Below are positions 1 to 64,000 of a DNA stretch of 64,000 nucleotides, piece by piece. The stretch spans positions 496,001 through 560,000 of the forward strand of contig NZ_JAGTWO010000004.1 in NCBI RefSeq assembly GCF_018842675.1, in the 5' to 3' direction. The position numbers were made by a program, and so were the translations under genes. The stretch comes from Candidatus Pantoea bituminis. Lineage in GTDB: Bacteria > Pseudomonadota > Gammaproteobacteria > Enterobacterales > Enterobacteriaceae. Numbering within the stretch: the stretch's first letter is position 1; each line of letters opens with the position of its first letter. Below the pieces are notes generated by a model. It saw only the letters and a program-made list of their open reading frames with translations, did no database searches and was not told the origin of the DNA.

Positions 1-1059
1 CCCAACGATGCCGCGGCGGTTGCAGACAATCTGGTTAAAGCGGTGGATCGTCCGTTCGACATTTCGCGCTATGAGCTGGTGGTGTCGCTGAGTATCGGTA
101 TCGCCGTTTATCCGGGTGATGGCGTTGATGAGCGCGAGCTGATGTTCAACGCTGACGCCGCGATGTATCACACGAAAAATAATGGCCGCAACGGTTACAC
201 CTTCTTCCAGCCATCGATGAATATGCTGGCGCAGAGCCAACTCCAGCTGAACAACGATCTGTGGCACGCGCTGGATAACAACGAACTGCGCCTGTTTTAC
301 CAACCAAAATATTGCGCGCCGCGCGGCCCGATTCTTGGCTTCGAAGCGCTGCTGCGCTGGGAACATCCAGCGCGCGGATTACTGACGCCAGACCATTTTC
401 TGCCGATGGCGGAAAAGACCGGCATGATCGTGAGCATCGGTAATTGGGTGATTAACGAAGCCTGCCGTCAACTGCGCCAATGGCATCTGCAAGGACATCC
501 CCATTGGTCAGTGGCGGTAAATTTATCGTCGCTGCAATTCGAGCAGAGTAATTTGGTGGAAACGGTGACGGAGGCGCTGGCGAAGCATGAGATTCCGCCA
601 GAGCTGTTGACGCTAGAAGTGACGGAAACCACGGCCATGCGCGATCCCGATGAAAGCGTGCGTATCCTCACTGAGTTGACCAAGTTGGGTGTGAAGGCTT
701 CTATTGATGACTTTGGTACTGGCTATTCCAGCTTGCTGTACCTGAAACGTTTACCGGCAAGCGAACTCAAAATTGATCGCGCGTTTGTGAATGAGTTACA
801 GCATCACTCTGAAGACGCCACCATCGTCTCGGCGATTGTGGCGCTGGCGCAGTCGTTGCAACTGAAAGTTGTCGCCGAAGGGGTGGAAACCGCCGAACAG
901 CAGGCTTTTCTGACCGGCCTGGGCTGCAACACGTTGCAAGGTTATTTGCTGGGCAAACCTATTCCACCTGAACGGATCAGTGAACTGGATAATTTTGTTG
1001 GCACACAAGAGAATGAATTAAAGACAGAACTGCATACAGTTAACTCATCTCTTACCTGA
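1..1059 (+). CDS. GGDEF-EAL domain protein, 5' end outside window
   Basis: The frame is open from the first base of the window, so this is the C-terminal part of a larger protein. The first ~55 residues look like the end of a GGDEF domain (VSLSIGIAVYPGDG, then ADAAMYHTKNNGRNGY). The rest is a complete EAL phosphodiesterase domain with the EALLRWEHP, NLSSLQF, EVTET, DDFGTGYSS and AEGVET motifs, so metal and cyclic-di-GMP binding residues appear conserved. Known family role: hydrolysis of cyclic-di-GMP to pGpG, controlling motility and biofilm. Whether the GGDEF half is active cannot be judged, because its signature lies upstream. A strong terminator follows directly. Confidence 0.93.
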   Translation, partial: PNDAAAVADNLVKAVDRPFDISRYELVVSLSIGIAVYPGDGVDERELMFNADAAMYHTKNNGRNGYTFFQPSMNMLAQSQLQLNNDLWHALDNNELRLFYQPKYCAPRGPILGFEALLRWEHPARGLLTPDHFLPMAEKTGMIVSIGNWVINEACRQLRQWHLQGHPHWSVAVNLSSLQFEQSNLVETVTEALAKHEIPPELLTLEVTETTAMRDPDESVRILTELTKLGVKASIDDFGTGYSSLLYLKRLPASELKIDRAFVNELQHHSEDATIVSAIVALAQSLQLKVVAEGVETAEQQAFLTGLGCNTLQGYLLGKPIPPERISELDNFVGTQENELKTELHTVNSSLT

Positions 1060-1071
1060 GCAAGCAACGTG

Positions 1072-1103
1072 AAAAAGGCCACATGAGAATGTGGCCTTTT
1101 TGT
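1072..1103 (+). terminator. Rho-independent terminator after the EAL gene
   Basis: An AAGGCCACA / TGTGGCCTT stem with a short loop is followed by a T tract, 12 bases after the stop codon of the GGDEF-EAL gene. Confidence 0.9.
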
Positions 1104-1292
1104 TTATCAGGCAGCAACGCTGGATAATCACGGTGAATAAGCCGTAGCGGAATAGAAAAATGAACGTCAGCGTTGAATAGTGAATGCTTATAAAGAGTTA
1201 ATCGCATTAAATCTACAAAAAGTGAAGGGCTGTTTTCGGTGATTATCTCTTGTACATGCTAAAGTCACGGCGTGAAAAAGGAGTGAAACCGC

Positions 1293-2696
1293 GTGGCAAA
1301 ATACCAACGATTAATGGATGACGTTCAGCAGCAGATCGAGGCGGGAATCTGGCCGCCAGGCACGAAATTACCCTCCTTGCGCCAGCAGGTCGCGCAGCAA
1401 GGATTGAGTTTAATGACGGTGCTGCATGCTTATGAATTGCTGGAGAGTCAGGGCTGGATTGTTTCACGGCCGCAATCGGGTTACTACGTAGCACCACGCG
1501 CGTTAGCCGTAAAACCGTTAAGCGTGGCGATCAGTGAAAAGGTCGATATCAACGACTTTGTGTTTGATGTATTGCAGGCCACGCGTGATCCCAGCATTGT
1601 GCCGTTTGGTTCCGCTTTTCCCGATCCGGCGCTGTTCCCCCAACGTCAGTTAATGCGCTCGCTGGCAAATGTTTCGCACCAACTCACCGCCTCCGATGCG
1701 CTGCACAATTTACCTCCCGGCAATGCCACCTTGCGTCAGCTGCTGGCGCAACGCTATGCGCGTCAGGGCATTATGTTGTCGCCGGATGAAATCGTCATTA
1801 CCAGCGGCGCGCTGGAAGCGCTGAATCTCAGCCTGCAATCACTGACAGAACCCGGTGATTATGTCGTGATTGAGCAACCCAGTTTTTATGGGGCGCTACA
1901 GGCGATTGAGCGGCTGAAACTCAAAGCGTTGGCGATCCCCAGCGATCCCACCCACGGTATTGATTTAGTTCAGCTTGAAGAGACGCTTCAGCGCTGGCCG
2001 GTAAAAGCGTGCTGGTTAATGACCACGTTGCAAAATCCGCTTGGCGTGACCTTAACGCCGGAGCGCAAACAACAGCTGGTTGAGCTGCTGGCGCAGCATC
2101 AGGTTCCCATGATTGAAGATGATGTCTATTCAGAGCTTTGGAACGGCAACACGCCGCCGTTACCCGCTAAAGCGTGGGATCGTCAGGGAAATGTTTTGCA
2201 CTGCGGCTCATTTTCAAAATCGCTGGTGGCGGGTTTTCGTGTGGGGTGGGTAGCGGCAGGAAAGCATGCGCAACGCATTCAGCGTTTACAGTTAATGAGC
2301 ACTCTCTCTACCAGTGCACCGATGCAGCTGGCGCTGGCAGATTTCCTGGCCACGCGTCGTTATGACGTGCATTTAAAGCGCTTACGGCAGATTTTGGCGA
2401 AGCGACAGCAGATGGCGCGCCAAAGTTTATTGAAAGTGTTACCGGCCAGATCAACGGTGACTGAAGCGTCAGGCGGCTATTTTCTCTGGGTGACGCTACC
2501 AGAAACCATTAATACCATAGCGCTTTATCAGCAAGCTTTGGCTGCAGGTATCAGCATTGCGCCGGGCCAGCTCTTTGCGACGGGCGATCAATTTAATCAC
2601 TGTTTCAGGCTGAATACCGCCTGGCCGTGGGATACGCGGGCCGAGGCGGCAATGGAAACGTTAGGCAGGATAATGGCAGAAATGGCGCAAAGCTAA
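1293..2696 (+). CDS. ydcR: MocR/PdxR-type transcriptional regulator, YdcR-like
   Basis: A 467-residue protein with an N-terminal GntR winged helix (residues ~1-70: LPSLRQQVAQQGLS, SRPQSGYYVAPR) fused to a fold-type-I aminotransferase domain. The PLP lysine is probably in SFSKSL (about residue 310). Length and N-terminal sequence match E. coli YdcR (468 aa) closely. Such proteins use PLP or an aminated ligand as effector; the target genes here are unknown. The start is GTG at 1293, preceded by AAAAAGGAG, and it opens the GntR domain at its usual position. The 3' end overlaps the convergent ylaC stop by a few bases. Confidence 0.9.
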   Translation: MAKYQRLMDDVQQQIEAGIWPPGTKLPSLRQQVAQQGLSLMTVLHAYELLESQGWIVSRPQSGYYVAPRALAVKPLSVAISEKVDINDFVFDVLQATRDPSIVPFGSAFPDPALFPQRQLMRSLANVSHQLTASDALHNLPPGNATLRQLLAQRYARQGIMLSPDEIVITSGALEALNLSLQSLTEPGDYVVIEQPSFYGALQAIERLKLKALAIPSDPTHGIDLVQLEETLQRWPVKACWLMTTLQNPLGVTLTPERKQQLVELLAQHQVPMIEDDVYSELWNGNTPPLPAKAWDRQGNVLHCGSFSKSLVAGFRVGWVAAGKHAQRIQRLQLMSTLSTSAPMQLALADFLATRRYDVHLKRLRQILAKRQQMARQSLLKVLPARSTVTEASGGYFLWVTLPETINTIALYQQALAAGISIAPGQLFATGDQFNHCFRLNTAWPWDTRAEAAMETLGRIMAEMAQS

Positions 2697-3175
2697 ACGC
2701 GCGCCGCTTCCTGATGGCCCCATGTCAGATAGTAAATATCGTAAAAATCCACTTCACCTTTCTGGTTCAGCAAACGCTGAATACCCATTTTTACGCGCTC
2801 CGGTGTTTCCGGCAGTGACAAGATGCGCGACACCGCTTGCTCGCGTACGGGTTGTACGTAATACCATTCGCCGTTGTAGCAAACACGCAGATCCAGCGCA
2901 TCGATATCTTCAAAGCGGTACTTGGGATTGATGTCCATTAACATCAGAAAGCTCATCACCAGCACGAATGCGGTTGCGAACCAAAACGCGGGCCAGCCGA
3001 GCATATCAGTGGTGAAGATTAACGCCACGCACAAGCCGTAGCACAAATACATCACCGCCCACAGGCCGGGATGCTTTCTCAAAAATGACAAGCTAAAGCG
3101 CGGCAAATTGTCGCGGCGTTCTTCGCGGTTAAGCGTGGCAATCTCGTCGATCAGGATTTGTTTAATGTTTTCCAT
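2693..3175 (-). CDS. ylaC: YlaC family inner-membrane protein
   Basis: A 160-residue protein closely resembling E. coli YlaC. It has a charged N-terminus (EERRDNLPRFSLSFLRKHPG), two adjacent hydrophobic segments at about residues 37-58 and 63-81, then a soluble C-terminal part with YRFEDIDALD and RVCYNGEWY. Function of the family is unknown. The upstream GAGGTG is a good ribosome binding site for the ATG at 3175. It is convergent with ydcR (overlapping stops). Its 5' side faces the repeat array. Confidence 0.88.
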   Translation of the reverse strand: MENIKQILIDEIATLNREERRDNLPRFSLSFLRKHPGLWAVMYLCYGLCVALIFTTDMLGWPAFWFATAFVLVMSFLMLMDINPKYRFEDIDALDLRVCYNGEWYYVQPVREQAVSRILSLPETPERVKMGIQRLLNQKGEVDFYDIYYLTWGHQEAARV

Positions 3176-3282
3176 CGTTCACCTCACTTTCATCTGTTGA
3201 TGATTTAAACAGATAACAGTCAAGGTAAGCAGACACAGATTTGTACGGTTTTTATATAACAGTTTGGTGAGACGGGTAAGGT

Positions 3283-4160
3283 GCGCGCAGCCGCATGCTG
3301 TCACCGAATTCGCAGGTTGCAGCATCTTCCTCCCCCATTTATGGGGGAGGACTGAGGAGGGGGACAAACGACTTCCTCTGCGCGCTGCCCCCATCCCGGC
3401 CTTCCCCCGTTTTGACGGGGAAGGCGACGCTGCCGCATGCTGTCACCGAATTTGCAGGTTGCAGCATCTTCCTCTTCCATTTATGGGAGAGGACCGAGGT
3501 GGGGGACAAACGACTTCCTCTGCGCGCTGCCCCCATCCCGGCCTTCCCCCGTTTTGACGGGGAAGGAGACGCTGCCGCATGCCGTCACCGAATTCGCAGG
3601 TTGCAGCATCTTCCTCCCCCATTTATGGGGGAGGACCGAGGTGGGGGACAAACGACTTCCTCTGCGCGCTGCCCCCATCCCGGCCTTCCCCCGTTTTGAC
3701 GGGGGAAGGAGACGCTGCCGCATGCTGTCACCGAATTCGCAGGTTGCAGCATCTTCCTCTTCCATTTATGGGAGAGGGCCGAGGTGGGGGACAAACGACT
3801 TCCTCTGCGCGCTGCCCCCATCCCGGCCTTCCCCCGTTTTGACGGGGAAGGAGACGCTGCCGCATGCTGTCACCGAATTCGCATGTTGCAGCATCTTCCT
3901 CCCCATTTATGGGGGAGGACCGAGGTGGGGGACAAACGACCTCGCACTAAAAAGCCGAGGTGGGGGACAAACGACTTCCTCTGCGCGCTGCCCCCATCCC
4001 GGCCTTCCCCGTTTTGACGGGGAAGGAGACGCTGCCGCATGCTGTCACCGAATTCGCATGTTGCAGCATCTTCCTCCCCATTTATAGGGGAGGACCGAGG
4101 TGGAGGACAAACCACCTCGCATATGGGGGGACCGAGGTGGGGGACAAACGACCTCGCCCT
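3283..4160. repeat. Tandem array of ~142-bp multi-hairpin repeat (five to six units)
   Basis: Head-to-tail copies recur with the phrase GACAAACGACTTCC at 3363, 3505, 3647, 3790 and, diverged or partial, at 3931, 3966, 4106 and 4143. Spacing is 142, 142, 143 and 141 bases. Each unit holds a stem CCTTCCCCCG/CGGGGAAGG, a less perfect GACGCTGC/GCAGCATC pairing around TGTCACCGAATTCGC, and a stem TCCTCCCCC/GGGGGAGGA with a short AT loop. The last two units are degraded and contain small internal duplications. Long open frames across the array on both strands are products of the repeat and not credible genes. Single copies occur in the opposite orientation near 27.4 and 37.3 kb. Confidence 0.93.
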
Positions 4161-4256
4161 CACTCATCAAAATCCTCGAGCCGGCTCCAGAATTCTACTC
4201 ACCTCACTTTCATCCAATACTGTTCTCACTCATGCTGCGCAAAAAGAGGAACCCCT

Positions 4257-4607
4257 ATGCGCCATGGAATTGAACGCAGCCGTGAATTACGACGAAACGC
4301 AACCGATGCCGAACGTTTACTCTGGCGTTATTTGCGCCATAAACAGTGTCTCGGCCAGCGTTTTAGGCGACAACATCTCATCGGCCCTTACATTGTGGAC
4401 TTCGCCTGCCTTGAACAACATTTGGTGATCGAGCTCGACGGTTCGCAGCATGCCGACGCGCATCGTTACGACACACAACGCACACATTACCTCAGCTATC
4501 TCGGCTGGCACGTGCTGCGCTTCTGGAATCATGACGTACTAAAGCAACCAGAAGCAGTGATCACAGCGGTCATAAACGCATTCACCAGGAAGTCACAAAA
4601 CTGTTAA
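4257..4607 (+). CDS. DUF559 endonuclease-like protein
   Basis: A 116-residue protein with the DUF559 pattern, related to the Vsr/restriction-endonuclease-like fold: RNATDAERLLWRYLR, QRFRRQHLIGPYIVDFAC, LVIELDGSQHA and GWHVLRFWNHDVL. The putative catalytic residues are the D of VDFAC, the E and D of IELDGSQH and nearby Gln/His. This is the family arrangement, but no activity is proved for most members. The start is ATG 4257, preceded by AAAAAGAGGA. Longer upstream extensions run into the repeat array and are rejected. The gene begins ~100 bases after the last repeat unit, suggesting a functional link (inference). Confidence 0.85.
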   Translation: MRHGIERSRELRRNATDAERLLWRYLRHKQCLGQRFRRQHLIGPYIVDFACLEQHLVIELDGSQHADAHRYDTQRTHYLSYLGWHVLRFWNHDVLKQPEAVITAVINAFTRKSQNC

Positions 4608-4719
4608 CAACAAATTTGGGTTTAGTTAGTTAATTCAGATAATTATGTTAATTCTGTCGGGCAGAGCACATTGCGTTACCCCGGAATTTGCCACACTTAA
4701 ACAAAAAAGGAGAACCTGT

Positions 4720-5322
4720 ATGACTGCTAAAATTTCCAGTCTGATGTTACTGATGTCCTTCGCTGCGGGTACGTTCTCAGCTGGCGCGTCTGATAATCCT
4801 CAGCATCTGATGTTATCGACGCCATCGGGCGGTGTGCCGAACAATCCCTTGCCGCTGATTATCTGGCCGCGCGTGGTGCCGGATGACCAGGAAGACAAAG
4901 CTGCGTGGTTTGAAAAAACCTTTGCACAGCATGGTTGGCCACCAGCGTGGCGCTATCCTATTTTTCCCTATACCCATTATCACCCGAACACGCATGAGCT
5001 TCTTGGCGTAGCGGAAGGCTGGGCAGAAGTGTTGTTTGGCGGTGACAGCGGCCGCATGGTGACGCTGCGGGCTGGGGATGCGGTATTAATTCCGGCAGGT
5101 GTTGGGCATAAACAAATTCATGCCAGCGACGATTTTATCGCCGTCGGCGCCTATCCTGAAGGAATGTCACCCGAAACGCTGCGTGACGAGCCGGACAAAC
5201 TCCAACATTCGCTGGTACAGATAAAACAGGTACCCATGCCAACCCGCGATCCTTTTACGGGTAAAGCGGGCGCAATGACAGAGATTTGGGCACCTGTAGC
5301 CAATCTGACATCGCACCAATAA
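4720..5322 (+). CDS. Exported cupin-domain protein
   Basis: A 200-residue protein with an N-terminal signal peptide (hydrophobic ISSLMLLMSFAAGTFSAGA). A single cupin barrel follows, with HYHPNTHELLGVAEGWAEV as motif 1 and GDAVLIPAGVGHKQI as motif 2, giving the His/Glu metal ligands. It resembles YjlB-like cupins, but the exported location is unusual for those. Substrate unknown. ATG 4720 follows AAAAAAGGAG; the upstream in-frame start is rejected because it would bury the signal peptide. Confidence 0.78.
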   Translation: MTAKISSLMLLMSFAAGTFSAGASDNPQHLMLSTPSGGVPNNPLPLIIWPRVVPDDQEDKAAWFEKTFAQHGWPPAWRYPIFPYTHYHPNTHELLGVAEGWAEVLFGGDSGRMVTLRAGDAVLIPAGVGHKQIHASDDFIAVGAYPEGMSPETLRDEPDKLQHSLVQIKQVPMPTRDPFTGKAGAMTEIWAPVANLTSHQ

Positions 5323-5553
5323 AGTGCATTTTGAGCCTGATTTCCCCTAGCCCGGTGCTCACCGGCTAAGCAGAGAAAGAGGACGCTGCCGCATAATAAC
5401 GCCAACGTTGCTGATGTCGGTCTCTTTCTCTGCCAGGCGTGAGCGAAACAGCCAGAGAGGTGAACACGGTCACACGCTAAAAACACCTGCCCAAGCCCTG
5501 GCACACTTTGTGCAATCTTTGTTTTATCTTCTCTGACAAGCGCCGGGTAATTC

Positions 5554-6993
5554 ATGAAAGATAGCTACCAGATAGCACCACATTTCTATGATGAGATGTT
5601 AATGGGCGATGGTCAGTACCGCGCGCATTATCAAACTTACTGGAAGTGGTTACAAAACGCGGACAAAGAGGCGATTGCACGCAAGCGCCAGGAAGCGGAA
5701 CTTTTGTTTCATCGGGTGGGGATTACCTTTAACGTCTATGGCGACGATGGCGGAGCGGAACGTTTAATTCCTTTCGACAGCGTACCGCGCATTATTCCTG
5801 CTCAGGAATGGGCGATGCTGGATCGCGGTATTCGCCAGCGCGTTCAGGCGCTCAACGCTTTCCTTCATGACATCTATCATCAGCAGCACATCCTGAAAGC
5901 CGGCATCATCCCGGCGGAGCAGGTGATGGTGAACGATCAATATCAGCCCTGCATGCATGGCGTCGATCTGCATCGTGATATCTATGCACACATTGTTGGC
6001 GTAGACATGGTGCGTAACAGCGATGGCGAATATTACGTACTGGAAGATAACCTGCGCACGCCTTCCGGCGTTTCCTATATGCTGGAAAACCGCAAGATGA
6101 TGATGCGGCTCTACCCGGAACTGTTTGCCGAGCAGCACATCGCGCCGGTAGAACGTTATCCTTCACATCTGCTGCAAACCCTGCGTGAAAGCTCGCCAGT
6201 CAACGATCCGGTGGTGGTGGTATTGACGCCGGGCCGCTTTAACAGCGCCTATTTTGAACACAGCTTCCTTGCCCAACAGATGGGTGTTGAACTGGTGGAA
6301 AGCGCTGACTTGTTCGTTAAAGATGGCGCAGTAATGATGCGAACCACCGCCGGACCCTGCAAAGTGGATGTGATTTATCGGCGGGTAGATGATGCATACC
6401 TCGATCCGCTGGCCTTCCGCCCCGACTCAATGCTTGGCGTACCGGGCTTGTTATCGGTCTATCGTGCTGGCAACGTGGTGCTGGCGAATGCCATTGGTAC
6501 CGGCGTGGCCGACGATAAATCGATCTACCCTTACGTGCCAGACATGATCCGCTTCTATCTTGATGAAGATCCGATCCTGAATAACGTGCCGACATGGCAA
6601 TGCCGCAAGCCGAAAGATCTCTCCTATGTGCTGGCGAATCTGCATGAAATGGTGGTGAAAGAGGTGCATGGCGCCGGCGGCTACGGCATGTTGATCGGCC
6701 CGGTTGCCAGCCAGCAAGCGCTCAGCGATTTTCGGGCGCGATTACAGGCGCGGCCCGATAACTACATCGCGCAGAACACGCTGGCGCTTTCGACGTGTCC
6801 CACATTTATCGAAAACGGTCTGGCTCCACGCCATATCGATCTCCGTCCTTTTGCCTTGTGCGGGGCTGAGATCCGCTTGGTGCCAGGCGGCTTAACGCGC
6901 GTTGCGTTGACGGAAGGCTCGTTGGTGGTGAACTCGTCTCAGGGCGGCGGCACTAAAGATACCTGGGTTCTGGAGGATGACGCATCATGCTAA
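5554..6993 (+). CDS. Circularly permuted ATP-grasp protein
   Basis: A 479-residue protein of the circularly permuted ATP-grasp type 2 family (formerly DUF404/DUF407). Recognisable blocks include FNVYGDDGGAERLIPFD near the N-terminus, HVVG-like HIVGVDMVRNSDGEYYVLEDN, TPSGVSYMLENR, VKEVHGAGGYGMLIGP and DLRPFALCG. ATP-grasp enzymes ligate a carboxylate to an amine through an acyl phosphate, and a peptide or amide ligase is the expected role. It is the first gene of a tight four-gene operon with an alpha-E protein (7-base overlap), a transglutaminase-like protein and Anbu. That gene set has been predicted from comparative genomics to make or process a peptide; its product is unknown. Confidence 0.92.
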   Translation: MKDSYQIAPHFYDEMLMGDGQYRAHYQTYWKWLQNADKEAIARKRQEAELLFHRVGITFNVYGDDGGAERLIPFDSVPRIIPAQEWAMLDRGIRQRVQALNAFLHDIYHQQHILKAGIIPAEQVMVNDQYQPCMHGVDLHRDIYAHIVGVDMVRNSDGEYYVLEDNLRTPSGVSYMLENRKMMMRLYPELFAEQHIAPVERYPSHLLQTLRESSPVNDPVVVVLTPGRFNSAYFEHSFLAQQMGVELVESADLFVKDGAVMMRTTAGPCKVDVIYRRVDDAYLDPLAFRPDSMLGVPGLLSVYRAGNVVLANAIGTGVADDKSIYPYVPDMIRFYLDEDPILNNVPTWQCRKPKDLSYVLANLHEMVVKEVHGAGGYGMLIGPVASQQALSDFRARLQARPDNYIAQNTLALSTCPTFIENGLAPRHIDLRPFALCGAEIRLVPGGLTRVALTEGSLVVNSSQGGGTKDTWVLEDDASC

Positions 6994-7915
6994 GTCGTAC
7001 AGCCAGCGGTCTCTATTGGATGGCGCGGTACCTGGAACGCGCAGAACAACTCGCCCGCGTATTAGATGTCACCAACCGGCTGTCGCTGATGCCCGTGCGC
7101 GGCAGTCACGACAACGAGCTCATGCTGCCGCTGAATTTTACCGGGACCAATCAGCTGTTCGAAACGCTGAACGGACACTTCACCATGGCGCAGCTGTTTC
7201 ACTTCTTTGCGCTTGACGATCGCAATCCCAGCAGCATCTTCAACTGTTGGCAGTCGGCATGGAACAATGCACATGCCGTGCGCGGGAGCCTCTCTTCAGA
7301 AGTGTGGGAAAGCATAAACTCGACGTGGATAGAGATGCGCAAAATCCGTCAGCGCGGATTAACCAGCGCAGGCGCAGACACTTTTTTGATTGGGTAAAAG
7401 AGCGCTCACATCTGTTTCGTGGTGCGATGTTCGGCACTTTATTGCGCGGTGATGCCATGTGCTTTATCCGCATCGGCACTTTGCTAGAGCGCAGTGAAGG
7501 TACGGCAAGGTTATTGAGTGTGAATCAGCAACTGCTGGAACAAGATCCTGATTCGGTGCGCGAATACTATTGTCTCGACAATCTATTGCGTGCGGTGTCT
7601 GCGCGTGAAGCCTACAACGCGATCTTTAAAGAGCAGCTGTTTCCAGACAACGTCAATGAGATGCTGATCCTGCGCAGTGAAAGTCCACGATCGCTGCACT
7701 CTTGTATTGAAGAGATCGCTAATCAACTGGAAATGATCGGCAGCAGTGGGGAAGATCGTCCACGCTATTTGATTACCGTGCTGCTGGCGCAGTTGCGCTT
7801 CAGTACCTGGGAAAGCCTGACGCGAAATGGCCTGCAAAACTGGCTGAATACCTTTCTGGACAGCTGCAACGAACTGGCTGAAAGCATCAATCAAACCTAT
7901 CTGGAGGCGAAATGA
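6987..7915 (+). CDS. Alpha-E domain protein (frameshifted in this sequence)
   Basis: Residues MLSRTASGLYWMARYLERAE mark the start of an alpha-E (DUF403) protein of about 309 residues. The frame breaks at a run of six T at 7382-7387. Adding one T turns GADTF-LIG-stop into GADTFFDWVKERSHLF and joins the second frame, which ends at 7915 with NQTYLEAK. The protein is all-helical and always found with ATP-grasp/transglutaminase partners; its role is unknown. The start overlaps the ATP-grasp gene by 7 bases, and the stop overlaps the next start as ATGA, indicating translational coupling. The break is more likely a sequencing error than a real mutation. Confidence 0.87.
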
Positions 7916-8712
7916 GACTGAACATTGAGCACAAAACCTGGTATGCCTACGAGCAACAGGTAAAACTCAGCACCCAGTATCTGCGCCTGACGCCGCAAGA
8001 CTCTGTGCATCAACAGATCATCTCATGGGAATTGATCTTGCCCTGCGAGGCAACGCGCACGCGAGATGCCTACGGTAACGTGATGCACGTTTTAACGCTG
8101 GATACGCCCCATCAAAAGCTGGAGATTGCCGCGCGGGGTGAAGTGGAGATTCTTGACGGCGGCGAAATGGCAGCCGATCCCGATTGCGCTTTATCACCGC
8201 TGATTTTTCTGCGTGCCACGCCACTGACTCAGCCAGACGGTGCCATCATGGACTTTGCCTTGCGCTACTGGCGGCCCGAAGCGCCGATCGCCAGCCTGGA
8301 AAAGTTGATGGATGCATTACTGTTGAAAATGCCCTATCGGCCAGGCAGTACGCAGGTTACGGATGCAGCAGCAAAAGTTTTTGCTGCCGGTTCAGGCGTA
8401 TGCCAGGACCACAGTCATGTGTTTCTCGCCTGTTGCCGTACGCTGGGCATCCCCGCTCGCTATGTCAGCGGCTACCTTTATACTGACAATGTTGAACACG
8501 TCGCTACTCACGCTTGGGTTGAAGCCTGGCTGGATGGCAATTGGCACAGCTTTGATATCACCAATAATACCCGCAGCACGCGCCAGCATTTACGGTTGGC
8601 GGTTGGCGTGGATTATCTGGATGCCTGCCCGGTACGCGGAATGCGTTTAGGCGGCGGCGGTGAAGATATGCTGGCAATCGCTGCGGTGCAAAAAATAATT
8701 CCGCAGCAATAA
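7912..8712 (+). CDS. Transglutaminase-like cysteine protease family protein
   Basis: A 266-residue protein with an N-terminal beta-rich transglutaminase-N domain (residues ~1-90) and a transglutaminase-like core. The triad is visible as Cys in GSGVCQDHSH, His in ATHAWVEAW and Asp in SFDITNN. Family members act as cysteine peptidases or amidases rather than true transglutaminases. It is the third gene of the ATP-grasp/alpha-E/Anbu operon and could trim or cross-link whatever the ligase makes (inference). The start ATG overlaps the previous stop. Confidence 0.92.
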   Translation: MRLNIEHKTWYAYEQQVKLSTQYLRLTPQDSVHQQIISWELILPCEATRTRDAYGNVMHVLTLDTPHQKLEIAARGEVEILDGGEMAADPDCALSPLIFLRATPLTQPDGAIMDFALRYWRPEAPIASLEKLMDALLLKMPYRPGSTQVTDAAAKVFAAGSGVCQDHSHVFLACCRTLGIPARYVSGYLYTDNVEHVATHAWVEAWLDGNWHSFDITNNTRSTRQHLRLAVGVDYLDACPVRGMRLGGGGEDMLAIAAVQKIIPQQ

Positions 8713-8730
8713 ACCTTTACGAGCGTAATG

Positions 8731-9435
8731 ATGACTTATTGTGTGGCAATGCGTTTATCGTCTGGAATGATTTTCGTCTCTGACTCACGCACCAATGCAG
8801 GCGTGGATCACATCTCATCTTTCCGTAAACTGCACGTTTTTCAGGTCAACGATGAACGCACGCTGGTGCTGCAAAGCGCGGGCAATTTAGCGACCACGCA
8901 AAGCGTTATGAGCTTACTGCGGCGAAACTGTGAAGATGATAATCAGCCCAATTTGCTCAACGGTAAATCGCTGTATGACGTGGCGCTGCTGGTGGGTGAT
9001 ACCTTGCGAGAAGTGATCCGGCGTGACGGTGAAGAGTTCGGCGGATCGCTGCTGTTAGGCGGGCAGATTCGGGGTGAAGAACCGCGCTTGTTTCAAATCT
9101 ATCCGCAGGGCAACTTCATTGAAGCCAGCGTGGATACGCCATACTTCCAAATTGGTGAGAGCAAATACGGTAAACCGATTATTGATCGCGTATTGCGTTT
9201 TGAAACACCGCTCAGCCAGGCGATGCAGTGTGCCCTGATTTCAATGGATTCAACACTGGCGAGTAATATTTCGGTGGGATTACCGCTGGATGCGATGGTG
9301 TATCGCAGCGACAGTTTTAGCGACAGCGAGCAGTATCACATCACCGATCAGCATCCTTATTTCTCCCAAATCCGGCAACTGTGGAGTAAAGGGTTACTGA
9401 GCGTATTTTCTCAATTACCGCCGCTACAGCTTTAA
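8731..9435 (+). CDS. Anbu proteasome-like peptidase
   Basis: A 234-residue Ntn-hydrolase of the Anbu (ancestral beta subunit, COG3484) family. After Met removal the chain begins TYCVAMRLSSGMIFVSDSRT, giving Thr1 and Asp17. A lysine in SSFRK (Lys32) completes the expected catalytic site. ATG 8731 is preferred over the adjacent ATG 8728, because only removal of one Met then exposes Thr1. Anbu assembles into open helical or ring-like oligomers and its substrate is unknown. It closes the operon 18 bases after the transglutaminase gene. No ATPase partner such as hslU is adjacent. Confidence 0.92.
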   Translation: MTYCVAMRLSSGMIFVSDSRTNAGVDHISSFRKLHVFQVNDERTLVLQSAGNLATTQSVMSLLRRNCEDDNQPNLLNGKSLYDVALLVGDTLREVIRRDGEEFGGSLLLGGQIRGEEPRLFQIYPQGNFIEASVDTPYFQIGESKYGKPIIDRVLRFETPLSQAMQCALISMDSTLASNISVGLPLDAMVYRSDSFSDSEQYHITDQHPYFSQIRQLWSKGLLSVFSQLPPLQL

Positions 9436-9439
9436 TTTT

Positions 9440-9468
9440 GTTGCCGCCGGATTATTGACGGCGGCAAC
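9440..9468. terminator. Hairpin between convergent Anbu and response-regulator genes
   Basis: Perfect 10-bp arms GTTGCCGCCG and CGGCGGCAAC are separated by nine bases, between two convergent stop codons. There is no long T tract on the plus side; the minus side continues AAAATTAAAG. It probably serves both genes. Confidence 0.6.
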
Positions 9469-9493
9469 GCCCAGTTACGGCATTGATTGTTCG

Positions 9494-10114
9494 TTAAATA
9501 AGGTCATTGCGTTCAGCTATAGCAATAATTTCCCGGATTCCTTTAATTTCCAGTTTTTGCTGAATAGCGATTTTATACGTGCTAATTGTCTTATTGCTGA
9601 GATGAAGCAGCGCAGCGATCTCTTTATTGGAATAACCCGCAGCGAGCTTGACTAAAACCATTAATTCACGCCGTGTCAGGCTCATTAATTTATCATCTTC
9701 ATAATGGGCCCAGAGCAGCGAATCGGATGAAGACATCGGATAACAGCGCTTACCCTGTATCACATCGTTTAAGGCATTGAGCAACTCCTCTGGCTCGTCG
9801 CGCTTACGAAGGTAGCCTTCGACACCTAGCTGTAAACAGCAGCGCTGATAAAACAGGCTTTCTGAAGCGGTAAAAATGATGATTTTTTGCTTAGATAAGA
9901 CTTGTTTTAGGTCTTTAACTAACGCAATGCCTGAATGGCCAGGTAAATTGAGATCCAGGATTAAAACATCGGGCTTAAGATGGAAAATATCCAGAAATAA
10001 AGAATCACTTTTATTCGCAGTACCGACCACCCGATAATTATTAGCCTGAGCATAAAGTTGGATGCTATCGCAGATCAATGGGTGATCATCAACAATATAA
10101 ATCGTATTAGTCAT
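9494..10114 (-). CDS. NarL/FixJ-type response regulator, FimZ/EvgA-like
   Basis: A 206-residue two-domain regulator. The receiver domain (IYIVDDHPLICDSI, phospho-acceptor Asp in VLILDLNLPGHSG, Lys in GYLRKRD) is followed by a LuxR-type helix-turn-helix (LTRRELMVLVKLAAGYSNKEIA, then LSNKTISTYK). It groups by appearance with FimZ, EvgA and BvgA-like regulators. No sensor kinase is adjacent, so it is an orphan here; its partner and targets are unknown. ATG 10114 is chosen because the receiver begins at once; the GTG at 10141 adds nine unlikely residues. Confidence 0.88.
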   Translation of the reverse strand: MTNTIYIVDDHPLICDSIQLYAQANNYRVVGTANKSDSLFLDIFHLKPDVLILDLNLPGHSGIALVKDLKQVLSKQKIIIFTASESLFYQRCCLQLGVEGYLRKRDEPEELLNALNDVIQGKRCYPMSSSDSLLWAHYEDDKLMSLTRRELMVLVKLAAGYSNKEIAALLHLSNKTISTYKIAIQQKLEIKGIREIIAIAERNDLI

Positions 10115-10762
10115 TGCACTTTTCCAGAGTCTACACCGCACAAAATGAACTGCGGTAAAAATAATAAAACAGGAATGATGGTCTGACCTGTTTATTACCA
10201 GCCTGCTGGAATAAGTGCGTTAAGCTCTGTCTTAAATTTGAACAGTATCGCAATTAATGACATGAAATAATCACAGTATCGTATTTACCTCTTTTGACGC
10301 CCACGGCATAAACCCAAGTAAAAGGTGTGCAGTCTATTCGCTGCCCGATTGATTACGCATTAAAAGGTCATTGTTTTTTTCACGCTGACTCTGTTGATAA
10401 TTCATGACAGGGTCAGTGTGAGGTCTGCTAAAAACGGCGTGCACTGATTTGGACGCTAAGCGTTCTCGTTGACTTAACAATGGGCAGTTGTCAGCTGGCA
10501 AGCTGCACTGTGCCACTGTGCCACTGTGTTGCAGCGTATTTTTCGCTCTCCTCTTGCCGGAAAGGTATTGTCTGACCTCTCCAAAACATGACCCACTGCA
10601 TGACAATTGAACGTTTTCTCGCCATTGCCGATAAACAGCCTACTAACTTTTGTCATTTGACGCATTGAGCTTGTTATTAGCCCGCATTTGGTCTTAAGTT
10701 CGATGTCAAATTAAGAACATTCTTAAGCCACACCAGGGCTTAGCAGCAGCAGGCAAATAAAA
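10115..10762. other. Intergenic region between divergent regulator genes
   Basis: About 650 bases without a credible gene. It must contain the promoters of the response regulator (leftward) and the PAS-GGDEF-EAL gene (rightward). Visible structure includes an imperfect inverted repeat at 10381-10420 (CACGCTGACTCTGT against ACAGGGTCAGTGTG, 12 of 14 pairs) and a short GTGCCACT repeat near 10511-10530. Small open frames here look random. Confidence 0.5.
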
Positions 10763-13611
10763 ATGGATAATAATTCTGATGTCATGTATCGAATGCTGGT
10801 TCAAAGCGTGATCGATTACGCTATTTACATGTTGAAGCCGGACGGAACCGTGGCGAACTGGAATACAGGGGCGCAGCGGGCCAAAGGTTATACACCAGAA
10901 GAGATCGTCGGAAAAAACTTTGCGCTGTTTTACAGCGAGGCAGACCGTCTAAAAGGCATGCCGCAGCGCAGTCTGGAAACAGCGTCTATCACTGGACGTT
11001 TTGAAACCGAAGGCTGGCGCTACCGTAAAGATGGCAGCGCGTTTTGGGCGCATGTCATCATTGATGCTATTCGCGACGATTACGGCCAGCTACTGGGTTT
11101 TGCCAAAATCACCCGCGACTGCACACAGCAACAAGAGCAGCAGCGTAAAGCGCGCGAAGACGAAGCCCGTTTTCGTTTATTGGTCGAGGGCGTGACCGAT
11201 TACGCGATCTATATGCTGGATCACGACGGCAACGTAGTGAACTGGAATGCCGGGGCGCAGCGCGCCAAAGGCTACGTAGCAGAAGAAATTGTTGGCAAAC
11301 ACTTCTCGCGCTTTTACAGCGTACAGGATCGGCTGGAGCACATCCCCAACAAGAACCTCCAAACCGCGTTTAAGACCGGACGTTTCGAAGATGAAGGCTG
11401 GCGCTATCGCAAAGATGGCAGCGCGTTTTGGGCGCATGTGGTCATCGATGCCATACGCGACGAAGCTGGCAAACTTATCGGTTACGCTAAAATCACCCGC
11501 GACTGTACCGAGCAGCAACGTATCCGCCGCGAGCAGCACGAACAGGCAGAACGCTTCCGTCTGTTAGTCGAAGGCGTTACCGATTACGCCATTTATATGC
11601 TCGACGTTAAAGGCCACGTGGTGAACTGGAACGCGGGCGCGCAGCGCGCCAAAGGCTATGTTGCTGAGGAGATCGTCGGACAGCACTTCTCCCTGTTTTA
11701 CAGCTCGCAAGACCGCGCGATGAATTTACCTGAAGCCAACCTGGGTATTGCGATGAAAACCGGGCGCTTTGAGGATGAAGGCTGGCGCTATCGCAAAGAT
11801 GGCAGCGCGTTTTGGGCGCATGTGGTCATCGACGCGATTCATGACGAAGAGGGCAAGCTGCTTGGCTTCGCTAAAATTACCCGCGACAACACCGATCGCC
11901 GTGAGCAGGAGCAGCTGTTACTGCGCGCCAAAGATCAGGCTGAGGCGCAAAGCGCGCAAAAACCGCACTATCGAAGTTCCTCGATAACATCATTACCCAT
12001 ATTCCTTCCTGCGTGATTGTGGAAGACGCGATTACCCGCGAAATCTTGCTGGTCAACGACCAGTCGCAAAAGCTGTTTGGCCTCTCCAAATCGCTGATTG
12101 TAAACAAGCGGCCGCATGAGTGCATGTCGCCAGAGTTGAGTGATTATTTCAACAGCCTGGCCGATATGGCGCTGCGCAGCGAAGGTATTCATGAGCGTGA
12201 GCAGCTGATGATCACCGCTAGCGGCGAGCGCATTTTGCACACCCGCGCCACGGCAATTAGCGGTCAGGATGCGCGCCAAAATTATCTGATGCTGATTGTG
12301 GAAGATGTCACCGATCAGCGTGCCGCCGACGCACGCATTCATCATATGGCGCACCACGATAACCTCACCAGCTTGCCAAACCGCATCCTGTTCCGCCAGC
12401 GTCTGAGCGAAGCGCTGCGGCAGGATGGACACAATCAAAAGCAGACTGCCGCGCTGTGCCTCGACCTTGATAACTTCAAAAACGTCAACGATGCACTCGG
12501 CCACCAAATTGGTGATGACCTGCTGCGCGTGGTGGCGAAACGCCTGCGTAATACTTTACGCGACCACGATACGCTGGCGCGCATTGGCGGTGACGAATTT
12601 GCTGTCGTGCTGCCGTCGGTTAGCAATGCAGATGAAGCCAGCATTGTGGCGCAGCGTCTGATCGAAGCGATTCGTCCGCCGGTTAATATCGAAGGGCATA
12701 ACTTATCGGTTGGGTTAAGCGTCGGCATTGCACTAAGCGCCAGCATTACCAACACGCCGGAGCAGCTGCTGCGCTGTGCTGACATGGCGTTGTACGAGGC
12801 TAAACGCAACGGCCGCAACCGACACGAACACTTTACGCTGGCGATGGATGATGTAGCGCGCAGCCGTCGCGTAATTGAAAATGATCTGCGCGAAGCCATC
12901 AGCGGCCGCCAGCTCAAACTCTATTACCAGCCAATCACCAACGGCGATAACAAAACCATTATCGGTTATGAAGCGCTGATGCGCTGGCATCACCCGATTA
13001 AGGGGCTGATCATGCCGAATGATTTTATCCCAATAGCGGAAGAAACCGGGCTGATTCACATGTTGGGCGCTTTTGCGTTGTATGACGCCTGTCGTGAAGC
13101 CGCCAGTTGGGAGGGGGAACAATCGGTGTCGGTGAATCTGTCGCCGCTGCAGTTCAAAAACAGCTCGCTGGTGTCGGTGGTTGAAGGTGCGCTGCAAGAA
13201 TCTGGGCTGAATCCAAGCCGACTGGAAGTGGAGATTACTGAATCGGTATTGCTGGATGATTCGCTGGGCAACATCCGGACGCTTGAAAGCCTTAAAGCGT
13301 TGGGCGTACAGATTGCACTGGATGACTTCGGCACCGGCTATTCATCGCTGAGCTATCTGCGCTCGTTCCCGTTCGACAAGATTAAAATCGATAAGTCATT
13401 CATTAATGACATGGGCGACAGTCGCGAAGCGCTGGCAATTATTCGCGCCATTACGGGGATGAGCCGCAGTCTGGATATTCAGATCACGGCTGAGGGCGTC
13501 GAAAGCAGCGAGCAGTTTGCCAAACTGCGCGAAGAGGGCTGTACCCTGTTCCAGGGGTATCTGTTTGGTCGTCCACAGCCTTCGGAACTGCGCCTAAAAG
13601 CGCTCAGCTAA
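10763..13611 (+). CDS. PAS-PAS-PAS-PAS-GGDEF-EAL cyclic-di-GMP protein (frameshifted)
   Basis: About 949 residues once one A is restored in the run at 11958-11962 (SAQK then TALSKFLDNIITHIPSC). Three near-identical PAS domains start at about residues 12, 140 and 268, with an exact 128-codon period (YAIYML, NWN-GAQRAKGY, GWRYRKDGSAFWAHV). A fourth, unrelated PAS spans about 400-520. The GGDEF domain is intact (RIGGDEFAVVLPS), as is the EAL domain (YEALMRWHHP, DDFGTGYSSLSYL, AEGVES). Both synthesis and hydrolysis of cyclic-di-GMP are possible. There is no membrane segment, so cytoplasmic sensing is likely. The ribosome binding site before ATG 10763 is weak. The stop overlaps the convergent LacI gene. 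Confidence 0.9.
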
Positions 13612-14672
13612 TCGTATAAGCCATACTGCTGAACGGGCGCATGGCTGAGGTTATCGCGTATCCGGCGCACCGATTCGCGCACCACCAGCTTGCCATTGAG
13701 CAGCAAGGTGCCGGGCGGAGCGCCGGGATGCAGCCGCAGCTGTTGCAGCATGCGTACCGCCGCTTCACCCAACTCATCGCGGGGCACCTGCACCGACGTC
13801 AGTGGAATATCGTGTATCGCGGCAAGGTTAAAGCCATCCATACTCATCACCGAAATGTCCTGTGGCACGCGCAGTCCAGCCTGTTGCAGCGCCGTCACCG
13901 CGCCAGCGGCAATGTAATCGCCGCTGGCCAGAATCGCTGTCGGCCTTTGTGCCTGCGGACAATGCCGCAAATATTCCGTTAAGCGCTCTGCGGCTTCATT
14001 GCTGCTAAAACTGTTGAGGGTTAACAGATGCTGGCGGCTGTCGAAGCGCAGATTCATCGCATGCCAGGCATCGCGCACGCCCTGCAATCGCTGCTCCATG
14101 GTGTAACGCCGCAGACAGTGCAGCGACAGGATCTGGCGATGACCTTGCTCAAACAGATAACGGGCCGAGAACTCGCCAATTAACTGATGATGCGGCGCCA
14201 CAGAAGGCAAACGCATGCGGCGATCCAGGGCATTAATCAGTACGCACGGCTTGTTCATTTCGGCCGCTAGCTGATGAATGCGCTCGTCATCTATTCCTAC
14301 CAATAACGCGGCTTCGGTCTGCTGCATTTTTTCAATAAACAAGGCCGCGTCGCTTTCCACTTCCTCCAGCGGACAGTAGCGCAACCGCACCTCATGCGGT
14401 TCAACCGCCTGACTAATGCCCTGAATCACCTTGTAATAGAAGATATCGCTGCGTACATCAAAGGCGCGCGGGGGCGCAAACACCATCAAATTATTCAGCA
14501 GCAGACGTCCGCTGTGCAGATTATCCAGCACGCCTTGCTGCTGCGCGATCGCCAATACTTTGTCGCGGGTGCTGGGCCGGGTATTGGATTTTCCCGCCAG
14601 TACTCGCGAAACCGTGCTGATCGACACGCCGCTGAGCGCCGCAATTTCGCTGACTTTAAGCCTTTGTTTCAT
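13608..14672 (-). CDS. LacI family transcriptional regulator
   Basis: A 354-residue LacI-type repressor. An N-terminal helix-turn-helix (LKVSEIAALSGVSISTVSRV) is followed by a hinge and a periplasmic-binding-like sensor domain (ASGDYIAAGAVTALQQAG, SVMSMDGFNLA). It is divergent from an MFS transporter and GH31 glycosidase operon, so it most likely represses their uptake and hydrolysis of an alpha-linked sugar (inference). A 16-bp perfect palindrome 25 bases upstream of its start is a candidate operator. Confidence 0.9.
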   Translation of the reverse strand: MKQRLKVSEIAALSGVSISTVSRVLAGKSNTRPSTRDKVLAIAQQQGVLDNLHSGRLLLNNLMVFAPPRAFDVRSDIFYYKVIQGISQAVEPHEVRLRYCPLEEVESDAALFIEKMQQTEAALLVGIDDERIHQLAAEMNKPCVLINALDRRMRLPSVAPHHQLIGEFSARYLFEQGHRQILSLHCLRRYTMEQRLQGVRDAWHAMNLRFDSRQHLLTLNSFSSNEAAERLTEYLRHCPQAQRPTAILASGDYIAAGAVTALQQAGLRVPQDISVMSMDGFNLAAIHDIPLTSVQVPRDELGEAAVRMLQQLRLHPGAPPGTLLLNGKLVVRESVRRIRDNLSHAPVQQYGLYD

Positions 14673-14697
14673 TCTGTGATCGCCTTCAAATCTCTAA

Positions 14698-14713
14698 ATG
14701 AAAAATTTTTCAT
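14698..14713. promoter_or_regulatory. Perfect 16-bp palindrome upstream of lacI-type gene
   Basis: ATGAAAAATTTTTCAT is its own reverse complement. It lies between the divergent LacI regulator and the MFS transporter. It lacks the central CG usual for LacI operators, so the assignment is tentative. Confidence 0.45.
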
Positions 14714-14905
14714 ACGCTGCTGAATCGGGTCATATCGCAATTTACTGCGGATTTAACGTGGCGAAATAGCCTGCCATGAAAAAGCTTGCAAAAAAGTGGC
14801 TGTACCCACGTTTTGCACTTTTCTATGTTCGATGCAGGTCACGCGGTACGTCGGACGACGGTGTGAAGAATTCACGGCCATCTCGGCTTTCACAGGAGTT
14901 GCATC

Positions 14906-16214
14906 ATGAGCCTCGACTCAACAACTAAGCCCATCAGCGCCTCGCGCACGGTGCGAACGATAAAAAATCTGCGCTGGTGGATGCTGGGCATGTTTCTGCT
15001 GGGTGTGACCGTCAATTACATCACCCGTAACTCGCTCGGCATTCTGGCACCCGAACTGAAAACCAGCCTCAACATGAGCACCGAGCAATATTCCTGGGTG
15101 GTGGCGACGTTTCAGCTGGCTTACACCCTTTTTCAACCGATCTGCGGCTGGCTGATTGATGTGATCGGTTTGAAGATGGGCTTTCTCATCTGTGCGGTGA
15201 TTTGGTCTGTGACCTGCTTACTGCACGCTGGCGCAGGAAGCTGGCTCCATCTGGCGCTGCTGCGCTTTGTCATGGGCGCTTCGGAAGCTGCGGCCACGCC
15301 GGCTAACGCCAAAGCGATTGGCGACTGGTTCCCGAAAAAGAGCGCCCGGTTGCAGCAGGTTGGGCAGGCGTTGGTTTCTCTGTTGGCGCGATGCTGGCAC
15401 CGCCGATCATCTACATTGCGCATATCTCGTTTGGCTGGCAGGGCGCATTTTTACTGACTGGCGGCCTGGGTTTGCTGTGGGTCGTATTGTGGTGGTGGGG
15501 TTATCAATCACCAGAAAAACATACGCGCCTTTCCGATGAGGAGCGCGCCTTTATTAATCAGGACAATGAGGAGATCGGCGAAAAGCTGCCGTTCTTCACC
15601 GCGCTCAAAGTCATCGGCAAAGAGAAAAAATTTTACGGCATTGCGATCCCGGCTTTTCTCGCCGAACCGGCGTGGGCGGTGCTGAGTTTCTGGGTGCCGC
15701 TCTATCTCGCCAATGAGCGCGGCATGGATCTAAAGCAGATTGTGATGTTTGCCTGGCTGCCGTTTCTCGCCGCCGATCTCGGCAGCGTGGCCAGCGGTTA
15801 TCTGACCAAACTCTATGTACGCTGGTTTGGCCTGACGCGCGTGAATTCCATTGTTGCCAGCTCTGTGACCGGAGCGGTGTTGATGGTATCGCTGGGCTTG
15901 ATGACGCTGGTCGACGATCCCTATTTAGCTATCGCGCTGATCTCCGTCGGCGGTTTCGGACATCAGGTGATCTCCTGCATGCTCAGCGCCTTGGTGGTTG
16001 AGCGTTTTGACCGCCGTCAGATGGCAACCGTCAACGGTATGCGCGGCTCTTGCGCCTGGATCGCCAGCTTTATCTTCTCCTGATCATCGGCGTCACCGCC
16101 GACACCCTTGGCTTCAATCCGCTGTTTATTGCCATGGGCTTCTTTGACTTAATTGGCGCGATTTTCCTGGTGATGTTTATCGCCGAACGTCGCCAACGCA
16201 CTGCGAATCAATAA
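14906..16214 (+). CDS. MFS transporter, anion/sugar-acid symporter type (two frameshifts)
   Basis: The gene encodes about 436 residues with twelve membrane segments of the major facilitator superfamily (WWMLGMFLLGVTVNYITRNSLG at the start; ASEAAATPANAKAIGDWFPKKE in the loop 4-5 region). It resembles the ACS group of hexuronate transporters. Two single-base deletions interrupt it. The A run at 15335-15339 needs one A to restore PKKERPVAAGWAGVGF, and the CC at 16079-16080 needs one C to restore FIFSLIIGVTADTLGF. The repaired frame stops at 16214. It is followed after 10 bases by the GH31 gene and probably imports its substrate. Confidence 0.85.
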
Positions 16215-16224
16215 GGAAAGCACG

Positions 16225-18588
16225 ATGAAAACCCTGAAAAACTGGACGCTGCAGCAACAGGCTGATCACTTCGTTGAACTGAATGTAGAAGATCGCCACC
16301 TTCTGCGCCTGTATGTGCTGGAATCGGGCCTGATGCGCGTGCTGTTAAAACGTAATGGCGAACTGGCGCTGAATCGTACCTGGAGCATTGCGCCGGAAGA
16401 AGATGTGCCGTGGGAAGGACGCGATCGTGAATCGCTGGCGGGATTTTCGCTGCCTGATTTCAAGGTTGAACACGATGCGCAGCAGCTGCGCGTCAGCAGC
16501 GATAGATTGCGCGTCACGGTGCATCAGCCGCTCTGTTTGAGTTGGGAACATTTTGATGGCACCACCTGGCAGCCGCTGGCCGCCGATCGCCACACTGGCG
16601 CCTATCTTCTTAACGCGCATGGCGATGGCGTTGAACATTATCAGCGTCGCCAGCCACAGGATCGCGTGTATGGATTGGGGGAGAAAAGTGGCGATCTCAA
16701 TCGGGTCAATCGTCGCTATGAAATGCGTAATCTGGATGCGATGGGTTACAACGCGCAGAGTACCGATCCGCTCTACAAACATATTCCGTTTACCCTGACG
16801 CAGCGTGATGGGGTGAGCTTTGGTCTGTTTTACGACAACCTCAGCAGCAGCTGGCTTGATTTGGGCAATGAGCTGGATAATTATCATCTGCCCTATCGCC
16901 GTTATCGCGCTGAAGCGGGCGATCTCGACTATTACTTCATGCTCGGTCCAAAACTGCTGGATGTGACCAAAGCCTTTGTGCAGCTGACCGGGCGCACGCT
17001 GTTTCAGCCAAAATGGAGCCTGGGTTACAGCGGCTCAACCATGCATTACACCGATGCGCCCGATGCGCAGCAGCAGCTGCAGTCGTTTATTCGCTTGTGT
17101 CGCGAGCACGAAATTCCCTGCGACTCTTTCCAGCTCTCTTCCGGTTATACCTCAATCAACAACAAGCGTTACGTGTTCAACTGGAACTACGACAAAGTAC
17201 CTAACCCGAATGCGATGAGTGAGGCGTTTCACCGCGCCGGTATGAAGCTGGCGGCGAATATCAAACCTTGTCTGTTGCAGGATCATCCACGCTATCAGGA
17301 AGTGGCGTCGCAAGGGCTGTTCATTCGTGACTCAGAGCGGGATCGCCCTGAACGCTCCGTTTTTTGGGATGATGAAGGCTCGCACCTCGACTTTACCCAT
17401 CCGCAAGCGGTGCGCTGGTGGCAGGACAATGTGACGGAGCAACTGCTGGCAAAAGGCATTGATTCCACCTGGAATGATAACAACGAATATGAAGTGTGGG
17501 ATGGCGAAGCGCGCTGCCACGGCTTTGGCACTGAAATTGCCATCAAGCATATTCGCCCGGTGATGCCGCTGCTCATGATGCGTGCCTCAATGGAAGCGCA
17601 GCAGCGTTTTGCACCGGAGAAACGGCCTTATTTGATTTCACGTTCTGGCTGTGCCGGTATGCAGCGCTACGTGCAAACCTGGAGCGGCGATAACCGCACC
17701 AACTGGCAGACGCTGCGTTACAACATTCGTATGGGACTGGGCATGAGTTTGTCTGGGTTGTTCAACGTTGGGCATGATGTCGGCGGCTTTTCGGGCGATA
17801 AACCCGATGCTGAGCTGTTTGTGCGTTGGGTGCAAAATGGCGTCATGCACCCCCGTTTTACCATCCATTCGTGGAATGACGATCACACCGTAAATGAGCC
17901 GTGGATGTATCCCGAAGTCACATCGATGATCCGCGAGGCGATTCGCCTGCGTTATCGGCTGATGCCTTATTTGTATACGTTGGCGTGGCAGGCCAGCGCG
18001 CAAGACGAGCCGATGCTGCGCCCAACGTTTCTCGATCATGAAGAGGACGAGAAGACTTACCAAGAGTGCGACGACTTCTTGCTGGGCCGCGATGTGCTGG
18101 TGGCGAGTGTGGTGGAGCAGGGTGCACGTGAGCGTGAAGTTTATCTACCGCATAACGCACACGGTTGGTATGACTGGCACAGCGGAAACTGGTTTGCGGG
18201 TGGGCAGCAGGTGACGCTGGACGCGCCGATTGATCGCTTGCCGCTGTTGGTGCGTGCTGGCGCGGCAATCCCACTCGGAAGTTGTGAAAGCACCACCAAT
18301 GCGCAACTGGATAATATACGTGAACTGCAATTGTGGCCTGCGCCTGGTGAAGTGACTACTCAAGGCGAGCTATTTGATGATGATGGTGAAAGCCATGGCT
18401 GGCGTGAAGGCAATGCGCTGTGGCTGAGCTGGTCGTTAAAAGGCAGCGCAACACGGCTGGATCTGACGCTGGAAAAACGCGGTGACTACCAACCGGCATG
18501 GCATGAAATGACGATTCTGTTGCCGCCAGGAGAAACGCGTGAGTTGTGGGTGAATGGAGAAAAAACCGCGCGTTATCGCTTGGTTTAG
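16225..18588 (+). CDS. GH31 family alpha-glycosidase
   Basis: A 787-residue glycoside hydrolase family 31 enzyme. It has an N-terminal beta domain, then a (beta/alpha)8 barrel with the nucleophile Asp (~418) in WNDNNEYE and the acid/base Asp (~489) in WSGDNRTNW. RVYGLGEKSGDLN and GHDVGGFSG are also conserved. There is no signal peptide, so it acts in the cytoplasm on a sugar imported by the upstream transporter. Family activities include alpha-glucosidase and alpha-xylosidase; I cannot separate them from sequence. The start ATG follows AAGGAAAG. It is convergent with the GntR gene, with overlapping stops. Confidence 0.92.
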   Translation: MKTLKNWTLQQQADHFVELNVEDRHLLRLYVLESGLMRVLLKRNGELALNRTWSIAPEEDVPWEGRDRESLAGFSLPDFKVEHDAQQLRVSSDRLRVTVHQPLCLSWEHFDGTTWQPLAADRHTGAYLLNAHGDGVEHYQRRQPQDRVYGLGEKSGDLNRVNRRYEMRNLDAMGYNAQSTDPLYKHIPFTLTQRDGVSFGLFYDNLSSSWLDLGNELDNYHLPYRRYRAEAGDLDYYFMLGPKLLDVTKAFVQLTGRTLFQPKWSLGYSGSTMHYTDAPDAQQQLQSFIRLCREHEIPCDSFQLSSGYTSINNKRYVFNWNYDKVPNPNAMSEAFHRAGMKLAANIKPCLLQDHPRYQEVASQGLFIRDSERDRPERSVFWDDEGSHLDFTHPQAVRWWQDNVTEQLLAKGIDSTWNDNNEYEVWDGEARCHGFGTEIAIKHIRPVMPLLMMRASMEAQQRFAPEKRPYLISRSGCAGMQRYVQTWSGDNRTNWQTLRYNIRMGLGMSLSGLFNVGHDVGGFSGDKPDAELFVRWVQNGVMHPRFTIHSWNDDHTVNEPWMYPEVTSMIREAIRLRYRLMPYLYTLAWQASAQDEPMLRPTFLDHEEDEKTYQECDDFLLGRDVLVASVVEQGAREREVYLPHNAHGWYDWHSGNWFAGGQQVTLDAPIDRLPLLVRAGAAIPLGSCESTTNAQLDNIRELQLWPAPGEVTTQGELFDDDGESHGWREGNALWLSWSLKGSATRLDLTLEKRGDYQPAWHEMTILLPPGETRELWVNGEKTARYRLV

Positions 18589-19325
18589 GCGCGGGAGAAA
18601 ATCGCAATCACCTGATCAAGATGCGCCTTCATGGCCTGACGCGCGCGGCGACTGTCGCGCGCTTCCAGCGCCTCAAGAATCTGCAAATGTTCCTGCTCAG
18701 AGCGGTGCGGCATATCTTCTGGCGTAAAGCGCTGTTGCAGGGTACGAAACATGGTGCCATAGCGATGTCCCAGCAGTTGGCCAATGATAAAGCCGTAGGT
18801 CTGATTGCCGCTCGCTTGGGCAATCCGAATATGAAACAGACGGTCACCGGGATGGGTTTGCGAATTGGCGCGGTTATCTTTGCAGTTCTGTTCAAAGGCG
18901 GTACGGATTTGCAGCAGCTGTTCGCTGCTGGCATTGCGCGCAGCCAGCGCTGCAGTTTCGGGTTCTATCAAACGCCGGGCCTGAAGCAACGAAAAAGGCG
19001 CTAATTCAGCATTAAAATCGATATCAATATTGAGTTCGCTGTCCATTTCCTGCCACGGTTGACGTGGCGTGCGGCTCGACATTGTGGCCTTCGGCAGCGC
19101 TTTCACCACCACGCCGTTTCCGACTTTCACATCCACCAAACCCACCACTTCCAGCGCGATCAACGCTTCCCGTACTGATGCACGGCTCACCTGCAGCTGT
19201 TTAGCCAGTTCCCGTTCTGCCGGTAAACGGCTGCCGGGCGGAAATTCACCACGCTCGATCAAGCCACGTAGTTGATCGGCTATCTGGCGATAGATGCGCG
19301 GATTTTCGAGTCGGGTGATCGGCAT
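18585..19325 (-). CDS. GntR/FadR-family (FCD) regulator of the fucose operon
   Basis: A 246-residue regulator with an N-terminal winged helix (IYRQIADQLRGLIERGEFPPG, LPAERELAKQLQVSRASVREAL) and an FCD ligand domain (EPETAALAARN, FHIRIAQASGN, EHLQILEALEARD). FCD members bind sugar acids or similar carboxylates through a metal site. It is divergent from the L-fucose operon, and three TGGCCTGA motifs lie between them, so control by a fuconate-type intermediate is likely (inference). ATG 19325 has AAGGA at good spacing; the 14-residue upstream extension is less likely. Confidence 0.88.
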   Translation of the reverse strand: MPITRLENPRIYRQIADQLRGLIERGEFPPGSRLPAERELAKQLQVSRASVREALIALEVVGLVDVKVGNGVVVKALPKATMSSRTPRQPWQEMDSELNIDIDFNAELAPFSLLQARRLIEPETAALAARNASSEQLLQIRTAFEQNCKDNRANSQTHPGDRLFHIRIAQASGNQTYGFIIGQLLGHRYGTMFRTLQQRFTPEDMPHRSEQEHLQILEALEARDSRRARQAMKAHLDQVIAIFSRA

Positions 19326-19488
19326 GGGCAACGTCCTTCGCAAAATTTTATGCGATTCAGCGCGCATTTTGCAGATCGCTGAATTGTCGCATGTTAGAAA
19401 CTTGTGTCATTACTGAAACGCGCTGGTTACATCTTAAGCGCGGTGTGCAGATCAGCATACCTGATTACGTGGGCGGAGAAACGCGTTT

Positions 19489-19559
19489 ATTGGCCTGACC
19501 TTTGAGCCTTAGGTTCAATCACTCAGGCCATTTTAATGGGCTTTAATGGCCTGACCATT
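19489..19559. promoter_or_regulatory. Candidate operators for the FCD regulator
   Basis: The motif TGGCCTGA occurs three times: about 19490-19497 (direct), about 19523-19530 (inverted) and 19547-19554 (direct). The last lies in a perfect AATGG-N5-CCATT inverted repeat at 19545-19559. FadR/UxuR-type regulators bind TGG-N5-CCA palindromes, which fits. Confidence 0.6.
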
Positions 19560-19615
19560 GGGCCTTTTACTTCTCTAAATACACCGGATTTTAGCGAGTA
19601 CTTTATGAGGTAATC

Positions 19616-20898
19616 ATGACAACCATCACCGCTCTTCGCGTCGACGACGTTCGTTTTCCGACCTCCGCGCAGCTCGACGGCTCGGATGCCATGAATCCCG
19701 ATCCTGATTACAGCGCGGCCTACGTGACGCTAGAAACAGACGATCCGGCGTTATCCGGTTATGGGCTGACGTTCACCATTGGGCGCGGCAATGAAATTTG
19801 CTGCGCGGCGATTCGCAGCCTGCAACATCTGGTGGTTGGACGCACGCTGGAAAGTATCCGCGACAATATGGGGCAGTTCTGGCGCGATATAACGAGCGAC
19901 AGCCAGCTGCGCTGGATCGGACCTGACAAAGGCGCGATCCACCTGGCAACGGGTGCGGTGGTGAATGCTGTCTGGGATCTGTGGGCGCGTGCCGAGCAAA
20001 AACCGTTGTGGCGATTGGTGGCTGACATGACACCGCAAGAATTGGTGCGCTGTATCGATTTCCGCTATTTAAGCGACGCGATTACGCCGCAGGAAGCGCT
20101 GCAAATCCTGCAACGACAGGAACCGGGTAAGGCGCAGCGCATCGCCAGCCTCGAACAGAACGGTTATCCCTGTTACACCACGTCGGCTGGCTGGTTGGGT
20201 TACAGCGATGAAAAGCTGCGCGGCCTTTGCCAGCAGGCAGTCGATGCCGGATTTAACTTTGTGAAGCTCAAAGTCGGGCAGGATGTTGAGGATGATATTC
20301 GCCGCGTGCGCATTGCTCGCGAGGTGCTGGGCGAGAATCGTCAACTGATGATCGACGCGAATCAGGTGTGGGAAGTGGATGAGGCGATTCGCTGGGTAAA
20401 AGCGCTCTCCTTTGCGCGCCCGTGGTTTATCGAAGAACCCACCAGCCCGGACGACATTGAAGGTCACCGTAAAATCCGCGAAGGGGTGCTGCCGGTGAAA
20501 GTCGCGACCGGCGAAATGTGCCAGAACCGCATCATCTTTAAACAGCTGATGATGCGCGGTGCGATTGACGTGGTGCAGATTGATGCTTGTCGTCTTGGTG
20601 GCGTCAATGAAGTGCTGGCGGTGATGCTAATGGCGGCGAAATACAATCTGCCGGTCTGCCCACACGCGGGCGGCGTTGGGCTGTGTGAATACGTTCAGCA
20701 TCTGTCGATGATTGACTATGTTGCTATCGCCGGAACCCACGAAGGACGCGTCATAGAGTATGTTGACCATCTGCATCAGCACTTCAAAACGCCGTGTGAA
20801 ATCCGTGGCGCCGCCTATATGCCGCCGCGTGAACCGGGCTATTCCATTGAGATGTATCCCGAATCCATCGCCGAATATCGCTTTCGGGGAAATGTTTA

Positions 20899-20899
<1 letters not shown>
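19616..20899 (+). CDS. L-fuconate dehydratase (enolase superfamily)
   Basis: A 427-residue member of the mandelate racemase/enolase superfamily, close to L-fuconate dehydratase. Catalytic features visible are the KxK pair in FVKLKVG, metal ligands in LMIDANQVW, WFIEEPTSPD and VATGEMCQNR, and the His of CPHAGGVGLCE. It converts L-fuconate to 2-keto-3-deoxy-L-fuconate. It is first in an operon with a lactonase-type amidohydrolase, an SDR, a mutarotase and a fucose permease. The stop TAA overlaps the next ATG by one base. Confidence 0.9.
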
Positions 20900-22834
<1,935 letters not shown>

Positions 22835-22856
22835 AACACTTTGGTGAGGAAATTCT

Positions 22857-24092
22857 ATGTTTGCACAAAAAGAGTCGCTACGCGGTCGTCGGGCCAGCAG
22901 CGCAAGCGTCAGCACGCGTTGGGCGTTCATGCTCGTAACCAGCCTGTTTTTCATGTGGGGATTGTCGTATGGGCTGCTTGATGTTTTAAACAAACACTTT
23001 CAGTTAACGCTTAATGTCAGTAAAGCGCAGTCGGGTTTGTTGCAGGCGGCCTATTTTGGCGCGTATTTCATCGTTGCGCTGCCTGCGGGTTATTTCATGG
23101 ATCGTCGCGGCTATCGCGCAGGTATTATCCTGGGATTACTGTTTTACGCGGCGGGCGCGCTGCTGTTTATCCCGGCGGCCAGCGCCAATAGCTTCGCGCT
23201 GTTTCTGTTTGCCCTGTTTGTCATCGCCTGCGGATTAGGTTGTCTGGAAACGGCTGCGAATCCGTTCGCTACGGTATTAGGCGATCCCAACGGGGCTGAG
23301 CGAAGGCTTAATCTGGCGCAATCGTTTAATGGATTAGGTCAATTTATGGGGCCGTTAATTGGCGGCGCGATGTTCTTCTCCTCTCAGCAACCCGCCAGCG
23401 AGGCGCAGGAGAGCGTGAAATTCACCTATGTCGCGATTGCGGTGCTGGTGTTACTGATTGCGTTTTTGTTTAGCCGCACGACAATGCCGGATGTCCGTGA
23501 GGCGCAAGATCAAAAAGATCTGCAGCAAGGTGCGACCCGCAGTTTGTGGCAGCATAAACACTTTACCGGCGCGGTGATTGCCCAGTTTTTCTATATAGCG
23601 GCCCAGGTTGGCGTTGGCGCATTCTTCATTAACTACGTTACTGAGCATTGGGCAGATATCAGTAACGCAACAGCCGCTTATTTGCTGTCGGTGGCGATGA
23701 TCGCGTTTATGGTTGGCCGCTTCTTCTCAACCTGGCTGATGGGGCGTATTCGTCCAGCCACGCTGTTGGCTGTGTACGCCATCATCAACGTGGCGCTGTG
23801 CGCGCTGGTGGTTTCAGGTATTGAGCGCGTGGCGGTGGTAGCGCTGATTGCGGTGTTCTTCTTTATGTCGATCATGTTTCCCACGCTGTTTGCGATGGGC
23901 GTTAAAAATATGGGCGCGCAGACTAAACGTGCCAGCTCATTCATGATCATGTCAATTGTAGGCGGGGCGATTATGCCGTGGTTTATGGGCTCAATGGCCG
24001 ACCATTTCGGCACAGCATCGGCTTACAGCTTGCCGCTGCTCTGTTTTGTCGTGGTGTTTAGGTATGCGTTAAGTCAACGCAAGGCGGTATAA
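22857..24092 (+). CDS. L-fucose:H+ symporter, FucP-like MFS permease
   Basis: A 411-residue major facilitator protein with twelve hydrophobic segments and FucP features (FMWGLSYGLLDVLNKHFQ in helix 1, AGLGCLETAANPF-like CGLGCLETAANPFATVLG in helix 4-5, LNLAQSFNGLGQFMGPLIGG). It is last in the fucose operon, 22 bases after the mutarotase and with GAGGA upstream. A GC-rich hairpin follows the stop. Confidence 0.88.
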   Translation: MFAQKESLRGRRASSASVSTRWAFMLVTSLFFMWGLSYGLLDVLNKHFQLTLNVSKAQSGLLQAAYFGAYFIVALPAGYFMDRRGYRAGIILGLLFYAAGALLFIPAASANSFALFLFALFVIACGLGCLETAANPFATVLGDPNGAERRLNLAQSFNGLGQFMGPLIGGAMFFSSQQPASEAQESVKFTYVAIAVLVLLIAFLFSRTTMPDVREAQDQKDLQQGATRSLWQHKHFTGAVIAQFFYIAAQVGVGAFFINYVTEHWADISNATAAYLLSVAMIAFMVGRFFSTWLMGRIRPATLLAVYAIINVALCALVVSGIERVAVVALIAVFFFMSIMFPTLFAMGVKNMGAQTKRASSFMIMSIVGGAIMPWFMGSMADHFGTASAYSLPLLCFVVVFRYALSQRKAV

Positions 24093-24096
24093 ACAG

Positions 24097-24122
24097 ATCG
24101 GCCCACTTTTCAGTGGGCCGAT
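24097..24122. terminator. Bidirectional hairpin between fucP-like gene and ftnA
   Basis: Perfect arms ATCGGCCCAC and GTGGGCCGAT flank a six-base loop between convergent stop codons. The T tract is short. Confidence 0.65.
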
Positions 24123-24127
24123 TCGCA

Positions 24128-24634
24128 TTACGCGGTGTGGTTTTCGGTGCTCATGCGTGCCAGATCTTTGTCGACCAGGAACAAACCGTTACCGCTGTTG
24201 CTGACCAGCGCCAGTTTATCCAGCACGGTTTTGAACAGCTTCTCTTCTTCGTGCTGCTCAGACACGTACCATTGCAGGAAGTTAAAGGTGGAGTAATCTT
24301 GCGTGGTCATCGAAAAATGCGCCAGTTCATTGATTTTACTGGTGATAAGCTGCTCATGTGCCAGCGCTTGCTCTAAAATTTCGTTCAGAGAAGTGAAAGC
24401 AACCGGCGGTGCTGCGATAGTGCCAAGAACCGGCATGGCACCCGTATCACTCAGGTAATCAAACAGGCGCTGCATGTGTTCCATCTCTTCACGAGAGTGC
24501 ATTTTCAGGAAGGAGGCGGCACCTTCAAAACCTTTGTCGCTGCACCAGGCGCTCATCTGCAGATAAAGATTGGCGGAGAAAAATTCCAGATTTAACTGGT
24601 CGTTCAAACGCCCGGTCATTTCGGCGGTTAGCAT
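24128..24634 (-). CDS. ftnA: Non-haem ferritin
   Basis: A 168-residue ferritin very like E. coli FtnA (165 aa). Ferroxidase ligands are visible in [34 protein letters not shown] and [13 protein letters not shown]. It stores cytoplasmic iron as a 24-mer. The start MLTAEM matches the family. The upstream AT-rich region contains GATTATCAT-type sequences that resemble Fur half-sites (weak). Confidence 0.93.
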
Positions 24635-25129
24635 GATCGCGTCCTTTTAGAATAGGTTAATTAAACAGGTGAGATGCGGTGGATTATGCATCAAATCGGT
24701 TAAGAAAGTGAAGCCTTTTCCTTAAAAACGGCTAGATTATCATATTGATTTAAAAAGAATTATTTCACGTTTTGAATGCGAGCGATTATCATTGTTGTCC
24801 GTTTTTAGCCTTTGTCGCCTCTTATCTTTCTCCGCACCTTATTAGTGCATCACGACTGTTCAATAATAGTGCGTCTGGCGAAAAGCTGTTTTATTTTTCT
24901 TCAAAATGATTTCATCCAGAAATAATACCGATGACGGCAAAGTAAAAAGATAAATAACAATCTGCTAAAGCTGGGTGTTATTTATCCAAAATTATCAGCA
25001 CGGGAAAACATTAATTTCATAAGTCGGTAAATAACAGTCTCTGGCATAAATCCTGCTTAGAACTCAGTTCCATATATTGCAACTTGTCGCTGAATAGATA
25101 ACGGCAAAGCTGAAAATGCAGGAGATGTT
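24635..25129. other. AT-rich intergenic region between ftnA and yjiH
   Basis: About 495 bases with no gene. It holds divergent promoters. GATTATCATATTGATT near 24735 and GCGATTATCATTGTTG near 24783 resemble Fur-type half-sites and may act on ftnA. Confidence 0.4.
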
Positions 25130-25800
25130 ATGTCAGATGAAAATATATTAACCACGGCAGAAAAGGTTACGGCTAGCAAAGGCAGTTATCTGGCACTGAT
25201 CTTTGCCATTCTGTTTTTTTCAGGACTCTTATACAAAGTTGATGGCCTGTCATGGCTTGGCGCTTTTGATTTCACCACACTGGGCGGCAGTTTCGGTACG
25301 ATGAAAGATCCCGCCAGCAATACCTTTCTCGGCGCGGGCGGCCTGAGTGCAAAAGCGGGATTCCTGTTCGCGCTCTCTCTGACACCCACGGTGATGCTGG
25401 CGCTGGGCGTGCTGGAAATCTTTACCCATTACGGCGCGATTCGTGCGGCGCACAAGCTGCTGACCCCTTATTAAAACCGCTGATGGGATTACCGGGACGC
25501 TGTGGCCTGGCACTGATCACGGATCTGCAAAGCACCGACGCGGGCGCGGCATTAACCAAAGAGATGTATGACCAAAAACAGGTGACGAAAAAAGACATTG
25601 TGGTGATGAGCGCCTGGCAATATTCCGGAGCCGGATTAATTAATAATTATTTTGCGATCGGTTCAGCCCTGTTTGCCTCAATGACGCTGCCGATCATTAT
25701 TCCGCTAGCGCTGATGTTTGTTCTGAAATTTGTCGGTGCGGCAATAACCCGCTTCGTGTTAAACAGTGTTTATAAGAAGGATTTCATCGATGGAAAATAA
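25130..25800 (+). CDS. yjiH: YjiH family membrane protein (frameshifted)
   Basis: About 224 residues when repaired, matching E. coli YjiH, a nucleoside-recognition (Gate) domain membrane protein. Segments SGLLYKVDGLSWLGAF and GFLFALSLTPTVMLALGVLE are followed by the break at the C run 25464-25467. Adding one C gives LLTPLLKPLMGLPGRCGLALITDL, continuous with the second frame. Function is unknown; with YjiG it is thought to form a two-subunit transporter. ATG 25130 has GGAG upstream. The stop overlaps yjiG by 11 bases. Confidence 0.82.
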
Positions 25801-26262
25801 TAACGCCGTCAAAGTCAGTCAAAATCCTTTCGATGTTTTCGTCACGGGTGCACGCAAGGGCTTTCATATTGCCATTCACAACCTGATGCCGAATGTGGTG
25901 ATGGCATATGTGTTGGCGGAAGTGCTGAATCTGCTTGGCATCATGCAGTTTCTGGGACACGTATTTGAACCGTTGATGGGGCTGTTTGGCCTGCCAGGTG
26001 AAGCGATAACCGTGCTGCTTACCGCGTGGCTTTCCTCGTCTGCCGGAACCGGCGTTGCGGTTAGCCTGTTGACTAAAGGCTTGCTGACGGGTGCGGATAT
26101 CACCATTTTAGCGCCCGCCATTTTCCTGATGGGTTCGCAGCTGCAATATATGGGACGCCTGCTGGGCGTTGCGGATGTACCCAAAAATACTGGCCGCTGC
26201 TGATGCTGGTGAGCATCGTCAACGCGCTGATTGCCATGTTTGTTATGCGCCTGTTTGTCTAG
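25790..26262 (+). CDS. yjiG: YjiG family membrane protein (frameshifted)
   Basis: About 157 residues when repaired, matching E. coli YjiG (PNVVMAYVLAEVLNLLGIMQ, FEPLMGLFGLPGEAITVLL, FLMGSQLQYMGRLLG). The frame breaks at the A run 26183-26187. One extra A gives DVPKKYWPLLMLVSIVNALI and a stop at 26262. The start ATG 25790 has AAGAAGGA upstream and overlaps yjiH. The following M20 hydrolase starts 11 bases later, so the pair probably imports its substrate. In E. coli the same pair is next to iadA, an isoaspartyl dipeptidase. Confidence 0.82.
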
Positions 26263-26272
26263 GAGAGAAGCC

Positions 26273-27376
26273 GTGTCTAACGTTTTAGAGCATTACCATT
26301 ATCTGCACGAAATCCCGGAGCTGGGATTTGAAGAGATCAAAACCTCAGCATATATCGCCGACCAGCTGGAAAAAGCGGGTTTGAAAGTCACGCGCGGCAT
26401 CAATAACACCACCGGCATTGTGGCGGAAATTGACAGCGGCGTGCCTGGCCCGGTGCTGGCGCTGCGTGCCGATATGGACGCGCTTGGCCATATCATTGAC
26501 GGCGTGCCGTGTGCGCGACATACCTGCGGACATGATGGTCACTCTTCCGTGGTGCTTACCGCCGCGCAGGAATTATTAAAAGAGGGTGCGGTAAAACGTG
26601 GGCGGCTAAAAATTCTGTTTCAACCTGCGGAAGAGCTGGGCGCCGGTGCGCTGGCCATGGTTGAAGGCGGCGCGATTGACGATGTGGATATGATTTTTGG
26701 TTTCCACGTTCGTCCGCTGGAAGAGTGTGTTGTAGGGCAGGCGGTACCCGCGGTGCTCTATTCCGCTTGCAGCACGCTAGAAGCGACGATTAAAGGTCAG
26801 CCTGCTCATGCGGCGCGTCCACATTTGGGCGTTAACGCGCTGGATGCTGCGGTTCAGGCGGTGCAGGCAGTGAACACTATTCATCTGTCGCCTGGTTTAA
26901 ACTGGAGTGTAAAAGCAACGCGTTTTCTGTGCGATGCTGGCGTCACCAACTCAGTGCCCGATGAAGCGCGCGTAGTCTGGGATCTGCGTTCACAAGAGAA
27001 TGGGCCAATGGTGTTGCTGAAAGAGAAGGTGACGCAAGCCATTATTAACAGCGTGGCTGCGCTGGGCGCTCAGGCTGACGTAGTCGTGTTGAAAGAGATG
27101 CCTGCCGCAGAAATTCATGACGAGGCGACAGCGATTATTCGTGACGCAATTGTTGATGTGTTGGGTGAAGATGGCTTACTGGACACTAAAACCACGCCTG
27201 GCAGTGAAGACTTTTTCTATTACCCTGTGAAGCGTCCGGGCGTGAAAGCCGGTTTCTGGGGATTAGGGACGAATTTGGTGCCGGGGCTGCATCATCCTGA
27301 TATGCATTTTGACCTGAGCTCGCTGGAGATTGGCGTTAAGATTTTTAAATCATGCGTGAGTAAAGTGCTGGGATAA
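26273..27376 (+). CDS. M20 family amidohydrolase
   Basis: A 367-residue M20D peptidase/amidohydrolase. Metal and catalytic motifs are ALRADMDALG, RHTCGHDGHSS, FQPAEELGAG and GSEDFFYYP, and a dimerisation domain is inserted at about residues 175-285. Members deacylate N-acyl amino acids or small amides; the substrate here is unknown. The start is GTG 26273 with GGAGAG upstream. It is co-transcribed with yjiH-yjiG, replacing the iadA gene found there in E. coli. Confidence 0.87.
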   Translation: MSNVLEHYHYLHEIPELGFEEIKTSAYIADQLEKAGLKVTRGINNTTGIVAEIDSGVPGPVLALRADMDALGHIIDGVPCARHTCGHDGHSSVVLTAAQELLKEGAVKRGRLKILFQPAEELGAGALAMVEGGAIDDVDMIFGFHVRPLEECVVGQAVPAVLYSACSTLEATIKGQPAHAARPHLGVNALDAAVQAVQAVNTIHLSPGLNWSVKATRFLCDAGVTNSVPDEARVVWDLRSQENGPMVLLKEKVTQAIINSVAALGAQADVVVLKEMPAAEIHDEATAIIRDAIVDVLGEDGLLDTKTTPGSEDFFYYPVKRPGVKAGFWGLGTNLVPGLHHPDMHFDLSSLEIGVKIFKSCVSKVLG

Positions 27377-27391
27377 GCGGGATTGTGCTTT

Positions 27392-27545
27392 TTTGGGGGC
27401 GAGGTCGTTTGTCCCCAACCTCAATCCTCCCCCATAAATGGGGAGGAAGACGCTGCTTTATGCCAGCCCGGAATTGGCAGGTGGCAGCGTCTCCTTCCTC
27501 CGCTTTGCGGGGGAAGGCCGGGATGGGGGATAGCGCGCACCGCAC
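27392..27545. repeat. Single copy of the multi-hairpin repeat, inverted relative to the array
   Basis: The sequence reads as the reverse complement of an array unit: GAGGTCGTTTGTCCCC, a CCTCCCCCATAAATGGGGAGG stem, GACGCTGC pairing with GCAGCGTC, a CCTTCC-GGGGAAGG stem and GGGATGGGGGATAGCGCGCA. It lies between the M20 gene and prfC. Confidence 0.88.
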
Positions 27546-27815
27546 GGTGACACCGCGCACCTCACACGGATTCACTCAACCTCACCGCAACAGCCTGTAG
27601 GCCGCGCCGACAAAATATTGTATGCTATGCCGCCTTAATGCTGACTGGGTAACCGGGATTGCCGCCAATGTAACTTCGCGCTTAAAAGCCGACGAAAAAT
27701 AATCGCATTCGGCACCGATTACCTGCCGGTAAGGTTCTACCGGCCATCGTGATTTATCAGCAGCGCCTGGCAATACACTATGCCGCCGCGCTGCCCCGTT
27801 GAGAAGAATTCACTC

Positions 27816-29402
27816 ATGTCTAATCCCATTTTAGAAGAGGTGGCACGCCGCCGCACCTTCGCGATCATCTCGCACCCTGATGCCGGTAAAACCACTATTA
27901 CCGAAAAAGTCTTGCTGTTCGGACAAGCAATCCAAACCGCCGGGACAGTAAAAGGCCGTGGCTCCAACCAGCACGCCAAATCTGACTGGATGGAAATGGA
28001 GAAACAGCGCGGCATCTCCATCACCACCTCAGTGATGCAGTTCCCGTATCGTGATAGCCTGGTTAACCTGCTGGATACCCCAGGACACGAAGACTTCTCG
28101 GAAGATACTTACCGCACGCTAACCGCCGTTGACTGCTGTTTGATGGTGATTGATGCCGCGAAAGGCGTCGAGGATCGTACCCGTAAGTTGATGGAAGTGA
28201 CACGTCTGCGCGATACGCCGATCCTGACCTTCATGAACAAACTTGACCGTGACATCCGCGATCCGATGGAAGTGCTGGATGAAGTTGAGAGCGAGCTGAA
28301 AATTGCCTGCGCGCCCATTACTTGGCCAATTGGCTGCGGCAAATTGTTTAAAGGTGTTTATCACCTTTATAACGATGAAACCTATCTCTACCAGACCGGT
28401 AAAGGTCACACCATTCAGGAAGTGCGCGTTGTAAAAGGTCTGGATAACCCCGATCTTGATGCAGCGATCGGTGAAGAGCTGGCTGCTCAGCTGCGTGAAG
28501 AGCTGGAGCTGGTGCAGGGCGCCTCGCACGAGTTCGAGCGCGAAGCTTTTCTTGCAGGCAAGCTGTCGCCGGTGTTCTTCGGCACCGCGTTAGGTAACTT
28601 CGGTGTGGATCATATGCTGGATGGTTTAGTTGCCTGGGCACCTACGCCAATGCCGCGCAAAACCGACACCCGCGTAGTCGAAGCTAAAGAAGAGAAGTTC
28701 ACCGGCTTCGTGTTTAAGATCCAGGCCAATATGGATCCAAAACATCGCGACCGTGTCGCGTTCATGCGTGTGGTCTCCGGTAAATATGAAAAAGGCATGA
28801 AACTGCGTCAGGTTCGGACCGGAAAAGACGTGGTCATTGCCGATGCACTGACGTTCATGGCAGGCGACCGTTCTCACGTTGAAGAAGCGTATCCGGGCGA
28901 TATCATCGGGCTGCACAACCACGGTACCATTCAGATTGGCGACACCTTTACCCAAGGTGAAAACATGAAGTTCACCGGCATTCCGAACTTCGCGCCAGAG
29001 CTGTTCCGCCGCATTCGTCTGCGCGATCCGCTCAAGCAGAAACAGCTGCTGAAAGGCTTGGTTCAGCTCTCTGAAGAGGGCGCGGTACAAGTGTTCCGTC
29101 CTGTACATAACAACGATCTGATTGTGGGTGCGGTTGGTGTGTTGCAGTTCGACGTGGTCGTCGCGCGCCTGAAGAGTGAATACAACGTTGAAGCGATTTA
29201 TGAAGCGATCAACGTGTCGACCGCGCGTTGGGTTGAATGCAGCGATGCGAAGAAGTTCGAAGAATTCCAACGTAAAAATGAGGTTAACCTCGCGTTGGAT
29301 GGCGGCGATAATCTGACTTATATCGCGCCCACCATGGTGAATTTGAACATCACTCAGGAACGTTATCCTGAAGTGAAATTCCGCAAAACACGCGAGCATT
29401 AA
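27816..29402 (+). CDS. prfC: Peptide chain release factor 3
   Basis: A 528-residue translational GTPase that recycles RF1/RF2 from the ribosome. G motifs are SHPDAGKTT (P-loop), [19 protein letters not shown] and the domain II/III regions. Length matches E. coli RF3 (529). ATG 27816 begins [15 protein letters not shown] as in the family; the upstream in-frame ATG at 27780 is not supported. It opens the conserved prfC-osmY-ytjA block. Confidence 0.97.
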
Positions 29403-29420
29403 TCGTTTCACAGTAGCCAT

Positions 29421-29551
29421 TCTATACGCTAAATAATTCGAGTTGCAGCAAGGCGGCAAACGCGTAAAGCCCGATGATCTTACCGTTGTAGGTGATTCGG
29501 GTGAGAAACAGCCGTTAACGCCTCTGCCGCTTGAAGGTGGATGGGTATACT
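29421..29551. repeat. ERIC-type intergenic repeat
   Basis: About 130 bases with the layout of enterobacterial repetitive intergenic consensus elements: terminal TATACGCTAAATAATTCGAG, AGTTGCAGCAAGGCGGCAA, a central palindromic part (AGCCCGATGATCTTAC, GTGATTCGGGTGAG) and a matching end GCTTGAAGGTGGATGGGTAT. It lies in the prfC-osmY gap. Confidence 0.75.
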
Positions 29552-29785
29552 TAAGAGTGGCTCTGTTTTCCCCTGTTACAGACTCTTCCTAAAAACACAC
29601 CGTTTCGCCTATTTCGACCAGCTATCAACCAGTTACTCCGGCAAACTCCAAAATACCGACTATCATTGTTCTATCGGACGGCGAAAGAGACGTTTCTTCT
29701 CCTTGCGTCCAGTATTGCAGTAGCGCCGTTTGCTACTGTCGCGCCTACGGTTGTGGGTGAGTTAACTGATAGAAGGAATATATCG

Positions 29786-30400
29786 ATGAAGAATACTAAG
29801 ATTGCTAAAACCCTGATTGCCGCGATGGTAGGTTCTGCTTTACTGAGCGGCAGCGCGCTGGCTGAAGATTCAATGTCGCAAAAAGCACAGCAGACTGCAG
29901 ACAGCACGGGTTCGAAAATCGATAGTTCTATGAAAAAAGTCGATGGTTTTATGGACGACAGCGGCGTAACTGCCAAAGCTAAAGCCGCTCTGGTAGATGA
30001 CGAAGCCATTAAAAGTACGGATATCTCAGTTGAAACGCATCAAGGCGTTGTGACGTTAAGCGGTTTTGTCACTTCACAGGATCAGGCTGAAAAAGCGGTG
30101 GCCCTGGTGCAGAAGGTTGAAGGTGTTAAATCCGTCAGCGATAAACTACACGTTAGAGACAGCAAATCTCAGTCAATGAAAGGTTATGCAGGCGATGCTG
30201 CAACAACCAGCGAAATTAAAGCTAAGCTATTAGCGGATGACATTGTTCCGTCGCGCAAGGTGAAAGTTGAAACAACCGATGGCGTTGTTCAGCTCTCAGG
30301 TACCGTTGAGAACAAAGCTCAATCAGATCGTGCTGAAGGTATCGCAAAAGCTATCGAAGGCGTGAAAAGCGTTAAGAATGACCTGACGGTTAAATCTTAA
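29786..30400 (+). CDS. osmY: OsmY, periplasmic BON-domain stress protein
   Basis: A 204-residue exported protein. The signal peptide ends near GSALA, and two BON domains follow (about 56-125 and 135-204; [34 protein letters not shown]). OsmY is RpoS- and osmotically induced and acts as a periplasmic chaperone. ATG 29786 is preceded by AGAAGGA; the upstream extension is rejected because it precedes the signal peptide. Gene order prfC-osmY-ytjA-yjjU is as in E. coli. Confidence 0.95.
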
Positions 30401-30408
30401 TGGTGAAC

Positions 30409-30432
30409 GTGCGGCATTTTCGAATGCCGCAC
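30409..30432 (+). terminator. Hairpin with UUCG loop after osmY
   Basis: GTGCGGCATT and AATGCCGCAC form a perfect 10-bp stem with a TTCG tetraloop, nine bases after the osmY stop. There is no T tract, so it may be a stability or attenuation element between osmY and ytjA. Confidence 0.55.
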
Positions 30433-30498
30433 GAATAAGAAAACCCATCCTGGGCTCAAATAAGCAGTTCGATTTTCACTATTGGTAAGGAGAGGCTT

Positions 30499-30660
30499 AT
30501 GTTTCGTTGGGGCATTATTTTTCTGGTAATCGCGCTGATTGCCGCAGCGTTAGGTTTTGGTGGTTTAGCCGGCACAGCAGCATGGGCGGCTAAAGTTGTC
30601 TTCGTTGTTGGTATTATCCTGTTTCTCATCAGCCTGTTCACTGGCCGTAAAAAACTTTAG
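30499..30660 (+). CDS. ytjA: YtjA, small DUF1328 membrane protein
   Basis: A 53-residue protein, [20 protein letters not shown] at its start, with two hydrophobic segments (about 4-22 and 29-46) and a basic end GRKKL. It matches the DUF1328/YtjA family in length and position between osmY and yjjU. Function unknown. GGAGAGG lies just upstream of ATG 30499. Confidence 0.92.
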
Positions 30661-30719
30661 CCGATGAGTCTTGCAGTTTAATGCGAACCAAGTACGCATA
30701 AAGCGGAGGCCAGTCATCT

Positions 30720-30790
30720 GTAGCGAAAGGTGTGAGGAACGGAAATCCTCATCACGCTACGATGGGCAGGCGGCATTAAGCCGCCTGCCC
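30720..30790. promoter_or_regulatory. Two consecutive strong hairpins between ytjA and yjjU
   Basis: Hairpin 1 (30720-30760) pairs GTAGCG with CGCTAC and GTGTGAGGA with TCCTCATCAC. Hairpin 2 (30764-30790) is a perfect 11-bp stem GGGCAGGCGGC/GCCGCCTGCCC with a five-base loop. No T tract follows. They may be a processing site, attenuator or small RNA. Confidence 0.5.
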
Positions 30791-30889
30791 GGTTAAGGAA
30801 ATCATGACTGGTTCTCCGGAATGCTGCGAACAACAACGGAAAAAATCCCTCAGCCATTCTGACCGAGAACCCCTTTCGAGGTTCAGACA

Positions 30890-31942
30890 TTGGGCATACG
30901 CATACCTGTCACACTTGGGGCGATCGAACCCCTTGCGCTTACACCGTTCAAAGCAAAAAAAATGGCGTTGGTGTGTGAAGGTGGCGGACAACGCGGCATC
31001 TTTACTGCCGGTGTACTAGATGAATTCCAACGCGCTAACTTCAATCCCTTTCACTTAATGCTTGGCACCTCCGCGGGTGCGCAAAACTTGTCAGCATTTG
31101 TCTGCGCGCAACCGGGCTACGCTCGCCGCGTTATTACGCGTTACACCACCAGTAAACACTTTTTTGATCCCCTGCGTTTTGTGCGTGGCGGCAATCTGAT
31201 CGATCTTGATTGGCTCATTGAAACAACCCGCAGTGAATTCCCGCTTGAAATGGCCACTGCGCAAACCCTGTTCAGCAGCGGCCGCGAGTTTTATATGTGT
31301 GCGTGCCGCAGCGACGACTATTCACCGGGCTATTTTGCGCCTACCCGCGACAACTGGCTAAACATCATTAAAGCGTCAAGCGCGATCCCTGGCTTCTACC
31401 GGCTTGGGGTTGATCTTGAAGGCATCAGTTATCTGGATGGCGGTATCAGCGACGCCATTCCGGTGCGGGAAGCGGCGAAGCGCGGCGCAGATACCATTGT
31501 GGTGATACGCACTGTGCCGTCGCAAATGTCTTATACGCCTAAGTGGTTCAAACGGATGGAGCGTTGGTTAGGTGAAAGCGCACTGAAGCCGATGATCCAT
31601 GTGCTTAATCATCATGAGCAGAGTTATCGGGAAATTCAGCAATTCATCGATCAGCCGCCCGATAACTTACGTATTATTGAGATCTTTCCGCCGCGTGCGC
31701 TGGCCAGCAATGCGTTAGGTAGCCGCATATCGTCGCTGAATCAGGATTACCATTTGGGACGTCGTTGTGGTCGCTACTTTCTCGCCACGCTGGGACAATG
31801 GTTGAGTGATGCCGAGCCGTTTATGCAGCATGCGGCGATTACGCCGCCTGCGCCGGTAGCGAACGCGCCGGACACGCGTGCCATCATCACGCCGCCGTTG
31901 GCGGGTAACGACGCCGATTACGATAAAGGATCGCTGGCATGA
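30890..31942 (+). CDS. yjjU: YjjU, patatin-like phospholipase family protein
   Basis: A 350-residue patatin-like protein nearly collinear with E. coli YjjU. The oxyanion motif is EGGGQRGIFTAGVL, the nucleophile Ser is in LGTSAGA and the catalytic Asp is in LDGGISDA. Such enzymes hydrolyse acyl esters of lipids; the physiological substrate is unknown. The start is TTG 30890 (MGIRIPVTLG, as in E. coli) with GAGG at 30878. The stop overlaps yjjV as ATGA. Confidence 0.92.
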   Translation: MGIRIPVTLGAIEPLALTPFKAKKMALVCEGGGQRGIFTAGVLDEFQRANFNPFHLMLGTSAGAQNLSAFVCAQPGYARRVITRYTTSKHFFDPLRFVRGGNLIDLDWLIETTRSEFPLEMATAQTLFSSGREFYMCACRSDDYSPGYFAPTRDNWLNIIKASSAIPGFYRLGVDLEGISYLDGGISDAIPVREAAKRGADTIVVIRTVPSQMSYTPKWFKRMERWLGESALKPMIHVLNHHEQSYREIQQFIDQPPDNLRIIEIFPPRALASNALGSRISSLNQDYHLGRRCGRYFLATLGQWLSDAEPFMQHAAITPPAPVANAPDTRAIITPPLAGNDADYDKGSLA

Positions 31943-32715
31943 GATTTATCGACACCCATTGTCACTTCGATTTCCCGCCCTTCGTTGATGATGCGGAACA
32001 GAGCATCGCCCGCGCCGCCGAAGCGGGCGTAGAAAAAATCATTGTGCCTGCGGTGGATGTCAGCCGTTTCGCCGTGGTGTGCCAGCTGGCTGCCGATCAT
32101 CCGGCGCTCTATGCCGCGTTGGGTCTGCATCCGATTGTAATTGAGTCGCACCAGGATGTGCATCTGGATAAATTGGAAGCCTACCTCAAGCAGCCACCCG
32201 AAAAGCTGGTGGCGATTGGTGAGATCGGATTGGATCTCTATCGCGAGGATCCGCAATTCGACAAGCAAGAGCGTTTGCTGGATGCACAGCTCAGGTTGGC
32301 AAAAAACTACGATCTGCCGGTAATTTTGCATTCACGCCGCACGCACGACAAGCTCGCACTGCATCTGCGCCGCCACGACTTGCCCCGGCGCGGCGTGGTG
32401 CATGGATTTGCTGGCAGCCTGCAGCAGGCGCAGGCGTTTATCAAACTTGGTTACGCTATTGGCGTGGGCGGCACCATTACGTATGAACGCGCCAGTAAAA
32501 CTCGCCAGACCATTGCCCAGTTACCGCTGGAATCGCTGTTACTGGAAACCGATGCACCGGATATGCCGTTAAACGGCTTTCAGGGCCAACCCAATCGTCC
32601 CGAACGGGCACGTCTGGTGTGGGAAACGCTGTGTAGCCTGCGCAATGAATCCCCGCAGCAGATTGCCGATGCACTGTGGCTAAACAGCCAAACGGTATTT
32701 CGGTTCCCCCGCTAA
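31939..32715 (+). CDS. yjjV: YjjV, TatD-family metal-dependent hydrolase
   Basis: A 258-residue TIM-barrel nuclease-like protein of the TatD family (E. coli YjjV, 259 aa). Metal motifs are IDTHCHFDFP, AIGEIGLD, VILHSRR, GVVHGFAGS and LLETDAPD. Its start overlaps the yjjU stop. In E. coli yjjW-yjjI follow it; here the next gene is deoC, so the glycyl-radical pair is absent. Confidence 0.94.
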   Translation: MRFIDTHCHFDFPPFVDDAEQSIARAAEAGVEKIIVPAVDVSRFAVVCQLAADHPALYAALGLHPIVIESHQDVHLDKLEAYLKQPPEKLVAIGEIGLDLYREDPQFDKQERLLDAQLRLAKNYDLPVILHSRRTHDKLALHLRRHDLPRRGVVHGFAGSLQQAQAFIKLGYAIGVGGTITYERASKTRQTIAQLPLESLLLETDAPDMPLNGFQGQPNRPERARLVWETLCSLRNESPQQIADALWLNSQTVFRFPR

Positions 32716-32868
32716 ATCCTAAATGATTGAAATCACTGAATCTTGCTCAGGCAATTCATCTTCTGCTGTGCGGCATACAGCTATAATCCTTCTTTCCCAC
32801 ATTCGGCCCTGTGATTGACTAAGCTGAATACAAATACTGGCACGATTATTCGGCAAATGTGATAATAA

Positions 32869-33017
32869 TAACATTGTCGCTGTTGGCGTATTGTTACGCT
32901 GGCAAGCTGTTATTTGTGATATATATCACTCTATCAGTACCGAATTTGCAGTCTGATCTTACCTTGATGTGACTCTCACCACATAAACCATCGGCTGCAT
33001 TTGTTAGTATTATCACA
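32869..33017 (+). promoter_or_regulatory. deo operon control region with three CRP-like sites
   Basis: TGTGA-N6-TAACA at 32869-32884, TGTGA-N6-TCACT at 32915-32930 and TGTGA-N6-CCACA at 32968-32983 resemble CRP sites. The second and third are 53 bases apart centre to centre, the spacing known at E. coli deoP2, where CytR sits between them. TGTTAGTATTATCACA at 33002-33017 resembles a degenerate DeoR operator and contains possible -10 elements. Confidence 0.65.
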
Positions 33018-33065
33018 TTCACTCGGCCCGCTTGCTGGCCGCGACCGAACCTGTTGGAGAGCATC

Positions 33066-33845
33066 ATGACCGATATTAAAGCGCAAGCACTGCGCGCGCT
33101 GAAACTGATGGATTTAACCACGCTGAATGAAGATGACACCGACGCAAAAGTCATTGCGCTGTGCCATCAGGCGAAGTCACCGGCTGGCAACACGGCCGCG
33201 ATTTGTATCTATCCGCGCTTTATTCCTGTTGCACGCAAAACGCTGCGCGAGCAGGGTACGCCAGAGATTCGCATTGCGACCGTGACCAATTTTCCACACG
33301 GCAATGATGATATCGATATCGCGCTGGCTGAAACCCGCGCCGCCATTGCTTACGGTGCTGATGAAGTCGATGTGGTATTTCCTTACCGTGCGCTGATCGC
33401 CGGCAATACGCAGATCGGTTTCGATCTGGTGAAAGCCTGTAAAGAAGCTTGTGCCGCAGCGGATGTGCTGCTGAAAGTGATTATCGAAACGGGCGAACTT
33501 AAAGAAGAAGCCTTGATTCGTCAGGCTTCTGAAATTGCCATTGATGCGGGTGCAGACTTCATCAAAACCTCAACCGGTAAAGTACCGGTTAACGCGACGC
33601 CGGAAGTGGCGCAGATCATGATGAGTGTCATTCGCGATAAAGGCGTGAAGCAGCAAGTTGGCTTCAAGCCCGCTGGCGGCGTGCGTACGGCGGAAGATGC
33701 TGCGATCTATCTTCAGATAGCGGAAGAGACGCTGGGCGCCGAGTGGGCCGATGCGCGCCATTTCCGCTTTGGTGCTTCCAGCCTGCTGGCTAACCTGCTG
33801 AATACGCTGGGCCATAACAGCGAAACCAGCAAATCCGGTTATTAA
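33066..33845 (+). CDS. deoC: Deoxyribose-phosphate aldolase
   Basis: A 259-residue class I aldolase that splits 2-deoxyribose-5-phosphate to glyceraldehyde-3-phosphate and acetaldehyde. The Schiff-base Lys is in DFIKTSTGK, with a second Lys in GFKPAGGVR. Length equals E. coli DeoC. ATG 33066 follows GGAGAG. It is first in deoC-deoA-deoB-deoD. A short GC hairpin (33852-33870) separates it from deoA. Confidence 0.97.
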
Positions 33846-33906
33846 TTCTTTAGGCGGTCATTGGCCGCCTTTCTAACACCGACCTTCCCTTTGTAAGGGG
33901 GCTACC

Positions 33907-35234
33907 TTGTTCCTGGCTCAAGAAATCATCCGCAAAAACGTGACGGCCACGCGCTGAGTGAAGAAGAGATTCGCTTTTTCATCAACGGTGTGCGCGATAA
34001 CAGCGTTTCCGAAGGTCAGATTGCCGCGCTGGCGATGACCATCTATTTTCACGATATGACGCTGCCTGAACGTGTGGCGTTAACCATGGCAATGCGTGAT
34101 TCCGGTACGGTATTGAACTGGAAATCACTGAATTTAAATGGTCCGCTGGTCGACAAGCACTCAACCGGCGGCGTAGGTGATGTTACGTCACTGATGCTTG
34201 GCCCCATGGTGGCTGCCTGCGGCGGTTACATTCCGATGATCTCCGGACGCGGCCTTGGGCATACGGGCGGCACACTGGATAAGCTGGAAGCAATTCCCGG
34301 TTTTGACATCTTCCCGAGCGACGATCGCTTCCGCCAGATCATCAAGGAAGTCGGCGTCGCAATTATCGGTCAGACTAATTCACTGGCACCGGCTGACAAA
34401 CGCTTTTACGCCACGCGCGATATCACCGCCACCGTTGACTCTATTCCGCTGATCACCGCGTCGATTCTGGCGAAAAAGCTCGCCGAAGGTTTAGATGCGC
34501 TGGTGATGGATGTGAAAGTCGGTTCTGGTGCTTTCATGCCTACTTACGAAGCCTCGGAAAACCTGGCGCAGGCGATTGTTGGTGTGGCCAATGGCGCGGG
34601 TTGTAAAACCACCGCGCTGCTTACCGATATGAATCAAGTGCTGGCGTCTACCGCCGGGAATGCGCTGGAAGTGCGTGAAGCGGTGCGTTTCCTCACCGGC
34701 CAGCAGCGTAATCCACGCCTGCTGGAAGTGACGCTGGCGCTGTGCAGCGAGATGCTGATCTCGGGCAAACTGGCGGCAGATGACGCCGAAGCGCGTCAAA
34801 AACTGATGCAGGTGCTGGACAACGGCGCTGCTGCGGAGATTTTTGGTCGCATGGTGGCCGCGCAGAAAGGGCCAGTCGACTTTGTTGAGCGTTACGATGC
34901 TTATCTGCCGGCACCCACGCTGAGTAAAGCGGTTTACGCCGATCAGCCCGGTATTGTTAGCAGCATGGATACGCGTGCGCTTGGCATGGCCGTGGTGGGC
35001 ATGGGCGGCGGACGTCAACGGGCCAGCGACAGCATCGATTATAGCGTTGGCCTGAGCGACATGATCATGCTCGGCGAGCGTGCCGATACCGAGCGACCGC
35101 TGGCGGTGATTCATGCCAGCAGCGAAGCTAACTGGCAGCAAGCGGCAAAAGCCCTTAAAGCCGCCATTAAACTCAGCGACAGGGCGCCCGCCGCCACGCC
35201 GGTGGTCTATCGCCGCGTGACTGAAGCCGGTTAA
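33907..35234 (+). CDS. deoA: Thymidine phosphorylase (frameshifted near the start)
   Basis: About 442 residues when repaired, collinear with E. coli DeoA. Phosphorolysis of thymidine gives thymine and deoxyribose-1-phosphate. Conserved blocks include [26 protein letters not shown] and [10 protein letters not shown]. The start is TTG 33907 ([10 protein letters not shown], after AAGGGGG), as in E. coli. The frame breaks at the A run 33934-33938. One extra A gives [19 protein letters not shown] and joins the long frame. This operon gene would hardly be inactive together with deoB, so an error in the sequence is likely. Confidence 0.92.
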
Positions 35235-35326
35235 ATAATACAATCGGTGCCAGCCGCAAAGCATTCGGGTATACTGATCTGATCGCTTTTTTTGACTTGT
35301 CACGCGCACAGGCGCAGGAGACTTGC

Positions 35327-36549
35327 ATGAAACGTGCTTTTATAATGGTTCTCGACTCCTTTGGAATCGGCTCCAGCAAAGACGCTGAAAAATTCGGTGA
35401 CGCAGGTTCAGACACTTTAGGCCATATCGCTGAAGCCTGTTTAAAAGGTGAAGCGGACAAAGGACGCAAAGGTCCGTTGCATCTGCCGAATCTGACCGCA
35501 TTAGGTTTGGGTAAAGCCGCAGAATTATCTACCGGACGCTTCCCGGCTGGCCTTGATCCAGAGGCAAAAATCACTGGCGCTTATGCTTTCGCCAGCGAAC
35601 TCTCTTCCGGTAAAGATACGCCATCTGGCCACTGGGAAATTGCTGGTGTGCCGGTTTTGTTCGACTGGGGTTACTTCAGCGACAAAGAAAACAGTTTCCC
35701 GCAGGAATTGCTGGATAAACTGGTTGAGCGCGCAGAGTTACCGGGCTATCTCGGCAACTGCCACTCATCGGGTACGGTGATCCTCGACCAACTGGGCGAA
35801 GAGCACATGAAATCGGGCAAGCCGATTTTCTACACCTCTGCGGATTCCGTGTTCCAAATCGCTTGTCACGAAGAGACGTTTGGCTTGGATCGCCTCTATG
35901 CGCTGTGTGAAATCGCGCGCGAAGAGTTGACCGAAGGGGGCTATAACATTGGCCGTGTGATTGCTCGTCCGTTTGTGGGCGATAAAGCGGGGCATTTTGA
36001 GCGTACCGGCAATCGCCACGATTTAGCTGTGGAACCGCCATCGGCGACCATGCTGAAAAAACTGGTAGATGAGAAGGGCGGTCACGTGATTTCCGTGGGT
36101 AAAATTGCGGATATTTACGCCGAGCAAGGCATTACCAAAAAGGTTAAAGCCACCGGTCTTGATGCGCTGTTTGATGCCACGATCAAAGAGATGAAGCAAG
36201 CGCCTGATCAATCCATTGTGTTTACTAACTTCGTTGATTTTGACTCAACGTGGGGACATCGTCGTGATGTTGCCGGTTACGCAGGGGGCTGGAGCTGTTT
36301 GATCGTCGTCTGCCGGAGCTAATGGCACTGGTGGAAGAAGATGACATTTTGATCCTGACCGCCGATCACGGCTGCGATCCTACCTGGGAAGGCACTGAAC
36401 ATACGCGCGAGCACATTCCCATTCTGATCTACGGCCCTAAAGTAGAGCCTGGCTCGCTTGGCTACCGCGATACCTTCGCGGATATCGGCCAGACAATTGC
36501 ACACTATTTTGGCCTGTCCAGCATGGACTACGGCAAGAACATGCTGTAA
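35327..36549 (+). CDS. deoB: Phosphopentomutase (frameshifted)
   Basis: About 407 residues when repaired, matching E. coli DeoB. It converts (deoxy)ribose-1-phosphate to the 5-phosphate and belongs to the alkaline phosphatase superfamily. Visible motifs are [19 protein letters not shown] at the start, [10 protein letters not shown] and [18 protein letters not shown] at the metal site. The frame breaks at the G run 36284-36288. One extra G restores [22 protein letters not shown] 35327 has CAGGAG upstream; the 10-residue upstream extension is rejected. Confidence 0.93.
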
Positions 36550-36577
36550 AGCAGCTATTTAAAAAGGATAACGAACA

Positions 36578-37291
36578 ATGGCAACTCCTCACATTAATGC
36601 AGAAATGGGTGATTTCGCGGACGTCGTACTGATGCCTGGCGACCCGCTGCGTGCCAAGCACATTGCAGAAACCTTTCTGGAGAACCCGGTTGAAGTGAAC
36701 AACGTGCGCGGCATGTTGGGTTACACCGGCACGTACAAAGGTCGCAAAATTTCGGTGATGGGTCACGGCATGGGCATTCCGTCTTGCTCGATCTACACCA
36801 AAGAGCTGATCACCGATTTCGGCGTGAAAAAGATTATTCGTGTGGGTTCCTGCGGCGCGGTACGTGCAGATGTGAAACTGCGTGATATCGTGATTGGTAT
36901 GGGTGCATGTACCGATTCGAAAGTGAACCGTATGCGTTTTAAAGATCATGACTTTGCAGCGATTGCTGACTTTGACATGGTGCGCAACGCGGTTGACGCG
37001 GCTAAAAACCTGGGCGTTGATGCGCGCGTAGGTAACATCTTTTCTGCGGATCTTTTCTATACCCCAGATCCACAAATGTTCGACGTGATGGAGAAGTACG
37101 GCATCCTCGGCGTGGAAATGGAAGCGGCGGGCATTTACGGCGTAGCAGCGGAATTTGGCGCTAAAGCGCTGACTATTTGTACCGTTTCTGACCATATTCG
37201 CACGCACGAGCAGACCACTGCGGCTGAGCGTCAGACCACGTTTAACGACATGATTAAGATCGCATTAGAGTCTGTATTGCTGGGCGATTAA
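36578..37291 (+). CDS. deoD: Purine nucleoside phosphorylase
   Basis: A 237-residue hexameric-type purine nucleoside phosphorylase: [20 protein letters not shown], phosphate binding GDPLRAKH and RVGSCGAVR, nucleoside site EMEAAGIYG and TVSDHI with the catalytic Asp. Last gene of the deo operon. AAAAAGGA precedes ATG 36578. A single copy of the multi-hairpin repeat follows the stop. Confidence 0.97.
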
Positions 37292-37303
37292 TCGCGCGTT
37301 AAG

Positions 37304-37450
37304 TGCGGGGTCGTTTGCCCCCACCTCAGTCCTCCCCACGCGTGGGGAGGAAGATGCTGCAACATGCGAGTATTGAAGCTAAATGTGGCAGCGTCTCCTT
37401 CCCGCTTCGCGGGGAAGGTTGGGATGGGGGACAGCGCGCACCTTCCCTCT
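37304..37450. repeat. Single copy of the multi-hairpin repeat after deoD
   Basis: Same layout and orientation as the copy at 27392: GGGGTCGTTTGCCCCC, a CCTCCCCACGCGTGGGGAGG stem, GATGCTGC...GGCAGCGTCTCC, TTCCCGCTTCGCGGGGAAGG and GGGATGGGGGACAGCGCGCA. It lies between deoD and the PBP2 paralogue. Confidence 0.88.
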
Positions 37451-37578
37451 CGTAACATCTTCATTAAATGACACACTTTTGCCCAGGCTTGTGCATCTTC
37501 GCGCTGGCGCTGTGGGGAGAGCGCTTTATCATTAGCGCGACAACGAATAATAAACACACCGCTAAATAATGCCTCCTG

Positions 37579-39459
37579 ATGAATTTTCGTAATTTCGAAG
37601 CTGAAGAAAAGCTGTTTGTCCGTCGCGCGGCGGCGGCCTTTGCGCTGGTCGTTATCTGTTTTACTGTTCTGGGTATCAACCTGTATCGTTTACAGGTGCG
37701 CGATCACAGCTATTACCAGACGCGATCCAATCAAAACGATATCAAAATGATCCCAATCGCCCCAACGCGCGGGTTAATTTACGATCGCAACGGCATTCCT
37801 TTGGTGCGCAATGTTTCCTGGTACGACATCACGCTGACACCCTATAAAATCAACGATATGCAAGCCACGCTGAAAGCGTTGACGCCACTGGTTGATCTCA
37901 CACCCGACGACCTGGAAAGCTTCCAACGCACGCTGAAACAGAGCAGCCGTTACAAGCCCGTGATCTTGAAATCCGAGCTCACCGACGAACAGGTTGCCCG
38001 TTTCTCAGTAAATCAGTTCAACTTCACTGGCGTTAGTATCGATACTTATCAGGACCGCCAATATCCTTATGGCGCTGATTTAGCGCATGTGCTCGGTTAT
38101 GTCTCTAAAATCAATGATAACGACTACAAACGGCTGAATGCGCAGGGCATAGCGGAAAACTACGCAGCCGATCACAACATCGGCAAGCAGGGAATTGAAG
38201 GGTATTACGAGTCGGTGCTGCACGGTAAAACAGGTTATCAGGAAGTGGAAGTGGATAACCACGGACGCATTGTGCGAGTGCTAAAAGAAGTGCCACCGCT
38301 TGCGGGTAAAAACATTACGCTGACGCTGGATCTGCACCTGCAACAGTATGTTGAAAGCCTGCTTGCGGGTCAGCGTGCGGCGCTATTGATTGAAGATCCT
38401 CATGATGGATCGGTGCTGGCGATGGTTTCCAGCCCCAGCTACGATCCGAATCCTTTCGTCAAAGGCATCAGCTATAAAGCCTATGAAACGCTGCTACAGG
38501 ATAAAAACCTGCCGCTGATCAACCGCGTTACTCAAGGTCTTTATCCTCCGGCCTCGACGGTTAAACCTTATATGGCGATGTCGGCGCTGCTGACAAAAGT
38601 GATTACGCCGCAAACCAGTTTCTTTGGCGCACCAACCTGGACGTTGCCCGGCACCGATCGGCGTTATCGTGACTGGAAAAAGAGCGGTCACGGCATGTTG
38701 GATGTCACTAAAGCGATTGAGGAATCTGCCGACACCTTCTTCTATCAGGTGGCGTTTATGATGGGCATCGACCGTATTCACACCATGCTCAGCCAGTTTG
38801 GTTACGGCAAACCCACCGGCATCGATTTGAACGAAGAGTATAACGGCCTGTTACCGAGCCGTGAATGGAAGCTGAAGGTCCATAAAAAAGGGTGGTATCA
38901 AGGCGATACGGTATCGGTAGGCATTGGGCAAGGCTATTGGATAGCGACGCCGATTCAGATGGTTAAAGCGATGGTCACGCTGATTAACAATGGTCACGTA
39001 ATCGCACCGCATCTGCTGGAGAAAACGCAGCGTGGTAAGCTGGTTGAGATGTATCAACCGAAGCTGCCGCAAGCCCAGGTTGGTGAGGCTAATTCACCTT
39101 ACTGGTCGCTGGTGCGCCACGCGATGTTTGGCATGGCGAATGCGCCAAACGGCACCGGTTATAAATACTTTCACACTGCGCCGTATGGCATTGCAGCCAA
39201 GAGCGGCACCTCGCAGGTGTTTAGCCTAAAACAGAATCAAACCTATAATGCCAAAATGATTCCGGTTCGCTTACGTGACCATATTTTCTACACCGCGTTT
39301 GCGCCATTCAACGATCCCAAAGTGGCAGTTGCCTTGATTCTGGAGAATGGCGGCGGCGAAGGCGTAACGGCCGCACCCGTCATGCGGCAGATTCTTGATC
39401 ACATTTTTATTCCGCCGACCACGCCACCGCCGGTGCAAATGGCGCAGCAGAAGCCATGA
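37579..39459 (+). CDS. Penicillin-binding protein 2 paralogue
   Basis: A 626-residue class B peptidoglycan transpeptidase with PBP2 (MrdA) architecture: an N-terminal membrane anchor (about 18-40), a dimerisation domain and a transpeptidase domain. The active-site Ser is in YPPASTVKP, with ESADTFFYQ as second motif and AKSGTSQVF as KSG. It diverges from E. coli MrdA in many positions and lies alone, without rodA, rlpA or rsfS. It is therefore likely an extra copy comparable to accessory PBP2 proteins in other enterics; this needs the mrdA-rodA locus for proof. A terminator follows at once. Confidence 0.88.
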   Translation: MNFRNFEAEEKLFVRRAAAAFALVVICFTVLGINLYRLQVRDHSYYQTRSNQNDIKMIPIAPTRGLIYDRNGIPLVRNVSWYDITLTPYKINDMQATLKALTPLVDLTPDDLESFQRTLKQSSRYKPVILKSELTDEQVARFSVNQFNFTGVSIDTYQDRQYPYGADLAHVLGYVSKINDNDYKRLNAQGIAENYAADHNIGKQGIEGYYESVLHGKTGYQEVEVDNHGRIVRVLKEVPPLAGKNITLTLDLHLQQYVESLLAGQRAALLIEDPHDGSVLAMVSSPSYDPNPFVKGISYKAYETLLQDKNLPLINRVTQGLYPPASTVKPYMAMSALLTKVITPQTSFFGAPTWTLPGTDRRYRDWKKSGHGMLDVTKAIEESADTFFYQVAFMMGIDRIHTMLSQFGYGKPTGIDLNEEYNGLLPSREWKLKVHKKGWYQGDTVSVGIGQGYWIATPIQMVKAMVTLINNGHVIAPHLLEKTQRGKLVEMYQPKLPQAQVGEANSPYWSLVRHAMFGMANAPNGTGYKYFHTAPYGIAAKSGTSQVFSLKQNQTYNAKMIPVRLRDHIFYTAFAPFNDPKVAVALILENGGGEGVTAAPVMRQILDHIFIPPTTPPPVQMAQQKP

Positions 39460-39484
39460 AAAAGGGGCTTAGCCCCTTTTTTAA
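39459..39484 (+). terminator. Terminator after the PBP2 paralogue
   Basis: AAAGGGGCT and AGCCCCTTT stem with a minimal loop followed by a T run, overlapping the stop codon. It also reaches the end of the convergent gene on the minus strand. Confidence 0.85.
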
Positions 39485-40032
39485 TTAAACCAGCTGCTGG
39501 CTTTTTTGACGCGTGCTTCGCCTTCACTCTTCATCAAGTCATGACCACCTTGAGAAAGATTACGTGTGGCGTCTGCTTCTGACTGCACAACATCCGTACG
39601 GGCTGCACGAGATTTTAGCTCTTGATCAATATATTCATCTTCGCGAGCTACGCGAGCTGCCTCACGTTTAATGGCCAGTTTGCGCTGGTCCAGTTCTAAC
39701 TGGCGCAATTGATCTTCATAACTTTGATCGCGCTTTTTATCTGCTTGATAATCAGCGACTGCCCGAGCTTTATCTGCGGCTACTGTGGCATCACGCTGGC
39801 GCTGACGTTCAGCACGATCTGCGGCAATTTTTGCCTGACGGGCACGTTCCTGACGGGCTTGTGCATCAAATCGTGCCTGGCGAGCATCTTCACGCGATTG
39901 CTCCTCTGCCTTACCCGCATTTTCAGCCGCTGCAACAGCAGCAAGTTGATCTTGTAAGGTCGATGCCTGTGCCTTTATTCCCAGAGAAAGGCTTAACGCC
40001 ATCAGCGGCAAGATGAGTAAGTTTCTTTTCAT
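39481..40032 (-). CDS. Exported charged coiled-coil protein (DUF5384-like)
   Basis: A 183-residue protein with a signal peptide (LLILPLMALSLSLGIKAQAS). A long Ala/Arg/Glu/Gln-rich helical stretch (about 30-150) is predicted to form a coiled coil. It resembles DUF5384 proteins of enterobacteria; function unknown. It is second in a two-gene unit, 9 bases after a glycine-zipper lipoprotein, so a shared envelope role is plausible. Confidence 0.75.
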   Translation of the reverse strand: MKRNLLILPLMALSLSLGIKAQASTLQDQLAAVAAAENAGKAEEQSREDARQARFDAQARQERARQAKIAADRAERQRQRDATVAADKARAVADYQADKKRDQSYEDQLRQLELDQRKLAIKREAARVAREDEYIDQELKSRAARTDVVQSEADATRNLSQGGHDLMKSEGEARVKKASSWFN

Positions 40033-40041
40033 CCTGTCCTC

Positions 40042-40557
40042 TTACGCTTTAACAGGGCAGGAAGTATTAGGTTGAATGCGGGTTTCATTATCTTTGGTCG
40101 AGATAACCACGGCGAGCCCAGATGAAAACTCGCAAGTTTTGCCGACTTGAGTCGAAGTATAAACTTTGGTGCCTTCTTTATAGGTGAGTGAAACACCATC
40201 AACTAAAACTTTATCTTTTACAAAAGAACCTGCCGCCGCACCTGCTGCACCGCCGCCAACCGCACCTGCCGTAGTGCCGAGCGCTGAACGTGATCCCACG
40301 TTATGTCCGACTACGCCACCCGCTACAACACCAAGAATGGCACCAAAGGTCTGCGCGGCCTGTTTATTTTGGGTGTTATCGACAGCCACTTTTGCAGGCA
40401 GGATAGAGATAATATTTACCGTTTTCGTTTCTTGTTTATTATTTAACTGATTTGTTTCGTAAACGTTGGCAGCGTAACTATCTGCATTGTTTTGGCAACC
40501 CGCTAACAGCAGAGGAGATAAGAACGTTAGAATAATTAATTTATTAGGCTTATACAT
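40042..40557 (-). CDS. Glycine-zipper outer-membrane lipoprotein
   Basis: A 171-residue lipoprotein with lipobox LLLAGC (Cys ~20). A glycine-rich 2TM/glycine-zipper segment follows at about 72-110 (FGAILGVVAGGVVGHNVGSR, AGAVGGGAAGAAAGS), like SlyB/Pcp proteins. A beta-rich C-terminus has cysteines in KTCEFSS and TSCPVKA. It is probably anchored in the outer membrane. It is first gene of the pair with the coiled-coil protein downstream. The upstream region is AT-rich. Confidence 0.8.
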   Translation of the reverse strand: MYKPNKLIILTFLSPLLLAGCQNNADSYAANVYETNQLNNKQETKTVNIISILPAKVAVDNTQNKQAAQTFGAILGVVAGGVVGHNVGSRSALGTTAGAVGGGAAGAAAGSFVKDKVLVDGVSLTYKEGTKVYTSTQVGKTCEFSSGLAVVISTKDNETRIQPNTSCPVKA

Positions 40558-41115
40558 TTTAATAACTCCATTTAAGAAAAGTCCGAAATTAATAGCATAA
40601 TTATTTTTTTATGGAATATAGCTTACTAATAATTAGAGGAATTCCTAACGCAATGAATTTAATTTGACTTAATTGAGGATTTTGCGGCGGGGTAAGTGCA
40701 ATCTCTTATGAGTATAAATTTCATTTTATTCATGCATTTGCGATTATGTCATTACATACTAGCGCTTTATGTCCGTTTTTATTTTTACTTAAGTTAAATT
40801 ATGGGCGATGTGGGTTTAATAAATTTCATTGAATTGATGATTTTTTATACAGCGCCAGTTTAAATGACTGGCAGAAAAAAGAATTAAATATATTTGAAGT
40901 ATAAGGTTTTGAAAGCTTCGCCTAATCAATAAGCAACGTCACACGTTGAGCTTCTAATTCAGGTATCAGGCGCATTAGTAAGAGCGATTGTATGTCGAAA
41001 GTTTCCAGGCTCTTACTCAGGTCAAGGCATGAAGACCAGACGTAACGATCTCATTACCCGTGCTGCGGAGCGTAGCAAAAATAGAGGTGGGATAAACATA
41101 AAAACAGCCGGTTAG
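40558..41115. other. AT-rich intergenic region
   Basis: About 560 bases without a convincing gene. It contains the promoter of the lipoprotein gene. A perfect 9-bp inverted repeat, AGTAAGAGC at 40977-40985 and GCTCTTACT at 41009-41017, encloses a 23-base loop. A 28-codon open frame begins at about 41029 but has no clear ribosome binding site. Confidence 0.4.
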
Positions 41116-41129
41116 CTACCGGCTGTTTA
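41098..41129 (-). terminator. Terminator of the PAS chemoreceptor gene
   Basis: On the minus strand AAACAGCCGGT pairs with ACCGGCTGTTT and is followed by TTTATG. The stop codon of the gene lies in the loop region. Confidence 0.8.
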
Positions 41130-42450
41130 CCCTATTTTTAAGCGCTTCAGTGACGTGGCTAATGGCACGAACCACTTCGGTAGAACTGTTGCGGATATCG
41201 GCAATCATGCCGCCCGCTTCTTGTGCGAGAATCACACCTTGATCGGCGCGTTTAAGGTTGGATTCAATTCCTTTTAACGCCTTATTCGCCAATAGGTGGT
41301 TCTGCTGCACCCTGTTCTCAATTTCCGTGGTGGCACGGTTAATATTGGCAGCCAGAGTGCGTACTTCATTAGCGACAACGGCAAAGCTACGTCCATGCGT
41401 TCCGGCACGTGCAGCTTCAACTGCAGCATTAAGTGCCAGCAGATTGGTTTGATCAGCAATACGGCGAATGCTCTCAACGATAAAGCCAATGCGATCGGAT
41501 GAATCGCTCAGACCTGAGATATCCCCCGAAATACCGTGTAACTCGCCTGCCAGTTCGTTCATGGTTTGCACGCTGTTAGCAATAACGTCAGCGCCCAGTT
41601 TGGTGCTTTCACTGGTTTGCAGCGCAGTTTGATAAGCCTGCTGTGCAGCTTTACGCTCTTGCTGGTTTTTCTCAACCTGTGCGGTGACATCAGTGGCAAA
41701 TTTCACCACTTTATACAGCTCACCGTTTTCGTTGAAAACCGGATTGTAGGTTGCTCGCAACCACAGGGTACGGCCTTGCTTATCAACGCGTGGGAACTGA
41801 CCAGAGACAAATTCACCCCGGTTCAACTGTTGCCAAAGTGCTTTGTATTCGGCGCTTGTACGCATCTCTGCCGAGCAAAATATGCTGTGATGCACTCCCT
41901 GGATTTCATCGATGCGATAACCCATGGTTTTAAGAAAGTTATCGTTGGCTTTGAGCACTTCGCCTTTCAGGTTAAAAGCAATCACCGCCATTGATCGCTC
42001 GATAGCGGTGGTCATTGAACGCTGCTCTTGCGCATCAATAATATGTTCGGTGATATCGTTGGCGAGTTTGACAATTTTAAACACGCGGCCGCTGCGATCT
42101 TGTACCGGCACATAGTTGGCTTCGAGCCACACCGGTAGACTGTTTTTGGCTACGCGCAGAAACTTATCGCTGAAACTTTCGCCGCGATTCAACCGCTGCC
42201 AGAAATCGCGATACGCTCTGGATTGAAGCAGATCAGGCGTACAAAACATGCTGTGATGCTGGCCTTTGATTTCATCCAGCGTATAACCCATACGCTCAAG
42301 AAACAGCGTGTTGGCGGTGAGAATGGTGCCTTCTGGTGAGAATTCGATCATAGCAATCGAATCTTTTAATGAATGCATTGTTGCCGATGAGTGCGCACGC
42401 TTTTGCCAGGCAAGGCGTGAAACGACTCCTGATGTAATGGTGGAGAACAT
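41116..42450 (-). CDS. Soluble PAS-PAS methyl-accepting chemotaxis protein, BdlA-like
   Basis: A 444-residue protein with two PAS domains (about 25-140 and 145-262; GYTLDEIKGQHHSMFC and GYRIDEIQGVHHSIFC) and a shortened MCP signalling domain. The hairpin tip IADQTNLLALNAAVEAARAG is complete. There are no membrane segments. This layout matches Pseudomonas BdlA, which links cyclic-di-GMP signals to biofilm dispersal, and Aer-like cytoplasmic receptors. The C-terminal CheR-docking pentapeptide is absent. PAS cofactors such as heme or FAD cannot be told from sequence. Confidence 0.88.
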   Translation of the reverse strand: MFSTITSGVVSRLAWQKRAHSSATMHSLKDSIAMIEFSPEGTILTANTLFLERMGYTLDEIKGQHHSMFCTPDLLQSRAYRDFWQRLNRGESFSDKFLRVAKNSLPVWLEANYVPVQDRSGRVFKIVKLANDITEHIIDAQEQRSMTTAIERSMAVIAFNLKGEVLKANDNFLKTMGYRIDEIQGVHHSIFCSAEMRTSAEYKALWQQLNRGEFVSGQFPRVDKQGRTLWLRATYNPVFNENGELYKVVKFATDVTAQVEKNQQERKAAQQAYQTALQTSESTKLGADVIANSVQTMNELAGELHGISGDISGLSDSSDRIGFIVESIRRIADQTNLLALNAAVEAARAGTHGRSFAVVANEVRTLAANINRATTEIENRVQQNHLLANKALKGIESNLKRADQGVILAQEAGGMIADIRNSSTEVVRAISHVTEALKNRVNSR

Positions 42451-42645
42451 GGTTGAACCTTTTTATTAGTGTTAGTCTTCATTACATTTTATCGGCGGTT
42501 GCGTTTAAAAATTCAGCGGATGTCGACTTGTTTACACAAAATTTCACCCATGATTCTTAGGGTTGATGGAAAAGGCGTCAGTCGATTTCAATTTTGTTAA
42601 AAGCGTTTGACGCTAAAAGTCAGTTAGGGTTTAATGCGCCCCGTT

Positions 42646-42721
42646 GCCCGAATAGCTCAGTCGGTAGAGCAGGGGATTGAAAATCCCCGTGTCCCTGGTT
42701 CGATTCCGGGTTCGGGCACCA
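42646..42721 (+). tRNA. tRNA-Phe (GAA)
   Basis: A 76-nt cloverleaf with acceptor GCCCGAA pairing TTCGGGC, D arm AGCTCAGTCGGTAGAGC, anticodon stem GGGGA with loop containing GAA, T arm TCCCTGGTTCGATTCC and an encoded CCA. The 3' end is partly duplicated 165 bases downstream. Confidence 0.97.
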
Positions 42722-42988
42722 TATTTAAAGAACCCGCCTCTGGCGGGTTTTTGCGTTTTTGCGGGTCGAACCCGTTCATCGAACGTTCGATGATCTCGCC
42801 ACATCCCTGTGGCTCGCCCTGCGGGTCATCGCGCAGGCGCGCTGAGCAAAAATGCTCCCGGCATTTTTGTCCGGGTTCGGGCACCCTATTTAAAGAACCC
42901 GCCTTTGGCGGGTTTTTGCGTTTCTGCGGGTCGAACCCGTTCATCGAACGTTCGATGATCTCGCCACATCCCTGTGGCTCGCCCTGCG
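42706..42988. repeat. 118-bp direct duplication of the tRNA-Phe 3' end and terminator
   Basis: Copies at 42706-42823 and 42871-42988 differ at about three positions. Each contains the tRNA 3' end (CCGGGTTCGGGCACC), an AACCCGCC/GGCGGGTT terminator with T tract, and an 18-bp perfect palindrome TCATCGAACGTTCGATGA (42776-42793 and 42941-42958). The second copy lacks the 5' part of the tRNA. Confidence 0.92.
42729..42752 (+). terminator. Terminator after tRNA-Phe
   Basis: AACCCGCC and GGCGGGTT stem with a four-base loop, then TTT, eight bases after the tRNA. A second copy is in the downstream duplication. Confidence 0.8.
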
Positions 42989-42996
42989 TCTTAGCT

Positions 42997-43041
42997 GCTG
43001 GCTACAGCGCACAAAGCCGAGCTTAGTATGCTGTAGCCAGC
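42997..43041. terminator. Long hairpin at the 3' side of hcp
   Basis: Perfect 12-bp arms GCTGGCTACAGC (42997-43008) and GCTGTAGCCAGC (43030-43041). It lies between the tRNA duplication and the end of the leftward hcp unit. No clear T tract, so its role as terminator is uncertain. Confidence 0.45.
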
Positions 43042-43100
43042 TCAGATTTAATGGAATAAGCATCCCCCTCTAGCCCTGCTACAGCATAGGCATTTGCTAA

Positions 43101-43592
43101 CTAAGCAGTAGGACGTTCATTCCATGCATCAGTGTACTGGATGTTGCCATCCACAATGCACCAGGTGATTTTTTCATACTGCATACTGACGCTTTCCGAG
43201 TGATTCATCTTATCGTTGCCAGACAATTTCACATTGGGTACACCACAGTGAACGCTGGTAATTTTCACATTTTCTAGTAGCACCGTGTAGTAACAGACCT
43301 CTTGCCCCGCATCGCTGATATTGTAGAAGCGGATTTCAGCACTTTTTAATGTCTGCCCGGTAGCGGCGGCTTTATAAAGATACGGCGTTGAGCTATCAAC
43401 TTCCTTTTCAATCCGCAATGGAGAGTGCTGGCGGGTGCCATTGATTTTTCCGGCTGCGGTGTCAACCGGTAGGCTGATGCCGTGACTTAATCCGATGATC
43501 TCAATGCTGCCTTCACGATCATGCACATCGACAGGACCTCTAATGTCTGCGCCGCCATCGTCTTTAAGCCACATATACGGAGGGATTGGCAT
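43101..43592 (-). CDS. hcp: Hcp family type VI secretion tube protein
   Basis: A 163-residue Hcp protein: MPIPPYMWLKDDGGADIRG at the start, SIEIIGLSHGI, HSPLRIEKEVDSSTPYLYKA and AEIRFYNI are typical of the Hcp1 fold. Hcp hexamers stack into the secretion tube and carry small effectors in their lumen. No other type VI structural genes are in the window. It is third in a unit after a Tlde1-like effector and a small membrane protein, starting directly after the latter stop. Confidence 0.92.
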   Translation of the reverse strand: MPIPPYMWLKDDGGADIRGPVDVHDREGSIEIIGLSHGISLPVDTAAGKINGTRQHSPLRIEKEVDSSTPYLYKAAATGQTLKSAEIRFYNISDAGQEVCYYTVLLENVKITSVHCGVPNVKLSGNDKMNHSESVSMQYEKITWCIVDGNIQYTDAWNERPTA

Positions 43593-43865
43593 TTAACTGC
43601 TCCTTATTTTTCGTATTAACTTCATTGTTAAAATGTAAATAATTAGGGTTATAGAAAACACAGAGATTATTGAGATATAAAAATACAGGTCGTAAAAGTT
43701 GTCAGCCCCTATTTCACCGTCGCCATAAAGGAATTTCGCAATGCGAGTGGCTAAATCTTGGTCAAACCATAATTCAGGGCTGCCCAGCATTCGTCCGACG
43801 ATTAAAGAGATAGCGAAATAGAAAATAACTTTTGATGCTCTACGGACAAGTGTTGTTATAGCCAC
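43593..43865 (-). CDS. Small two-TM protein, putative immunity protein
   Basis: A 90-residue protein with hydrophobic segments at about 10-28 and 62-84 and an acidic middle (SPELWFDQDLATRIAKFLYG). No family recognised. Its start lies 26 bases inside the effector gene and its stop abuts hcp, so it is translationally coupled to both. By position it is the probable immunity protein for the cell-wall effector (inference). Confidence 0.7.
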   Translation of the reverse strand: MAITTLVRRASKVIFYFAISLIVGRMLGSPELWFDQDLATRIAKFLYGDGEIGADNFYDLYFYISIISVFSITLIIYILTMKLIRKIRSS

Positions 43866-44361
43866 TGGCTATTACCTCAACCCATCCGCGCGCCATCAAT
43901 GATTTCATGCAGGGAACCGGCATAGGTGTAGTCTGCATTAGTGCGTCACGAATCAGCGCGTAATCGGCGTTATGGACTAAGGTGATACATCCCTCCGATA
44001 TACGCCCGGGGTGCAACCTGAACAATCCGCGTTTGACTCCCTCAATCCATGAGTGGTCGTCAATAGTCCAGTCATCCCTGAACAAAGCAAACCATTCGTC
44101 ACGACCAAACTCAGCGCCGTTATAAATCCTGTTATAGAGATCTTGTGACTGCGCTTTTAACCGCGAGAAGATCCCTCCACCACCGCGCTCTACAATCCAG
44201 TATTTACCCGGTGGTATGGGTCCCTCATCAGGGATTGCTCCACACGCAGCGTTATTCATGTATACGCCTTTGCCGGAGAACGCCATGAAAACGCCAACGC
44301 CGTATAGGTTAAAAGGCACGTAATCTGCGCCGTTCAGAATCAGTGTTCCATTCAAAGCCAT
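43840..44361 (-). CDS. Tlde1/DUF2778-type cell-wall effector
   Basis: A 173-residue protein with DUF2778 (Tlde1) features: LILNGADYVPFNLYGVGVF, CGAIPDEGPIPPGKYWIVER and the L,D-transpeptidase-like active site HPGRISEGC (His and Cys). Known Tlde1 proteins are type VI effectors that cut or exchange peptidoglycan stem peptides in the periplasm of rivals. No signal peptide is seen, consistent with type VI delivery. It is first gene of the effector-immunity-hcp unit. Confidence 0.85.
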   Translation of the reverse strand: MALNGTLILNGADYVPFNLYGVGVFMAFSGKGVYMNNAACGAIPDEGPIPPGKYWIVERGGGGIFSRLKAQSQDLYNRIYNGAEFGRDEWFALFRDDWTIDDHSWIEGVKRGLFRLHPGRISEGCITLVHNADYALIRDALMQTTPMPVPCMKSLMARGWVEVIASGYNNTCP

Positions 44362-44798
44362 AGCTCATCCAATATCCATATAGTAACCATGCGTTACCAT
44401 ATCGATAATTGAACTTTAGAGCCATCAGTTATTAGAGTTATTTATCAAATGTGTTTAGGCTGCGCCTGCGTTACAGGCTCGCAATAAGGATAAAGGTACT
44501 TTTTAAACGAAGCCGCCAGCGCCATACACATCAATTCTTACGGACCCTTCTTGGTGACAACACGCCCGGCAATTTAATAAATGAATGAATAAAGGAATTT
44601 GTCATAGTCAGGATTTATTAACCAGAACCGCCGATAAACGCAACATTGGGCATTGCTCTGTGCTGATTTGCCTGTGGCTAACCGGCTAATATCCTGTTCG
44701 GTCTGCAATTATCCGCTGCTAATCGTGTTTTAATGCGCTCTCTTTACAGAAATAAACGGGCAGGCAAAATACCCTTTTAAATATTCAGCCTAATAGCC
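44362..44798. other. Intergenic region between effector unit and cyclase gene
   Basis: About 437 bases without a gene. It holds divergent promoters. An inverted repeat around GTAACCATGCGTTAC at about 44384-44398 is a possible regulatory site for the effector unit. Confidence 0.4.
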
Positions 44799-45835
44799 AT
44801 GTCTGACGAAGCGCTGCACCAACAGATACAGAATCTGAAAAAGCACAATGCGCGGCTCAAGCGTATAGCGCATGACGCACGCAACAAATTAAGCGCAGCG
44901 CTAGATGGCACCGGTTTATGTCTGTGGCAACTCGATATTCCCAGTGGAAAGTTAGTGATTTTTAATCGTCGCTGGGGCGCAATGCTTGGCTTTCAGCCTA
45001 AAGAGACCGATGCCAACTTTGAATCTTGGAAAGAGTGCCTTCACCCTGATGATGCCGCTGAGGTGTTAAAAGCCTTTACGACCATATTGAAGGCATTGCG
45101 CCTTACTATGAGGCGTTGCATCGGATGATCGGTAAAAACGGAAAAGTCACTTGGGTATTGGATCGCGGTCGCATCAGCGATTGGGATGAAGCGGGAAGAC
45201 CTGTCAGAGTTACTGGCACGCATATCGACATGACGAAAGAGAAGCAATATGAAGAGCAACTCTCAACGCTGGCACTGCACGATCCTCTCACGTTGTTAAC
45301 CAACCGTCATGCTCTGCAAACTCACTTTCGCGAACTGAAAGCGCAAGGTGAATTGTGCGTGGCCTTTATCGATTTAGACAATTTCAAACACGTCAACGAT
45401 ACCTTAGGACATCGCAGCGGCGATGAAGTGTTGATTCAACTGAGTCAGCGCTTGCTTGAAGCGTGCCCCGCTGAGGTAGTGATTGGCCGATTAGGCGGTG
45501 ATGAGTTTGTTCTGCTGATACCTTATGCGCTGGATAATCCATTGATACATCAAATAGCGTACGCCTGCCTGGATGCCGCACTAACGCCATTCGACATGGC
45601 CAACGGCAGCGCCAATATCGGTGCTTCAGTTGGTGTTGCACAGGTTGACGCAAAAGAGAGCTTTGATGAAGCGTTAGCGCGCGCCGATGAAGCGATGTAT
45701 CGCATTAAGAAGAATGGCAAACGCGGCGTCGCGCTGGGGAATGTGACCACGCTGCGGCATTGTCAGCAAGCGAAGCTGGAACAACCTGGCACGACGCCGA
45801 ATATCTTGTGGTCGGACACCGGCACCGACGACTGA
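44799..45835 (+). CDS. PAS-GGDEF diguanylate cyclase (frameshifted)
   Basis: About 345 residues when repaired. A short coiled coil (LHQQIQNLKKHNARLKRIAH) precedes a PAS domain (about 30-150; GTGLCLWQLDIPSG, TGTHIDMTKEK) and a GGDEF domain with intact RLGGDEFVLLIP and FIDLDNFKHVNDTLGH. It makes cyclic-di-GMP. The frame breaks at the A run 45068-45071; one extra A gives VLKSLYDHIEGIAPYYEALHR. No membrane segment. Not part of an obvious operon. Confidence 0.86.
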
Positions 45836-45900
45836 TACGCTGTTTTTTTGAATGGCAGGATAAAGTGCCAGAAGCAGAAAGCCGCGTCCAGAAACCTCTC

Positions 45901-46458
45901 TTAGCGGCGTGGGAGCAGCCAGTTTCTTAATAACCGCGTCAGCAGCGGCATCCAAAGCCACACCACTAAAGCCACCACACACGCATCATCTAAAAAATGT
46001 CCCCACAACGTGCCGCGACTCATCGGCAGCAGCGCATCTACAAGCTGAGGAATCAGCAAGGTAGAAGGAAAGATAACGGCCAATGTCAGCAGGAATTGCT
46101 TCCATCTGGCGGGGCCGGGTTTCGCTTTGTCTACAGGCGTAAACCAAAACGCTGCACCGGGACGCACTTCAGTATGTTCAGGCGCGGCCAGCATGGCGGG
46201 CAGTGTGGCGATCAACGTTTTACGCTCAGCGGATTGCGTCCATTTAAACAGGTTGTCGAGGTTGTCAAAGCGAATCAATACCGTGTAAGTGTTTTCGCCA
46301 TGCACCGGACGCAATACGTTAACCCCTAAATGCCCTGGAAACTGCGCCGCCTGCGGCATGATCAATTCTAGCCAGGCTTCATAATCGGACTGTTTACCGG
46401 GCTGCACGCTGTGAGTGATAACCAGCGTGACGTGATTAGCCTGTTGTGGATTGATCAT
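45901..46458 (-). CDS. ABM-domain monooxygenase-like membrane protein
   Basis: A 185-residue protein with an N-terminal antibiotic-biosynthesis-monooxygenase ferredoxin-like domain (about 8-95: THSVQPGKQSDYEAWLELI, GENTYTVLIRFDNL). Hydrophobic C-terminal segments follow (about 126-144 and 158-176). Its substrate is unknown. ATG 46458 is chosen because AGGAG lies at good spacing; the eight-residue extension lacks one. It is divergent from a LysR regulator, which probably controls it. Confidence 0.8.
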   Translation of the reverse strand: MINPQQANHVTLVITHSVQPGKQSDYEAWLELIMPQAAQFPGHLGVNVLRPVHGENTYTVLIRFDNLDNLFKWTQSAERKTLIATLPAMLAAPEHTEVRPGAAFWFTPVDKAKPGPARWKQFLLTLAVIFPSTLLIPQLVDALLPMSRGTLWGHFLDDACVVALVVWLWMPLLTRLLRNWLLPRR

Positions 46459-46597
46459 GTCATTCTCCTGAATGCGCGACATCAGTGAAAAAGGTTTGCA
46501 GAGGGTCTGCCGTTGAATAAAAAATACGAGATAACACCGCTTTTTGTTAGCGGAATGTTTTTGGGTTGTTGTTCAACAATTTTTGAGGAAAGGAAAC

Positions 46598-47506
46598 ATG
46601 CGGTTAAACCTTGAGGCGCTGCTGATTTTAGATGCGCTGGATCGCCACGGCACCTTTGCTGCTGCCGCGGCACGGCTGTTTAAAACTGCGTCTGCGCTGA
46701 GTTATACCGTACAAAAAATGGAGAGTGATCTGAAAATTACGTTGCTCGATCGTTCCGGGCATCGTGCGACTTTTACGCCGACTGGCCGCTTAATGCTAGA
46801 TAAAGGGCGAGCATTGTTGCGTGCAGTCAATGAGCTGGAGCAGCAGGCGCGCTATGTCGAGAGCGGCTGGGAGAGCAATTTAGTGATCAGCGTTGATGCG
46901 TCGGTGCCGTTTTCGCTGCTCACACCGCTAGTTGATGAGTTTTATCAGCAACATCCGCATACGCAGCTGCAATTTCGCCATGACGTGCTGGCGGGCTGCT
47001 GGGAAGCGTTAAGCTATGGCGAAGCGGATATCGTCTTTGGCGCAGTACAAGAACCGGCGACGCGCAAAGATATTGGTTGCGTGGCGCTGGGTTGGCTGGA
47101 TTATGTCTTCGCCGTTGCGCCTGAACATCCTCTGGCGCAGGCACCGGAACCGCTGCTGCGTGAGCAGATCCGGCAGTATCGCGCGGTAACGGTGCATGAT
47201 TCATCACGTCACAGCGCCGGCATTGATTTACGGGTACTGGATGAGCAAAAGACGCTCAGCGTCCATGATTTCTCTACAAAGCTGCAGGCGCAGCTGGCGG
47301 GGCTGGGATGTGGCTTTTTACCATGCTATTTAGCTGAACCCTATTTGGCGGATGGCAGATTAGTGGCGCGTCAGCTAGATAGCGAATGCCGCCGTGATAT
47401 GGCGTATCTGGCATGGAATGAGAATGCCAGCGGCAATGCGGCCCGCTGGTGGCGCGAGAAATTGCAGACGCTACCGGGATTACGCGACATTTATAGTGCG
47501 CCATAA
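46598..47506 (+). CDS. LysR family transcriptional regulator
   Basis: A 302-residue LysR-type regulator with helix-turn-helix (LLILDALDRHGTFAAAAARL, ALSYTVQKMESDLKITLLDR) and a substrate-binding domain (LVISVDASVPFSLLTPLVDE). ATG 46598 has GAGGAAAGGA upstream. It is divergent from the ABM monooxygenase gene. An inverted repeat after the stop (47513-47545) is a likely terminator. Confidence 0.9.
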   Translation: MRLNLEALLILDALDRHGTFAAAAARLFKTASALSYTVQKMESDLKITLLDRSGHRATFTPTGRLMLDKGRALLRAVNELEQQARYVESGWESNLVISVDASVPFSLLTPLVDEFYQQHPHTQLQFRHDVLAGCWEALSYGEADIVFGAVQEPATRKDIGCVALGWLDYVFAVAPEHPLAQAPEPLLREQIRQYRAVTVHDSSRHSAGIDLRVLDEQKTLSVHDFSTKLQAQLAGLGCGFLPCYLAEPYLADGRLVARQLDSECRRDMAYLAWNENASGNAARWWREKLQTLPGLRDIYSAP

Positions 47507-47512
47507 AAAATA

Positions 47513-47545
47513 CGCACTGCGCTCCGTAAAGAGGAGTGCAGTGCG
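47513..47545 (+). terminator. Hairpin after the LysR gene
   Basis: CGCACTGCGCTCC pairs with GGAGTGCAGTGCG with one mismatch, starting seven bases after the stop. T tract is lacking. Confidence 0.5.
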
Positions 47546-47743
47546 CAACAGGATTAAATGATTCGCTTTCGGTGCATTTTCGCCCTGATGATATTGCAAT
47601 ACGTCACGTTGTAGCTCGGCTTCGGCACGAGGCTCCCGCCGATGCCGACGCAGACATTGAATTTGCGCTGCTTGCCTGGCTGAAGAGCAACACTGATTAC
47701 GTCACCGCTTTTACCAAAATATTCCCGTAGCGGCATCGTCAAA

Positions 47744-47953
47744 ATGGGCAGGCCGACGCAGGTGATTCACGGCAGCAAACACCCACTCGTTCCGTTCAAA
47801 GCCACACGAAAATGTGTACACGAAATGATGGCCGGTTTAGATCTTAAAGTTTATGAGAATGGTCCGCCCGGATTCGCTGCTACGCATCCAGATCAGCTGA
47901 ATAAGGCTCTGTTAGCCTTCTTACAGAAATACCCTTCTAAGAACTATTCCTAA
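47744..47953 (+). pseudogene. Remnant of an alpha/beta hydrolase, 3' part
   Basis: About 69 codons resemble the C-terminus of chloroperoxidase-type alpha/beta hydrolases (VIHGSKHPLVPFKATRK, LKVYENGPPGFAATHPDQLN, LLAFLQK). The usual acid site (HGDxD) is replaced by HGSKH, and the catalytic His of PHGF is Pro (PPGF). No N-terminal half or start is present. The preceding 47536-47730 frame is of unknown origin. A terminator hairpin follows at 47952-47974. Confidence 0.65.
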
Positions 47954-47975
47954 AAGCGCCCATCTGGGCGTTTTG
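47952..47975 (+). terminator. Terminator after the hydrolase remnant
   Basis: AAAAGCGCCCA and TGGGCGTTTT form a stem with a short loop ending in a T-rich tail. Confidence 0.65.
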
Positions 47976-47985
47976 TTTATTTATA

Positions 47986-48475
47986 CTTGCCGCTTCGCTT
48001 ATTCAAATCGATCTTTGGTCGATCTTTTCTTTCCACTACTCGCTTATTTAATTCATTCCGAGAAATAATTGATCATTTATTGATCAGATTGCATTTTTTT
48101 GAACATTCAATATCACGCTTACCGCTTCGCTTATAATTAACCTCTTGATCTGCGCTTTAATTACTAATTTATTGCTTCTTTTAGCTAAAAAGATCATTTG
48201 TTGATCAAATTAATCAAATTTTATGCGGAATAAGCGAAGCATGCCGCTTCGTTTATAGGAGTTTGTAGTGGACTTTTTGACGAAATGATCGATTAATACG
48301 AAACGGAAATGATCGGAAATTGAATGTAAATTTCCCTGATTCTTTTTTGTGATGTCATGACAAAATGATTTCATGGCTAAATCATTGATCATTATGTTAG
48401 GGCCGTAAATTAACCAAAATTTTGCATGGCTGAGTAAGCTAATCCGCTTGATCATGTAAATTTTATGGCTACATT
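47986..48475. repeat. AT-rich region with clustered GATC and GCTTCGCTTAT repeats
   Basis: Eleven GATC sites lie between 48010 and 48453 (48010, 48021, 48071, 48082, 48147, 48192, 48203, 48287, 48311, 48387, 48450), mostly in TTGATCA or TGATC context. CCGCTTCGCTTAT occurs at 47990 and 48122. An inverted copy AATAAGCGAAGC at 48229-48240 forms a hairpin with GCTTCGTTTAT. No credible gene is seen. The stretch precedes yciG. Confidence 0.7.
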
Positions 48476-48547
48476 TACTTTGTATTACCAGCCTGACGAA
48501 GTATTGTCTGTGATTGCTATATTATTAAACCTCATGAGGAATACAGG

Positions 48548-48712
48548 ATGACTCAATATCGTGGTGGGGCAGGAAACTTTGCTGCAGACAAAGAGCGCGC
48601 AGCCGAAGCTGGCCGCAAGGGTGGCCAGAAGAGCGGCGGTAACTTTAAGAACGATCCTGAGCGCGCTATTGAAGCAGGTCGAAAAGGAGGTAAGATCAGC
48701 CGTCGCAGTTGA
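48548..48712 (+). CDS. yciG: YciG, KGG-motif stress protein
   Basis: A 54-residue hydrophilic protein with two KGG-type repeats (AADKERAAEAGRKGGQKSGG and NDPERAIEAGRKGGK), the hallmark of YciG/Con-10 stress proteins. ATG 48548 follows GAGGA. It is upstream of yciF and yciE, as in E. coli. The yciGFE genes are RpoS-controlled in enterics; YciG is needed for swarming in E. coli. Confidence 0.93.
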   Translation: MTQYRGGAGNFAADKERAAEAGRKGGQKSGGNFKNDPERAIEAGRKGGKISRRS

Positions 48713-48849
48713 GTCTACATAACTCTTTTATTACAATAAGTTATGTAAATATCAAGGTGGCTATTTTTATATTTCCCTTCCCTTTCTGATAAAAGCCAGC
48801 TAATCCAATATGGCTGAGCGGCTTATTGCCTTCAGTCATAACTTATTTG

Positions 48850-48884
48850 AACCGGAATAGAACTCTATTCCGGTTTTTTTGTTT
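48850..48884 (+). terminator. Terminator after yciG
   Basis: AACCGGAATAGA pairs with CTATTCCGGTT across a short loop and is followed by seven T. It separates yciG from yciF. Confidence 0.85.
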
Positions 48885-48885
48885 T

Positions 48886-49233
48886 TCAAAAAATAATCTG
48901 TACAGGAAAAAGTAATTGCGTACACATTTTATAAAAATAAAATAACGTCGGAAACTATTTATTTAGGCGTTATATGTATACGGTCTAACAAAAGTCTGTA
49001 CAACTTTATCCGATAAAGTCGAGGGTTACTGTTTCAACAAAATTAACTATTTAGAGTCACTAACTCTATGGTGTAAAAAGAAAAATGCATTTTACATGCC
49101 AGTTTTGTTCACAATTCCAGCAGCAGTGACTCGCAAGATGGCGTTAATACGCTAAAGTTTTAGTGAGTTCTCTTGATGACCATCAAGCGGCGTTAACAAT
49201 TACCCTATCGAAACAAAGTATGAGGCAAGAGTG
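48886..49233. other. Promoter region of yciF
   Basis: About 350 AT-rich bases between the yciG terminator and yciF, with no gene visible. It must carry the yciFE promoter; no single element stands out. Confidence 0.4.
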
Positions 49234-49719
49234 ATGACAGTTAAGACATTGAACGATCTCTTTATCCATGACCTCTCTGATATTTACAGTGCTGAAAAAC
49301 AAATTGCCCGCGCCTTACCTAAAATGGCGCGTGCCGCCACCGATGAAAAACTTATCGCCGCGTTTAATCAGCACCTCGAAGAGACACGAGGCCAAATAGA
49401 ACGGCTGGATGAAATCGTTGAGGTAACGCCAGAACTTAAAATTAAACGGATGAAATGTCATGCGCTGGAAGGCTTAGTCGAAGAAGCGCAGGAAATTATT
49501 GATTCTGTGGAAAAAGGTGAAGTGCGGGATCAAGGATTGATCGGTGCAGCACAGAAAGTGGAGCACTACGAAATTGCCACCTACGGTACGCTTTATGCGT
49601 TAGCGACTAAACTAGGTTATACCAAAGCTGCCGAGCTGCTGGCAGAGACGTTGAATGAAGAGAAACAAACGGATCAAAAGCTGACTGATGTCGCTGAGTC
49701 CATCACTGTGGCTTCCTGA
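49234..49719 (+). CDS. yciF: YciF, ferritin-like DUF892 protein
   Basis: A 161-residue four-helix protein of the DUF892 family, nearly collinear with E. coli YciF. Metal-site glutamates and histidines appear in DIYSAEKQIARALPKM, HLEETRGQIERLDEI and KVEHYEIATYGTL. Linked to envelope and bile stress in enterics; chemistry unknown. ATG 49234 is preferred to the adjacent GTG 49231 because of GAGG spacing. It is followed 14 bases on by yciE. Confidence 0.93.
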   Translation: MTVKTLNDLFIHDLSDIYSAEKQIARALPKMARAATDEKLIAAFNQHLEETRGQIERLDEIVEVTPELKIKRMKCHALEGLVEEAQEIIDSVEKGEVRDQGLIGAAQKVEHYEIATYGTLYALATKLGYTKAAELLAETLNEEKQTDQKLTDVAESITVAS

Positions 49720-49733
49720 TAAGGAGAGAGACC

Positions 49734-50246
49734 ATGTCTACATCCCCAGAAGAGCACTATCATGACTGGCTACGCGATGCGCATGCCATGGAAGAGCAAG
49801 CGGAAAGCATGCTCAATAAAATGGCCGATCGCCTTGAGCATTATCCTGAGTTGAGGCAGCGTATTGTCCAACACATTGAGGAAACCAAACAACAGCAGAG
49901 CCTGCTCAAGCAGCTGCTGGATCGCCATGATATCCACAACTCCACCCTTAAAGATGCCATGGGCAAAATGGCTGCATTTGGCCAAGCCGTGGGCGGCATG
50001 ACCACGCCAGATGAAGTGGTTAAAGGCGGTATCAGTGGCTATGTGTTTGAGAATTTCGAAATCGCTAGCTACACCAGCCTGATTGCCGCTGCAGAGCATG
50101 TCGGTGATGCGGAAGGCGTGACTATCCTGACGCAGATTCGTGAGCAGGAAATCGCGATGGCGGAATGGCTTTATACGCATCTGCCTGATGTGACGCAGCA
50201 GTTTTTACTGCGCTCGTCACAGTCGGGAGTAGAAGCGAAGAAATAA
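49734..50246 (+). CDS. yciE: YciE, ferritin-like DUF892 protein
   Basis: A 170-residue DUF892 protein like E. coli YciE (HYHDWLRDAHAMEEQAESML, HIEETKQQQSLLKQLLD, NFEIASYTSLIAAAEHVGD). The Glu/His pairs indicate a di-metal four-helix bundle. AAGGAGAGAG precedes ATG 49734. Last gene of the yciFE unit. Confidence 0.93.
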   Translation: MSTSPEEHYHDWLRDAHAMEEQAESMLNKMADRLEHYPELRQRIVQHIEETKQQQSLLKQLLDRHDIHNSTLKDAMGKMAAFGQAVGGMTTPDEVVKGGISGYVFENFEIASYTSLIAAAEHVGDAEGVTILTQIREQEIAMAEWLYTHLPDVTQQFLLRSSQSGVEAKK

Positions 50247-50293
50247 GTTTGAAAGGCTGGAGATGCGTTTAATCAGCATCCCCGGCAAAGAGA

Positions 50294-51245
50294 TTAAGGC
50301 GAGGCGGGCTGCCAGGTATTAACCGCTTGCGTGTCGATCGGTTTTGGCAGCAGCTTCGCCTGATAAAAAGCGTCAGCAATTTTTTGCTGTTCGGCCAGAT
50401 CGGCTGGTTTTACTGGCTCGATGTGATAACTACGCTGCGCATTGGCTTGTACTACAGTTGATATCGGTAATTTCCCCACAGCGGTGACAGCAGTTTCGCT
50501 GCCTCAGCAGGATGCGCTTTCAGCCATTCAGCCTGAGTTTCCAGCGCGTTATAGACAGTATTCAACACGGCAGGATGCGCTTTAGCATACTCTGTCGATG
50601 CCAGATAATAGCGTTGATAACTCGCCAAACCTCTGCCGCTCGTCACTACCCGCACATGCTGTTCAGCCTTCGCGCTGGTCACATAAGGTTCCCAAGTTAC
50701 CCAAGCTGCGACGCTGCCATTTTCCATTGCAGCCCGCCCATCAGCAGGCGTTAACCAAGCGGGGAAACATCGCTGAATTTCAAACCCGCTTTATTCAGCG
50801 CAGCGATCAGCAAATAGTGGCTGCCTGCCGCCTTGGTGACAGCAATCTTTTTCCCTTTCAAATCCTGCAGTGTTTTAATCGATGAATCCGCCGGAACCAA
50901 AATCGCCTGCGCATCTGGTGAGGGTGTTTCGCGGGCGTAATACGTCAGATTAGCGCCTGCCGCCTGCGCAAAAACCGGTACGGTATCGGCGACATCAGCA
51001 GATAAATCAACATTATTCAAATTGAGCGCTTCGAGTAGCGGTAAACCGCTAGAGAATTCATGCCAGCTGACTTTTACCCCTTGGCTGGCAAGAGATTTAT
51101 CCAGCTCGCCACGCTGTTTAATCAGCGTCAGCAAGGTAGATGATTTTTGATAACCGATACGTAAGGTTTGTTCTGCGGCGTGGAGTGGCAAGGAAAACAA
51201 GGCGGCGACCAACAGGGCGCCGCCAAGAGCGTTAAGGCGGGTCAT
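50294..51245 (-). CDS. SsuA-like sulfonate ABC transporter binding protein (two frameshifts)
   Basis: About 317 residues when repaired. It has a signal peptide (LGGALLVAALFSLPLHA), then a SsuA/NMT1-type periplasmic binding protein (TLRIGYQKSSTLLTLIKQRG, LEALNLNNVDL, FAQAAGANLTYYA). The break at the G run 50761-50764 is restored by one base (SDVSPAWLTPADGRAAMENG). A second, at TTT 50471-50473, gives LSPLWGKLPISTVVQANAQR. It binds alkanesulfonates or similar. No ssuB/C permease or ssuD monooxygenase is adjacent, so it is an orphan here. Confidence 0.83.
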
Positions 51246-51359
51246 GATGCATCCTTATGAGTTACTAAGCCTCAGGCGATAATAGGGAGGGCCCTCTATC
51301 CACTAAACGCCGTTTTCTCATAAGCTTTGCCGCGCAGCAGATAACTCGCTGCGCAACGA

Positions 51360-53018
51360 TTAATCCGCCATTAAGTGGCCGTACATCACCATCAAGCGGC
51401 GGGTAACGCCGTTGGTCCAGCCAAACCCATCTTGCAAAGGATATTCACCGCCGCCACCAGGACGTGCACGATCGCCGCTGATGTCATATTTCTCAACCAG
51501 CTTATGATGCAGCTGATAGAAATTATTGACGGTGTTTAGCCAGTTCACCGCTATTTCGCTGGCAAGGGTCTCTTCACCGTAGTTATTTAAGCCAACCACC
51601 GCCATCCACTGCATGGGAGCCCAACCGTTGGGGGCATCCCACTGCTCACCGCTGTCGACCATGGACGTTAGTAATCCACCATTACTCAGTAGCAGCTGGC
51701 GCAGGGCGATAGATTGCAGATGCGCCTGATGCGGCGTAGCAAGGCCAACAAACAGCGGCACCACAGAAGCCGCGGTAAAAGCACCGAAGCGCGCACGTCG
51801 CCAGTCATAATCGCGGAACACGCCTGCGGTGCTGTCCCACAAGTAGCGAGTAATCGCACGTTTACGCGCCTCAGCTTTCTTCTGCCAGGCAAGTGCAGTT
51901 AACTCTTCACCTTTGGCGTGCGATAACGTAGCAATCATCAACTCAAGCTTGTAAAGAAACGCATTGAGGTCAATGGGAATAAATTGCGTGGTGCGAATGC
52001 TTGACAGACGTTTTGGATTACGCAGCCAGCGCGAAGAGTAATCCCAGCCGGATGCGGCACCAGCACGCAGGTCACGATAAACCTCACTTGCCGGACGTTT
52101 TGACTGACGCGCGGTTTCCACGTCTTCAATCCACGACTCGTCACGCGGCGTGTCGCGGTCATCCCAGTAACGATTCAACAATGAACCGTTTGGCATGCGC
52201 ACCACATGACGATAAGCCTGGTTTGGCATCAGCTCACCCGCGCCATCCATCCAGAAGTGGTATTCCTTCATCAGCTGCTCAAGATAGCGCTTTGCGCCTC
52301 GCACACCATCTTCTTCAAACAGCTCAACCATGAGCGCAAACACCGGCGGCTGAGAACGGCTGAGATAATAGGTGCGGTTGCCGTTGGGAATATGGCCGTA
52401 ATTGTCGATTAACCAGGCAAAGTTATCCGCCATGTGACGCAGTAAATCGTCACGACCCGATTCCGCCAGGCCCAGCATGGTGAAATAGGAATCCCAATAG
52501 TAGGTTTCACCGAAGCGTCCGCCTGGCACGACATAAGGTTTTGGCAGCGGCAGCAGTGAGGAATGCGGCATGTGTTGCTGCGGCATTTTAGTCAGCACCG
52601 GCCATAAATCATCGATGTGCTCGTTAAGCGTTTTGTCAGGGTTCGAGACATAAAAGCTCTCGTTAACGCCTGGCAAATAGAAGTGATCGGCCACGAAACG
52701 CGACAGGTCAAAGTCGCTGCTGCGTTTTTGACGGCGATAGCGCATCAGCACGTCGAGCGGATCATACTTTGGCGAACAGTCAGGAAAGGTTTTGCTATCT
52801 TCAAAAATGCGCGACATTTGAACGTTTTCAAACAGTTCAAGGTAGCGATCTGCTGGCGTCAGCGCGTCTGGAGCCGGTAAGCCTTCGATCAGCTCGGGCT
52901 CTGGTTCAGAATCTTGCATGCCGTCCAATTTCAGTTCATGGGGATCGTATAGATACTCAACGTCCGCACCTGCACGAACTTCTTCGAATGCATTGAGTTG
53001 CTGGCGATTAGTATTAAT
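51360..53018 (-). CDS. treF: Cytoplasmic trehalase, probable AUU start
   Basis: About 552 residues, close to E. coli TreF (549). GH37 signatures [14 protein letters not shown] and [10 protein letters not shown] are present, with the catalytic Asp in [10 protein letters not shown] and Glu in [16 protein letters not shown]. It cleaves trehalose to two glucose. No signal peptide. Start choice: a TTG at 52928 is usable but cuts into conserved N-terminal sequence (YDPHELKLD). Read further upstream, the frame continues with [14 protein letters not shown], beginning at an ATT (53016-53018) five bases after GGAGG. This gives the same distance to DPxELKLD as in E. coli. No in-frame ATG or GTG exists there. 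Confidence 0.88.
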
Positions 53019-53447
53019 AGCGGCCTCCAGAGCAGTCCGGTTTGCATAAAGAGAAAATTATAGACCTCTCAACCTGCCAAACAACAATGCAGATTGCCTA
53101 TGAACGTAATAAAAATTGTCTATTAATCGGTTTTTTTGCATAAATTATAGCCATATCAACTAAATATGCGGTGGTTCACAAAAAATGCATTTCAGATGAA
53201 TCTCTTAGGTAACTAAAGAAATCAGTTTAGTCTGACAAAAATGGGTATTTATTAACATTTAGACAAGTTTTACAGCCTAAAAAAGGGTGCATAACGTGGC
53301 ATACGAAGCGACGAATGCAATAAATTAAGTGCTTAGGCGTTGTCATTTATCAGTGTGTAATGAGGCCAATTGTTCAGCATGGGGAAAGCTGAAGAGGAAT
53401 AACGCTATTAAGCACGATGTTCCCACGAAAGGGAACATCGCACTGAC
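53019..53447. other. Intergenic region between treF and qorB
   Basis: About 430 bases, AT-rich, without a gene. It carries the treF promoter. A hairpin with perfect 10-bp arms CGATGTTCCC/GGGAACATCG at 53415-53440 lies just beyond the qorB stop and may terminate qorB. Confidence 0.45.
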
Positions 53448-54302
53448 TCATTTTTTCATCGCTGCCCGAATCACATCTTGATAAGGGGTGGTTGCGCGAC
53501 CAATCAGTTTACTCAGCGTATGAGAATCATCGAACAAACCGCCTTGCGCTGCGCCAGCGTCAGAATCCGCCAACATATCAGCCAACCCTTGTGGCAAGCC
53601 TGCGTTTTTGAGTGCGTCAGCAAACTCCGCTTGTGGCAGATTGATGTAATCCACTTTCTCGCCGCTTTGTACCGCAATCTCTGCGGTGAACTGTGCCAGC
53701 GTATAATGATCATCGCCAGCCAGTTCATAAATCTTACCGGCCTGATCGTCGCTGAGCATGACTTCTGCGGCGGCCTCGGCATAATCCTGCCGTGATGCCG
53801 ACGCGATGCGGCCATTATCTGCTGCGCCGATAAACGCATGGTGTGCCAGCGCCGGAGCAATACTTGCGGCGTAATTCTCGCTGTACCAACCGTTACGCAG
53901 CAGCGCGAACGGCACGCCTGAAGCCTGTAATAAGGCTTCGGTAGCGCGGTGCTCAATACCTAATCCCAGTGGCGATTTATCGGCATGCAGCAGGCTGGTG
54001 TAGGCAATGAATTTTACGCCTGCGGTTTTGGCCGCATCGATCACCGCTTTATGCTGCGCTTCACGCTGGCCGACTTCGCTGCCAGAGATGAGCAGCAGTT
54101 TTTCAACGCCCGCAAACGCGGCAACCAGCGTCTCTGGCTTATTGTAATCGGCTGCGCGCACCTGCACACCTTGCCTGGCGAGGTCAGCGGCTTTTTCCGG
54201 TGAGCGCACGGCGGCAATCAGCTGCCCGGCAGAAATTTTCTTCACTAATGCTTCAATCACTAAACGGCCTAATTGGCCAGTCGCGCCTGTTACTGCAATC
54301 AT
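53448..54302 (-). CDS. qorB: NAD(P)H:quinone oxidoreductase 2
   Basis: A 284-residue atypical SDR of the NmrA type, matching E. coli QorB (286 aa): ITVTGATGQLG-type IAVTGATGQLGRLV, AAVRSPEKA, LISGSEVGQREAQHKAVIDA and FALLRNGWYSENY. It reduces quinones with NAD(P)H. It is divergent from ytfH, which encodes its HxlR regulator in E. coli. Confidence 0.93.
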   Translation of the reverse strand: MIAVTGATGQLGRLVIEALVKKISAGQLIAAVRSPEKAADLARQGVQVRAADYNKPETLVAAFAGVEKLLLISGSEVGQREAQHKAVIDAAKTAGVKFIAYTSLLHADKSPLGLGIEHRATEALLQASGVPFALLRNGWYSENYAASIAPALAHHAFIGAADNGRIASASRQDYAEAAAEVMLSDDQAGKIYELAGDDHYTLAQFTAEIAVQSGEKVDYINLPQAEFADALKNAGLPQGLADMLADSDAGAAQGGLFDDSHTLSKLIGRATTPYQDVIRAAMKK

Positions 54303-54364
54303 TTTGATATTCCCTTTAATTTTGCTGTTGGTGAAAAACAGCCTACGAGATAAGCTAACTTTTA

Positions 54365-54376
54365 GTAAGTACTTAC
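54365..54376. promoter_or_regulatory. Palindromic operator between qorB and ytfH
   Basis: GTAAGTACTTAC is a perfect 12-bp palindrome in the short divergent gap. It is a likely binding site of the HxlR regulator. Confidence 0.6.
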
Positions 54377-54406
54377 CTAATTGTTAGTATCAAGAGAACA
54401 GATTAA

Positions 54407-54775
54407 ATGTCTGAAAAGCTAAGTGAAAAATTTAACCGTGGTGCGCTGTTAAACGTAAATTGCCCTTCCCGTGAGGTGTTAAAGCGCATTACCAGTCGCT
54501 GGAGCGTGCTGATTTTGCTGGCACTGAAAAAGGAAACGCTGCGGTTTAGCGAACTGCGGCGCACCGTGGGTGGCGTCAGTGAACGCATGTTGTCGCAGAC
54601 GCTGCGTCATATGGAAGAGGATGGCTTTGTTGAGCGTATTGCTTACGAAGTGGTGCCGCCGCACGTGGAATATCGCCTTACGCCGCTGGGGCGTGAAGTC
54701 GAAGCGCAAGTCACCGGACTTGCCGATTGGCTGGAGGAGAATCTCAGTCGCATTCTGGCGCAGCGCGAGAATTAA
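54407..54775 (+). CDS. ytfH: HxlR family regulator, YtfH/QorR-like
   Basis: A 122-residue winged-helix protein of the HxlR family: conserved Cys in VNCPSREVLK, then ITSRWSVLILLALKKETLRF, GGVSERMLSQTLRHMEEDGF and VEYRLTPLGREV. Family members respond to electrophiles or redox state through the N-terminal Cys. It is divergent from qorB, as in E. coli. Confidence 0.92.
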   Translation: MSEKLSEKFNRGALLNVNCPSREVLKRITSRWSVLILLALKKETLRFSELRRTVGGVSERMLSQTLRHMEEDGFVERIAYEVVPPHVEYRLTPLGREVEAQVTGLADWLEENLSRILAQREN

Positions 54776-54829
54776 TTGACCGATAAGCGGATGCAAGGTG
54801 AAGAGCAAGGCAGTGGTGAGAATCGATAA

Positions 54830-54855
54830 ATGCGCGCTGCTTCCACAGCGCGCAT
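54830..54855. terminator. Bidirectional hairpin between ytfH and the dienelactone hydrolase gene
   Basis: Perfect 10-bp arms ATGCGCGCTG and CAGCGCGCAT with a six-base loop lie between convergent stop codons. Confidence 0.6.
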
Positions 54856-54876
54856 GCGTGAAATCAAGCATGAGGT

Positions 54877-55764
54877 TTAGTGCAGATACTTTTCAAACCA
54901 CGCCAGCGTTCGGCTCCAGGCTAACTCCGCTGCGGCTTTGTCATAGCGTGGCGTTGAATCATTATGAAAACCGTGATTCACACCGGGATAAATATACGCT
55001 TCATAGACTTTGTCATTCTGCTTTAAAGCGGCTTCATACGCAGGCCAGCCAGCATTGATATTCTTATCCAGCTCAGCGTAATGCAGCAGCAGCGGCGCTT
55101 TGATCCGTGGCACATCTTCAGCCTTGGGCTGACGACCATAAAACGGTACGGCGCAAGCTAAATCCGGGAAGGCCACCGCTGCCGCATTTGACACACCGCC
55201 GCCGTAGCAAAATCCGGTGATGCCGACTTTCCCGGTCGCTTCCTGGTGGTGCATAAGAAAATCGATCGCGGCGAAAAAATCGTTCATCAATTTGGTGGGG
55301 TCCACTTTGGCCTGCATTTCTCGGCCTTCATCGTCATTGCCTGGATAGCCGCCCAGCGAACTCAATCCATCCGGTGCCAGCGCAATATAGCCCGCTTTCG
55401 CCACACGGCGCGCCACGTCTTCTATATAGGGATTCAATCCCCGATTCTCATGCACCACAACCACCGCAGGCACTTTGCCTTTGGCATTGGCCGGTTTCAC
55501 GAGATAGCCGCGCACCTCGCCATGACCTTGCGGTGAAGGGTAGTGAATGTATTCCGGTTTGATGTCGGGATCGGTGAATTCAACCTGACTGGCCAGCGCA
55601 TAGTTAGGACTCATCATGCCGAGCAGCGTAGCGCCAGTCATGCCGCCAATCGCCAGCTTGCCTGCCATAGAAATGAATTCGCGTTTACTGATTCTGCCGT
55701 GTGCGTAGTAATCGTAGAGTTCGAGTAATTCCTGAGGGAAATCTTGTGCTGTTAGACGTGTCAT
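54877..55764 (-). CDS. yghX: Dienelactone hydrolase family protein, YghX-like
   Basis: A 295-residue alpha/beta hydrolase. The N-terminal part has a twin-arginine-like signal with Lys-Arg ([17 protein letters not shown]). The catalytic domain follows, with Cys in [10 protein letters not shown], Asp in [12 protein letters not shown] and His in VNHGFHND. It closely resembles E. coli YghX, which is a broken gene in the K-12 strain; here the gene is intact. Substrate unknown. Confidence 0.88.
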
Positions 55765-56551
55765 AACAATTCCTTAACCCAGATTAACAGGAGGCGATGC
55801 CGCTTTAACAAAGCACAGCTTGTCAGCTGAGGCAACCGGGATGACTCATCGGGTTAAATGTAATTAACGTAACGGTAGGTGAAAATAACGTGATCGCTCA
55901 CGCAAATTTTTTTATTGGCTATTTCCAAGTGGATTTATCTGCTACGCGCCAATAAGCTTCTTTACAAACTAATCTGTTAATTTAATAAAGAAAATAAACT
56001 CAATTTATTAACATTAGTCGTTTGCTGAAAGCGCATGAATTGGCTCATTCCGCACCCCTTTATAATCGTGGCAAATTAACCTTAAGCACCTAAAAAAGGC
56101 TAAGGCGCTGGTTGAAGTGGAAATCTGTCTAACGCATTAAAAAATAGGATTTTTGCATAACAAGCTCTACGATTAAGCCCCTGTTTTTGACAAGGTTTAT
56201 ACCAGAATAAACCGTAAAAACAGGATGTTGTCATGATTTTTATTCCTAAGCTTTTCTTTGCGAAAGCAGCGTTTTTGCTGCTATTTGATATAACATTTAT
56301 GTCACATAAAGGTGTTTGAATTAACTTTTGCGCCTTGTTTTTAAATAGATAATTGCCGCGAAAAACAATGACCAAAATCAAAAAAGACTGTTATAGTTTT
56401 TGCTCTCCCGATTGTTTCTGTTTCTCTTAGGCGAAGTGTTCTACATTTCGCGGCGGAAATTTAATTAAACGCAATGTGAAATATTTACATTGTGCTTAAC
56501 TTGTTAATTATAAGTAAATATATGGTGTTCTATGTGGCAAAGAGGTAAGCA
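55765..56551. other. Long AT-rich region upstream of the bd oxidase
   Basis: About 790 bases without a credible gene; an open frame at 56100-56381 (minus) has poor composition and no homology I recognise. It contains the promoters of yghX (leftward) and the oxidase operon (rightward). A small AGCAGC-GTTTTT-GCTGCT hairpin is at 56265-56282. Confidence 0.45.
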
Positions 56552-57964
56552 ATGTTTGGATTAGATGCCTTTCATCTGGCCAGGATACAGTTCGCATTTA
56601 CTGTTTCCTTCCATATTATCTTTCCCGCCATCACCATCGGCCTGGCCAGTTTTCTGGCAGTGCTCGAAGGTATGTGGCTGAAATCCCGTAATCAAACTTA
56701 TCGCGATCTCTATCATTTCTGGTCCAAAGTCTTTGCCGTGAACTTCGGTATGGGCGTGGTATCCGGTTTGGTGATGGCGTATCAGTTCGGGACTAACTGG
56801 AGTGGCTTCTCGCAGTTCGCGGGCAGTATCACCGGTCCGTTACTGACCTATGAAGTATTAACCGCATTCTTCCTTGAAGCGGGCTTCCTTGGGGTGATGC
56901 TGTTTGGTTGGAACCGCGTGGGTCCGGGCTTGCACTTCTTTGCCACCTGCATGGTTGCACTCGGCACCATTATCTCCACTTTCTGGATATTGGCGTCTAA
57001 TAGCTGGATGCACACGCCGCAGGGTTACATCATCGAAAACGGTATTGTGATCCCGCAAGACTGGTTCAAGATTGTCTTTAACCCATCGTTCCCGTATCGA
57101 TTGTTGCACATGTCTACAGCGGCATTCCTTGCCAGCGCCTTCTTTGTTGGCTCTTCGGCTGCGTGGCATTTGCTGAAAGGAAATGATAATCCAGCCATTC
57201 GTAAAATGTTCTCGATGGCGCTGTGGATGGCGCTGATTGTGTCGCCAATTCAGGCGATGATCGGTGACGCGCACGGCTTGAATACCCTGGAGCATCAACC
57301 GGCGAAAATCGCTGCCATTGAAGGCCATTGGGAAAACCCACCAGGCGAAGCCACGCCGCTGATCCTGTTTGGCATCCCGGATATGGAAGAAGAGCGCACC
57401 AAATATGCGCTGGAAGTGCCTTATCTTGGCAGCCTGATCTTGACGCACAGCCTGGACAAGCAGGTTCCGGCGCTGAAGACTTTCCCGAAAGAGGATCGTC
57501 CGAACTCCACCGTGATTTTCTGGTCGTTCCGCGTGATGGTCGCGATGGGGCTGCTGATGATTACGCTTGGCGTGGTCAGCCTGTGGTTGCGTTTTAAAGG
57601 TCGCTTGTATGAGTCGCGTCCCTTCCTGTGGTTCGCCCTGTTCATGGGGCCGAGTGGTCTGCTGGCCATATTAGCCGGTTGGTTCACCACAGAAATTGGT
57701 CGTCAACCTTGGGTGGTTTACGGCGTGCAGCGCACCATTGATGCGGTCTCCGCGCATGGTGACCTGCATATGAGTATCAGCCTGCTGGCGTTCATCGTGG
57801 TCTACTGCTCGGTATTTGGTGTCGGTTATCACTACATGATGCGTCTGATTAAACAGGGTCCGATTACTGGCGAAGGTCACGTGGTTGAACACGGTGGTCC
57901 GGGTCAGAAGAAAACCCCTGCGCGTCCGCTGTCTGCAGCAACGCATAAGGAAGGAGACCTCTAA
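56552..57964 (+). CDS. cioA: Cyanide-insensitive-type cytochrome bd oxidase subunit I
   Basis: A 470-residue subunit I of a bd-type ubiquinol oxidase. It is shorter than E. coli CydA (522) because the Q-loop is short, which marks the CioA group. Heme ligands are expected at His in [12 protein letters not shown], His in [14 protein letters not shown] and Met in HGDLHMSIS. About nine membrane helices. It reduces oxygen to water at the inner membrane. Followed one base later by subunit II. Confidence 0.93.
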
Positions 57965-57965
57965 G

Positions 57966-58970
57966 ATGATCGATTTCTCTATTATCTGGTTCACGATTAT
58001 CGTCTTCGCCACGCTGATGTACATCGTGATGGATGGCTTCGATCTCGGTATCGGCATTCTGTTCCCGTTCAACAAAGATCCGGTTGAGCGTGACATGATG
58101 GTGAACACCGTTGCACCGGTTTGGGATGGTAACGAAACCTGGCTGGTGTTGGGCGGCGCGGGCCTGTATGGCGCGTTTCCGCTGGCGTATTCGGTGATTG
58201 CCGATGCGTTGTCGATTCCATTGACTGCCATGTTGATTGGCCTGATTTTCCGGGGCGTGGCGTTTGAATTCCGCTTCAAGGCAATCGAAGAGCATCGCGC
58301 GTTCTGGGATAAATCTTTTATCGCCGGTTCGCTGTTGGCCACCTTTAGTCAGGGCGTCGCAGTCGGCGCGATGCTGAACGGCATTCCGGTTGAAGGCCGC
58401 GCTTTCGCCGGTTCAGCAATGGATTGGTTCGCGCCATTCCCGCTGTTCTGTGGTGTGGGCTTAGTGGTGGCGTATGCGCTGCTGGGCTGCACCTGGTTGA
58501 TCATGAAAACCGAGAACGAGCTGCATCGTAAGATGTCGGCGCTGGCGACACCGCTGGTGATTACGCTATTAGTGATTGTGGCCATTATCAGCTTGTGGAC
58601 GCCATTCTCGCATGCCGATATCGCGCATCGCTGGTTCAGCCGTCCGAACCTATTCTGGTTCCTGCCCGTTCCAGTGCTGGTGCTGCTGTGTTCATGGGGC
58701 ATCATGCGGGCTATCAAGCGTGAAGCGCACTATTCGCCATTCCTGTTAACGCTGGCGCTGGTTTTCCTGGGCTTCTCCGGTTTAGGCATCAGCATCTGGC
58801 CAAACATTATTCCGCCGTCGGTCTCCATCTGGGCGGCAGCATCACCGCCGCAAAGCCAGGCATTTATGCTGGTGGGTAGCCTGCTGATCATTCCAATGAT
58901 TCTGGGTTACACCTTCTGGAGCTACTACGTGTTCCGCGGAAAAATCAAAGCAGACGAAGGATACCATTGA
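57966..58970 (+). CDS. cioB: Cytochrome bd oxidase subunit II
   Basis: A 334-residue membrane protein of the CydB/CioB family: YIVMDGFDLGIGILFPF, VAPVWDGNETWLVLGGAGLYG and FRGVAFEFRFK are conserved. It is partner of subunit I. ATG 57966 follows AAGGAGACC, with only one base after the subunit I stop; the longer upstream reading is rejected as it lies inside subunit I. Confidence 0.94.
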   Translation: MIDFSIIWFTIIVFATLMYIVMDGFDLGIGILFPFNKDPVERDMMVNTVAPVWDGNETWLVLGGAGLYGAFPLAYSVIADALSIPLTAMLIGLIFRGVAFEFRFKAIEEHRAFWDKSFIAGSLLATFSQGVAVGAMLNGIPVEGRAFAGSAMDWFAPFPLFCGVGLVVAYALLGCTWLIMKTENELHRKMSALATPLVITLLVIVAIISLWTPFSHADIAHRWFSRPNLFWFLPVPVLVLLCSWGIMRAIKREAHYSPFLLTLALVFLGFSGLGISIWPNIIPPSVSIWAAASPPQSQAFMLVGSLLIIPMILGYTFWSYYVFRGKIKADEGYH

Positions 58971-58971
58971 T

Positions 58972-59139
58972 ATGCAAACCGAGGTCAGCAGCACGAAAAC
59001 CCACAATGAGACGAAAGCCCCATGGTGGAAACGTATAATGTGGCTGGTGATCATCTACGGCGCAAGCGTGCTGGCACTTGGTGTGGTGGCATCACTGTTT
59101 CGTATGATTATGACAGCGGCAGGTATGCGAAGTCATTAA
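58972..59139 (+). CDS. Small DUF2474 protein, third bd oxidase subunit
   Basis: A 55-residue protein with one membrane helix (WWKRIMWLVIIYGASVLALG). It fits DUF2474, small proteins encoded directly after cioAB and analogous to CydX, which stabilises the oxidase. It starts one base after the subunit II stop. A terminator follows. Confidence 0.88.
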   Translation: MQTEVSSTKTHNETKAPWWKRIMWLVIIYGASVLALGVVASLFRMIMTAAGMRSH

Positions 59140-59153
59140 ACGAACTCTGCTAT

Positions 59154-59180
59154 AAAGGCTGGCTCTGCCAGCCTTTTTTA
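59154..59180 (+). terminator. Terminator of the bd oxidase operon
   Basis: AAAGGCTGGC and GCCAGCCTTT with loop TCT, followed by TTTTA. Confidence 0.93.
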
Positions 59181-59317
59181 ATTAGTACCCTAAGCAATTA
59201 ATGCGATTTATGCCTGAGAAGCCTACGGTTTCTTTACCCTTCCTTACATTCTTTATACGTTTTTGTTATTCTTTTGTGACGAATCTCGCAGTACAACTCA
59301 CTTCGACGTAAACCACC

Positions 59318-60187
59318 ATGCTCAGCCTGACCCTTAAGAAACAGTACATCAACGATTTGGTGGACTGGATAGAGGCGAATCTGACCGACGATCTCAACAT
59401 CGATCTGATTACCCTGAAATCTGGTTACTCTAAATGGCACATGCAGCGCATGTTCAAAGAGATGACCGGACAAACGCTGGCGGCTTATACGCGCAAGCGC
59501 CGTTTAACCCTGTCTGCAATGGCGCTGCGTTTAACCCGGATGCCGCTGATCGACATTGCGGTGCGCTTTGGTTTTGATAATCAGCAGAATTTCACTCGCG
59601 TATTCAAGAACCATTTCTCCGTCACGCCAGGTGCATTTCGCCGTATTCCCGATTTGCCGGTAAAGCATTTCCACGGTCGCATTCCGGTGCGTTCACCCAT
59701 TGATCAGGCTGAATTGGTGATGCGTGAAGACGATCTGCAATTGTGTGGTGAAGTGGTGGAATGGGAATGTAAGTTTGGCGATTACATTCACGACAGCGAG
59801 CAGCGTGTTGCCGAGCAGGCGCGGCATTTTGTCCGTTTCGCTGGGCAATATGTCGAACGCGGTTGGCTCGGTTTTCAATACAGCCCTGGCAGTTCTTCCG
59901 CTGAACAGCAACATATCAGTCTGTTTCAAGCCCTGGAAAGTCAGCATGCTGAAAAGCTGAGTTCGCAAGTCGTGAACTGGACGGCGAATCGCGGCCTGTA
60001 TGCGATGATCCGCTGGAGTGGTACACCGGAACAGCTCACGCGTTTTATCTCCGATATTTATTACCTGCACCTGCCAGCACTGGGTGTGGCGCGCCGTCCG
60101 GGTAAAGATTTGCTGCGTTTAGATCTTAAAGCCTCCAAGCCAGATTGGCTGATCGGCGTGTTCGCCATTCCGGTAACAAAAGACTAA
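59318..60187 (+). CDS. AraC family regulator, Rob-like
   Basis: A 289-residue protein with an N-terminal AraC/XylS double helix-turn-helix (about 8-108: SKWHMQRMFKEMTGQTLAAY, RFGFDNQQNFTRVFKNHF) and a C-terminal GyrI-like ligand domain. Order and length equal E. coli Rob (289 aa), but identity is only partial, so this is probably a paralogue. Rob-type proteins activate efflux and stress genes. A terminator follows at 60198. Confidence 0.88.
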   Translation: MLSLTLKKQYINDLVDWIEANLTDDLNIDLITLKSGYSKWHMQRMFKEMTGQTLAAYTRKRRLTLSAMALRLTRMPLIDIAVRFGFDNQQNFTRVFKNHFSVTPGAFRRIPDLPVKHFHGRIPVRSPIDQAELVMREDDLQLCGEVVEWECKFGDYIHDSEQRVAEQARHFVRFAGQYVERGWLGFQYSPGSSSAEQQHISLFQALESQHAEKLSSQVVNWTANRGLYAMIRWSGTPEQLTRFISDIYYLHLPALGVARRPGKDLLRLDLKASKPDWLIGVFAIPVTKD

Positions 60188-60197
60188 ATGCATATTT

Positions 60198-60231
60198 CGT
60201 GCGGTAATCTGTGACTAACCGCACGATTTTA
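60198..60231 (+). terminator. Terminator after the Rob-like gene
   Basis: CGTGCGGT and ACCGCACG arms with a 12-base loop, followed by ATTTTAT. Confidence 0.75.
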
Positions 60232-60371
60232 TAAAAAAATCGCCGATTCTGGCGTAAAATCCTCTCTTGAAACCCTGACGTTGCGCATTCATCGGGCAAC
60301 CATCCTTCAGGGCTGGAATATTCATCTGCAATTCAGGCCGCTTCCGGCTAAAAATGATAAAGACCTCAACT

Positions 60372-60575
60372 ATGCGACTCTCAATGTTGTTCCTTGTTAC
60401 GGCGCTTTCTGCCATCCCAGCTCTTGCTATGGCGCAGATGGCTGAACCTTTTAATCCGCCTGCTGGGCTGCACCCGCATTCGCAGGGTACTCAGCATGAA
60501 ATTCTGGGTGATGGACAGTTGCCGCAACACAGTCAGGGTAATCCCGCTACAGCAGGTTTTGCCGATACGTTTTAA
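60372..60575 (+). CDS. Small exported protein of unknown function
   Basis: A 67-residue frame with a good signal peptide (MRLSMLFLVTALSAIPALA, cleavage near AMA) and a His/Pro/Gln-rich mature part of about 45 residues (HPHSQGTQHEIL, LPQHSQGNPATAG). I recognise no family. ATG 60354 (six residues longer) is possible; both have weak ribosome binding sites. The signal peptide is the main reason to accept the gene. Confidence 0.5.
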   Translation: MRLSMLFLVTALSAIPALAMAQMAEPFNPPAGLHPHSQGTQHEILGDGQLPQHSQGNPATAGFADTF

Positions 60576-60862
60576 TCTGACAGAACACGCGCGCGTGCAA
60601 ACGTGATATGTGCTTTAAGCTCCGCTTCAGGCACATACGCATGAACGGCTTTTACCTGAGTCCTGTTACGCGCTCATCTGTTATTAGCGAGCCGTAAATC
60701 AGGCTTTCTGACCCGCTTTTCTGTACTTCTCTGTACTTCGACGCGCTTCTCCTCCTCTTTTTAAGTCGCCTCTTCCTGCGTCACTTCACACCTTTTATTG
60801 CGCTTCTCCGAATTCATAAAATATGTTTTAGGCGTGCCGATCGCATTTTTCGTCATTGTGGT

Positions 60863-60885
60863 TAAGATATATCATAGCTATCTTA
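60863..60885. promoter_or_regulatory. Inverted repeat TAAGATA-N9-TATCTTA before yqjH
   Basis: Perfect 7-bp arms separated by nine bases, ~110 bases upstream of yqjH. It is a candidate operator of the neighbouring PadR regulator YqjI, which represses yqjH in E. coli. Confidence 0.5.
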
Positions 60886-60897
60886 CTGGCGTTAGAT

Positions 60898-60916
60898 GAG
60901 AATGATTTTGATTTCA
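60898..60916. promoter_or_regulatory. Fur-like box before yqjH
   Basis: GAGAATGATTTTGATTTC resembles the Fur consensus GATAATGATAATCATTATC in most positions and lies upstream of a ferric-siderophore reductase gene. Confidence 0.6.
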
Positions 60917-60996
60917 TAACCGGAAAATGGGTTGCGGTGGCTAGCGGTGTAATGCGCTGTGGCGCTGACAATCTGCATCGTGACAGGAGCTGACTT

Positions 60997-61788
60997 TTGC
61001 GAGATAACAAGAAAGAGATCCCAGGTCGTGCGCCACAGCGCGTGCGCAACGAATTACGTTTTCGCCACATCACCGTGACGAGTAAAACCAAAGTCGCCAA
61101 TCATTTCTGGCGCATCGTTTTTAAGGGTAGCGATCTGGCTGGCTTTAACTCGCCCGGTTTTGATGATCACATCAAAATCTTTTTCCCTGAAGCGGGTAGC
61201 GGCGAGTTAGCGCTGCCGCAGATGACTGATGAAGGCATCGTATGGAAAGAGGGCGTGCGTCCTCCAGCGCGTGATTATACGCCGCTGGAGTTTGATGGTG
61301 AATCTTCCCTCACCATCGATTTTTATATTCATGAAAGCGGTGTCGCCAGCGATTGGGCAACGCGAGCAAACATTGGCGACACGCTAATCATGGGCGGCCC
61401 GCGTGGTTCGCTGGTGGTTCCAACGGATTACGCTTTCCAGCTTTATGTCTGTGACGAAACCGGTTTACCGGCTTTTAAGCGTCGTAAAAAAGATCTGCAG
61501 GCTGAAGCGCTGCATCTTTTCGCTTACACCGACGAGCAAACCGGGCGCGGTTATCTGCCGGATCTGGCCGAGGTGAATGTCAGCTGGCTCGGTAACGGCA
61601 CCATGCAAAGTGAAAACCTGGGCACGCTGATCGCCGCGCTGGACAATATCGCTATTCCGCAGGATGAGTCTTTCATCTGGCTGACCGGTGAAGGCAATTT
61701 CGTCAAAACGCTCAGCGACTATTTCACTGTAGATCGCGGTATCGATCCCGCTTACGTACGCGCCGTTGCCTATTGGCACCAGAAGTAG
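60997..61788 (+). CDS. yqjH: Siderophore-interacting ferric reductase, YqjH/ViuB family
   Basis: A 263-residue flavoprotein of the SIP family: FRHITVTSKTKVANHFWRIV, FAD motif ARDYTPLEFD, WATRANIGDTLIMGGPRGS and DETGLPAF. It releases iron from ferric chelates using NAD(P)H in the cytoplasm. The start is TTG 60997, seven bases after AGGAG; no better ATG exists. It is followed on the same strand by yqjI, whose product represses it in E. coli. Confidence 0.88.
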   Translation: MRDNKKEIPGRAPQRVRNELRFRHITVTSKTKVANHFWRIVFKGSDLAGFNSPGFDDHIKIFFPEAGSGELALPQMTDEGIVWKEGVRPPARDYTPLEFDGESSLTIDFYIHESGVASDWATRANIGDTLIMGGPRGSLVVPTDYAFQLYVCDETGLPAFKRRKKDLQAEALHLFAYTDEQTGRGYLPDLAEVNVSWLGNGTMQSENLGTLIAALDNIAIPQDESFIWLTGEGNFVKTLSDYFTVDRGIDPAYVRAVAYWHQK

Positions 61789-61866
61789 CGCTCCCCGCCG
61801 CCTGTGTTGAATTTTGCCAGGCGGCAGACTACTATCAACCTCCTTTTCCCCATCTCCAGGCAGGCA

Positions 61867-62409
61867 ATGAAACAGGACTCAGCATTCTCATGTCATCGCG
61901 ACAGCGCACCGCGTTCAGGAAGCTGTGGCGGGCGTCGTAAACGTCGGGAAAAAATGCTGGATGCCAGTGATATTCGCCTGTTGATGCTGCACTTTCTTGG
62001 GCTGAATGCCGCGCACGGCTACGAACTGATTAAATCGGTTGAGGAACTGTCCAAAGGCGAATATTCCCCCAGTCCCGGCATTATTTATCCGAACCTGACG
62101 CTGCTGGAAGAGATGGATGCCATTCGCGTGGTTGATGCGCAGGCATCACGTAAAGCTTATGCGTTAAAGGCGGCCGGACGTGCATTGCTGGAAGAGAACC
62201 GCGAGCATATCGCTAGTCTGATTGAACGCTTAACGTCGCTGGCGATTTTGGTGAATAATCGTTCTATTCCTGATGTTGATCAGGCGATCCATCAGATGAA
62301 AGCGGCGTTAAATAGTCGCCTTTCGCAGGAAGATATTTCAGAAGAGACGTTGCAGAGCATCATTTCAACCCTCAACGAAGCGGCAAAAAAATCACAACCA
62401 GCTGATTAA
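61867..62409 (+). CDS. yqjI: PadR family regulator, YqjI-like
   Basis: A 180-residue PadR-type winged helix protein (LMLHFLGLNAAHGYELIKSV, GEYSPSPGIIYPNLTLLEEM) with a C-terminal helical dimer domain. The N-terminal extension (CHRDSAPRSGSCGGRRKRR) is much poorer in Cys and His than E. coli YqjI, where it binds nickel. Metal sensing may therefore differ. It lies downstream of yqjH on the same strand. A perfect 11-bp hairpin at its end is the likely terminator. Confidence 0.86.
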   Translation: MKQDSAFSCHRDSAPRSGSCGGRRKRREKMLDASDIRLLMLHFLGLNAAHGYELIKSVEELSKGEYSPSPGIIYPNLTLLEEMDAIRVVDAQASRKAYALKAAGRALLEENREHIASLIERLTSLAILVNNRSIPDVDQAIHQMKAALNSRLSQEDISEETLQSIISTLNEAAKKSQPAD

Positions 62410-62437
62410 CACGTCTGGTTGTGATCTCTCTGTTTTT
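62391..62437 (+). terminator. Terminator overlapping the end of yqjI
   Basis: ATCACAACCAG (62391-62401) and CTGGTTGTGAT (62415-62425) are perfect 11-bp arms, followed by CTCTCTGTTTTT. Confidence 0.75.
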
Positions 62438-62475
62438 AGCGCTGCACTAAGTAAATCTTCTCATTCACCTCAATG

Positions 62476-62775
62476 TTATGCGTTGGCGTCAGGCTTTTTC
62501 CTGTCAACGTGCCCCAGCGAGCGTTCTGGAAAACAGTAATCGCGCACCCGCTGTTTCAGCATTGAAGCATCGGGGAAGCCACCATCGCGCTTGCGCTCCC
62601 ACAACAAAAAAGTATCGACCTTAATTTCAAATATCCCGCCAGTGCCTGGTTTCAGCGTCACCGACGCGAGATCGTCGGCAAACGTGTGCAGCAGCTCCTG
62701 CGCCATCCATGCTGAACGCATTAGCCAGTTACATTGCGTGCAGTAATGTATTTCGATGGTCGGTTTCGGCGTCAT
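62476..62775 (-). CDS. SelT/SelW/SelH (Rdx) family protein
   Basis: A 99-residue thioredoxin-like protein of the Rdx family. It begins MTPKPTIEIHYCTQCNWLMR with the CxxC redox motif; a Cys replaces selenocysteine. LKPGTGGIFEIKVD and LWERKRDGGFPD are conserved. Function unknown, presumed thiol redox. ATG 62775 has GAGG upstream; the 11-residue extension is less likely. Confidence 0.88.
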   Translation of the reverse strand: MTPKPTIEIHYCTQCNWLMRSAWMAQELLHTFADDLASVTLKPGTGGIFEIKVDTFLLWERKRDGGFPDASMLKQRVRDYCFPERSLGHVDRKKPDANA

Positions 62776-62858
62776 GGGGATTACCTCAATAAGATGTTGA
62801 TTATTCACTTAGAAGTGCAGATTAACAAAATGTGCGCTGTAAGAACCCTCTTAATGTA

Positions 62859-62889
62859 AATGCTATTGATAATGATTACCACTTGCATT
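62859..62889. promoter_or_regulatory. Fur box upstream of the TonB-dependent receptor
   Basis: TATTGATAATGATTACC within a longer AATGC...GCATT inverted context matches the Fur consensus well, about 140 bases before the receptor start. Confidence 0.75.
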
Positions 62890-63021
62890 AGATTCTCGGC
62901 AAATAATTCATACCTAAAAATAAGTTCAATTTTTTTATGGCTTTATTGTGCGAAGCCATCTTTTGATACTGTCTGCAAGCGTGTGAGCGAATACTAACAA
63001 TTAATCAGGACTTTCGCGCTC

Positions 63022-64000
63022 ATGTCACTACTTTTTCAGGGAATTACGCCACAGCGGCTGTTTAAAACGGCGCTGATCGCCTCTGCAATTCATACAGCCT
63101 GCGGCTACGCCGCCAGCTCGGATCCTTCTGTTCTTGCACTTTCAGCCAGCAAAAGCAGCAGCAGCGAACCGGTAATGACCGTTAACGCACCCCAAGACGA
63201 AAAACGTGCGGGCAGCAAAACCTCGCTCTCTGCGGCAGAGCTGCGTCAGCGTGGCGCAAACGACTTTGGTTCTATCATGCGTTACGAACCGCTGATCAGC
63301 GCAACCGGCTCCAGCGGCGGTTCGTCTGCTGGGAAAAGTGGTTTCGACCGCGCGGGTTATACGGGTTACAACATTCGTGGGCTGGAAAGTAACCGTGTAG
63401 GTCTGGACGTAGATGGCATTCCGCTGCCGCAAGCCACCGGACGCAGCTATGTTGGACGCGCCGGCCTCGACAGCTTTGGCATCGGTCGTGATTACATTGA
63501 TCCCTACATGTTTGGCCGCATCGACATTGAAAAGGGCGCAACGGCGGTCGATCAACCCAACACCTCAATCGGCGGCAATGTCTCTTTCCGCAACAAAACA
63601 GCGGATGATTACCTGCGTCCGGGTAAGGAAACCTACTTCGGTTACCAAAGCGATTATGACTCTTCGAACCGTAGCTGGCACAACGGCATTACCGCTGCGG
63701 CGGGCGATGACGAGCTGCGCGGTATTTTCGTTTACAGCCGTCGCGACGGGCAGGAAACCGAAAACAACAGCGGCGAACTTGACGCTTACCCAGCGAACTG
63801 GCACTCCGATGCCTTTATGACTTCCGGCATCTGGCAACCCAATGATGAGCACAAACTCAGCGCGACGCTGGATTACTACCACAAAACCAATCATTCGCAT
63901 TACGACAGTTGGGATACATCCGGTAATACCGTTTGGGGCACTGCGCAGCAGCAAAGTGACACGCGCCGTTTCGGCGCGAGCCTGAGTGATGAATACACGC
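63022..64000 (+). CDS. TonB-dependent outer-membrane receptor, 3' end outside window
   Basis: The first 326 codons of a TonB-dependent receptor; the frame is open to the window end. It has a signal peptide (KTALIASAIHTACGYAAS) and a plug domain (SLSAAELRQRGANDFGSIMR, YNIRGLESNRVGLDVDGIP, IDIEKGATAVDQPN, IGGNVSFRNK). The first barrel strands follow. The plug resembles heme/hemoglobin-type receptors, but ligand assignment needs the missing part. A Fur box upstream indicates iron control. A TonB box may be DEKRAGSKTS-adjacent MTVNA. Confidence 0.9.
   Translation, partial: MSLLFQGITPQRLFKTALIASAIHTACGYAASSDPSVLALSASKSSSSEPVMTVNAPQDEKRAGSKTSLSAAELRQRGANDFGSIMRYEPLISATGSSGGSSAGKSGFDRAGYTGYNIRGLESNRVGLDVDGIPLPQATGRSYVGRAGLDSFGIGRDYIDPYMFGRIDIEKGATAVDQPNTSIGGNVSFRNKTADDYLRPGKETYFGYQSDYDSSNRSWHNGITAAAGDDELRGIFVYSRRDGQETENNSGELDAYPANWHSDAFMTSGIWQPNDEHKLSATLDYYHKTNHSHYDSWDTSGNTVWGTAQQQSDTRRFGASLSDEYT

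Follow-up and report, generated by a model that had tools for sequence, protein, structure and literature searches.

Single-domain DUF559 nucleases as probable partners of intrastrand triplex repeats in bacterial genomes

Between ylaC and a cupin gene, the window (the whole stretch of DNA analysed here, 64,000 nucleotides) carries a tandem repeat array and a DUF559 gene, the array ending about 100 bp 5' of the gene. The features of this locus, together with two repeat pairs found elsewhere in the window and absent from the preliminary description, are as follows.

2693-3175, minus strand: ylaC (PF10777), Pfam match.
3266-4605, no strand: segment that relatives lack, the space between ylaC and the cupin gene being filled there by a short variable stretch; sequence match and fetched relatives.
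3271-4157, no strand: tandem array with a unit of 142-175 bp and two different inverted triplex motifs per unit; Tandem Repeats Finder.
3328-3364, plus strand: triplex motif of the TCCTCCCCC type, with pyrimidine arm, loop, purine arm, linker and mirror tail; scan, at most one mismatch.
3389-3425, minus strand: triplex motif of the CCTTCCCCC type; triplex scan, at most one mismatch.
3530-3566, minus strand: triplex motif of the CCTTCCCCC type; triplex scan, at most one mismatch.
3612-3648, plus strand: triplex motif of the TCCTCCCCC type, 9 of 10 triads fitting; scan, DNA fold -11.5 kcal/mol, z -2.75.
3671-3709, minus strand: triplex motif of the CCTTCCCCC type, 9 of 10 triads fitting; scan, DNA fold -13.8 kcal/mol, z -3.78.
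3815-3851, minus strand: triplex motif of the CCTTCCCCC type; triplex scan, at most one mismatch.
3897-3931, plus strand: triplex motif of the TCCTCCCCC type; triplex scan, at most one mismatch.
3991-4026, minus strand: triplex motif of the CCTTCCCC type; triplex scan, at most one mismatch.
4072-4105, plus strand: triplex motif of the TCCTCCCC type, the scanned copy closest to the DUF559 gene; triplex scan, at most one mismatch.
4257-4607, plus strand: DUF559 gene, 116 aa, Vsr-fold nuclease; intact open reading frame, PF04480 match.
4720-5322: cupin gene, Pfam match.
27414-27529, no strand: dispersed pair, its two triplexes inverted with the hairpins innermost and the tails outermost; scan, fold z -4.6.
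37318-37429, no strand: dispersed pair, hairpins inside and tails outside; scan, fold z -5.8.

Tandem Repeats Finder resolves the array into three periods: 142 bp at 3271-3940 (4.7 copies, 94% match), 175 bp at 3778-4152 and 37 bp at 4084-4157. Folded as single-stranded DNA, the unit at 3612-3709 reaches -35.6 kcal/mol, whereas shuffled versions average -18.5 (z -6.7) and none of 200 equalled it. The preliminary description of a tandem unit of about 142 bp with two strong stems, ending about 100 bp before the DUF559 gene, is borne out by both repeat finding and folding. In the window genome the array-plus-gene stretch finds 58 matches and DUF559 a single one; one triplex type has 52 exact matches there, against one DUF559 gene. 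Rfam microRNA families of plants and animals matched the array far below the gathering scores, and these matches were rejected as composition artefacts.

On the plus strand the unit consists of TCCTCCCCC-loop-GGGGGAGGA, a 3-nt linker and then AGGTGGGGG, and on the minus strand of CCTTCCCCC-loop-GGGGGAAGG, a 3-nt linker and then GGATGGGGG; the tail of each stem, read backwards, restates its purine arm, with either T or A facing A. This G-rich tail mirroring the purine arm after every stem, which the preliminary description did not contain, marks the repeat, judged by its base pattern, as an intrastrand triplex (TM/PIT) element, a known motif that follows the purine-motif triplex code. The window copies conform, with at most one mismatch, to the triplex rule of a hairpin plus a third block, with G·GC and A/T·AT triads in mirror order. 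The same code is found in the main set of DUF559 loci. Its 80 members, drawn from named genomes across many phyla, are the best-scoring among 575 confirmed loci, so that the set leans to close relatives of the window protein. Hairpins with a G-rich tail numbered 151 in the flanks of these genes and occurred in 67 of the 80 loci (best 80 of 575); 108 of the 151 were perfect in mirror order versus 35 in direct alignment, and 500 swaps of tails between loci gave a mean of 24 and a maximum of 36 perfect hairpins, figures that serve as a guide rather than a probability because the loci are related. Linkers of 3 nt were present in 104 and of 2 nt in 20 of the 128 near-perfect copies, and the foot of the tested copies is a linker of 2-3 nt with a G-rich tail. 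There are several arm types, and most of them come with their own matching tail. At four loci (L048, L108, L119 and L160) the linker itself appears by eye to be a small hairpin, with the mirror tail retained.

The motif, earlier called PIT elements, was reportedly described by Hoyne et al. in 2000, and a later functional study of PIT is said to have followed. The TM/PIT elements (TMECO) presented in passages of PMC4666352 likewise combine a hairpin with a mirror tail, a 3-nt linker (TTA or CCG) and inverted pairs of two types; the CCTTCCCCC/TCCTCCCCC type of the window and the forms whose linker holds a hairpin are variants beyond these. According to parts of that paper (Holder et al. 2015, PMC4666352), the E. 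coli motif forms a triplex in vitro, in vivo DMS footprinting gave no triplex signal, and the motif is tied to genome instability; those parts report no common class of flanking gene and no mobile-element link for triplex motifs. The terms DUF559, endonuclease and ycjD are absent from its main text.

The window protein matches PF04480 (DUF559) at 136.5 bits, with a cut-off of 20.6, and covers positions 5-106 of the 109 of the profile, as expected from the preliminary description of a 116-residue DUF559 protein with a Vsr-like nuclease pattern. DUF559 is a widespread family that is still labelled a domain of unknown function. Its protein has the Vsr-type fold common to EDxHD homing endonucleases, and the acidic and histidine residues E19, D48, D61, H65 and D72 are invariant. 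The only Pfam matches of the window protein are PF04480 and PF18741, which, with the Vsr-type fold, sets it apart from the tyrosine transposases (RAYT); PF03852 (Vsr) was not among its matches at E 0.001, and it scored 19.7 bits against TIGR00632 (Vsr), below the cut-off of 97.85. I-Bth0305I (3r3p), which we take to be an EDxHD homing endonuclease, has 18% identity to the DUF559 protein, and we know of no triplex borders for it. The window protein also bears a weak likeness to ProA, an anti-phage protein, scoring 18.4 bits and thus far under the ProA cut-off. Viral contigs searched with the window protein gave no relative, and plasmid records gave few (45 of 72,556); 29 of the 30 plasmid relatives listed lie on replicons larger than 100 kb, so that small plasmids are not the usual vehicle.

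Triplexes are concentrated immediately beside DUF559 genes. Around the main set (best 80 of 575), the density of strict triplexes is 6.9/kb within 100 bp and 1.8/kb at 100-200 bp, and falls to 0.16/kb at 400-800 bp and 0.025/kb at 5-10 kb. The strict scan found a triplex within 400 bp in 69 of these best 80 of 575 loci; with longer linkers allowed and a limit of 300 bp it was 73 of 80, versus 2 of 305 control windows of equal size placed at least 1 kb from the DUF559 gene. Within 300 bp, triplexes were likewise found at 23 of 24 loci of the family set (controls 2/96), 22 of 25 of the phylum set (2/100), 9 of 10 of the genus set (0/40) and, among genomes with several DUF559 genes, 17 of 18 (1/72) and 52 of 60, the latter a set without controls. 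The family, phylum, genus and Vsr sets consist of best-scoring loci, and the six DUF559 sets overlap, some of the 60-locus set recurring in another; the 300-bp count leaves out L010 and L024 (where the contig ends at the gene), L308 among the Vsr loci, and any DUF559 locus no longer than 2.9 kb. Genes for Vsr, a nuclease of the same fold, had triplex flanks within 300 bp in none of 29 cases, unlike single-domain DUF559, and the strict scan at 400 bp gave 16 of 26 for the phylum set versus 0 of 29 for Vsr. Weak DUF559 matches, which lie mostly inside large proteins, had triplex flanks at 1 of 10 loci; among L035, L037, L038, L258-L261 and L263-L265 that one is L258.

The placement of the copies is as regular as their presence. 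In the main set (best 80 of 575), tails point toward the gene in 96 of the 114 nearest copies, copies lie upstream at 59 loci and downstream at 55, and both sides are occupied at 46 of 80, an arrangement of inverted flanking copies otherwise typical of REP-RAYT systems; at the window gene, copies are on the left side only, the scan having found no right-hand (3') triplex. Many homologous proteins in a public set end, by eye and uncounted, in translated repeat sequence. The draft contigs of L010 and L024 stop at or just past the DUF559 gene, the last 32 bases of L024 being a repeat start, as if flanking repeats broke the assembly. That the association of DUF559 with triplexes is real and specific we regard as nearly certain.

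Left and right copies are inverted with respect to each other and largely specific to their gene, even among the DUF559 genes of one genome. When left flanks were compared with inverted right flanks over 79 named loci (from the best 80 of 575), the median score was 25 for two flanks of one locus and 10 for flanks of different loci, and the own partner flank ranked first of 79 in 31 loci. In 27 genomes with at least two DUF559 genes (78 genes), the median is 30, and pairing with the remaining genes of that genome gives 11.5; the own partner flank is best for 56 of 78 genes versus 27 expected, and the flank scores add up to a value 7.5 standard deviations higher than shuffling within genomes gives. 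At 7 of 20 loci from multi-gene genomes the left and right sides share inverted repeats of 41-51 bp with 95% identity or better; the window gene has none. Arm type is shared with the nearest DUF559 of another genus in 41% of 68 loci versus 12% after shuffling, a comparison in which kinship above the genus was left in.

The array and gene also behave as a unit that is present or absent at defined sites. In 15 of 19 fetched relatives (L228-L246) the ylaC-cupin gap is contiguous and holds neither array nor gene, an outcome that goes beyond the preliminary description, which had suggested a comparison with repeat-empty sites; in the other four, ylaC and the cupin gene lie apart or one is absent from the stretch. 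In G603, query positions 1-667 and 2006-2723 match just 52 bp apart. The last codons of the window DUF559 gene resemble, by eye, the empty site of the relatives, and this likeness at the stop codon, with no triplex after the gene, indicates that the right-hand copy is missing at the window gene. For a second genus, 80 genomes around G550 were compared, presence and absence being counted by hand among the matches listed. A DUF559 unit of 548 bp, lying where a pheT-type gene begins, was present in 12 and precisely absent from at least 11 genomes among the matches listed, and a 496-bp unit between a trpB-type PALP-domain gene and a trpA-type gene was present in 15 and precisely absent from at least 33; the remaining genomes have other arrangements at both sites, and the names pheT, trpB and trpA rest on Pfam domains. 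The inserted segments extend about 20-60 bp past the hairpins at both sites. Both sites show a 3-bp flank overlap (TGA) that was considered as a target duplication and rejected as proof of one, because it coincides with overlapping stop and start codons and because G704 carries a different insert at the pheT-type junction that holds the DUF559 unit in G550.

Co-occurrence over whole genomes, a check proposed in the preliminary description, was assessed in 398 genomes with one triplex type, CCCTCACCC..CCCTCTCCC..GGGAGAGGG, and with strong DUF559 matches defined as E 4.6e-13 or better, so that 35 genomes with weaker matches were scored negative. A backward control pattern matched in none of the 398 genomes. 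Strong DUF559 was present in 110 and the triplex in 82, with both in 67, the repeat only in 15, DUF559 only in 43 and neither in 273 (OR 28, p 7e-32); stratified by family (20 families, assigned by hand), the OR was 21 (p 6e-12), versus 1.9 (p 0.02) for Vsr and the triplex in the same 398 genomes. The 43 of 110 DUF559 genomes without the repeat are those without the one triplex type searched. Genomes with many repeats and no DUF559 gene, named in the preliminary description as evidence against the link, do occur (15 of the 82 repeat-bearing genomes, and 8 of 38 with at least 10 copies, lack a strong match), and most repeat genomes do have DUF559, as 30 of those 38 do. The 15 indicate that repeats can outlast the enzyme or do without it; 100%-complete genomes of this kind are G486, with 79 copies and only a weak match, and G019, with 24 copies. 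G334, a genome 87% complete, is triplex-rich and has neither a matching nor any strong DUF559.

The 61 genomes of the window genus give a finer view, repeats being divided into type A (the CCTTCCCC pattern) and type B (the CCCTCTCCC pattern). Strong DUF559 is found in 12 of the 61, and repeats of either type occur in all 12 versus 3 of the 49 others, namely G597 (23 copies), G633 (4) and G627 (1). Type-A repeats were present in 5 of 5 genomes with a type-A gene (19-52 copies) and type-B repeats in 8 of 8 with a type-B gene (16-82 copies). G634 holds both genes, each bordered, by eye, by its own repeat type with one copy imperfect; its gene G634a was assigned to type A by its ylaC position and the adjoining type-A repeat, not by protein comparison. 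The reverse fails: G606 has 31 type-A repeats and only a type-B gene, G602 and G607 have 35 type-B repeats each and only a type-A gene, and the 23 repeats of G597, which has no gene, are of type B, with a few low-copy cases besides. Since genes of both types always come with their own repeats and the reverse does not hold, the matching of gene and repeat is one-directional: the enzyme accompanies the repeat, and the repeat can persist without the enzyme. Recent loss, cross-mobilisation or another enzyme are alternatives for the repeat-rich genomes without a matching DUF559 (G606, G602, G607, G597, G486, G019 and G334). The link between repeat and nuclease, which had been drawn by position only, thus no longer depends on one genome, being cross-phylum, rare farther from the gene, absent at the 29 Vsr genes examined, expressed in largely gene-specific flanks and retained as co-occurrence within families.

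In E. coli K-12 the DUF559 gene ycjD has a degenerate copy overlapping its end, and a clear triplex lies between ycjD and fabI; the latter is E. coli motif No. 9, at 1,351,239-1,351,204, in a portion of Holder et al. 2015 (PMC4666352). The ycjD region is covered to at least 80% in 3362 of 5426 E. coli genomes, and the two strains inspected that lack the region have other genes there, so that neither gave a clean empty ycjD site. In E. coli ETEC6 (L166) an IS1 element splits ycjD.

The closest parallel among known systems is REP/BIME/REPIN-RAYT, in which, as passages of Nunvar 2010 (PMC2817692) and Di Nocera 2013 (PMC3733652) describe, inverted palindromes flank the gene, gene and repeat match or co-evolve, non-autonomous pairs exist and repeats go with the presence of the gene. 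The RAYT case, as set out in sections of Nunvar 2010 (PMC2817692), rests on inverted flanks, gene-repeat sequence match and repeats going with gene presence, and these three kinds of evidence are also found here for DUF559. The parts differ: RAYT, in the same sources, is a tyrosine transposase with GTAG-tagged REPs, whereas a Vsr fold and a mirror-tail repeat are found here. The comparison with REP-RAYT made in the preliminary description therefore holds as a way of working, through flanks and co-occurrence, and does not hold as kinship, given the Vsr fold and the intrastrand triplexes. No paper linking DUF559 with triplex repeats was found in the open-licence literature; repeats and enzyme family are each known, and their pairing appears new, a variant of REP-RAYT by logic and unrelated to it by parts.

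DUF559 is most likely a nuclease of the Vsr fold by which the triplexes at its flanks are mobilised or amplified. The driver unit would be a DUF559 gene with inverted triplexes at both sides, tails mostly toward the gene, and the dispersed inverted pairs would be its non-autonomous derivatives. In a single-stranded state, as on the lagging strand or during repair or transcription, the repeat may fold into a triplex, the Vsr-like nuclease would recognise its cognate triplex type and nick or cut nearby, and repair or recombination would then copy the unit to a new intergenic site or expand it in tandem; we infer that the folded repeat is recognised, that the nuclease cuts, and that the cut causes the spread or copying. 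A functional partnership of DUF559 and triplex appears very likely to us, and we consider it probable that single-domain DUF559 nucleases are a dedicated partner of triplex repeats, with some mobilisation or amplification. Tentatively, and with slightly less than an even chance, they would form a cross-phylum class of minimal mobile elements, in which a Vsr-fold enzyme reads triplex borders, copies itself and non-autonomous pairs, and is the source of triplex repeats in hundreds of bacterial genomes.

The strongest rival, which overlaps in part with this explanation, is copying of the homing type, in which a selfish gene would cut the empty site and be copied by recombination, the triplexes being mere borders (resection blocks or terminators) and the dispersed pairs what is left where a gene copy has been lost. 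Both its parts together strike us as rather unlikely; repeats far outnumber genes (52 pattern matches versus one gene in the window genome), and tandem arrays would require an additional route. It is also unlikely, and more so, that the association is a passenger effect, in which an unrelated enzyme, slippage or recombination would spread the repeats, and these would gather around DUF559 genes because both settle in permissive intergenic sites. The 15 orphan repeat genomes and the pheT-type start, occupied by a DUF559 unit in G550 and by a different insert in G704, would fit such an effect, but it leaves unexplained that Vsr, an accessory nuclease of similar size, has no triplex flanks and only weak co-occurrence, that flank pairs are inverted and largely gene-specific inside one genome, and that triplex density drops so steeply away from the gene (best 80 of 575 loci).

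Host functions can be weighed against the same observations. If DUF559 were a VSP-type mismatch or structure-specific nuclease of host repair or restriction, triplexes would be gene control elements or natural lesions, a reading for which the Vsr fold speaks, as does Caulobacter VsrA, a DUF559-domain protein that leads to SOS without the cytosine methylase and whose authors propose a mismatch repair role, in passages of PMC12907096 that mention no link to dispersed repeats. True Vsr genes, however, have no such flanks, and gene-specific inverted flanks and co-occurrence with dispersed repeats are left without explanation, so we hold a repair role to be improbable. Far less credible still is that the repeats do no more than terminate transcription or stabilise mRNA and border small genes by chance: termination was proposed for the one hundred CCCTCTCCC..GGGAGAGGG palindromes of Enterobacter sp. 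638 (in part of PMC2869309), but copies occur about as often upstream as downstream of DUF559 (best 80 of 575 loci), PIT motifs had neither promoter nor terminator activity in earlier work cited in portions of Holder et al. (PMC4666352), and termination needs no tail that mirrors an arm.

In passages of PMC4666352, which cites Hoyne et al. 2000, triplex repeats have no known origin, function or pattern of flanking genes, and joining them to DUF559 gives repeat and enzyme each a testable role. The proposed link could account for the spread of a single repeat design to many phyla, and beside RAYT there would be a second, unrelated enzyme superfamily that maintains palindromic repeats in bacterial genomes; with ycjD beside the published triplex copy No. 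9, the link is testable in E. coli K-12. Elsewhere in the window, Tandem Repeats Finder reports a further repeat at 10994-11887 (384 bp, 2.3 copies, 76% match), perhaps a duplicated coding domain.
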